A stretch of 30,492 nt of DNA from a virus, in the IMG/VR virus record IMGVR_UViG_3300017786_000080, positions 1 through 30,492 of that record; one strand, 5' to 3'. Shown in pieces: positions 1-30,492 of the stretch. Both the position numbers and the translations under genes were made by a program. A model generated the notes under the pieces. That model was not told the origin of the DNA, searched no databases, and saw only the letters and a list, made by a program, of their open reading frames with translations. Each line of letters begins with the position of its first letter. The first letter of the stretch is position 1.

Positions 1-3
1 GTA

Positions 4-312
4 ATGACAGCCCACGTTGAATCAGCAGGCGATATGCTTGAACTTCAAACTGTTAGAAATGCTATTAAGACCATCAATAAGATGGCTAAAGAAACTGATA
101 GAATGAATCAATATCGATATGACTCAGGTTGGACTGATGTTTTACTACCTTTGACACCAAAATATCGTGTTAATGTTATGCCTCGTGGACCACGTGCTAA
201 AGCAGCAATCGCTGATGGTCGTAACCCAAGAGCTTATGATTCATGTCTTCCAATTAGACATGCAGAAAGACTTGATGTATATATTCATGAACGTTCACAG
301 AGTTATTGCTAA
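4..312 (+). CDS. Conserved phage protein of unknown function
   Basis: A 102 aa soluble protein. ATG at 4 overlaps a TAA at 2-4 (TAATG), the same coupling seen at several junctions here, so an upstream gene probably ends at the window edge and this start is likely real; a longer protein cannot be excluded because only three bases precede it. The N-terminal third is helical and charged; the middle is Pro/Arg-rich (VMPRGPRAKAAIADGRNPRA). There is no signal peptide or membrane segment, and I recognise no enzymatic motif. It is followed by another TAATG-coupled gene. Confidence 0.7.
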   Translation: MTAHVESAGDMLELQTVRNAIKTINKMAKETDRMNQYRYDSGWTDVLLPLTPKYRVNVMPRGPRAKAAIADGRNPRAYDSCLPIRHAERLDVYIHERSQSYC

Positions 313-524
313 TGTTAAGAGCTTTTAAAGAAGTTACTAATTGGGATGAATGTAAACATCCAGTTCTAAACCACACATATATCTTAAATGAACAAGGTCA
401 TTGCGTTGGATTTAGATCAACAATATCTAAACAGTATAAAGAATTTAGTAAACCTATGAAAGGATTTTCTAAATCTCGTAGAAAATTTATTGAACTTAAA
501 CCAGTTGAAAAATATATGAGGTAA
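312..524 (+). CDS. Small basic protein, unknown function
   Basis: A 70 aa Lys/Arg-rich protein starting MLRAFKEVTNWDE. I chose ATG 312, which overlaps the previous stop (TAATG); an in-frame TTG at 306 would add two residues but is less likely. Cys and His residues (ECKHPVLNH, QGHCVG) occur in the first half but do not form a convincing zinc knuckle. The C-terminal half is strongly basic (KGFSKSRRKF). No family recognised. Confidence 0.6.
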   Translation: MLRAFKEVTNWDECKHPVLNHTYILNEQGHCVGFRSTISKQYKEFSKPMKGFSKSRRKFIELKPVEKYMR

Positions 525-529
525 TAATA

Positions 530-712
530 ATGAAGTATGGTATGGAAGATTTAGCAGGTGTAATTGTATTAATGGGCTTATCACTTATACTTGGAGTGGT
601 AATTGCTGCTACTTCTGTTCAAAACTCTTGGAGATTAGATGCTGCTGAAACAGAATGTGCTCAATTTAATTCACTACATGGTCAATTCGAATGGATTAAG
701 GAAGAAGAATAA
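530..712 (+). CDS. Small single-pass membrane protein
   Basis: A 60 aa protein with one clear hydrophobic helix at about residues 9-28 (LAGVIVLMGLSLILGVVIAA) followed by a short polar tail ending in acidic residues. It is TAATG-coupled to the next gene. Function unknown; small inner-membrane proteins of this type are common among phage accessory genes. Confidence 0.6.
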   Translation: MKYGMEDLAGVIVLMGLSLILGVVIAATSVQNSWRLDAAETECAQFNSLHGQFEWIKEEE

Positions 713-867
713 TGGTTGAATATTGGGTTGTAAAATTTACTAAAAACGATCATGATCCACTTCATGAATATCTTTTTGCTATAAAAACAGACGCAGAAAG
801 TTTTAAAAAAGATATGGATGAAAGGGGTTATATAACATCAATTGTACGAAACGAAGAATTTCTATAA
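712..867 (+). CDS. Small protein, unknown function
   Basis: A 51 aa ORF (MVEYWVVKFTKNDHDPLHEY...) that overlaps the stop before it and the start after it as TAATG on both sides, so it is most likely translated by coupling. The alternating polar/hydrophobic start (VEYWVVKF) and YxxSIVRNEEF ending suggest a small alpha/beta fold. No family recognised. Confidence 0.5.
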   Translation: MVEYWVVKFTKNDHDPLHEYLFAIKTDAESFKKDMDERGYITSIVRNEEFL

Positions 868-1037
868 TGGAATATTTAATTGGTTTAGTAACTGTAATTG
901 GTGTTGGATATACTTCGTATATCATTGGGCTTAAGGAAGGAGGGGCTAAAATGATTGATTCTTTAGAATATATAGGAATCATTATTGTCGATGAAGAAGA
1001 CAACGTTTGGCCAAATAAACAGTATAATCCTAAATAG
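867..1037 (+). CDS. Small membrane protein, unknown function
   Basis: A 56 aa ORF coupled to the previous gene by TAATG. The N-terminal ~20 residues (MEYLIGLVTVIGVGYTSYII) form one hydrophobic helix; an internal ATG follows at about residue 29, preceded by AGGAGGGGC, which could serve as a second start for a 28 aa soluble peptide. The last gene before the late promoter at 1053. Function unknown. Confidence 0.5.
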   Translation: MEYLIGLVTVIGVGYTSYIIGLKEGGAKMIDSLEYIGIIIVDEEDNVWPNKQYNPK

Positions 1038-1052
1038 TAAATAAAAATTTAT

Positions 1053-1060
1053 TATAAATA
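1053..1060 (+). promoter_or_regulatory. T4-type late promoter (TATAAATA)
   Basis: An exact TATAAATA, the late -10 box recognised by the gp55/gp33 sliding-clamp-dependent transcription system of T4-like phages. It is intergenic and about 40 bases upstream of the first gene of the internal-protein block. No -35 is expected for this class. By chance the octamer should appear several times in DNA this AT-rich; placement is what supports the call. Confidence 0.65.
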
Positions 1061-1064
1061 GTAT

Positions 1065-1093
1065 TGTACATTTACTAACAGGAGTGTTATAAT
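1065..1093 (+). promoter_or_regulatory. Possible weak sigma70-type promoter
   Basis: TGTACA (1065-1070), 17 bases, TATAAT (1088-1093), preceded by GTGT. It matches the spacing of the four strong promoters in this window with one change in the -35. Transcription would begin at about 1100, right at the ATG, giving a leaderless message, so it may be a chance match. Confidence 0.3.
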
Positions 1094-1099
1094 ACAATT

Positions 1100-2464
1100 A
1101 TGAAAAGTTTTTTATCACTAGAACCGATCAAAGAAGCAGTTAGACTTGCTCCTGGTCAATTAAAAAAACCTAATGCAAATACAGGTGAAGCCAGAATTGA
1201 TATTCTTGCAAGACTTGTACGAGATGGAAAACCTCTCGAACTAGCAAAAGGTGGAACCTTTAAAGTAACTGAAATTGAAGATGCTTTAGCTCAAATAGAA
1301 ATATTTAAGAAGCTTGAAAAGCCATTTAATCTTCATGGCGATGGTAAAACCATCAGCTCGTCAGATCTTGGTAAAAGTAAAGTATTTGGTGGAGGCGGCG
1401 GAGCTGGAGGCGGAACCAAGAATACTCAAATCACTGAAAGTCATCAATGCGTTATTTGTCAAGCAATGCTAGACAATGGAATACAATCAGAAGAGTTCTT
1501 TATGGATGAAGAAATCTTAAAGGCTGCTTATAAAAGAGTATATGTTGATGCTACATACGAAGAAATTGCTGGTGTAGAGGATGGTTGGTTTCATTCTTCA
1601 TACGAATCAGCTAAGATTCTCATTAAAGAGGGTTATATCAATAAGTCTCAAACGTTCCATAGAAACAGTAAATTAATGAATACTGTTTATGCATATAAAA
1701 ATGTAGCGTACAAAAATTCAGATCAAAAACCAGTTAAAGATGACAAGTGGAATCCAGGTGATTTTTGGGCTGTTGAAAAATCTTTTGATCTTAAATCTCT
1801 AAATACAGATTCTATTGCTGGATATAATAAATCTTTGCTTCAAGCATTTGTTGATAGGCAATTAGTTGCTATATCACTTAAGCTTGTTAAAAAGAAAGCA
1901 AAGGCTAAAGAATATAATGTCAAACTACCACCTGATACTGATGATCATAAGCTATTAAGAATATTACTCCAAGGCGAAAAACGAGGAACTTTTTGGTCTA
2001 ACAAAGGTGCTACTATTCTATTTGACGAAGGTAAATTTGATCTAAGAGCTGGTTCTGCAGGTGGGGCGATCAAAGGAGAAATTGCTCTTAAAACTGCTAG
2101 AGGTGGTGGTGCTGGATATGGTATCATGCAAGACGCTTTAAAGCTTGTTATGAGAAAGAAAATACCAGACAATGGTAAAATCAATGCCATGGCAAAGAAA
2201 ATCGTCAAAGGCGATAAGAGATCAATCGCTATATTTTATAAAATGTATAGTCATTTCTATAAAAACGAAAGCTATGAAACCTTTGAAAAAGAATTGCTTA
2301 CTAAAGACGTTTATTGGGTTGGATCTAAGATGGCTTGTCTATATGTTGTATACATAGTAGATCAAAACACTGGGGCAAAAGCTAATAGATGGCTAACTAA
2401 AATTATTAACTATGCTGGATCTAAATCCGAAGACTCTAGCGCATACGTAAAGGTATATGAATAA
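1100..2464 (+). CDS. Putative internal virion protein with capsid-targeting leader
   Basis: A 454 aa protein of unknown activity. The first residues MKSFLSLEPIKE|A fit a T4-type capsid-targeting leader with an I-x-E prohead-protease site after residue 12. Residues ~80-115 hold a Gly-rich loop (FGGGGGAGGG) followed by TES and a Cys pair (HQCVICQ), then a mixed alpha/beta body with basic segments (LKLVKKKAKAKEYNV) and another Gly-rich patch (RAGSAGGAIKG, ARGGGAGYG). The ATG is 15 bases past a GGAG and sits under the late promoter at 1053. It is followed, with an ATGA-type overlap, by the ligase-like gene. The pattern suggests a nucleic-acid enzyme, but I recognise no catalytic signature. Confidence 0.75.
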   Translation: MKSFLSLEPIKEAVRLAPGQLKKPNANTGEARIDILARLVRDGKPLELAKGGTFKVTEIEDALAQIEIFKKLEKPFNLHGDGKTISSSDLGKSKVFGGGGGAGGGTKNTQITESHQCVICQAMLDNGIQSEEFFMDEEILKAAYKRVYVDATYEEIAGVEDGWFHSSYESAKILIKEGYINKSQTFHRNSKLMNTVYAYKNVAYKNSDQKPVKDDKWNPGDFWAVEKSFDLKSLNTDSIAGYNKSLLQAFVDRQLVAISLKLVKKKAKAKEYNVKLPPDTDDHKLLRILLQGEKRGTFWSNKGATILFDEGKFDLRAGSAGGAIKGEIALKTARGGGAGYGIMQDALKLVMRKKIPDNGKINAMAKKIVKGDKRSIAIFYKMYSHFYKNESYETFEKELLTKDVYWVGSKMACLYVVYIVDQNTGAKANRWLTKIINYAGSKSEDSSAYVKVYE

Positions 2465-3705
2465 TGAAAGGATTTAAAAATCAACTGGCTGAAGCCGCAG
2501 GAAAGAACACTCATATGATTCATATTGAGGATCTTATTCTTGACGGCGGAGTTAAGGGAGCGCGCCAAGCTATACTCGCATTGAGATCATTGCGAGATAT
2601 GCTGTCTGGTAACGCAAAATCTGCAGTAGACGTTACTGTTAAATGGGATGGCGCTCCCGCCGTATTTGCAGGAGAAGATCCATCTGATGGTCAATTCTTT
2701 GTAGCAAAGAAAGGTATATTCAATGCAAATCCTAAAATCTATAAGTCTCACGCTGATATTGATGCTGATACTTCTGGAGATTTATCTAAAAAGTTAAAAA
2801 TGGCCTTTGATTACATTAAGCCTCTTGGTGTAAAAGGGGTGATTCAAGGTGACTTTATGTTCGATAAGTCAGACCTTAAAAAGGAGAAGATTAATGGAGT
2901 TAGTCATATTGTGTTTCATCCTAACACTATCGCTTACGCAGTACCTACTGGTAGTGCTCTCGCTAAGGAGATTGGAGCAGCTAAGATTGGAATTGTTTGG
3001 CATACAACGTATAGTGGAGCAACGTTTGAAACGATGAGAGCTGAGTTTGGTAAAGAAATTGTTCCAAAGTTAAAATCCTCTAAAGACGTTTGGATGGTCG
3101 ATGCCACACTATCTGATCTATCTGGTACAGCAACATTAACCAAAAAAGATACTGAGTTACTTAATAGTAAACTTTCAGCAGCTGGTAAGTTGTTTAAAAA
3201 AATATCTGGATCTACTCTTAAAGAGCTAGAATCAAATAAAGAATTAAACCTTGTTATTAATGTATATAACAATAGAAAGGTAAGAAATGGTCAAAGAATT
3301 ACTGATACTAAAAAGCACGCAACAGGTCTTATTATGTTTGTCCAAGATCGATATCAAAAAGAAATTGACAAAAGAAGCAGTCAAAAAGGTAAAGATACTC
3401 AAATTGCAAAAAGAGATCAATTACTTGCGTTTTTTGACAAATCTAATATAAAAAACTTACAAAATGTGTTTGATTTACAAAATTTAGTTGTAGATAGTAA
3501 ATTAATTATTATAAATAAACTAAACGGTTTAAACAAAATTGGTACTTTTGTTAAAACTAAGTCCGGATTTAAAGTAACCAACCCTGAGGGTTTTGTTGCT
3601 ATAGATCGTATGGAAGGTGGAGCTGTTAAGCTTGTTGATAGATTAGAATTTTCTACTAACAACTTTAGCAAAGATATAATTAAAGGTTGGGATAATCCTA
3701 ACTAA
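2464..3705 (+). CDS. Packaged ligase-like nucleotidyltransferase
   Basis: A 413 aa protein. The leader MKGFKNQLAE|A fits capsid targeting and cleavage. Its body carries, in the right order, what look like the motifs of the ATP-dependent ligase/capping-enzyme superfamily: motif I K60-W-D-G (VKWDGAPAVFAG), with K60 the candidate adenylation lysine; a motif III-like VIQGDFMF around residues 127-133; motif IV PEGFVA at 374-379; and motif V VKLVDR with K389. Known family members join nicked DNA or RNA, or transfer a nucleotide, through a lysyl-AMP/GMP intermediate. The substrate here is unknown. Motif III has QGD where GE is usual, so activity should not be assumed. Similar cyanophage proteins are usually left as hypothetical. 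TAATG-coupled to the gene before it. Confidence 0.65.
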   Translation: MKGFKNQLAEAAGKNTHMIHIEDLILDGGVKGARQAILALRSLRDMLSGNAKSAVDVTVKWDGAPAVFAGEDPSDGQFFVAKKGIFNANPKIYKSHADIDADTSGDLSKKLKMAFDYIKPLGVKGVIQGDFMFDKSDLKKEKINGVSHIVFHPNTIAYAVPTGSALAKEIGAAKIGIVWHTTYSGATFETMRAEFGKEIVPKLKSSKDVWMVDATLSDLSGTATLTKKDTELLNSKLSAAGKLFKKISGSTLKELESNKELNLVINVYNNRKVRNGQRITDTKKHATGLIMFVQDRYQKEIDKRSSQKGKDTQIAKRDQLLAFFDKSNIKNLQNVFDLQNLVVDSKLIIINKLNGLNKIGTFVKTKSGFKVTNPEGFVAIDRMEGGAVKLVDRLEFSTNNFSKDIIKGWDNPN

Positions 3706-3723
3706 ATGGGAACCGAGGATAAA

Positions 3724-4110
3724 ATGAAATCATTTAAAGAATACGAATCAGAAGTATCTGAAGATAGCGGTGATTTTTCAGAAGCTATGTCATTAGCGCA
3801 TAGAATGAAAATGAAAGCATCATTTAGAAAAAATAAAGCTAAGATTGCTTTAGGCAAAAAGAAAGCAGCAAGAAAATTAGCATCTCCAGAAAAACTCAAA
3901 AGTCGCGCCACGAAAAAAGCTCGTGATATCATGATTCAAAAAATTCTTAAAGATAAAAAGAAAGGTGATCTATCATTTGCTGCTAGAGCTGGTATTGAAA
4001 AAAGATTGGCTAGTAAAAAAGGTGCAATTGCAAAAATCGCTAAAAAATTATTGCCACAAGTTAAAAAGGCTGATAGAGCTAAACTAAAAAGCAAAGGTGG
4101 TGATAAGTAA
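3724..4110 (+). CDS. Highly basic internal (DNA-binding) virion protein
   Basis: A 128 aa protein dominated by Lys, Arg and Ala (SFRKNKAKIALGKKKAARK, KSRATKKARD, KKADRAKLKSKGGDK). ATG 3724 is chosen over 3706 because a GAGG lies just upstream and it yields the leader MKSFKEYESEVSE|D, which resembles the neighbouring capsid-targeting leaders although its cut site (VSE|D) is atypical. Such a charge fits condensation or accompaniment of packaged DNA, by analogy with T4 internal proteins. Similar basic proteins are common in T4-like marine phages. Confidence 0.7.
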   Translation: MKSFKEYESEVSEDSGDFSEAMSLAHRMKMKASFRKNKAKIALGKKKAARKLASPEKLKSRATKKARDIMIQKILKDKKKGDLSFAARAGIEKRLASKKGAIAKIAKKLLPQVKKADRAKLKSKGGDK

Positions 4111-4111
4111 A

Positions 4112-5308
4112 ATGGAATTTAAGAGTTTTAGCCAATATTTAACTGAGGCTAAAGGCGAAGTATACTTCGTTTTTGGTAGATTTAATCCACCAACTTCAGG
4201 TCATGAGAAACTTTTTGATAAGCTAAAGAAAACAGCTGGTAGTAATCCATATAGAATATATGGTTCAAAATCACAAGATCCTAAGAAGAATCCACTCGGA
4301 TTTAAGGACAAAGTAAAATTCCTCAGAAAAATGTTTCCAAAACACGCACGTAGTATTATGGCTGATGCTAATGTAAGAAACGCATTAGACATTTGTGTTA
4401 AACTATATGACCAAGGGTTTACATCAGTAACAATGGTTGCTGGATCAGATAGATTAAAAGAATTTGATGTTCTTCTTAATAAATATAACGGTGTTGATTC
4501 TAGACACGGTTTTTATAATTTCGAAAAAGGTATAAAGGTTGTTTCAGCTGGTGAAAGAGATCCAGATGCTGAAGGTGTTGCTGGTATGTCAGCTTCGAAA
4601 CTAAGAGCATATGCTTCAGATAACGACTTAGAAAATTTTACAAAAGGAATGCCTAAAGGATATAAAGATTCTAAATTATTATTTAATACAATTAGAAAAG
4701 GCATGGGACTAAAAGAAACTCATATGCATCGTAAGCATGTTGAGCTAGAACCTGTATCAGAAAAAAGAGAAAAGTTTGTTGAAGGTAACCTTTTTAAAGA
4801 AGGCGACGAAGTTGTATTAAAAGAAACAAATCAAATTGGTGTTATTAAAAGATGCGGCGCTAATTTTTTAGTTGTTGAATTTGGCGAATGGAAGAAAAGA
4901 GTTTGGTTAGATGATGTAGAACATTTAGATGAAAAAAAATATACTGATATGGATGCTAAAGAAAAAGCTGCCCATAATAAGCCTAGACCAAATGCTCCTG
5001 AAAGCCAACACACAAAAGCGTTTAGGAAAAAATTTGGAGAGCAAGAAGAAATGAAAAGTTTTAAACAATCATTAGAAGAAGCTGATGCTAAAGCAGCTCT
5101 TAAAAAGAAAGCTGATAAATCAGGAATGCCTTATGGTATATTAAAGAAAGTATTTGATAGAGGATACGCCGCTTGGAAGACAAGCCATAGACCTGGAACA
5201 AATCCAACACAATGGGGATTAGCAAGAGTAAATTCCTTTGCAACTAAATCTAAAGGAACTTGGGGTGGCGCTGATAAAGACTTAGCGGCTAAAGTAAGAG
5301 GTAGCTAA
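4112..5308 (+). CDS. Packaged nucleotidyltransferase fused to C-terminal domain
   Basis: A 398 aa protein. ATG 4112 gives the leader MEFKSFSQYLTE|A. Residues ~17-200 form an HxGH-type nucleotidyltransferase: GRFNPPTSGH (22-31, TxGH variant) and MSASKLR (159-165), the ISxTxLR equivalent. This fold is shared by NMN adenylyltransferase, phosphopantetheine adenylyltransferase and cytidylyltransferases; NMN adenylyltransferase is my best guess because such enzymes occur in T4-like phages. A small beta-rich segment follows (~230-270, EGDEVVLKE..GVIKR). The last 85 residues (from M314) are a separate small domain with HRPGTNPTQWGLARVNSF, a motif I associate with small domains in phages and large DNA viruses. 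M314 itself starts a second perfect leader (MKSFKQSLEE|A). Confidence 0.75.
   Translation: MEFKSFSQYLTEAKGEVYFVFGRFNPPTSGHEKLFDKLKKTAGSNPYRIYGSKSQDPKKNPLGFKDKVKFLRKMFPKHARSIMADANVRNALDICVKLYDQGFTSVTMVAGSDRLKEFDVLLNKYNGVDSRHGFYNFEKGIKVVSAGERDPDAEGVAGMSASKLRAYASDNDLENFTKGMPKGYKDSKLLFNTIRKGMGLKETHMHRKHVELEPVSEKREKFVEGNLFKEGDEVVLKETNQIGVIKRCGANFLVVEFGEWKKRVWLDDVEHLDEKKYTDMDAKEKAAHNKPRPNAPESQHTKAFRKKFGEQEEMKSFKQSLEEADAKAALKKKADKSGMPYGILKKVFDRGYAAWKTSHRPGTNPTQWGLARVNSFATKSKGTWGGADKDLAAKVRGS
5036..5053 (+). promoter_or_regulatory. Candidate internal ribosome binding site and start
   Basis: GGAGA at 5036-5040 lies ten bases before an in-frame ATG at 5051 inside the nucleotidyltransferase gene. Starting here would yield an 85 aa protein that begins with a capsid-targeting-like leader, so the C-terminal domain may also be made separately. 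Confidence 0.4.
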
Positions 5309-5544
5309 TGAAATCATTTAAAGAACAATCAAACTTAGACGAAGGTCCACTAGTAATGGACGATTTAGATATGGTTGATACTTTATTTAAAAAGATTAAA
5401 GACGATATGTTTAAAGCAAGACGTCAAAAGAAATCAGAAAAGAACTGGCCTACATTACAAACGTTAGCTAAGCTTGCAGGGTATGGTATTACTAAGAAAG
5501 GTCAAAAAGGCAATAAATCATTTAGGTATGATTTAAAGAAATGA
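5308..5544 (+). CDS. Small internal virion protein with capsid-targeting leader
   Basis: A 78 aa protein, TAATG-coupled to the gene before and ATGA-coupled to the next. The leader MKSFKEQSNLDE|G has an L-x-E|G site after residue 12. The mature part is charged, with an acidic start (MDDLDMVDTLFKKIKDD) and a basic end (KKGQKGNKSFRYDLKK). No enzymatic motif. Likely injected with the genome, by analogy with T4 internal proteins. Confidence 0.7.
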   Translation: MKSFKEQSNLDEGPLVMDDLDMVDTLFKKIKDDMFKARRQKKSEKNWPTLQTLAKLAGYGITKKGQKGNKSFRYDLKK

Positions 5545-5777
5545 AAACCTTTGCTGAAATACGAGAAGGTACAGGTAAGAGCGAGCCTTGGGAAGATGGA
5601 TTTAAGCGTAGAGTTGTAAAGACCACAAGCCCAGAACATTTAGATAAGGGTTATAAGTGGAGAATTAAAGGTAAAGATAGAGATGAGATCTCTATAAAGC
5701 TTTATAAAAGTAAACCAGATTTTGCTGAATTTAAAAAGCAAATGAAGAGAGTAGCAGGTCACGAATTCGGTGGATAA
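5541..5777 (+). CDS. Small internal virion protein with capsid-targeting leader
   Basis: A 78 aa basic protein starting MKTFAEIRE|G, with an I-x-E|G site after residue 9. The remainder (EPWEDGFKRRVVKTTSPEHL...) is Lys/Arg-rich with several aromatic residues and has no recognised fold. Its end overlaps the GTG start of the kinase gene by 8 bases. Confidence 0.7.
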   Translation: MKTFAEIREGTGKSEPWEDGFKRRVVKTTSPEHLDKGYKWRIKGKDRDEISIKLYKSKPDFAEFKKQMKRVAGHEFGG

Positions 5778-6438
5778 TTTTAAAGAACATTTTGACTTAA
5801 TGGAAGGTGTAAATGATCCTTCTATTTTTAAAGCAGTATTTCTAGCAGGTGGACCAGGAAGTGGTAAATCATTTGTGATAGGTAAAACTGCATTACAGGC
5901 ATTAGGATTTAGATTAATAAATTCAGATGATGCTTTTGAGAAAGGATTAAAAAAGGCAGGGTTAACAACTAATCCAGAAGATATTGCATCTGCTCAGGGC
6001 CAAGCAGTAAGAGCAAAAGCAAAAGCTCTAACTGGTAGACAGATGAAAATGGCTTTAGATGGAAGATTAGGTATTGTTATTGATGGTACTGGTAAAGACT
6101 ATAGTAAAATTAAAAAGCAAGTTGATATGCTAAGAACAATTGGATATGCTGTACACATGATATTTGTTAATACCGATTTAGATACAGCATTAGAAAGAAA
6201 CAGAATGAGACCACGTTCTTTAGCTGATGATTTAGTTACAAAAATGTGGAAAGGTGTACAAAAGAATATAGGTAAGTTTCAGGGACTTTTTAGAAATAGA
6301 ATGATTATTGTTGATAATTCTAAAGGATCTGATATAGAAACCTCAACGCTAGAAGCGTATAAAGATATAAAAACTTGGGCTGCTAAAGCTCCAGAAAATG
6401 CAATAGCATTAAAATGGATAAAAGGTCAGAAAAAATAA
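5770..6438 (+). CDS. Packaged P-loop kinase (polynucleotide kinase/zeta-toxin-like)
   Basis: A 222 aa protein with a GTG start; no ATG occurs before the Walker A motif. GTG gives the leader (V/M)DNFKEHFDLME|G with an L-x-E|G site after residue 12. Walker A GGPGSGKS is at residues 27-34, followed by INSDDAFEKGLKK and a second strand IVIDGTGKDYSKI typical of the small kinase group that includes polynucleotide kinase and zeta toxins. A lid-like Arg-rich stretch (ALERNRMRPRSL) follows. It would phosphorylate a nucleotide, nucleic-acid end or small sugar-like substrate; which one cannot be read from sequence. Its place beside a ligase-like gene makes an end-healing role attractive but unproven. 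Confidence 0.75.
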   Translation: MDNFKEHFDLMEGVNDPSIFKAVFLAGGPGSGKSFVIGKTALQALGFRLINSDDAFEKGLKKAGLTTNPEDIASAQGQAVRAKAKALTGRQMKMALDGRLGIVIDGTGKDYSKIKKQVDMLRTIGYAVHMIFVNTDLDTALERNRMRPRSLADDLVTKMWKGVQKNIGKFQGLFRNRMIIVDNSKGSDIETSTLEAYKDIKTWAAKAPENAIALKWIKGQKK

Positions 6439-6728
6439 TGTACGGGTTTAAAGAATATATTACTGAAGCTAAGATCAAATGGAAGAAGGTTCCAGATGGT
6501 TATCATGGAAATAAGAAAGTATTTAAGCATGTGACTTCAGATGGTAAGTTTGAAATTCGTTTATCTGGTATGGATTCAATGAAGATGAACAAAGATGGTA
6601 GTCAAAAAGTATTACCTACAATATTTGATAAAAGTGGCCATACACCAAGACATCCGGTAATTGCCTATAAAAATGTTGGTGATGCCAAAAAGAATGTACA
6701 AATTTGGAGAGATAATCATGGCATTTAA
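6438..6728 (+). CDS. Small internal virion protein with capsid-targeting leader
   Basis: A 96 aa protein. ATG 6438 is TAATG-coupled to the kinase and gives MYGFKEYITE|A, the leader in this window closest to the T4 form (MKTYQEFIAE|A). The body is basic and beta-like (KIKWKKVPDGYHGNKKVF, KFEIRLSG). No catalytic signature recognised. It overlaps the following gene by 11 bases. Confidence 0.7.
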   Translation: MYGFKEYITEAKIKWKKVPDGYHGNKKVFKHVTSDGKFEIRLSGMDSMKMNKDGSQKVLPTIFDKSGHTPRHPVIAYKNVGDAKKNVQIWRDNHGI

Positions 6729-7110
6729 AGACATGCATACATTTTTAGAGCATGTAGAAGAAAGATTTGGTATCTATGAAGGCCAACATGTGCCTTTAGA
6801 TCAACCTATGATAGAAATAGATGAAGCCGCTGAACCTGAATTAAATAAACCTAAGAGGTCTAGCGGTAAAAAGAAATATGTAGTTTACGTTAAAAATCCT
6901 AAGACTGGTAACGTAAAGAAAATAGAATTTGGCGACGAAAAAGGTGGTTTAACATCAAAGATTAATGATCGCGACGCAGCACGTAATTTTGCTTCCCGAC
7001 ATAATTGCGATACTAAAACCGATAAAATGAAAGCAGGCTATTGGGCGTGTCGCCTCCCGAAGTATGCTAAGGATTTGGGGTTAAAGGGTGGTGGATCTTA
7101 CTTTTGGTAA
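6718..7110 (+). CDS. Conserved phage protein, possible internal protein
   Basis: A 130 aa protein. ATG 6718 follows GGAGAGATAATC; the longer upstream reading would read through the previous gene. The start MAFKDMHTFLEHVEE..IYE|G is a looser version of the neighbouring leaders. The C-terminal ~80 residues carry a conserved pattern (YVVYVKNPKTGNVKKIEFGD, INDRDAARNFASRHNCD, AGYWACRLPKYAKDLGL) that I recall from a widespread phage domain of unknown function. Two Cys (NCD, WACR) could bind metal. It may associate with DNA in the head. Confidence 0.65.
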   Translation: MAFKDMHTFLEHVEERFGIYEGQHVPLDQPMIEIDEAAEPELNKPKRSSGKKKYVVYVKNPKTGNVKKIEFGDEKGGLTSKINDRDAARNFASRHNCDTKTDKMKAGYWACRLPKYAKDLGLKGGGSYFW

Positions 7111-7366
7111 GCCATACTGGGAAGATGGCGAAATAAGAACATTTGATCCAAGTGTCGAAGACGCTGAATACGTTTGGCACAAGGACCATGAGGATCGAGA
7201 AATAGAAATTTTAGAAGGCGAAGGCTGGCAGTTTCAATTAGAAAAATGCTTACCTTGGCTTTTAAAAAAAGGTATGGTGTTTGACGTAAAACAGCATGAA
7301 TATCATAGACTAATTAAAGGTGTTACACCATTAAAATGCAGGGTAATAAAACATGACAACGGCTAA
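7088..7366 (+). CDS. Small cupin-like protein
   Basis: A 92 aa protein whose pattern HKDHEDREIEILEGEGWQFQ, PWLLKKGMVFDV and YHRLIKG fits a single-domain beta-barrel cupin. The HxDH and YHR histidines are possible metal ligands. No ATG is available; GTG at 7088 or 7091 opens the frame inside the preceding gene. Similar small cupins occur in T4-like marine phages with no known role. The end overlaps the next gene by 14 bases. Confidence 0.6.
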   Translation: MVDLTFGKPYWEDGEIRTFDPSVEDAEYVWHKDHEDREIEILEGEGWQFQLEKCLPWLLKKGMVFDVKQHEYHRLIKGVTPLKCRVIKHDNG

Positions 7367-7652
7367 TGAACAAAGAGCTGCACAATCTGCTAGACTAGAT
7401 AGAATCGAAGAAAAGATCGATAAACTATCTGACGCAATTATTTCATTAGCTCGAGCTGAAGAAAAAATTGCTACTATGGCTGAATTTGGCAAGCAACAAG
7501 GGGAACAAATATTAACTCTTATAAATAGAGTTGATAAGTTAGATCAAGTCGTTCGTGAAAATGCTGCGACAGTAAATATAATTAATAAACTATTCTGGAT
7601 AGTAATCGCGGCCGCCGCTACAGCTATCACAGGAATGCTTTTCATACAATAG
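7353..7652 (+). CDS. Coiled-coil protein with C-terminal membrane anchor
   Basis: A 99 aa protein: residues ~8-70 are a long heptad-rich helix (RLDRIEEKIDKLSDAI..RVDKLDQVV) and residues ~78-98 a hydrophobic helix (LFWIVIAAAATAITGMLFI). The architecture matches XhlA-type haemolysin/holin-associated proteins, so a lysis role is possible, but the same layout occurs in unrelated small phage membrane proteins. It separates the leader-bearing genes from the large acidic protein downstream. Confidence 0.6.
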   Translation: MTTANEQRAAQSARLDRIEEKIDKLSDAIISLARAEEKIATMAEFGKQQGEQILTLINRVDKLDQVVRENAATVNIINKLFWIVIAAAATAITGMLFIQ

Positions 7653-7662
7653 GAGAACTAAT

Positions 7663-8841
7663 ATGAAACTTAAAGATGATATAACTTTAAGCATTGCTGA
7701 TGCCGTTAGCGATGTACTTGAAGGTAAAGTAAAAAAAGAGGATGAATTTAAGCCTCACATGATGTATGATCCTGAAACAGGTAAAGGCCATAAAGCTGAA
7801 AAACCTGAAGATCATGAAAGAATGAAGAAGCTAGGCTATACGCACGAAAAGCCAGAAGTTGAAGAAGCTGATGAACCAAAAGCTAAAGGCGAAAAAGACT
7901 TTAAAGCTAAGCACACTGTTAAAAAATCTGGTGAAAAAGAAGATGGTTCAGTAGTTAAGGAAGAAGTAACTATTTCAATTATTGAAGCTAAGCTAAAAGC
8001 TGGTAAGGGTAAAGCTAAGATCGATATTGATCATGAAGGGGATGGCATAAAGGCTACTGAAAAGAAATTTAAAGTAAAATTTAAGAAAACAAAAGACGGT
8101 TTTGATCTTTCTGGAGAAAAGAAAAACATTTTAGCTTACTTGCAATCAAAAGATTACGATATGGATCCTGAAGATATTGAAGATCTTTTTCCAGAACTAA
8201 TGGAAGGTTTAGAAAATATTGTTGTTAAAAAGGGTAAATTTACTCGTAAAGTAGATGCAGCAACTGCTAAAAAGATGAAGCGTCAAGGTTGGGAAATTCA
8301 AGAAGAAGACGAAGACGAAGACGAAGAAGAAATCGAAGAAGGCTTTTCAAAAGCTCAGATTAAAAAGGCTGTAGAAATGGCTCTTAAATCAGATGGTAAA
8401 ATGACTCCAGTCGCAAAAAAGATTGAAAAAATTAAAAAAGGATTGAGTAGTCATAAAGAAGTAGCTGCGGCATTCCAATTAGCCAATGAAGAAGTTACTG
8501 AGGCTATGGTTGAAGAAGCTCATGCAATGAATGAAGCTAAATCTAAAATGGAAGAAGATAAAGAAAGATATCAAAAATTCTTTAAGTCTGCTTTAAAGAA
8601 GTTTGGCGTTGATTCACCTGCTCAACTTAAAGGCGATAAAAAGAAAGAATTTTTTGATTATGTCGATAAAAACTATGAGGCTGACAACGAATCAGACGTT
8701 GATGAAGGTATTGGTAGTTCAATTAGAAAAGCTGCTGGCAAAGCTAAAAAGGCAGTAAAGAGAGCTACTATGTCAAAAGCAGCTAGATCTAAAGCTGATT
8801 CAGACGAAGTATTTAGGAAATCTAGACAAAAATATCGATAA
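7663..8841 (+). CDS. Charged prohead-core/internal head protein, likely polyprotein
   Basis: A 392 aa, very Glu/Lys-rich protein with a good AGGAG upstream. No globular enzyme signature. It contains several sites that fit the T4 prohead-protease rule (L/I)-x-E before A or G: IIE|A after residue 108, LME|G after 181, IEE|G after 226, plus weaker V-x-E|G sites after 20 and 348. The segment DKERYQKFFKSALKKFGVD.. and KKEFFDYVDKNYEA resembles conserved head-associated proteins of marine T4-like phages; the last 45 residues are strongly basic (AAGKAKKAVKRATMSKAARS). I infer a prohead core or internal protein cut into pieces on maturation. Confidence 0.6.
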   Translation: MKLKDDITLSIADAVSDVLEGKVKKEDEFKPHMMYDPETGKGHKAEKPEDHERMKKLGYTHEKPEVEEADEPKAKGEKDFKAKHTVKKSGEKEDGSVVKEEVTISIIEAKLKAGKGKAKIDIDHEGDGIKATEKKFKVKFKKTKDGFDLSGEKKNILAYLQSKDYDMDPEDIEDLFPELMEGLENIVVKKGKFTRKVDAATAKKMKRQGWEIQEEDEDEDEEEIEEGFSKAQIKKAVEMALKSDGKMTPVAKKIEKIKKGLSSHKEVAAAFQLANEEVTEAMVEEAHAMNEAKSKMEEDKERYQKFFKSALKKFGVDSPAQLKGDKKKEFFDYVDKNYEADNESDVDEGIGSSIRKAAGKAKKAVKRATMSKAARSKADSDEVFRKSRQKYR

Positions 8842-8864
8842 AATTTATCTTGTATAGATAATAT

Positions 8865-9236
8865 ATGATGAAAATATTTGACAAGCTTAATAGTAGAAAT
8901 TTTGAACTCTATGCGTCACAAAATTACAATAATCCTGAATGTTGTGACGTAGAAGAGTTTAAAGAAGATTTAACAAGATTTAAGTATCTTAAACGATTAC
9001 TTAGACGATACGAACAATATGGAGATCTTCAAGAAAGGCTTATATTAAACCACATTATTGTATTATATAATGTGTTTGGTATAGAAGCAGCTAATAGAAT
9101 GATGTGGTTTAAAGTAGAACCTGAACATTATACTATTTTAAAAACTTTCTTGATATTCTTAAATTATTTACCGGAAGATTCACACGTAGAAATACCATTG
9201 GATCAAAGGATAATAAACAAACTGAGGGAACTTTAA
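8865..9236 (+). CDS. Conserved T4-like marine phage protein
   Basis: A 123 aa mostly helical protein (FDKLNSRNFELYASQNYNNP, LNHIIVLYNVFGIEAANRMM, LIFLNYLPED). I recognise this as a family found at a similar place in T4-like cyanophages, without known function. Two adjacent ATGs (8865, 8868) are possible and neither has a strong ribosome binding site. The ATG of the next gene overlaps its stop. Confidence 0.7.
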   Translation: MMKIFDKLNSRNFELYASQNYNNPECCDVEEFKEDLTRFKYLKRLLRRYEQYGDLQERLILNHIIVLYNVFGIEAANRMMWFKVEPEHYTILKTFLIFLNYLPEDSHVEIPLDQRIINKLREL

Positions 9237-9829
9237 TGAGCGTAGTCTCAAGAACAGCAGATTTATTTTATGCCTTTAGATTTCTAAAGTTATTAGTTTC
9301 ATCTTGGGATAAAACTGATGCTTATGAACTAGGCATTATTGATGCTAATGGCAAATTGCTTAAGAAAGCTCAAGATAGAAAAACACCACAGGAAAAATCC
9401 GCGTATACTGTTTTTCATAGATTAGTTTTTAATGTAAAAAGACTTCTCAATAAGTTACCATTTGGTAAGACTAAACTAGCATCTTATGCTTCAGCTTTAT
9501 TCTTAATCAAAGAGAATACTAATCTTACCGATGATGAGATTAGAAATGTATTAAACGACGTATTTCAAGATTTAGAAGAAACCATTGATATATCTGAAAG
9601 CGCTCAATGGTTTGATAAAAATAATAAGCTAGCTCCAGGAACATATACATTAACTCAAGAAATCGCATCTCCAGTGACAGGCGAGGTTATTGCTAATATA
9701 AATACTAAGGTAAAGGCTATTGATTTTACAGAAGCCTATGGAGAAATATTTGGATTGAACGTGTATCAAGTAGAACACGTTTTAACTAAACAGAAAATAC
9801 TCATAACGAGTACGGATATAAAAAGATGA
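9236..9829 (+). CDS. Conserved T4-like phage protein, possible virion component
   Basis: A 197 aa protein TAATG-coupled to the previous gene. The N-terminal ~100 residues are helical (FYAFRFLKLLVSSWDKTDAY, VFHRLVFNVKRLLNKLP); the C-terminal half is beta-rich (APGTYTLTQEIASPVTGEV). I recall equivalents in T4-like cyanophages next to the same neighbours, usually called hypothetical or structural. No catalytic motif. Confidence 0.65.
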   Translation: MSVVSRTADLFYAFRFLKLLVSSWDKTDAYELGIIDANGKLLKKAQDRKTPQEKSAYTVFHRLVFNVKRLLNKLPFGKTKLASYASALFLIKENTNLTDDEIRNVLNDVFQDLEETIDISESAQWFDKNNKLAPGTYTLTQEIASPVTGEVIANINTKVKAIDFTEAYGEIFGLNVYQVEHVLTKQKILITSTDIKR

Positions 9830-10023
9830 AAAATTTTAAAGATATGTGGGAAGACGCAGCAGCAAATTCAGTAGCATCAGGTGGTGTATCTATGCCAGCG
9901 GATGCTGTAAAGAAAAAGAAAAAGAAAGATATTTATGACGGTAGAACAAAAGCAGGCCGTAAATTTGTTGAAAGAATACTTGCAAGAAGGAAAGCTGCCG
10001 AGTCTAAAAAAATAGAGAAATAA
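9826..10023 (+). CDS. Small basic protein, possible internal virion protein
   Basis: A 65 aa Lys-rich protein. MKNFKDMWEDA resembles the leaders of the upstream genes but lacks a clean (L/I)xE|(A/G) site. The middle has a KKKKKK run and the end reads YDGRTKAGRKFVERILARRK, a short pattern I recall in small proteins of T4-like marine phages. Probably DNA-associated. Its ATG overlaps the previous stop. Confidence 0.65.
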   Translation: MKNFKDMWEDAAANSVASGGVSMPADAVKKKKKKDIYDGRTKAGRKFVERILARRKAAESKKIEK

Positions 10024-10027
10024 CATT

Positions 10028-10420
10028 ATGAGTAAATTATTGATTGGAATTATTATTGCGATGGGTTTATCAGGAATAATGTATTATCAGTTCTCAGTTG
10101 TTCCTATGAAGAATAAACTAGAAGAACAAATCAAAGTTATAGCAGCACAAGACTTAAGAGATCAAGAACAAAAAGCTACTATTGAAGCTATTCAAGGCAA
10201 TCTTCAAAAAACTACTCAAGCTCTTTCTGGGCTACAAGTACAAAATCAACAATACGAAACACAAATGGCAGATTATCTGGATATATTCAGAAGACATAAT
10301 ATTGCTAAACTTGCTAGTGCAAAACCTGGTATGATAGAAACACGGGCCAATGCTCAAACAAAGGAGGTCTTTGATGCGATTGAAGCAGATAGCAAGCGTA
10401 TTAGCTCTCTTAACGATTAG
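10028..10420 (+). CDS. Inner-membrane spanin subunit (i-spanin, Rz-like)
   Basis: A 130 aa protein with an N-terminal membrane anchor (residues ~3-24, LLIGIIIAMGLSGIMYYQFSV) and a long periplasmic coiled coil (~30-95, rich in Gln/Glu/Lys). This is the layout of Rz-type i-spanins, which bridge the periplasm and fuse inner and outer membranes in the last step of lysis. The assignment rests on architecture plus the partner lipoprotein gene embedded at its 3' end in another frame, the hallmark of spanin pairs. Confidence 0.7.
   Translation: MSKLLIGIIIAMGLSGIMYYQFSVVPMKNKLEEQIKVIAAQDLRDQEQKATIEAIQGNLQKTTQALSGLQVQNQQYETQMADYLDIFRRHNIAKLASAKPGMIETRANAQTKEVFDAIEADSKRISSLND
10361..10368 (+). promoter_or_regulatory. 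Strong Shine-Dalgarno for o-spanin start
   Basis: AAGGAGGT, close to a full anti-16S complement, lies five bases before ATG 10374. It fixes the start of the lipoprotein gene inside the i-spanin coding sequence and is stronger than most ribosome binding sites here. Confidence 0.8.
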
Positions 10421-10868
10421 TGGGTGTAGTCTATTACAACAACCTCCTAGAGAAGTTGAAATAATAACTAAACCTGTAAATATAGATATCGTTCAGCCGG
10501 TGATGCCAAGAGCAATAGATTTAAAAGAACCCAAATGGTATGTTGTTTCTGATGCAGTAATTATTGAAAACTGTTTAAAAAACGCAGAAACTAAAAAGTC
10601 AGATTGTAAACTTGGAAGAGAAGATTTATATCCTGAGGGTTATACGTATCACGATAAGTTTATTGACGATATTAAAAAGAAGCACGGAGGTGATGTTGTC
10701 TTTGTTGCTATGACTGTTGCAGATTATGAGCTAATGTCTTATAATACGCAAGAAATAAAAAGATATATTAATCAGCTCGGTGAGGTGATAGTTTACTATA
10801 GAAACGTGACAATAGGTGATGAAGATGCTGGAGCAGTGGAAATCAAAGTGGAGAAAAAAGATGAGTAG
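10374..10868 (+). CDS. Outer-membrane spanin lipoprotein (o-spanin, Rz1-like)
   Basis: A 164 aa predicted lipoprotein. ATG 10374 follows a near-perfect AAGGAGGT. The signal sequence MRLKQIASVLALLTISGC ends in a lipobox with the lipidated Cys at residue 18, followed by a Pro-containing stretch (QQPPREVEI). It overlaps the i-spanin gene by 47 bases. The mature part is longer than classical Rz1 and ends in a small mixed domain (HGGDVVFVAMTVADYELMSY..INQLGEVIVYYRNV), so it may do more than bridge membranes. It overlaps the lipase start. Confidence 0.7.
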   Translation: MRLKQIASVLALLTISGCSLLQQPPREVEIITKPVNIDIVQPVMPRAIDLKEPKWYVVSDAVIIENCLKNAETKKSDCKLGREDLYPEGYTYHDKFIDDIKKKHGGDVVFVAMTVADYELMSYNTQEIKRYINQLGEVIVYYRNVTIGDEDAGAVEIKVEKKDE

Positions 10869-11616
10869 AATGAAAGACGATATGACGGTATGGGAAAGAG
10901 CAGAAGTAGCAGCTAAGTTATCAGCAATTGCTTATATGAACCCTAAGCCTGCTGACACTGCGTGTAAAAAGCTAGGTTTTGCTTCAGGTAAAATTATTAG
11001 TAGAGACGGTGCTGAAGTACTCATCGCAAAAGACAGAAACGATCTATGGTTTGCCTTTAGAGGAACAGAACCTTCTAAAATAAATGATGTAATGGCTGAT
11101 TTAAAAGTCATTAAAAATAGCGCAAAAGCTGGTGGTAAAGTCCATGGTGGATTTCAAGAAGAAGTTGACGATGTTTGGATGGACATTGTTAAAGAACTAG
11201 AACATAACGATCAATTAAAGGTAAGAAAAGATGTGTATTTTACTGGGCATAGTCTGGGTGCTGCTATGGCTACAATTAGTGCCACACGTTATCGACCTCA
11301 AGAACTCTTCACATTTGGATCACCAAGAGTCGGAGGTCAACGATTCATCAAGAATATAAAATGCGATCATTATAGATTTATGAATAATAATGATATTGTA
11401 TGTAGAATCCCACCAGCATGGCTAGGATTCAGACACCATGGAGAAATGATTTACTTTAACAGATTTGGAGTAAAAGCTCTTAAGCCTACTTGGGGAGATA
11501 CATTTTATGGTATTATAGAATCATGGAAAAGATGGAAATTCTTTGATGGAGTTGTAGACCATGGAATGCCTAACTATGTTAAAGCAATTAAATCCTTAGC
11601 AAAGAAGGAGAAATAA
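10861..11616 (+). CDS. Class 3 lipase/phospholipase-like alpha/beta hydrolase
   Basis: A 251 aa protein; ATG 10861 has GGAG upstream, and the longer reading from 10816 would sit entirely inside the lipoprotein gene. It carries the class 3 lipase signatures: AFRGT, HGGF (oxyanion region), the nucleophile elbow GHSLG with S131, FGSPRVGG, NNNDIV..IPP with D178, and VDHGMPNY with H234, matching the fungal lipase order Ser-Asp-His. It would cleave ester bonds of membrane lipids. There is no signal peptide, so the enzyme would be cytoplasmic unless released by the holin. Sitting between the o-spanin and a membrane protein gene, it probably acts at lysis. Confidence 0.8.
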   Translation: MSRMKDDMTVWERAEVAAKLSAIAYMNPKPADTACKKLGFASGKIISRDGAEVLIAKDRNDLWFAFRGTEPSKINDVMADLKVIKNSAKAGGKVHGGFQEEVDDVWMDIVKELEHNDQLKVRKDVYFTGHSLGAAMATISATRYRPQELFTFGSPRVGGQRFIKNIKCDHYRFMNNNDIVCRIPPAWLGFRHHGEMIYFNRFGVKALKPTWGDTFYGIIESWKRWKFFDGVVDHGMPNYVKAIKSLAKKEK

Positions 11617-11617
11617 C

Positions 11618-11980
11618 ATGCATTGGCTTATAGTACTTACACTCAAATCTATATTATCTTCAATAATTGGTAGTTCATTTTATGCTTGGTTCCAAGGTAC
11701 TACAGTTGGTATATGGTTTCAAAAACAAGTTGATCGATTCATGCAGTATTTTGCTGAAAAATATGAATTAGAGTTAATAAAAAAAGATGCCAAGTTTAGA
11801 AAACAATACCCACTCCAAGCTGAAAGATTAGATGAAATAGATGCAGATTTAAACATGTTAGTCGATCTTCCCTTAATTAAAAAGGCTATTATTTCCTATG
11901 TCGATAAGACAAAAGGTAAAATAAATATTGCTCCCAGCGGTGAAATGCCAATCTGGGTTGATTCTGATAGTAAAAAATAA
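11618..11980 (+). CDS. Small membrane protein in lysis block
   Basis: A 120 aa protein with AAGGAG upstream. The N-terminal ~27 residues (WLIVLTLKSILSSIIGSSFYAWF) form a hydrophobic helix and the rest is a charged, soluble tail ending in SDSKK. Placed last in the spanin/lipase unit just before the nrdA promoter. A holin or lysis-regulator role is possible from context only; no family recognised. Confidence 0.55.
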   Translation: MHWLIVLTLKSILSSIIGSSFYAWFQGTTVGIWFQKQVDRFMQYFAEKYELELIKKDAKFRKQYPLQAERLDEIDADLNMLVDLPLIKKAIISYVDKTKGKINIAPSGEMPIWVDSDSKK

Positions 11981-11992
11981 TTAAAAAAAACG

Positions 11993-12021
11993 TTTACAAA
12001 ACTTAAGTTTTATGATATAAT
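11993..12021 (+). promoter_or_regulatory. Early sigma70-type promoter of nrdA unit
   Basis: TTTACA (11993-11998), 17 bases, TATAAT (12016-12021) with TATGA directly before the -10. It shares the block GATATAATATA with the promoters at 16370 and 18315. The spacer includes most of a perfect 14-base palindrome AAAACTTAAGTTTT (11998-12011). Confidence 0.8.
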
Positions 12022-12050
12022 ATATAGTATTATTACTTAATTAACTGACA

Positions 12051-14363
12051 ATGAATGATGGACAACTAAATATGACGATGCACGTAACTAAGCGTAACGG
12101 CACAACTCAGGACTTTGATTTAGAAAAAGTACACAAGGTTTTGGAATGGGCTACTGCTGATATATCTGGAGTCTCAGTATCTGAGATTGAAATTAAAGCA
12201 AACATACAATTATATGATAAGATTCCGGCTTATGACATTCACGAACTTCTCATCAAATCAGCTGCAGAGTTAATCTCTGAGCATACACCTAATTACCAAT
12301 TTGTTGCAGCACGATTAGTATCTTATAAGCTTCGTAAAGAAGTCTATGGAGAATACACGCCGCATTCGCTTCGAAAAGTAATTATAGATAACGTATCTCG
12401 AGAAGTTTATGATGGATCAATTATGAAAGATTATGATCCAGATGAAATTGATGAACTTGATTCTTATATTAAACACGATAGAGATGATACTTTTACTTAT
12501 GCTGGTATGGAACAATTTAGAGGAAAATACTTAGTACAAGATAGACGAACTAAGCAACATTATGAAACCCCTCAAATATTGTATATGATGATTTCTGCTA
12601 CTTTATTTGCTAATTATCCAAAAGAAACTAGAATAAAGTACGTTAAGGATTACTATGATGCAATATCTCTCTTCTATATTTCGCTTCCTACGCCAATCAT
12701 GGCTGGTGTTCGTACGCCAACGCGTCAGTTTTCAAGCTGTGTGCTTATTGAATCTGGCGATAGTTTGGATTCTATCAACGCAACTGCCACTTCAATAGTA
12801 AAATATATTTCTAAGAAAGCGGGTATTGGTATTGGCGCCGGTTCTATTAGAGCTGAAGGCTCAAGGGTCGGTGATGGTTCAGTAGTTCATACTGGTTTAA
12901 TACCATTTCTAAAGTATTTTCAAGCTGCAGTAAAATCCTGTTCTCAAGGTGGTGTTCGTGGCGGTGCTGCTACAGTATATTTACCAATGTGGCATTATGA
13001 ATTTGAAGATCTGATTGTTCTTAAAAACAATAAAGGTATTGAAGAAAACCGTGTAAGACATATGGACTATGCATTTCAAGTTAATAAATTAATGTACGAG
13101 CGTTTACTTACTGGTGGCGATATTACATTCTTTGACCCAAATGATGTTCCTGGTTTATATGAAGCATTTTTTGATGATCAAGATAAGTTTAAAGAATTAT
13201 ATGAAAAGTATGAAAGAGCTTATTCTGTTCGTAAAAAGACATTACCAGCAACTGAAGTATTTTCTACGTTGATCCAACAAAGAAAAGATACTGGAAGGAT
13301 CTATATTATGAACGTTGATCATGCTAATGATCATGGCGCGTTTAAGCCAAAAGAAGCTCCTGTAAGAATGAGCAATCTATGTTGTGAAATTGATTTACCT
13401 ACTAGTCCATTAACAGACAATCCAGATGAAGGAGAAATTTCATTATGTACGTTATCAGCAATCAATTGGGGACTAATTAATGAACCCGGAGAATTTAAAA
13501 AGTATTGCGATCTTTCTGTTCGTGCTCTCGATGAGCTGCTTGATTATCAGTCTTACCCTGTACGCGCAGCAGAACGGGGCACTATGAATCGTAGACCACT
13601 TGGCATAGGTATTATTAACCTAGCTTATTTCCTAGCTAAACGTGGTCTTAAATATAATGAATCAGCATTTGAAGTGGTAGATGAATATGCAGAGGCGTGG
13701 TCTTATTACCTAATTGAAGCTTCTCAGCAATTAGCAAGTGAAAAAGGTGAAATTCCTTTAAAAAATCACACAAAATATGCCGATGGAGTGTTGCCAATTG
13801 ATACATATAAAAGAGAGCTAGATAATATATTAGAGAATAAAGAAAGACTACCGTGGAACGAGCTTCGTGAGAAACTCAAAGAAACAGGTACTCGCAATTC
13901 TACACTCATGGCACTTATGCCAGCAGAAACAAGCGCTCAAATTTCTAATAGCACGAATGGTATTGAACCACCTCGAGCATTAGTTAGTTACAAACAGTCA
14001 AAGGATGGAGTAATGGCTCAGGTAGTTCCTGGTTACCACCATCTTAAAAATAAGTATGACCTATTGTGGGATCAAACTTCCCCTGATGGTTATCTTAAGA
14101 TCTGTGCGATTCTACAAAAGTACATAGATCAAGGCATTAGTGTAAATACATCTTATAATCCAGAACACTATGAAGATAATAAGATTCCTATGTCTGTAAT
14201 GATGACTGATTTGGTAACAGCATATAAGTACGGATTAAAACAACTTTACTATTTCAATACGTTTGATGGTGCTGGGGAAATGACAGACGAAGCTACTCAT
14301 CATGCATACGATGGAGAAAGTTCGCAATATGAAGAAGAAGATTGCGAATCATGTAAAATATGA
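12051..14363 (+). CDS. nrdA: Ribonucleoside-diphosphate reductase alpha subunit, class Ia
   Basis: A 770 aa catalytic subunit that reduces ribonucleoside diphosphates to deoxy forms with NrdB. An N-terminal ATP-cone (VTKRNGTTQDFDLEKV) indicates allosteric control. The radical/redox residues are all present: C230 in SSCVLIESGDS, N442/C444/E446 in NLCCEI, C466 in LCTLSAIN, Y733-Y734 in LYYFNT, and the C-terminal C765xxC768 pair (EDCESCKI) that accepts electrons from glutaredoxin. Full length for the family. It heads an early unit with nrdB and a glutaredoxin. No clear Shine-Dalgarno precedes ATG 12051; ATG 12072 is an alternative. Confidence 0.97.
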   Translation: MNDGQLNMTMHVTKRNGTTQDFDLEKVHKVLEWATADISGVSVSEIEIKANIQLYDKIPAYDIHELLIKSAAELISEHTPNYQFVAARLVSYKLRKEVYGEYTPHSLRKVIIDNVSREVYDGSIMKDYDPDEIDELDSYIKHDRDDTFTYAGMEQFRGKYLVQDRRTKQHYETPQILYMMISATLFANYPKETRIKYVKDYYDAISLFYISLPTPIMAGVRTPTRQFSSCVLIESGDSLDSINATATSIVKYISKKAGIGIGAGSIRAEGSRVGDGSVVHTGLIPFLKYFQAAVKSCSQGGVRGGAATVYLPMWHYEFEDLIVLKNNKGIEENRVRHMDYAFQVNKLMYERLLTGGDITFFDPNDVPGLYEAFFDDQDKFKELYEKYERAYSVRKKTLPATEVFSTLIQQRKDTGRIYIMNVDHANDHGAFKPKEAPVRMSNLCCEIDLPTSPLTDNPDEGEISLCTLSAINWGLINEPGEFKKYCDLSVRALDELLDYQSYPVRAAERGTMNRRPLGIGIINLAYFLAKRGLKYNESAFEVVDEYAEAWSYYLIEASQQLASEKGEIPLKNHTKYADGVLPIDTYKRELDNILENKERLPWNELREKLKETGTRNSTLMALMPAETSAQISNSTNGIEPPRALVSYKQSKDGVMAQVVPGYHHLKNKYDLLWDQTSPDGYLKICAILQKYIDQGISVNTSYNPEHYEDNKIPMSVMMTDLVTAYKYGLKQLYYFNTFDGAGEMTDEATHHAYDGESSQYEEEDCESCKI

Positions 14364-14536
14364 AGAAAAGACCAAAAATAAAAATGAAGGGCGGAGCCGA
14401 GTGGGACGCTCTTACAAGTGCCAAAAGATTCTACTGTTATTTAGCTAAACCAGGCGTATCAGCTAGTATCAAAAAAGGTTACAATAAACGATTTAGAAAA
14501 CAAGGGAAAATAAATGGCTGTATTGAAGAAGAATAA
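14360..14536 (+). CDS. Small basic protein between nrdA and nrdB
   Basis: A 58 aa ORF coupled to nrdA by ATGA and overlapping the nrdB start by 23 bases. The sequence MKKRPKIKMKGGAEWDAL, FYCYLAKPGVSASIKKGYNK is strongly basic; I recall a similar small KGG/GYNKR protein in this region of T4-like marine phages. It is too small for an enzyme; nucleic-acid binding is possible. Confidence 0.65.
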   Translation: MKKRPKIKMKGGAEWDALTSAKRFYCYLAKPGVSASIKKGYNKRFRKQGKINGCIEEE

Positions 14537-15587
14537 AAAATCGCACTTACTGAAAAATATGTTTCTTGACGAAGCGGTTGATATTCAGCGATATGATGAA
14601 GTAAAATATCCACAGATGGATAAAATCACAGATAAACAATTAGGTTTCTTTTGGAGACCTGAAGAAGTAGATGTATCAAAAGACAAAAAAGACTTTAATG
14701 CTCTTACTGAAAACGAGCAACACATTTTTACTAGCAATCTTAAAAGACAAATCCTACTTGATAGCGTACAGGGTCGTGCGCCTAACCTAGCGTTTCTACC
14801 TATTGTATCATTACCTGAAGTAGAAAACTGGATTGAAACCTGGTCATTCTCTGAAACTATTCATAGTAGATCATACACTCATATTATCCGTAATATCTAT
14901 CCAGATCCATCCTTTGTATTTGACGACTTATTGTCTCAAAAGAATATTATGGATTGTGGTAAATCTATTGGTAAATATTATGATGATCTTATTGATTGTA
15001 ATAATGGCCCAACAAATAAAATGGATCATAAAAGAGCTATTTGGATGGCTATGATGAGTGCAAATGCATTAGAAGGTGTAAGATTCTATGTTTCTTTTGC
15101 GTGTTCTTGGGCATTTGCTGAACTTAAAAAAATGGAAGGTAACGCAAAGATTATTAAGTTGATTGCTCGAGACGAAAACGTTCACTTAGCATCAACTACA
15201 ACTATGTTAAAACTTCTTAAGAAAGAAGATAAAGATTTTGAAAAGATTGCAAAAGAAATGGAACCAGAATCGATTGCTTTGTATGAAGAAGTAATTAACC
15301 AAGAAAAAGAATGGGCTAGTTATTTGTTTCAAAATGGTTCTATGATTGGTCTTAATGAAAAGATTTTATCAGATTATATTGAATGGATTGGTTGTAAAAG
15401 AATGAGAGCTATTGGATTACCATGTCCTTATGTAGTTCCACAGGCAAATCCATTACCATGGACTGAAAAGTGGATTGGCGGAGGTAATGTTCAAGTTGCT
15501 CCACAAGAAACAGAAATTAGCTCCTACGTAATTGGTGGAGTAAAACAAGATATAGATAGTAACGCATTAAAAGGATTAAGCTTATGA
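14514..15587 (+). CDS. nrdB: Ribonucleoside-diphosphate reductase beta subunit, class Ia
   Basis: A 357 aa di-iron/tyrosyl-radical subunit. The iron ligands are D83 (LLDSVQGR), E114 and H117 (SETIHSRS), E187 (NALEGVRF), and E221/H224 (DENVH); the radical tyrosine is Y121 in HSRSYTHIIR, aligning with E. coli Y122 with a one-residue offset. It supplies the radical used by NrdA. AGGGA lies just upstream of ATG 14514 and the start overlaps the small basic gene. Its stop is overlapped by the glutaredoxin gene. Confidence 0.97.
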   Translation: MAVLKKNKKSHLLKNMFLDEAVDIQRYDEVKYPQMDKITDKQLGFFWRPEEVDVSKDKKDFNALTENEQHIFTSNLKRQILLDSVQGRAPNLAFLPIVSLPEVENWIETWSFSETIHSRSYTHIIRNIYPDPSFVFDDLLSQKNIMDCGKSIGKYYDDLIDCNNGPTNKMDHKRAIWMAMMSANALEGVRFYVSFACSWAFAELKKMEGNAKIIKLIARDENVHLASTTTMLKLLKKEDKDFEKIAKEMEPESIALYEEVINQEKEWASYLFQNGSMIGLNEKILSDYIEWIGCKRMRAIGLPCPYVVPQANPLPWTEKWIGGGNVQVAPQETEISSYVIGGVKQDIDSNALKGLSL

Positions 15588-15799
15588 TAGAAATATTTGG
15601 AAAAGATGAATGTCCATATTGCGACTTTGCTCTTAAAAAGGCGCAGAAAGACGGTAAAGAATACGTTTATAAAAAGCTAGGATATGATTTTACTCGTGAA
15701 GAGTTGTTTGAACAATTTCCAACAGCAAGAACATTTCCTCAAATTAAAATTGATGGGGTAGCGATAGGAGGCTGGGAAGCTTTCAAGGCGGTTGGCTAA
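15584..15799 (+). CDS. nrdC: Glutaredoxin
   Basis: A 71 aa thioredoxin-fold protein with the CPYC active site at residues 10-13 (DECPYCDFA), the cis-Pro region TFPQIKIDG and the GGW motif that contacts glutathione or substrate. Shorter than typical (about 80-90 aa) but with all key elements. It would re-reduce the C-terminal Cys pair of NrdA, which fits its overlap with nrdB. Confidence 0.9.
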   Translation: MIEIFGKDECPYCDFALKKAQKDGKEYVYKKLGYDFTREELFEQFPTARTFPQIKIDGVAIGGWEAFKAVG

Positions 15800-15939
15800 T
15801 GAAACGAACAGTGGTCGACTGTGAAGTTTGTTTTAATAGAAGTATTATAGGCCATGGCGAAGACGAGATTGTTTTATTTTGTCCTCATTGTGGTGAACAA
15901 CAGGATGAAGCTCTAGAAGAACTAGACTTTAACGAGTAA
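15799..15939 (+). CDS. Small zinc-ribbon protein
   Basis: A 46 aa ORF TAATG-coupled to the glutaredoxin. Two Cys pairs, CEVC and CPHC (DCEVCF and FCPHCG), are spaced like a zinc ribbon, followed by an acidic tail (DEALEELDFNE). Possibly a small nucleic-acid or protein-binding adaptor. Too short for a confident family assignment. Confidence 0.65.
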   Translation: MKRTVVDCEVCFNRSIIGHGEDEIVLFCPHCGEQQDEALEELDFNE

Positions 15940-15940
15940 T

Positions 15941-16366
15941 ATGACATGGCATTATCGAGGCAAAGAATGGCAACCGCCAGAAGAGTTCAGTCACAAAGAC
16001 GCGTATGGATTTGTGTACATGATAACGAACCTGGCAACTGCAAAGAAATACGTAGGGAAGAAGTTCTTTTGGAGCAAGAAAACCCTAGGAATAACAAAGA
16101 CTCGAAAGAGGCGTAAAAAGTTATTAGTAGAATCTGATTGGATGGACTATTGGGGTTCAAATAAACATCTTCAAGAAGACCATGAAAAAATAGGAAGCGA
16201 AGGATTTTATAGGGAAATACTGCATCTTTGTAAAACTAAAGGTGAATGTTCATATATGGAAGCAAAAGAACAGTTTGATAGAGAAGTACTATTAACTGAT
16301 GATTACTATAATGGTATTATTCAAATTAAACTCGGTGGCAATGCTGTTAAAAACTTTTTAAAATAA
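15941..16366 (+). CDS. GIY-YIG-like nuclease-fold protein
   Basis: A 141 aa protein with GFVYMITN and KKYVGKK spaced as the two GIY-YIG half-motifs, a basic segment (KTRKRRKK), then WMDYWGSNK and a helix with a conserved Glu (YMEAKEQF). GIY-YIG enzymes cut DNA with a metal-bound Glu. The motif is degenerate and there is no separate DNA-binding domain, so it could be a phage repair or recombination nuclease, or inactive. It closes the nrd unit just before the next promoter. Confidence 0.6.
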   Translation: MTWHYRGKEWQPPEEFSHKDAYGFVYMITNLATAKKYVGKKFFWSKKTLGITKTRKRRKKLLVESDWMDYWGSNKHLQEDHEKIGSEGFYREILHLCKTKGECSYMEAKEQFDREVLLTDDYYNGIIQIKLGGNAVKNFLK

Positions 16367-16369
16367 ACG

Positions 16370-16398
16370 TTTACATTTGCCAAAAAGTATGATATAAT
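16370..16398 (+). promoter_or_regulatory. Early sigma70-type promoter of RNase H unit
   Basis: TTTACA (16370-16375), 17 bases, TATAAT (16393-16398), with TATGA before the -10 and ATAC after. Its last ~20 bases are nearly identical to those of the promoter at 18315. Confidence 0.8.
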
Positions 16399-16427
16399 AT
16401 ACATATTAATTGATAAGGATTTTAAAT

Positions 16428-16769
16428 TTGAAAAGTAATGTAATACAATTCCCTACACATATTCGTCAAGCAGCTATTGATGAAGAATACGCCGAACTTC
16501 GAAGTGAGTTTGAAGAATTTACTGATGAATGTAGAGATACTTCACAGATTATACTACTTATGATTGAAGAATTATTATTAAATGACAGTAGTTTCTTTGA
16601 CGAGATTGATTTTAGAGATAGCAACATGCCAGAATCTAGAGACATGTTTGTAATCGTTAATATGATATCGTCGATGTTAATGAAATATGGTGGAGTCCAT
16701 CATTTTTTACATGATCACTTCGAAGAAATATATAATAAATTAATGGAAACAACAGGACCTGATGAATGA
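16428..16769 (+). CDS. Conserved phage protein of unknown function
   Basis: A 113 aa acidic protein. I chose TTG 16428 because AAGGA at 16414-16418 is correctly placed for it and the protein then begins MKSNVIQFPTH; an in-frame TTG at 16410 lacks a ribosome site. The sequence is helical and Glu/Asp-rich (EEYAELRSEFEEFTDE), with RDMFVIVNMISSMLMKYGGVHHF, a pattern I recall from T4-like cyanophage proteins upstream of RNase H. First gene after its promoter; overlaps the RNase H start by 4 bases. Confidence 0.65.
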   Translation: MKSNVIQFPTHIRQAAIDEEYAELRSEFEEFTDECRDTSQIILLMIEELLLNDSSFFDEIDFRDSNMPESRDMFVIVNMISSMLMKYGGVHHFLHDHFEEIYNKLMETTGPDE

Positions 16770-17620
16770 TTTTACTTGACTATAGCCAAATAGCGCTATC
16801 TAATATTATAGTACAAAAACTAAATGATGAAGATATGATAAGGCATATGATACTTAATAGTATTAGAATGTATAATAAAAAGTATCGACATGAGTATGGC
16901 CAAATGGTTATATGCGCAGACGGCGCAAACACTTGGCGTAAAGAGTATTTTCCTGAATACAAAGGAATGCGTAAAAAGAATAGAAAGGAATCAGATCAAG
17001 ATTGGGGTGAAATATTTAGGATTCTAAATTTGGTTAGAGAAGAAATAAGAGAAAACCTGCCATATAAAGTTATCCATCTTGAAGGATGCGAAGCTGATGA
17101 TGCGATTGGCGCTCTTGCTATGGAAACTCAAGAGTTTGGTAAACATGAACCTGTAATGATTATCTCTTCAGATAAAGACTTTATACAACTCCACAAATAC
17201 AATAACGTCAAACAGTATTCGCCAATTCAAAAGAAAATGGTAGTTGATAAGAACCCAAGAACTTATTGTTTTGAACATATTTGCCGAGGCGATAAGGGTG
17301 ATGGTATTCCTAATGTGCTATCTCCTGATAATGCTATTATGGAAGGTATACGCCAGACTCCTATGACTAAAAAGAAAATAGAGTATTGGGCTGAAAATTC
17401 AGATAATTTAAAAGACATTATGACTCAAGAAGAGTATAGAAATTATCAAAGAAATAAAACACTCATTGATTTAAACGAAATTCCTGAAGCTCATAGAAGT
17501 AACATTATAAATACTTTTAATGGACAAAAGGTCCCAATGAAAATGAAAGTGTTAAACTACTTAATTAAAAAACGATGCAATCTATTGATTGAATGTGTGG
17601 AGGAATTTTATAATGGCTAA
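16766..17620 (+). CDS. rnh: RNase H / 5'-3' exonuclease, T4 type
   Basis: A 284 aa FEN-family nuclease like T4 RNase H, which removes RNA primers from lagging-strand fragments. Acidic metal-binding clusters are present in order: LLDYSQ, CADGANTWRKEYFPEYK, EGCEADDAIG, SSDKDF and GDKGDGIPN (helix-hairpin-helix region). Length and motif order match the T4 family (about 305 aa). The last 8 bases overlap the next gene. Confidence 0.9.
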   Translation: MILLDYSQIALSNIIVQKLNDEDMIRHMILNSIRMYNKKYRHEYGQMVICADGANTWRKEYFPEYKGMRKKNRKESDQDWGEIFRILNLVREEIRENLPYKVIHLEGCEADDAIGALAMETQEFGKHEPVMIISSDKDFIQLHKYNNVKQYSPIQKKMVVDKNPRTYCFEHICRGDKGDGIPNVLSPDNAIMEGIRQTPMTKKKIEYWAENSDNLKDIMTQEEYRNYQRNKTLIDLNEIPEAHRSNIINTFNGQKVPMKMKVLNYLIKKRCNLLIECVEEFYNG

Positions 17621-18035
17621 ACCATTAATATCAGAAGTGTTGGTTAATACCAATAAATTAAAAACAAAAGACGACAGAGTTAAATATTTACAAGAGCAAG
17701 ACTGTACAGCTCTTAGGGATATATTACGAATTAACTTTGATGACGCTATTGAATTAGCGTTGCCACCAGGCGAACCGCCCTTTAAGAAGCTTGATCCTAA
17801 AAATAAAAAAGCAAAAGAGCTTAGATTTGAATATCCTAAGTTTGCTAATTTTGTACAGGCTGCGACTCCAAAATTAAATCAATTTAAAAGAGAAACAATC
17901 TTTATTGATCTACTCGAATCTATTCACCCGGATGATGCTCAATTATTCTGTAAAGCCAAAGATAAAAATCTTAAACTCAAATATGTTACTAAGGCTATGA
18001 TTAAAAGCGCATTTCCAAATTTAATCAAAAAATAG
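17613..18035 (+). CDS. Conserved T4-like marine phage protein
   Basis: A 140 aa protein starting MAKPLISEVLVNTNKLKTKD. ATG 17613 is supported by TGGAGGA at 17598. It is basic and mixed-fold (LPPGEPPFKKLDPKNKKAKE, FANFVQAATPKLNQFKRE). I recall this family directly after RNase H in T4-like cyanophages, with no known function; T4 has the dsDNA-binding protein gene dsbA near this position, but I see no sequence link. Confidence 0.7.
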   Translation: MAKPLISEVLVNTNKLKTKDDRVKYLQEQDCTALRDILRINFDDAIELALPPGEPPFKKLDPKNKKAKELRFEYPKFANFVQAATPKLNQFKRETIFIDLLESIHPDDAQLFCKAKDKNLKLKYVTKAMIKSAFPNLIKK

Positions 18036-18098
18036 GAGACTTATACCAAAAAAATCTATATCATGATAGTTTCAATTAACTTAACCCGGAGATTGCTT

Positions 18099-18269
18099 AT
18101 GAGTTATATTCAAATTGAACGCCTTAAGAAGGACAGAAACGAGGCACTATACTATCAACGTAAATTATTAAAAAAAGGAAAGGATGTGTTAGCGTACAAG
18201 ATGGAAAAGAAAATCGCGCATCTTAATCATTTCCTAGATGATATGGAGGCAATTAGCAAGGCACATTGA
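18099..18269 (+). CDS. Small coiled-coil protein
   Basis: A 56 aa helical protein (MSYIQIERLKKDRNEALYYQ...), Lys-rich with heptad-like Leu/Ile. ATG 18099 is supported by CCGGAG; the longer in-frame reading from 18063 lacks a site. Last gene before the hairpin terminator at 18275. Function unknown. Confidence 0.6.
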   Translation: MSYIQIERLKKDRNEALYYQRKLLKKGKDVLAYKMEKKIAHLNHFLDDMEAISKAH

Positions 18270-18274
18270 TAATT

Positions 18275-18317
18275 CCCCTCAGTGAAATAAAGTAAAAATA
18301 ATTTCACTGAGGGGTTT
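18275..18317 (+). terminator. Intrinsic terminator abutting next promoter
   Basis: A perfect 14-bp inverted repeat, CCCCTCAGTGAAAT (18275-18288) with ATTTCACTGAGGGG (18301-18314), a 12-base A-rich loop and TTT after the stem. The T-run is short because it is shared with the -35 box (TTTACA) of the next promoter. Confidence 0.8.
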
Positions 18318-18343
18318 ACATTTGCTATAAAGTATGATATAAT
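18315..18343 (+). promoter_or_regulatory. Early sigma70-type promoter of the PhoH/exonuclease unit
   Basis: TTTACA (18315-18320), 17 bases, TATAAT (18338-18343), with AAGTATGA before the -10. It starts at the first base after the terminator stem, giving an uncoupled new unit. Confidence 0.85.
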
Positions 18344-18372
18344 ATACTATATTAAACAATAAAGAATTGATT

Positions 18373-18939
18373 ATGAACATTTTTATATTATCAGATGATC
18401 CCACCGAAGCAGCGCAACTACAATGCGACAAACACGTCGTAAAAATGATTGTAGAATCAGCGCAAATGTTATCAACAGTACATAGAATGATAGATGGCGT
18501 TATGGAACGTAGACCATCTAAGTCTGGCTCTATGCTACAATACTTTAAACTTGACGACGAAAGAGAAGATATTCTTTACAAAGCTTGTCATTTTAATCAT
18601 CCATCAACTATTTGGACACGGGAAGGATGCTGTAATTATACATGGCATTATGAACACTTTATTGCGTTATGTGATGAGTATACATATAGGTATGGAAAAA
18701 TTCATTCAACAGATACTAAGTTGAGAGAAGCTCTTAAACAGCTACCAGTTAATATAAAACAAGGTAAAACTCCATACAAACTAGCTATGGGATCTAATCC
18801 AGAATGTGTTGTTAACGAGCTGGGTGGAACAAACGCAGTACAATCCTATAGAAATTTTTATCAAACAAAACAAGAGAAATTTAAAATGATTTGGACAAAA
18901 AGAAATATACCAGAGTGGTTTGATTATGCCACTGTATGA
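18373..18939 (+). CDS. Conserved phage protein of unknown function
   Basis: A 188 aa protein. ATG 18373 is preferred to the TTG at 18367. The N-terminal part has CDKHVVKMIVESAQMLSTVH, then FNHPSTIWTREGCCNYTWHY and ECVVNELGGTNAVQSYRNFY; the conserved Cys/His/Lys and aromatic residues suggest an enzyme or a nucleic-acid binder. I recall this family from T4-like cyanophages and other large phages but not with a proven function. First gene of its unit; overlaps the next gene by 14 bases. Confidence 0.65.
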   Translation: MNIFILSDDPTEAAQLQCDKHVVKMIVESAQMLSTVHRMIDGVMERRPSKSGSMLQYFKLDDEREDILYKACHFNHPSTIWTREGCCNYTWHYEHFIALCDEYTYRYGKIHSTDTKLREALKQLPVNIKQGKTPYKLAMGSNPECVVNELGGTNAVQSYRNFYQTKQEKFKMIWTKRNIPEWFDYATV

Positions 18940-19168
18940 TTTTAAAAATCTAAAAACTGGTGAAGTTGAAACAAAGATGATGTCTATTGCATCGATGCAG
19001 GAATATGTCAAAGATCCAAACATTCAACAGGTACTTGCAGCTCCAAAAATTATTGGAGAAACTGGTGGATCTGTTTTAAAGCAGGCTGGAGAAGGTTGGA
19101 AAGAAGTTCAACAAAGAATTCAAAGTGGTATGCCACCAGCTGATAGAGGAAAGATTGATACAAAATGA
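18926..19168 (+). CDS. FmdB-like small protein lacking cysteines
   Basis: An 80 aa protein starting MPLYDFKNLKTGEVETKMMS, close to the opening of the FmdB regulatory protein family (MPxYxY/F..C), but the zinc-ribbon Cys residues are absent. A flexible tail follows (AGEGWKEVQQRIQSGMPP). I recall similar Cys-less forms in T4-like cyanophages beside phoH. Role unknown. ATGA overlap with phoH. Confidence 0.6.
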   Translation: MPLYDFKNLKTGEVETKMMSIASMQEYVKDPNIQQVLAAPKIIGETGGSVLKQAGEGWKEVQQRIQSGMPPADRGKIDTK

Positions 19169-19848
19169 ATAAAAAACCATTACGTTTAAAGCTAGAACAT
19201 CTAGCCAAATTAGAACCATTAACGCATAATCAAAAACTAGCTTTCGATTCATTTGAAAGTGGTAACCATTTATGTTTAGATGGTTCGGCTGGTACCGGTA
19301 AAACTTTCATATCTTTATATCTTGCTTTAGAAGCGGTATTTAAAAAGGAATATGATAAGGTTATTATTGTACGATCTGCTGTTCCTACAAGAGATATGGG
19401 ATTTTTACCAGGAACTCAAGAAGAAAAGGAAGATGCTTATACTGCTCCATATAAAGCAATTGTTAATGATCTATTTCAAGATCAGGAAGCTTGGGGTAAA
19501 CTAATTTCAAGTAAAAGTATAGAGTTTCTAACAACATCTTTTATTAGAGGATTAACAATAAAGAATGCTGTTGTTATTGTAGATGAATCACAAAACTGCA
19601 ACTATCATGAATTATGTTCAGTTATAACTAGACTTGGCGAAGATTGTAGGTTTATTATGTCGGGCGATTACTATCAATCAGATTTTACTCGCAAAGGCGA
19701 TCAAGATGGTATTAAGAAATTTATTAATATCATTAAACACATGAACTCTTTTGATCATATTGAATTTAAATGGGAAGACATCGTCAGAAGTGGCTTTGTT
19801 AGAGACTTTATTATGACTAAAGAGTTATTTGAGAAAGGTAAATTATAA
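19165..19848 (+). CDS. phoH: PhoH-like P-loop ATPase
   Basis: A 227 aa protein with Walker A GSAGTGKT at residues ~40-47, IVRSAVPTRDMGFLPGTQEEK, Walker B VIVDESQN and the GDYYQSDF segment, all diagnostic of PhoH. PhoH is common in marine phages; it is an ATPase/possible RNA helicase-like protein with an unsettled role in infection. Length matches phage forms. TAATG-coupled to the next gene. Confidence 0.92.
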   Translation: MNKKPLRLKLEHLAKLEPLTHNQKLAFDSFESGNHLCLDGSAGTGKTFISLYLALEAVFKKEYDKVIIVRSAVPTRDMGFLPGTQEEKEDAYTAPYKAIVNDLFQDQEAWGKLISSKSIEFLTTSFIRGLTIKNAVVIVDESQNCNYHELCSVITRLGEDCRFIMSGDYYQSDFTRKGDQDGIKKFINIIKHMNSFDHIEFKWEDIVRSGFVRDFIMTKELFEKGKL

Positions 19849-20153
19849 TGGGAAAGTGGAGACACGAAGATAAAGAAGATACTCGTAACTACGATTTAGA
19901 AGCTAGAAATTTAATGAATGGTCTATCAATGAATCAGCGATATGAGCTATATAGAATTGTTAATAAAGAAATGAAAAAGCGTTGTTCTGATGAACGTAGA
20001 TCTGAGCTAAAAGCTGTAAGAAAAGCTATTGAATCTACTCGAAATATCGATCAGTATAAATTAAATTTTATTATTAATGGGTATAAATCAGAAATGGCGC
20101 AAAACGGCCGTCCTCAAGATGGCTCTAAAAAACCATGGCGTAAACAAACATGA
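19848..20153 (+). CDS. Hypothetical charged protein
   Basis: A 101 aa helical, charged protein (MGKWRHEDKEDTRNYDLEA.., IVNKEMKKRCSDERRSELK), ending in a basic tail with KKPWRKQT. It lies between phoH and the exonuclease gene with overlaps on both sides, so it probably acts with replication or recombination genes. No family recognised. Confidence 0.6.
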   Translation: MGKWRHEDKEDTRNYDLEARNLMNGLSMNQRYELYRIVNKEMKKRCSDERRSELKAVRKAIESTRNIDQYKLNFIINGYKSEMAQNGRPQDGSKKPWRKQT

Positions 20154-20833
20154 ATACAGGAAACTTTAAACATGAACCAATTGATCTTGGGTATACAGAC
20201 CTTGTCGCAAAAACTACTAACGCTGGGAGAAAGTACGCTGCTCCTAATGGGGTTAAGTATCCTTCTATTACTACAGTACTTTCTATATTAAGCGAAGATC
20301 ATATTCGCGAATGGCGAGCAAGAGTAGGCGAAAAGGAAGCTAATAAAATATCAAAAAGAGCTTCTACTCGTGGTACTGCTGTCCATTCTGTTTTAGAGCG
20401 ATATGTTGATAATGAAGAAGACTACTTAAAAGATGCAAATCTTATTGTAAAATCTAACTTAATGGAAGTAAAAGAAATACTTGATAAAAGATTAACTAAA
20501 GTCTATGCGCAGGAAGCTGCTTTATATTCAGAACATCTTGGTGTTGCTGGAAGAGTAGATTGCGTTGGTGTTTTTGATGGACAAAATTCTATTATCGATT
20601 ATAAAACTGCAGCTAAGACTAAGAAAAAAGAATGGTGTGAAGGTTACTTCATACAAGAAACGGCTTATGCTATTATGTGGGAAGAACGAACTGGTATGCC
20701 AATTACTCAATTAGTTACTGTAATTGCTGGTGACGAAGGAGCTCAAGTCTTTATCGAACATAGAGATAACTGGAGCGAAAAGTTATTGGATACTATAACC
20801 GAATATAAAATGAGAAAGCTTTTTGGACATTAA
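20150..20833 (+). CDS. PD-(D/E)XK exonuclease (RecB/Cas4-like)
   Basis: A 227 aa nuclease. An N-terminal YPSITTVLSI segment is followed by the active-site series RGTAVHSVLER, YSEHLGVAGRVDCVG (acidic metal ligand) and IDYKTA (DxK), then the helix QETAYAIMWEERTG. This is the standard layout of RecB-type phage exonucleases, which degrade DNA ends for recombination or host DNA breakdown. No iron-sulfur Cys cluster as in Cas4 is evident. ATGA overlap with the upstream gene. Confidence 0.85.
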   Translation: MNTGNFKHEPIDLGYTDLVAKTTNAGRKYAAPNGVKYPSITTVLSILSEDHIREWRARVGEKEANKISKRASTRGTAVHSVLERYVDNEEDYLKDANLIVKSNLMEVKEILDKRLTKVYAQEAALYSEHLGVAGRVDCVGVFDGQNSIIDYKTAAKTKKKEWCEGYFIQETAYAIMWEERTGMPITQLVTVIAGDEGAQVFIEHRDNWSEKLLDTITEYKMRKLFGH

Positions 20834-20835
20834 TT

Positions 20836-21048
20836 ATGACAATGCCGAATGAACGAAGATGGGCAATCAAAAATGCAGAAATCTTTTTGAGAGACCTGAT
20901 GGATCCAAAGAAAACTCCACGTGTACCTAGAGCTGTAAGAAAAGAAGCATATAGGTGTTTAAAGCATTATCCAAGTGATTATCATATGGATGAAGCGGCA
21001 AAAGAAGCTCCAAAAGTATTTGGAGATTGGGATAGTGAATTTAAATGA
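20836..21048 (+). CDS. Small conserved protein, BPSL0761-like
   Basis: A 70 aa protein. MTMPNERRWAIKNAEIFLRD, PRAVRKEAYRCLKHYPS matches the pattern of a small helical family found in many proteobacteria and phages (opening MTMPxER..., ending RHYP). Function unknown. A second in-frame ATG at 20842 is possible. Overlaps the next gene by 4 bases. Confidence 0.65.
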   Translation: MTMPNERRWAIKNAEIFLRDLMDPKKTPRVPRAVRKEAYRCLKHYPSDYHMDEAAKEAPKVFGDWDSEFK

Positions 21049-21410
21049 ACTTAATTAGAAACGCAATACAAACGCCAGATGGTACTATTTTAGAATCTAC
21101 TCATAGGCACGATTATAAAGAATATACTGATGCTAATGGAAAATTCTATATGGTAGATGGTGGTCTCGCATATATGCGAAGATCAGTTCATAAAGATCAA
21201 AAAGATCTTTCTTTATATGACAACGAACCTCATGAAGTTCAAGCTTCAGTTTTAAAGTGGGGGACTTATGGTATTAATGGAGATCAGCCATTAAGCCATA
21301 TAAGTATTAGTGATATGGATACTGATCATATTGGAAATGTATTAGGAATGGGTCATATAAGTTCTGTTCATAGAAAGTGTATGGAAAACGAATTAAAAAT
21401 TAGGAGATAA
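21045..21410 (+). CDS. Conserved phage protein of unknown function
   Basis: A 121 aa protein with RNAIQTPDGTILESTHRHDY, a YMVDGGLAYMRRS core and TDHIGNVL. I recognise this as a family spread among T4-like and other large phages, without assigned function. The conserved HRHDY and HI residues could bind metal. ATGA overlap with the upstream gene. Confidence 0.7.
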   Translation: MNLIRNAIQTPDGTILESTHRHDYKEYTDANGKFYMVDGGLAYMRRSVHKDQKDLSLYDNEPHEVQASVLKWGTYGINGDQPLSHISISDMDTDHIGNVLGMGHISSVHRKCMENELKIRR

Positions 21411-21412
21411 CA

Positions 21413-21628
21413 ATGAGAAATTTTAGAGATCAAATGATCAAAACATCTATGGCATATATGCAAGCACAAGCAGCAAAGCATCAAATGAATGCTGATATTA
21501 TCTTGAGTAATCAAGTGTCAGTTGGCGAACATTCAGATCAAATGGAAACCCTTGAAAAAGAGCTTGGTTTGATGGCAGATTACGTAGAAAAGTATGAAAT
21601 GCTTGAAAAATATTTTAAAAATAAGTGA
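21413..21628 (+). CDS. Small helical phage protein
   Basis: A 71 aa helical protein (MRNFRDQMIKTSMAYMQAQA.., VSVGEHSDQMETLEKELGLM). AGGAGATAACA precedes the ATG. I recall a related small family (VGxxEHSD motif) in T4-like cyanophages. The opening MRNFRDQ loosely resembles the capsid leaders but has no cut site, and the gene is in an early unit. Last gene of its unit. Confidence 0.65.
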   Translation: MRNFRDQMIKTSMAYMQAQAAKHQMNADIILSNQVSVGEHSDQMETLEKELGLMADYVEKYEMLEKYFKNK

Positions 21629-21636
21629 AATAAATG

Positions 21637-21665
21637 TTTACTTTCGTAGTAAAGTATGTTATAAT
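21637..21665 (+). promoter_or_regulatory. Early sigma70-type promoter
   Basis: TTTACT (21637-21642), 17 bases, TATAAT (21660-21665), with AAGTATGT before the -10 and ATACAT after. It matches the other early promoters except for the last -35 base and the base before the -10. Confidence 0.75.
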
Positions 21666-21687
21666 ATACATATAAACGAGGAAAGAA

Positions 21688-21909
21688 ATGAATAAAAATG
21701 TAATAAAAGGAAGACTAGTTGTCGATGAGAATGTATTAGTCGAAGTGCCATTATATAATAAAGAAATGGTAGATTTAGCGGTTTCGAAAGACGATGGAGC
21801 TTGGGATCAACTTTGTGAGTTGATTATTAGCCAAGGATTCATGGACTTAAGAGGTAATATTCACGTCGACCAGTTAGTGATCGACGGAAAGGAAAGAGTG
21901 TTTCATTAA
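21688..21909 (+). CDS. Hypothetical protein
   Basis: A 73 aa acidic protein with GAGGAAAG upstream, first gene after its promoter. It reads as a small alpha/beta fold (VIKGRLVVDENVLVEVPLYN.., LVIDGKERVF). No motif recognised. The next gene begins 17 bases downstream. Confidence 0.6.
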   Translation: MNKNVIKGRLVVDENVLVEVPLYNKEMVDLAVSKDDGAWDQLCELIISQGFMDLRGNIHVDQLVIDGKERVFH

Positions 21910-21925
21910 TATGTTTGGAGATCAA

Positions 21926-22507
21926 ATGAAAGAAAATATAATTTTAGTAGATTGTGATGGAGTCCTATGTGATTGGGAATACTCATTTACTCAATGGATG
22001 AACCATAAAGGTTATCCAACAAGTGATTACACACAATACAATGTTGCAAAAAGATTTAATCTTAACAAAGAATTTGGAAAAACCGCAGTTGCTGAATTTA
22101 ACGATTCAGCCTCTATTGCTTTTTTGCCTCCTTTAAGAGATGCAGTCTATTACATGAAAAGACTTAATATGTTGCATGGATATAGGTTCCATTGTATTAC
22201 ATCTTTAAGTGATAATAAGTACGCTCAAAGATTAAGAACTCAAAACTTAGAATTGTTGTTTGGTAAAGGAATGTTTGATGACTTTATATATTTACCTTGC
22301 GGCGCTGATAAAGACGAAGAGCTTAAAAAATACGAAGGAACTGAATGTTTCTGGGTAGAAGATAAACCTGAAAATGCTGAAGTTGGTGCAAAGTTTGGAC
22401 TTAATTCAATACTAGTTGCTCATGAACATAACGCATATTATGACGGTGATATTCCAAGATATTGGAAATGGAAAGAAATTTATAAACATATTACAGGAGA
22501 ACTTTAA
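21926..22507 (+). CDS. HAD-type 5'-nucleotidase-like phosphatase
   Basis: A 193 aa protein. ATG 21926 is preferred because GGAG lies five bases before it; ATG 21911 would add five residues. HAD motif I DCDGVLC has the nucleophile D9 and D11; motif II is at CITSLSD and the acidic motif at WVEDKPENAE. The pattern DCDGVLCDWEYSFTQWM resembles 5'(3')-deoxyribonucleotidases, so it probably dephosphorylates nucleotides, complementing the RNR genes. TAATG-coupled to the next gene. Confidence 0.8.
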   Translation: MKENIILVDCDGVLCDWEYSFTQWMNHKGYPTSDYTQYNVAKRFNLNKEFGKTAVAEFNDSASIAFLPPLRDAVYYMKRLNMLHGYRFHCITSLSDNKYAQRLRTQNLELLFGKGMFDDFIYLPCGADKDEELKKYEGTECFWVEDKPENAEVGAKFGLNSILVAHEHNAYYDGDIPRYWKWKEIYKHITGEL

Positions 22508-22674
22508 TGCCAGTAAAATTTAAAGAAACAGTAAAAAATCGAGATGGCTCGGTTCAAAATTATTATATGAGATCAACTCCAACTGCTGAGTTAAAAGAGG
22601 CTTATGAGAATACTCATACTCCTCCTAAGAAAAAACAAAAAATTCTTAAAGAGTTAATAAAACGAGGAAAATAG
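22507..22674 (+). CDS. Small basic conserved phage protein
   Basis: A 55 aa Lys-rich protein (MPVKFKETVKNRDGSVQNYY, then HTPPKKKQKILKELIKRGK). TAATG-coupled to the phosphatase. I recall a similar small KNRDGS..YYM protein in T4-like cyanophages. Nucleic-acid binding is plausible but unproven. Confidence 0.65.
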   Translation: MPVKFKETVKNRDGSVQNYYMRSTPTAELKEAYENTHTPPKKKQKILKELIKRGK

Positions 22675-22675
22675 T

Positions 22676-22831
22676 ATGTTTAAAAAAGTAGCTGAAATGT
22701 ATCGTATTGTTATGGACTTAAGGTTTAATCCTTTAAGGTTTATTCCTGATCCTGTTCTACAAGGGTATCTATTGATGGCACTTTTTGTAATGTGGTGTGG
22801 ATTCTTTGGTTTGATTGCAATTTTCTATTAG
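22676..22831 (+). CDS. Small membrane protein ending at an in-frame TAG
   Basis: A 51 aa product starting MFKKVAEMYRIVMDLRFNPL with one hydrophobic helix near the end (YLLMALFVMWCGFFGLIAIF). The frame continues after the TAG for 35 more sense codons that encode a second hydrophobic helix, so the ancestral gene was probably an 87-codon two-helix membrane protein. CGAGGAAAAT lies upstream. Whether the short product is functional is unclear. Confidence 0.55.
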   Translation: MFKKVAEMYRIVMDLRFNPLRFIPDPVLQGYLLMALFVMWCGFFGLIAIFY

Positions 22832-22939
22832 GGGTGGCTAGGATATAGTATTCCTGTATCTATAGGTATTCATCTATCAATCATTGTTCCTACTATTATT
22901 ACAAATGCTGTCTTTTTAGATGCTGAACGAAATGCATAA
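22832..22939 (+). other. In-frame continuation past TAG (second helix of split gene)
   Basis: Codons from 22832 to the TAA at 22937-22939 stay in frame with the gene at 22676 and encode GWLGYSIPVSIGIHLSIIVP, then TIITNAVFLDAERNA. This is a typical membrane helix with a polar end. It has no start codon of its own near the front, so it is made only by TAG readthrough or not at all. Confidence 0.6.
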
Positions 22940-23102
22940 GTTTTGGACCATTTGGAAACATGCATTAGGATCTTTTGACGAAGAAGATGGTTATGATGCT
23001 AATAACGAAAACCACATTTCCTATATTCGCACATTTATAGTACTATCAAACCTTTTATGTGTATATATAATTATGATTAATATAGTGTTAGGGTGGTTAT
23101 GA
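22932..23102 (+). CDS. Small membrane protein, tandem paralogue 1
   Basis: A 56 aa protein (start ATG 22932; in-frame ATG 22920 would add four residues). Plan: an aromatic N-terminus (MHKFWTIWKHALG), an acidic linker (SFDEEDGYDANNENHISYIRT) and one membrane helix. It shares this plan with the next gene and starts inside the end of the split frame before it. ATGA coupling to the next gene. Confidence 0.6.
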   Translation: MHKFWTIWKHALGSFDEEDGYDANNENHISYIRTFIVLSNLLCVYIIMINIVLGWL

Positions 23103-23278
23103 GTAAATGGTGGAGAATCTGGGCAAAGAGTCTAGGCGAAAAGGTTGGTGAAACTGATAGACAAGCCAATACCGTTGCTGGCATTAGAACAGTATGGTGG
23201 TTTACTCACATGGCAACTTGTGTTGCAATCATACTTAATGCCATAGCAAATCATGGCTGGGCCCTAATCGGATTATGA
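23099..23278 (+). CDS. Small membrane protein, tandem paralogue 2
   Basis: A 59 aa protein, MSKWWRIWAKSLGEKVGETD, then an IRT motif and a membrane helix (HMATCVAIILNAIANHG). ATG 23099 overlaps the previous stop. It parallels the previous gene (W-x-IW, (A/S)LG, Asp-rich linker, IRT), pointing to a tandem duplication. I recall similar small membrane proteins in T4-like cyanophages. Confidence 0.6.
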   Translation: MSKWWRIWAKSLGEKVGETDRQANTVAGIRTVWWFTHMATCVAIILNAIANHGWALIGL

Positions 23279-23391
23279 AAATAACAATAAACGTTGAAGT
23301 TGATACAGAAAATCAAACAGACGTAGATACTATTGAAGATTTAATCGATATAATTAAGCAGATTAAAGACCAAAATACAGAAGATAACTAA
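23275..23391 (+). CDS. Tiny acidic protein
   Basis: A 38 aa ORF (MKITINVEVDTENQTDVDTI...) coupled to the previous gene by ATGA. Very acidic with one short amphipathic helix (IEDLIDIIKQIKDQ). Real translation is inferred only from coupling and uninterrupted spacing to the late promoter. Confidence 0.45.
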   Translation: MKITINVEVDTENQTDVDTIEDLIDIIKQIKDQNTEDN

Positions 23392-23412
23392 TCACTTTAG
23401 CTTTTTTACTTG

Positions 23413-23420
23413 TATAAATA
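23413..23420 (+). promoter_or_regulatory. T4-type late promoter (TATAAATA)
   Basis: An exact TATAAATA in the intergenic gap, 20 bases before ATG 23440 and its AAAGGAG site. It heads the tail, lysozyme and curli-like block, for which no other promoter is visible. Confidence 0.7.
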
Positions 23421-23439
23421 ACAGTAAAGGAGATAATAT

Positions 23440-23703
23440 ATGAGTGATTTATTAGATTTTGATTTTGGCTTTACGGCTGTCGATGAAGACGAGCTAGAAG
23501 CTGTACAATCTGTCAAGTCTGAAGCTACATCAGCTTCTGCTACTGCACAAGAGTTGGAAGATAAACTTAATAAGTTATACAACTCTATACTTCCTTTATT
23601 AACAAATTTAAAGAAAAATCCAGAGAAAGAATATATTCTTTGGCCAAATAGAGTTGCTAAAATAGAGCAATTTGAAGATTTAATATCGGGGATAATTAAG
23701 TAA
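23440..23703 (+). CDS. Conserved virion-associated coiled-coil protein
   Basis: An 87 aa protein: an aromatic/acidic start (MSDLLDFDFGFTAVDEDELE), a Ser/Ala/Glu-rich helix and a closing EYILWPNR motif. I recall this (N-terminal LLDFGFTAV, C-terminal YI.WPNR) as a family next to structural genes in T4-like marine phages. AAAGGAG precedes it and the late promoter is just upstream, consistent with a structural or assembly role. TAATG-coupled to the tail protein. Confidence 0.65.
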   Translation: MSDLLDFDFGFTAVDEDELEAVQSVKSEATSASATAQELEDKLNKLYNSILPLLTNLKKNPEKEYILWPNRVAKIEQFEDLISGIIK

Positions 23704-24659
23704 TGGCTATTGAATCATCAGGAGCTATATCACTAGGAACAAGAGCTGGTACTAATAGAAGTGTTAGTGCAGAGCTTGGTGGGTCTGCACCTCACTCTAT
23801 GAGCGAATATTATAAGAGTGGAGCTAATGTTCATAGCGGAAATAGCGATGTTCCAACATCAGGTATGATAAAAATGAGTGATTTCCATGGAGCAAAAGAT
23901 GGAGATCCTACAACCTTTCAGACAGATCTGCCATCAGTGACTAATTGTAATAATACTGTATTTAATGTAAATCAGGGATCGTCTGGTTATAATTCCGGCC
24001 GGAATGCTGGTACAAGATGTCAATTGACATTTGATGTATCACACAATAGGCTTAACGCGGTGTTTGAAGATTTTAACGATCAATATGGCCTAGGCTCAGG
24101 CGCGGTTGGATCTAGTCATTCAATCAATATTAATGCAATTGGAGGCTTGAGCGGCGCAACTAACAAGCTTAAATATGTTACACAAATTAGATATAGATGG
24201 TACCTTTACAAAATGAAAGTTATGCATACTGATAATCATGGCGGCAATGGAACAAAAACAACCTACATTTTAGGAAAGGATAATGCTCATGATTCATATT
24301 TTGGTAATCATGATTATACTGTATCTTTATCTGCCGGAGACTACAATAATTACAACCAAAGCTGGAGAACGATTAACATTGGATCTGGTGGAATAACTTC
24401 TGATAAGATCCTTAGCACGGCAATTCATTGTAGGGCGAACGAAAACAGTAGTGGCTACATTAGCGTGGCTAGCTCAATTATTGAACCACAAGAGCCAGCA
24501 AACACTGGAGCGTTTGAAGGATATTATCAACTTGAAGTTGCCATGTATAGCGAAGGCGCTTGGTCAGATGCTACTGCATTTAGATCAACCGGTACATACG
24601 AGAACTTTAGCGCAAGAATTCAAGCAGTTGACTTTGATCGTAGGAGTGGTAATACATAA
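23703..24659 (+). CDS. Tail/fibre-type structural protein
   Basis: A 318 aa Gly/Ser/Asn-rich protein. The N-terminus has a pattern widespread in phage tail proteins: LGGSAPHSMSEYYKSG (about residues 25-40) and VPTSGMIKMSDFHGA (about 50-64), equivalent to the P(T/S)SG.I.(M/F)SDF motif. The rest is beta-rich, as expected for a fibre or receptor-binding tip. It belongs to the late block and is coupled at both ends (TAATG). Confidence 0.75.
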   Translation: MAIESSGAISLGTRAGTNRSVSAELGGSAPHSMSEYYKSGANVHSGNSDVPTSGMIKMSDFHGAKDGDPTTFQTDLPSVTNCNNTVFNVNQGSSGYNSGRNAGTRCQLTFDVSHNRLNAVFEDFNDQYGLGSGAVGSSHSININAIGGLSGATNKLKYVTQIRYRWYLYKMKVMHTDNHGGNGTKTTYILGKDNAHDSYFGNHDYTVSLSAGDYNNYNQSWRTINIGSGGITSDKILSTAIHCRANENSSGYISVASSIIEPQEPANTGAFEGYYQLEVAMYSEGAWSDATAFRSTGTYENFSARIQAVDFDRRSGNT

Positions 24660-25153
24660 TGAGTAATGATAATCCATTAATAGAATATTTAAAAAATTAT
24701 CCATTAGAGTATAAATTTCCAGATCATAAAATTTATAAATTGGGAAGCTGGGGAGATCCATTAGCAACAGATCCTGGAGACTTAGATATATGCTTTGTTG
24801 GACCAATAGATAGAGATTTTTATTTAAAAGTTCATCACTTTTTAGCATTAGAAAAGGCTAACGAAATTTATATAGATCAATTTATGGATATAACTATCTT
24901 ACCAGATGAAACACTTTTTAGTCATATAGAAAGATTTAATAATTGTACAGATGATAAATATATTTTTGACGAAGAAATCATAAGATACAAATTACATGCT
25001 TATAATAATGACAACGAAGCTGAAGGAAGAGAAGTTGAAGACACAGATTTAGGCTTTTTAAAAGTCAAGCAAATATTTGCTAAAAAAGAAAAATATCAAT
25101 TAAGAGATTGGCCACAACCAATACTATTAAAAGAATTTTTAGACGATGAATAG
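24659..25153 (+). CDS. Minimal nucleotidyltransferase-fold protein
   Basis: A 164 aa protein with a Pol-beta-type nucleotidyltransferase signature: G29-S30 (KLGSWGDP), the acidic pair D41-L-D43 (PGDLDICFVG) and a third carboxylate D77 (YIDQFMDITIL), all in the usual order. Such proteins transfer a nucleotide to RNA, protein or a small molecule; toxin/antitoxin MNT proteins share the core. It is TAATG-coupled to the tail gene and just upstream of lysozyme, in the late block. The substrate is unknown. Confidence 0.6.
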   Translation: MSNDNPLIEYLKNYPLEYKFPDHKIYKLGSWGDPLATDPGDLDICFVGPIDRDFYLKVHHFLALEKANEIYIDQFMDITILPDETLFSHIERFNNCTDDKYIFDEEIIRYKLHAYNNDNEAEGREVEDTDLGFLKVKQIFAKKEKYQLRDWPQPILLKEFLDDE

Positions 25154-25174
25154 TAATATATTTTAGGAGTAGAA

Positions 25175-25615
25175 ATGAATATTGAACAATTAAGAGAACA
25201 ATTAACAATCGATGAAGGTAAAGTAAATGAAATTTATAAAGACCATTTGGGCTATCCAACTTTCGGAATTGGCCATTTGGTCCTCGAATCAGATCCAGAG
25301 TATGGACAAGATGTGGGAACCCCAGTATCAGAAGAACGTACAATTGAATGCTTCGATAAAGACGTACAATCTGTCCTCTCTGACTGTAAAAAACTACATG
25401 AAGGATGGGATGATTACCCTGAAGAAGTAAGACAAGTTGTTGCTAATATGATGTTTAATATGGGACTTACGCGCTTAAGTAAATTTAGAAAGCACAATGC
25501 AGCGCTGCAACGTGGTGATTGGAAAGGAGCTGCTGTAGAAGGCAGAGATTCAAGATGGCACAAGCAAGTAACGAACAGAGCAGAAAGACTTATGGTAAGG
25601 TTAGAGGAACTTTAA
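25175..25615 (+). CDS. e: T4-type lysozyme (endolysin)
   Basis: A 146 aa muramidase of the T4 gp e family, which cleaves the NAM-NAG bond of peptidoglycan. Catalytic residues align with T4 E11, D20 and T26 as E14 (DEG), D23 (YKDHLGY) and T29 (PTFGIGHL). The C-terminal pattern SRWHKQVTNRAERL also matches. Slightly shorter than T4 (164 aa). TTTAGGAG upstream. No signal sequence, so a holin is required for export. Confidence 0.93.
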   Translation: MNIEQLREQLTIDEGKVNEIYKDHLGYPTFGIGHLVLESDPEYGQDVGTPVSEERTIECFDKDVQSVLSDCKKLHEGWDDYPEEVRQVVANMMFNMGLTRLSKFRKHNAALQRGDWKGAAVEGRDSRWHKQVTNRAERLMVRLEEL

Positions 25616-25746
25616 AGGTAGAATCTAATATACCTCAAGAAAAACAGAAATATACAGGTTGGTATTGGTGTCATGAAAAGCAAGGTCTTTTTAGATATTC
25701 AGACTGGCACAAAAGTTTAGAAGAACTAAATTTGGTTAGTTCATAA
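25555..25746 (+). CDS. Small protein overlapping the lysozyme end
   Basis: A 63 aa ORF in another frame, starting 61 bases inside the lysozyme gene (ATG 25555; ATG 25519 also possible). Its second half lies outside the lysozyme gene and is Trp/Tyr-rich (KYTGWYWCHEKQGLFRYSDW). The downstream part supports a real gene, but no family is recognised and the start is uncertain. Confidence 0.5.
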   Translation: MAQASNEQSRKTYGKVRGTLKVESNIPQEKQKYTGWYWCHEKQGLFRYSDWHKSLEELNLVSS

Positions 25747-25758
25747 TAGGAGAAATAA

Positions 25759-26004
25759 ATGAAAATTAAGTTACAAGGTAGTCAATCTGACTTAACTGCA
25801 GCTTCAACAGTAGGTCGAGCTGGTCTTGTTAGAGTGTATAATTCTACAGCTGGCGATTTGCTTTTGACGCAAAAAGATGGTTCAGACGTTGTTGGAACCA
25901 TGACTGTAAAGTCTAAAGACGTTGAATTTGTCAGTAAATTACCTGCGCAAACTTTAGAAGGTGGTGTTGGACTTAAAGTTGTAAGTGTAGCATATTTTAA
26001 TTAA
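25759..26004 (+). CDS. Small virion structural protein
   Basis: An 81 aa beta-rich protein (MKIKLQGSQSDLTAASTVGR, GLVRVYNSTAGDLLLTQKDG, ETLEGG-like TLEGGVGLKVVSVAYF). I recall this small family (LxxTxS..AS.V, LTQK) in marine T4-like phages as a head or tail decoration-type protein. AGGAG precedes the ATG. TAATG-coupled to the next gene. Confidence 0.6.
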   Translation: MKIKLQGSQSDLTAASTVGRAGLVRVYNSTAGDLLLTQKDGSDVVGTMTVKSKDVEFVSKLPAQTLEGGVGLKVVSVAYFN

Positions 26005-26300
26005 TGCCCGATATATTTGCTTTAATATCTGATGTAGGCCTTCCCATTGCTGGTGCATTAGCCAGTGGTGCGTTTGTTTTTATTATTATTAAGCAAATAT
26101 TATCTGGTGTTTTAGATCAGATCAATACTCTTAATATATTTACTAAGAGTTTAGAAAATAGAGTGCGCACAATGAATAACGAGATCATAAAGATTGATAT
26201 GCTAGTTTCAAGCGCTCTTGAATTGACTCCTCCTATAGATAGAATAGCCAGAGCTGAAAATTTTATTGAAGACGGTAATATCGACGTCAGACGAGATTAG
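26004..26300 (+). CDS. N-terminal membrane helix plus coiled coil
   Basis: A 98 aa protein: hydrophobic helix at about residues 12-32 (VGLPIAGALASGAFVFIIIK), then a charged amphipathic helix (INTLNIFTKSLENRVRTMNN) and an acidic tail. The layout resembles small holin-like proteins and resembles the next gene. Holin, or a membrane partner of the curli-like system, are both possible; no proof of either. Confidence 0.55.
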   Translation: MPDIFALISDVGLPIAGALASGAFVFIIIKQILSGVLDQINTLNIFTKSLENRVRTMNNEIIKIDMLVSSALELTPPIDRIARAENFIEDGNIDVRRD

Positions 26301-26302
26301 CC

Positions 26303-26587
26303 ATGGATGCGTTAAATCCGGCTGTTTTAATATCCGAATATGGATTTACTACTGTTGCTATTGTCGGCCTTGGCTATTTCGTATTTTTTGTATGGAAGTT
26401 TATTAATAAAGAATTAGATCCAAAGATCGAAGAGATGCACATGGGTCTAATAAAATTAATTGATCAGGTAAGAATGCTTGATCAGGATATGATAAGATTA
26501 CAAGAAAAAATAAAAGTTGTTTTAGAGTATAGAGAAAGACAAAAATATTTGAGTGAAAATAAAAATGAAGATGAAAATAAAAGTTGA
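26303..26587 (+). CDS. N-terminal membrane helix plus coiled coil
   Basis: A 94 aa protein starting MDALNPAVLISEYGFTTVAI, with one membrane helix (~14-32, TTVAIVGLGYFVFFVWKFI) and a long heptad helix (GLIKLIDQVRMLDQDMIRLQ). I recall a similar small membrane protein in T4-like cyanophages. Same plan as the gene before it, so the two may form a pair. Overlaps the CsgF-like gene by 23 bases. Confidence 0.6.
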   Translation: MDALNPAVLISEYGFTTVAIVGLGYFVFFVWKFINKELDPKIEEMHMGLIKLIDQVRMLDQDMIRLQEKIKVVLEYRERQKYLSENKNEDENKS

Positions 26588-27068
26588 AGATATAATATTA
26601 ACAGCAATGTTTTGCTTAGTGATAACTAATCCAGTTACTGCTGATGAAATTAAATTTGGATTTAAAAATCCATCTTTTAGTGGTATTGGTACTGGTAATC
26701 ATTATCTTACTATTGATAACATAGAACATTCAAGAAAAAAAGCTATTGAAGATTCATTAGAAGCTGCACGAAAGGCTGCAGAACGAGAAGCAGATAATAC
26801 TACAATGGCTAAGTTTATTCGTAACTTAGAAAGCAGAATATATGCTCAAATGTCTAAACAGCTTGTCGAATCAATGTTTAGTAATGATGGATCTGTTAGA
26901 TATGGTTCTTTTACTCTAGAGGGTAATGTTGTTACATATGAAGTTATAATAAACGCTGATGGTTCAGAAGTAATTAGAATGACAATCGTAGATTCTGAAG
27001 GATCAGAAACTGTTATTGAAATCCCAGTTGGAACTGGTAACTTTAGTCAGGATTCTGATGGTGGGTAA
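26565..27068 (+). CDS. csgF: CsgF-like curli assembly protein
   Basis: A 167 aa secreted protein (start ATG 26565 or 26571; a GTG at 26553 is less likely). A signal peptide (about 27 residues, IILTAMFCLVITNPVTA) ends before DEIKFGFKNPSFSG, which matches the CsgF N-terminus (FRNPNFGG) that plugs into the CsgG pore. A helical middle (RKKAIEDSLEAARKAAEREA) and beta-rich end follow, as in CsgF. CsgF couples curlin export to nucleation at the cell surface. Overlaps csgG by 11 bases, suggesting coupled translation. Slightly longer than E. coli CsgF (138 aa). Confidence 0.85.
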   Translation: MKMKIKVEDIILTAMFCLVITNPVTADEIKFGFKNPSFSGIGTGNHYLTIDNIEHSRKKAIEDSLEAARKAAEREADNTTMAKFIRNLESRIYAQMSKQLVESMFSNDGSVRYGSFTLEGNVVTYEVIINADGSEVIRMTIVDSEGSETVIEIPVGTGNFSQDSDGG

Positions 27069-28026
27069 GTATATATTAGTATTGCTGCTACTTAGTGGTT
27101 GCTCTTCTGTTCCAAAATGGAGTAATAACCCACAAGATTGTAATGATCTTGCTGGTAAATACGATGAAGGTTTTAATAGGCATGCGCAAATGGGTATACA
27201 AAAGGCTATGTCCAGAAAGTATATATGCGTTGATGCTCCAGAAGCAGTAAAGCTTCCGGCGTTTGTGGATCTTCTTAATTTACCAGCAGCAAAAACGCAA
27301 CCTGTAGTTGCAGTATATGGATTTAAAGATTTAACAGGCCAAAGAAAATCAGTAGATAATATAGCATCGTTTTCTACTGCAGTTACCCAAGGCGGTACTG
27401 AAATGTTAATAGATGCTCTCAAAACAGCAGGTGGAGGAACCTGGTTTAGAGTAGTAGAAAGACAAGGAATAGACAATCTTGTACGAGAAAGACAAATAGT
27501 AAGATCTACTCGTCAAGATGTAGCTAAAGCTAATGGGACGGAACCCACAGGTGTAGGCCCACTCTTATTTGCAGGAATGATTATTGAGGGTGGTATAATA
27601 GGTTATGATACTAATACAGAAACCGGTGGACGAGGAGCAAGAACTCTTGGCGTAGGTTTTAGTAGAATGTATCGTAAAGATGTTGTTACAGTATCTGTGA
27701 GAGCAGTTTCTGTATTAACGGGAGAAGTTTTGTTAAACGTCCAGGCTAAGAAATCGGTACTTTCTTACGGCTCTTCAGGCGACGTGTTTAGGTTCTATGA
27801 ACAAGGCACACAACTTATTGAGTATGAGGACGGAGTGGGTAATAATGAGTCAGTGACATACGCGGTACGAGCGGCTATTGAAGCTGCAGTACTTGAACTA
27901 ATATACCAGGGCCACGACCGTAAATTCTGGGATTTAACTGAGGGCCATAGACATCCCCATCAAGTTGATGGGAAAAACGAAAGGCACTCAATAAAAGAGG
28001 AAAACAAAAATGAAAAAACTAATTAG
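27058..28026 (+). CDS. csgG: CsgG-like outer-membrane curli secretion channel
   Basis: A 322 aa lipoprotein pore (start ATG 27058, within csgF). Signal MVGKYILVLLLLSGC has the lipidated Cys at residue 15. The body aligns well with CsgG: VAVYGFKDLTGQRK, ASFSTAV, WFRVVERQGIDNL, a GGIIGYDTN segment, GGRGARTLGVGFS, VSVLTGEVLLNVQAKKSVLS, VFRFYEQG, DRKFWDL. CsgG forms a nonameric channel that exports curlins. An extra ~40 residues precede the core. At the constriction loop, the E. coli Tyr/Asn/Phe residues are D/S/F here by alignment. It overlaps the curlin-like gene by 17 bases. Confidence 0.93.
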   Translation: MVGKYILVLLLLSGCSSVPKWSNNPQDCNDLAGKYDEGFNRHAQMGIQKAMSRKYICVDAPEAVKLPAFVDLLNLPAAKTQPVVAVYGFKDLTGQRKSVDNIASFSTAVTQGGTEMLIDALKTAGGGTWFRVVERQGIDNLVRERQIVRSTRQDVAKANGTEPTGVGPLLFAGMIIEGGIIGYDTNTETGGRGARTLGVGFSRMYRKDVVTVSVRAVSVLTGEVLLNVQAKKSVLSYGSSGDVFRFYEQGTQLIEYEDGVGNNESVTYAVRAAIEAAVLELIYQGHDRKFWDLTEGHRHPHQVDGKNERHSIKEENKNEKTN

Positions 28027-28747
28027 TATAGCGGGATTGCTATTCTTGGTTACATCAGGTTTGGTTTTTGCGGATGATGACAACGAAATAATGATAGAAC
28101 AAAGTGGTGACACTTTAACACTATATATTGATCAAGTTGGATATGGTAATAAGATCGGTTTAGATGATTTTTCTGGATCCGGTTCGGATATGACCATTGA
28201 AGGATCTAATTTAACTTTCGACATTGATATGATAGGTAATCAGAACTTAATTTATGGTCCTATAGACATGGACTCATCTTCTTTGGTGTTCTCGTTAACG
28301 GGAGACTCAAATAAGGTGGACTGGAATATCGGTTATATCGGTAGTTCAGACGATTCTGATTATAACTTTAGTATCACTGGCGACAGCAATGAATTAAATA
28401 TTGATCAAGGATATGTTTATAGCGCTGAAAGATTAGACGCTGATCTAACTTTAGTTGGCGGTTATAATATATTTGATATTGATTTTGAAGCTGATGATTC
28501 GGTTTGGACTTTTGATATTACTGGAGACAGTAATGATATTAATACATTACAAAGCGACGGAGCTCAAGAATTAATATTTGACTTTGTTGGTGATTCTGGT
28601 GATATTGATATTAATCAAATTAGTGGTACATGCGCAACTGGAGCAGGTGTTGCATGTTCATCCCCAAATGCCGTAATAAATCTAGATATAACTTCTGATA
28701 ATGCTACGATTCAAATTAATCAAAAAGACTCGCCTGGGGATTCTTAA
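28010..28747 (+). CDS. Curlin-like secreted repeat protein (CsgA/CsgB type)
   Basis: A 245 aa protein with a signal peptide (MKKLISIAGLLFLVTSGLVFA) and about eight imperfect repeats around G-x-x-N-x(5)-Q, for example GYGNKIGL, GDSNELNIDQ, GDSNDINTLQ, GDSGDIDINQ and SDNATIQINQ. Curlin repeats (N and Q ladders) form the beta-solenoid of amyloid fibres. Asp is unusually abundant and some repeats lack the final Gln. AAAGAGGAAAAC precedes ATG 28010. A fibre or surface coat is inferred. The next gene overlaps its last 47 bases. Confidence 0.75.
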   Translation: MKKLISIAGLLFLVTSGLVFADDDNEIMIEQSGDTLTLYIDQVGYGNKIGLDDFSGSGSDMTIEGSNLTFDIDMIGNQNLIYGPIDMDSSSLVFSLTGDSNKVDWNIGYIGSSDDSDYNFSITGDSNELNIDQGYVYSAERLDADLTLVGGYNIFDIDFEADDSVWTFDITGDSNDINTLQSDGAQELIFDFVGDSGDIDINQISGTCATGAGVACSSPNAVINLDITSDNATIQINQKDSPGDS

Positions 28748-29813
28748 TTTACTATTCATTAGTGGAATCTCATTTGCAGATTCCATTGGTGACATAGTAG
28801 AATCAACTGGCATAAGTCAGATAGTACGCAATAACGAAGAAATAGTTTTATCTGGAAAAGTAATTCCAGTAGAACTAAATGATGAAGCAAAAACTGGTAA
28901 TGGAAGAATGCTTATTGAGTTTTTAGATAAAGCTCAACTATCTTTAAAAGAGCATTCTGAAGTACTGATAGATGAAATATATTATGACCCCGATCCTTCG
29001 CTCTCAAAGATGAGTATGAAGTTTACGATGGGAACTGCTAGGTTTGCTAGTGGTAGATTAGGCTTAGTAAATAAAGCTAATATTGATATCTCAACTCCTA
29101 CAGCATCTATTGCTGTTAGGGGGACAGATTTTACAACAACAGTTGACGAATTAGGTAGAAGTTTAATTATACTTTTACCAGACGCAAATGGTGATCCATC
29201 GGGCGAAATTATAGTATCTAATGAAGGTGGCGTAGTTACATTAAATGAAGCTTATGCTGCAACAATGGTATCATCATTAGATTCATCACCAACACAATCA
29301 ATTAAAGTAAATGGTATTACACCATCATTAATTGACAACATGTTTATTGTATCACCTCCTGAAGAAGTAAAGGAGAAGATAAGAGAAGAAATGGCCGATG
29401 ACACAAATGAAGATCAAGGCCTATTAGATATAGATTTTTTAGAGTTTACTGAATTAGAAGAAGACGAGTTAGAAGAAGACAGTCTTGATGAATTTAGTGA
29501 ACTTGATATCGACGAACTCGATGTCGAATATTTAGTTGATGTTTTAGATATTATAGATAGTTCTGACTTGTTTGATACCCTAGGTGAATTTGATATCAAA
29601 GGTGCAGCAAGAGGATTTAACGACCAGTCACAGTATAATGTATATTTGGAAGATAGCAATTTAGTATTATATAGGAACGTGAATGGCAAGATAAGAATAA
29701 AAATAGGAGCTGGTGGTAATTTTACTCTTAACACTATAACGCCAACCTGGGACGGCATAATTACTGGGAATGAAGGTGAAGATATTCTCATATATATAAA
29801 TCAGGTGAATTGA
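28701..29813 (+). CDS. Secreted FecR-domain protein with acidic tail
   Basis: A 370 aa protein. The start (ATG 28701) lies in the curlin-like gene and gives a signal peptide (RLGILNLLFISGISFA). Residues ~30-200 fit a FecR domain (SIGDIVESTGISQIVRNNEE, TGNGRMLIEFLDKAQLSLKE, ANIDISTPTASIAVRGTDFT). No sigma factor or transmembrane signaller accompanies it, so it is likely a surface/periplasmic FecR-fold protein rather than an iron regulator. Residues ~225-300 are extremely acidic (FTELEEDELEEDSLDEF), followed by a beta-rich C-terminus (NVYLEDSNLVLYRNVNGK). Probably a partner or anchor in the curli-like operon. Confidence 0.75.
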   Translation: MLRFKLIKKTRLGILNLLFISGISFADSIGDIVESTGISQIVRNNEEIVLSGKVIPVELNDEAKTGNGRMLIEFLDKAQLSLKEHSEVLIDEIYYDPDPSLSKMSMKFTMGTARFASGRLGLVNKANIDISTPTASIAVRGTDFTTTVDELGRSLIILLPDANGDPSGEIIVSNEGGVVTLNEAYAATMVSSLDSSPTQSIKVNGITPSLIDNMFIVSPPEEVKEKIREEMADDTNEDQGLLDIDFLEFTELEEDELEEDSLDEFSELDIDELDVEYLVDVLDIIDSSDLFDTLGEFDIKGAARGFNDQSQYNVYLEDSNLVLYRNVNGKIRIKIGAGGNFTLNTITPTWDGIITGNEGEDILIYINQVN

Positions 29814-29814
29814 T

Positions 29815-30492
29815 ATGTTAGAAAAAATAGAAGAATATTCAATAAAAGCATTAATATTATTTGGCACAATAATGTGGCCTATTATAATTTTAGTAGCAAT
29901 TTTTGGTTTAATATCGGATGTAATAGCTGATGATAATGTTATATCATTAGAACAGTCAGGTGATAACCTTGCATTAGGCGTAGATCAGATAGGTTATAAT
30001 AACGAAATTGTTATGTTAGATAATCAATCATACATAAATTCAACGAATTTAAATATGTATTTAGTACAGGTCAATGATTCTTCAGGACAAAATAAAATTG
30101 TATTTGACGAAGTAAGTGGTTCAGGTAACCAAATAAAACTGGCACAAGGCGTTGCATGGAATACTCTTGATTCTGATACGGATTTAACTTGGTGGTCAGA
30201 CAGTTATGAAGGTGGCGGGCATGAAATAGATATTACGCTATATGGTGATAATAATGATATGGCAGTTCAGCAAACAAATCAAGGGTCTACTACAGGTCAT
30301 AGTTTCGATTTACATTTAGATGGAGATGGTAATAAGGTTCAAGTCAAACAACAAAGCGATGGTGATAAGAATTTAAACTTAACAATATATAATGATTACA
30401 ATGATGTGTTTGTTCGCCAAAAAGGTAATAACGCAAGTCATAATGCTGATGTAACACTTGATGGTTTATATGGAACAAACTTAACATTAAAA
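29815..30492 (+). CDS. Second curlin-like repeat protein, truncated by window edge
   Basis: At least 226 aa, no stop before the right edge. An N-terminal hydrophobic segment (residues ~11-33, LILFGTIMWPIIILVAIFGL) serves as membrane anchor or long signal sequence, then VIADDNVISLEQSGDNLALG begins a set of at least five curlin-like repeats (GYNNEIVM, GSGNQIKLAQ, GDNNDMAVQQ, GDGNKVQVKQ, NDYNDVFVRQ). It resembles the first curlin-like gene in its opening (EQSGD..LDQ.GY.N). ATG 29815 overlaps TGA 29811-29813 closely. Confidence 0.75.
   Translation, partial: MLEKIEEYSIKALILFGTIMWPIIILVAIFGLISDVIADDNVISLEQSGDNLALGVDQIGYNNEIVMLDNQSYINSTNLNMYLVQVNDSSGQNKIVFDEVSGSGNQIKLAQGVAWNTLDSDTDLTWWSDSYEGGGHEIDITLYGDNNDMAVQQTNQGSTTGHSFDLHLDGDGNKVQVKQQSDGDKNLNLTIYNDYNDVFVRQKGNNASHNADVTLDGLYGTNLTLK

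Follow-up and report, generated by a model that had tools for sequence, protein, structure and literature searches.

Most of a probable late-expressed type VIII (curli) secretion operon in a T4-like marine phage

Few entities in the sea are as abundant as SAR11 and the phages that infect it. Why phages so lean should retain a surface-fibre operon of eight genes and roughly 6 kb, which their hosts lack, has been asked since 2020. The closest described system is the T8SS/Curli module of pelagiphages (PMC9599517, PMC7029224, HTVC008M), given by Wittmers 2022 (PMC9599517) as HK-CsgF-CsgG-CsgA/B-FecR-CsgA/B-AC in podo- and myo-pelagiphages; for MW574966, the phage of that study, no curli genes appear in the annotation of positions 1-45000 (record length 59769). 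The cassette with its substrates is already in print (Zaragoza-Solas 2020, Buchholz 2022, Wittmers 2022), and the locus described here has the same genes, in the same order, in the same T4-like kind of phage.

The window (the whole 30,492-nt stretch of DNA analysed, IMG/VR record IMGVR_UViG_3300017786_000080) has NrdA, NrdB, PhoH and exonuclease matches, which, with the late promoters of the relative HTVC008M, place it among T4-like phages of the pelagimyophage type. Its CsgF, CsgG, curlin-repeat, FecR-domain and second curlin-repeat genes form one run at 26565-30492, as the first-pass annotation had proposed, and both this gene set and the joint presence of a channel, its CsgF partner and two candidate substrates are borne out by Pfam matches and recurrent order. 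The proposed limits of the block were too narrow: the run begins with tmA at 26004, followed by tmB, both of them small one-TM proteins, and in relatives it closes with a CHASE2 adenylate cyclase (AC), which lies beyond the end of the present contig. The features are as follows.

23413..23420, + strand: late-promoter-like motif TATAAATA, T4-type, 19 nt before ATG 23440
10350..10868, + strand: Rz-like spanin (phrog_812 E=2.9e-10)
25175..25615, + strand: phage lysozyme (PF00959 E=1.4e-8)
26004..26300, + strand: tmA, 98 aa (phrog_18771)
26303..26587, + strand: tmB, 94 aa (phrog_18771)
26565..27068, + strand: CsgF-like protein (PF10614 E=1.4e-14)
27058..28026, + strand: CsgG-like channel (PF03783 E=2.2e-52; PDB CsgG E=9e-66)
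28010..28747, + strand: curlin-repeat protein 1, cur1 (PF07012 E=7.7e-5)
28701..29813, + strand: exported FecR-domain protein (PF04773 E=8.4e-8)
29815..30492, cut by the contig end, + strand: curlin-repeat protein 2, cur2 (PF07012 E=1e-3)

A search of related phages for conserved gene order, which had been suggested as a check, found the order tmA-tmB-CsgF-CsgG-cur1-FecR-cur2-AC to be invariant in 83 viral loci. Neighbouring genes overlap (CsgF/CsgG by 11 nt, CsgG/cur1 by 17 nt and cur1/FecR by 47 nt) or nearly abut (a 1-nt gap between FecR and cur2), and all cassette genes are under purifying selection, with omega mostly 0.03-0.25 and rising to about 0.3 in a few closely related pairs. Because the order recurs in 83 viral loci and all of the genes are under purifying selection, the run is not a chance arrangement. 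Rfam and tRNA scans gave no matches.

The CsgG match covers the whole core, as previously stated (PF03783 profile positions 4-207 of 210, E=2.2e-52). Its start is better placed at ATG 27058, with the lipoprotein signal MVGKYILVLLLLSGC, than at TTG 27016, and the product is a predicted outer-membrane lipoprotein channel with the lipobox LLSGC, the Cys of which is invariant in the CsgG alignment. Also invariant is W291, the equivalent of E. coli Trp237, which is part of the CsgA-binding pocket (PMC6957492). In the constriction ring, the Phe56 equivalent is present in 12/14 sequences and is replaced by Leu in HTVC008M and Melnitz; neither Tyr51 nor Asn55 is kept, and there is a one-residue insertion at that site. 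The CsgF protein has a signal peptide followed by FGFKNPSFSG, corresponding to the CsgG-binding N-terminus. Equivalents of E. coli Phe26 and Phe31 are invariant in all 11 aligned sequences, and that of Phe24 is present in the window protein (FGFKNPSF); mutating these residues in E. coli abolishes CsgG binding (PMC6957492, PMC10133297). The best PDB matches of CsgF are themselves CsgF (6l7a/6lqh), and are weak (E about 0.11). CsgE (PF10627) was not found in 10 phage records. The E. coli system has a CsgE cap, but alphaproteobacterial curli systems likewise lack it (PMC3521004), and we did not count it as defining type VIII secretion; a CsgG core with a lipoprotein signal, the CsgG-binding N-terminus of CsgF and curlin-repeat substrates are all present.

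Both curlin-repeat proteins are candidate secretion substrates on the basis of their repeats. The PF07012 match is above the gathering score for cur1 (E=7.7e-5) and just below it for cur2 (E=1e-3), and GxxN units exceed those of shuffled sequences in each (p=5e-4 and p=0.0015, respectively). In cur1 they form a ladder at residues 44, 76, 98, 124, 150 and 172, and the invariant columns of its alignment are this Q.G..N / GxxN ladder. The repeats are degenerate, with only one full QxGxxN unit in cur1. The AF2 model of cur1 is all-beta (pLDDT 79); a Foldseek search of this model against the PDB gave no significant match, and the sole PDB sequence match of cur1 is CsgA (8enq), at a weak E=0.23. A complete cur2 of 256 aa is found in a relative (L004, 8800-9570).

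The first-pass annotation had seen no promoter inside the block, a fair description, since sigma-70-like sites (29) are not above those in shuffles (34.6 +/- 5.9). It had further proposed that the block is expressed late with lysozyme. Lateness is supported by relatives, many of which have T4-type late promoters 12-14 nt upstream of tmA (32/50 distinct upstream stretches, versus a 1.1% background), and in the relative HTVC008M TATAAATA also precedes structural genes. The link to lysozyme is not general: a lysozyme gene was found upstream of the cassette in 41/83 loci, some of the others being cut short, and it lies directly upstream in the window's clade without being a constant neighbour. In the window, the nearest late-promoter candidate is 2.6 kb upstream of the cassette; the 23413 motif has a similarly positioned counterpart in close relatives and is a possible start of a transcript that includes the cassette. 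The count of TATAAATA in the window is not above chance, so the window by itself does not support a late-promoter claim, which draws instead on the relatives.

Three bacterial genomes (Hyphomonas, Caulobacteraceae) contain the same operon, including FecR and cyclase genes, with bacterial flanking genes and without tmA/tmB. In a mixture-model tree of CsgG, the phage sequences form one group next to the bacterial operons (94/89), with support for phage monophyly just below the tool's strict threshold; a quick FastTree nested the bacterial operons inside the phage group, but the mixture-model tree disagrees and is the one used here. Because the bacterial operons carry both FecR and the cyclase and the phage group adjoins them, these two genes most likely came with the captured operon, and the whole operon, including this sensor branch, was most likely captured once. 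Of 297 genomes sampled from the order to which a Pelagibacter MAG belongs, 296 lack CsgF; the single exception is a phage contig within that same MAG, and the cassette is therefore self-standing. A match to Salmonella phage OR851715, an unverified, unannotated 1.5-kb wastewater fragment, was ignored.

Together, these data suggest that the block is probably most of a late-expressed type VIII (curli) secretion operon of Caulobacterales type that provides the infected cell with curlin fibres or a coat. In this best explanation, gene order and content, homology, selection, origin and the position of the late promoters come from the data, while fibre formation, topology and fibre use are inferred. 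A T4-like marine phage would have captured the operon from a Caulobacterales-type alphaproteobacterium and retained it. In late infection, CsgG would insert into the outer membrane of the host as a lipoprotein channel whose mouth is lined by the CsgF N-terminus; cur1 and cur2 would be taken across the inner membrane by Sec, leave through CsgG in unfolded form and stack as curlin-type fibres or a coat. The exported FecR protein and the CHASE2 adenylate cyclase would constitute an envelope-sensing branch, and tmA and tmB would be inner-membrane proteins added by the phage. Against this explanation stand the below-threshold support for phage monophyly, the degenerate repeats, the lack of a significant Foldseek match for cur1, the absence of CsgE, the loss of Tyr51 and Asn55, and the observation that Melnitz-infected cells showed no fibres or clumping (PMC9004378) even though Melnitz carries both curlin genes. 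The benefit may be aggregation or blocking of re-adsorption; sequence does not tell a coat from aggregating fibres. Fibres that mainly keep nearby cells close to the one being lysed ("sibling capture"), as proposed in PMC7029224 and PMC9599517, would fit a benefit at progeny release late in infection. This reading is rather doubtful: Melnitz cultures did not clump (PMC9004378), and by sequence it looks no different from a coat preventing progeny or competitors from re-adsorbing. Decidedly less probable is the proposal of Buchholz 2022 (PMC9004378), based on an absence of curlin genes, that CsgG has been repurposed into a lysis pore of pinholin or secretin type and that CsgF has drifted to another role; the first-pass annotation had likewise listed an exit pore aiding lysis. 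Late promoters and the lysozyme directly upstream in the window's clade agree with such a role, and one-TM proteins such as tmA and tmB would suit small holins; these two have no significant Pfam match, and weak YvrJ matches in 4/19 members (best E 0.12). The contig already encodes a lysozyme and an Rz-like spanin, and no lysozyme was found next to about half of the loci, which makes a lysis pore unlikely. Moreover, in the Melnitz record itself two curlin-repeat proteins and FecR are annotated beside CsgG, the curlins, CsgF and FecR remain under purifying selection, and substrates and substrate-recognition parts are kept. The extended CsgF helix, missing from E. coli CsgF, is not a phage divergence because bacterial operons have it too. 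We therefore reject lysis as the main function.

Individual components of the proposed fibre operon admit other readings as well. The "HK, sometimes two" of Wittmers 2022 directly precedes CsgF, the position of tmA and tmB, which would make these sensor histidine kinases regulating the cassette if they are the proteins meant. We consider this extremely improbable: they are only 92-115 aa long, 39/47 distinct tmA sequences contain no histidine, and no Pfam kinase domain was found even at E=5; HisKA was likewise not found in 10 phage records by a search that finds it in 12/14 control genomes. Thus, tmA and tmB are not the histidine kinases seemingly meant in the literature. tmA has one N-terminal TM segment, is likely N-out/C-in and has a C-terminal helix ending in DVRRD, and tmB is its relative. 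Among 50,697 phage records, both occur only in the six with curli genes, and in viral contigs CsgF/CsgG follow tmA at 78/80 loci, the remaining two ending at a contig edge; they are phage-specific and found only with the cassette, which rules them out as general phage genes. The FecR protein could, for its part, be a fibre anchor rather than a regulator, its folded domain periplasmic, an acidic linker running through CsgG and a curlin-like C-terminal strand joining the fibre outside. A canonical FecR anti-sigma regulator is defined by a cytoplasmic N-terminal domain and a TM helix before the periplasmic FecR domain; here the signal peptide runs straight into the FecR domain, the only part matched by Pfam (Foldseek match of the model, PupR 6ovk, E=2.6e-4). 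Compatible with an anchor are the AF2 layout (FecR domain at about 30-190, acidic low-confidence stretch at 234-292, C-terminal beta region), the last residues ILIYINQVN, a curlin-like strand, and a shared C-terminal [ILV]x[ILV]xQ motif, present in 53/54 phage FecR and 40/51 cur2 versus 2/684 other ORFs, and within the last 14 residues of 58/59 cur1. Both a sequence profile and Foldseek retrieved 5ix9, annotated as the cell-surface anchoring domain of an antifreeze protein, although the sequence match is weak (E=0.12). An anchor is unlikely nonetheless, as C-terminus-first passage through CsgG is without known precedent, and a profile comparison of the FecR C-terminal region with the curlins was not significant (probability 2-4%), so that homology over the whole of that region was rejected. 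Similarly speculative, and unlikely as a whole, is a self-contained fibre-and-feedback device in which an anchored, curlin-tailed FecR signals to the CHASE2 cyclase that fibres are assembling at CsgG, and tmA/tmB are a new T8SS component controlling export or coupling it to late infection.

The relatives show the full part set, late timing and single bacterial origin more clearly than earlier work, and this anatomy narrows the question of why the operon is kept: it was most likely captured once with its sensor branch and is expressed late, tmA and tmB before CsgF are phage-specific and do not encode kinases, and the lysis-pore role in the literature was proposed for want of substrates that are in fact present. 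Specific deletions and assays in cultured HTVC008M and Melnitz are therefore worthwhile.

Compared with HTVC008M, the window is a new, partial member of the pelagiphage module, with a CsgG about 51% identical over 66% of its length. It departs from the published module in that tmA/tmB are phage-specific non-kinases and the cyclase is of the CHASE2 type, and whereas FecR and cyclase were reported not to occur in bacterial T8SS operons, both are found here in bacterial versions. The "curli pore" of the OM43 phage Melnitz (PMC9004378) has the same eight-gene order; that paper reports curlin genes missing, but its own record and the present analysis show two. The phage cassette shares the CsgG channel, the CsgF N-terminal plug and curlin repeats with E. 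coli csgBAC-csgDEFG, from which it differs in having no CsgE found and no CsgC/CsgD seen, in adding the FecR protein and CHASE2 cyclase, in the degeneracy of its repeats and in the replacement of constriction Tyr51 and Asn55. Hyphomonas sp. TMED17 (L094) and a Caulobacteraceae MAG (L092, L093) have CsgF-CsgG-curlin(s)-FecR-CHASE2 cyclase in the phage order, but these operons are chromosomal and without tmA/tmB, with two adjacent curlins before FecR in L092/L093 and one long curlin in L094. Finally, the biofilm-controlling Burkholderia "BiofilmReg" operon (PMC5192318) also places an exported FecR-domain protein beside a CHASE2 sensor; there, the FecR protein is a fusion with LysM and the CHASE2 sensor a histidine kinase, and no Csg genes are named.

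The five genes that the first-pass annotation placed at 26565-30492 were all found there, on a 30.5-kb IMG/VR fragment (G+C about 34%) that is from a T4-like phage, as judged from matches to NrdA, NrdB, PhoH and an exonuclease. From CsgF through the second curlin, successive neighbours overlap by 11, 17 and 47 nt and are then separated by a 1-nt gap, indicating a single translationally coupled run. The real unit exceeds this run, because two small genes, tmA and tmB, precede CsgF and, in relatives, a cyclase gene follows the second curlin.

Genes of the cassette
26004-26300, tmA, one N-terminal TM segment, precedes CsgF
26303-26587, tmB, one N-terminal TM segment, precedes CsgF
26565-27068, CsgF
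27058-28026, CsgG
28010-28747, curlin-repeat protein 1 (cur1)
28701-29813, FecR-domain protein
from 29815, curlin-repeat protein 2 (cur2), runs off the contig
L004 (a related contig) 9650-11494, CHASE2-class III adenylate cyclase, after cur2 in relatives (PF05226 E=4e-40, PF00211 E=1e-19)

A check for conserved order in related phages, proposed in the same annotation, returned the eight-gene order tmA-tmB-CsgF-CsgG-cur1-FecR-cur2-cyclase throughout 83 viral loci, HTVC008M and Melnitz among them; genes were missing nearly always at contig ends, the exception being the L052 cyclase. The cassette is under selection, with pairwise dN/dS of about 0.03-0.25 (up to about 0.3 in a few closely related pairs), and tmA and tmB are among its most constrained genes. 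Between tmB and CsgF, a radical SAM gene is present in some loci; L049, L052, L061-L065 and L067-L069 have an insertion of about 800 bp there, which in L062 is such a gene (PF04055 E=9e-13). In L107 (4825-6663) the cyclase gene is seemingly divided between two ORFs, and this copy may be broken or misassembled.

Among 50,697 phage records, tmA and tmB were confined to the six that bear the cassette, and in viral contigs CsgF or CsgG lay downstream of tmA at 78 of 80 loci, the other two stopping at a contig edge. By our reading of their position, they correspond to the published “HK, sometimes two”. We rejected a kinase identity, however, since the proteins are only 92-115 aa long (94-98 aa in the window) and lack a kinase domain, histidine is wholly absent from 39 of 47 tmA sequences, and no HisKA domain was found in the 10 phage records searched. 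The charge distribution flanking the TM segment suggests an N-out, C-in topology for tmA.

CsgG retains its lipobox and an invariant W291, equivalent to E. coli Trp237, part of the CsgA-recognition pocket (PMC6957492); of the constriction-ring positions, Phe56 alone is conserved (12/14 sequences). In E. coli CsgF, Phe24, Phe26 and Phe31 bind CsgG (PMC6957492, PMC10133297). Equivalents of Phe26 and Phe31 are kept in all sequences aligned, and that of Phe24 is present in the window. A long CsgF helix had suggested that phage CsgF had diverged (Buchholz 2022), but bacterial operons also have it. A 1.5-kb “Salmonella phage” record (OR851715.1, L084) has a CsgG that shares about 38% identity with the window's; this unverified, unannotated wastewater fragment may be bacterial DNA.

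In 24 cur1 sequences, the invariant positions are those of curlin repeats (N25, I27, Q31, G33, Q42, G44, N47), with further invariant G/N pairs at 76/79, 98/101, 124/127, 150/153 and onward. Cur1 has six GxxN sites, versus about one in shuffles (p=5e-4), and its AlphaFold model (mean pLDDT 79) is all-beta, a strand recurring about every 11 residues; a Foldseek search with it gave no significant match. The second curlin of HTVC008M (L082 10462-11787) has about 200 additional N-terminal residues, ahead of its curlin repeats, that look like a separate binding domain. Whereas the Melnitz paper states that csgA/csgB are missing (PMC9004378), the GenBank record (L083 8719-11513) lists a FecR protein along with two curlin-repeat proteins.

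In the FecR protein a signal peptide directly precedes the FecR domain, indicating an exported protein rather than a canonical FecR regulator. Its AlphaFold model shows the FecR domain, a low-confidence acidic segment (residues 234-292) and, at the C-terminus, a beta region; Foldseek returned PupR (6ovk, E=2.6e-4) and, lower down, the cell-surface anchoring domain 5ix9, also the sole, weak, sequence-profile match. In 53 of 54 FecR proteins, [ILV]x[ILV]xQ followed by 0-3 residues closes the C-terminus, an ending otherwise seen in curlins and 2 of 684 other ORFs; homology of the whole C-terminal region to curlin was not established. Because a Burkholderia biofilm operon has an exported FecR protein adjoining a CHASE2 sensor (PMC5192318), the comparison favours a signalling pair of FecR protein and cyclase over iron regulation.

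Late expression, as first proposed, is most likely, judging from promoter motifs. ATAAATA-type motifs lie a few nucleotides ahead of several HTVC008M structural genes, and also of csgF and the gene preceding tmA. Across loci, the motif directly precedes tmA in 32 of the 50 distinct upstream stretches, against a background of 1.1%; it precedes lysozyme in 7 of 26 and is almost never found ahead of the remaining cassette genes. The closest candidate in the window clade, at 23413, lies 19 nt ahead of an ATG at 23440. A lysozyme gene was found upstream at 41 of 83 viral loci. The window's lysis genes are unclustered, an Rz-like spanin gene (10350-10868) being far from lysozyme (25175). We consider it unlikely that the channel serves as a lysis pore. 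The reading we favour, with moderate confidence, is that the infected cell acquires a curlin surface layer through a type VIII secretion system expressed late, which brings substrates and a sensing branch.

Our scan of bacterial and archaeal genomes for the cassette's origin recovered several phage contigs binned in MAGs, recognizable by tmA/tmB and high identity; they give rise to false reports of “bacterial curli”. Of 297 genomes sampled from the order that includes a Pelagibacter MAG (G004), 296 lacked CsgF, and the sole match lay on a phage contig within that MAG. Such contigs (L086-L091, L095-L097, L101, L107) were binned in Rhodobacteraceae, Synechococcus, Bacteroidota and Pelagibacter MAGs, and L103 (Pirellulales) and L108 cluster with them in the CsgG tree. 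Three loci, in Hyphomonas sp. TMED17 (705-kb contig) and two Caulobacteraceae MAGs, have bacterial-looking flanks (acyl-CoA dehydrogenase, amidohydrolase, TonB-receptor or glycosyltransferase genes). Of 398 genomes sampled in their order and 385 in their class, one each carried the full-length FecR type, and it was the same genome both times; the remaining 18 class matches covered mainly the FecR domain, so this bacterial operon is rare. A mixture-model CsgG tree built with IQ-TREE puts the 27 phage sequences together on one side of a branch (94/89); beside them come the three bacterial operons (97/91), then other bacteria. The simplest account is a single capture, with tmA and tmB gained afterwards.

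Both the phage cassette and its substrates have been published before, and the window is a further, partial example. What our analysis adds is the phage-specific tmA/tmB pair, the late-promoter placement and a bacterial form of the operon that includes FecR and cyclase. The Hyphomonas and Caulobacteraceae operons share CsgF-CsgG-curlin(s)-FecR-CHASE2 cyclase with the phage cassettes but lack tmA/tmB, and they contradict the statement that bacterial T8SS operons do not contain FecR and the cyclase (Wittmers 2022).
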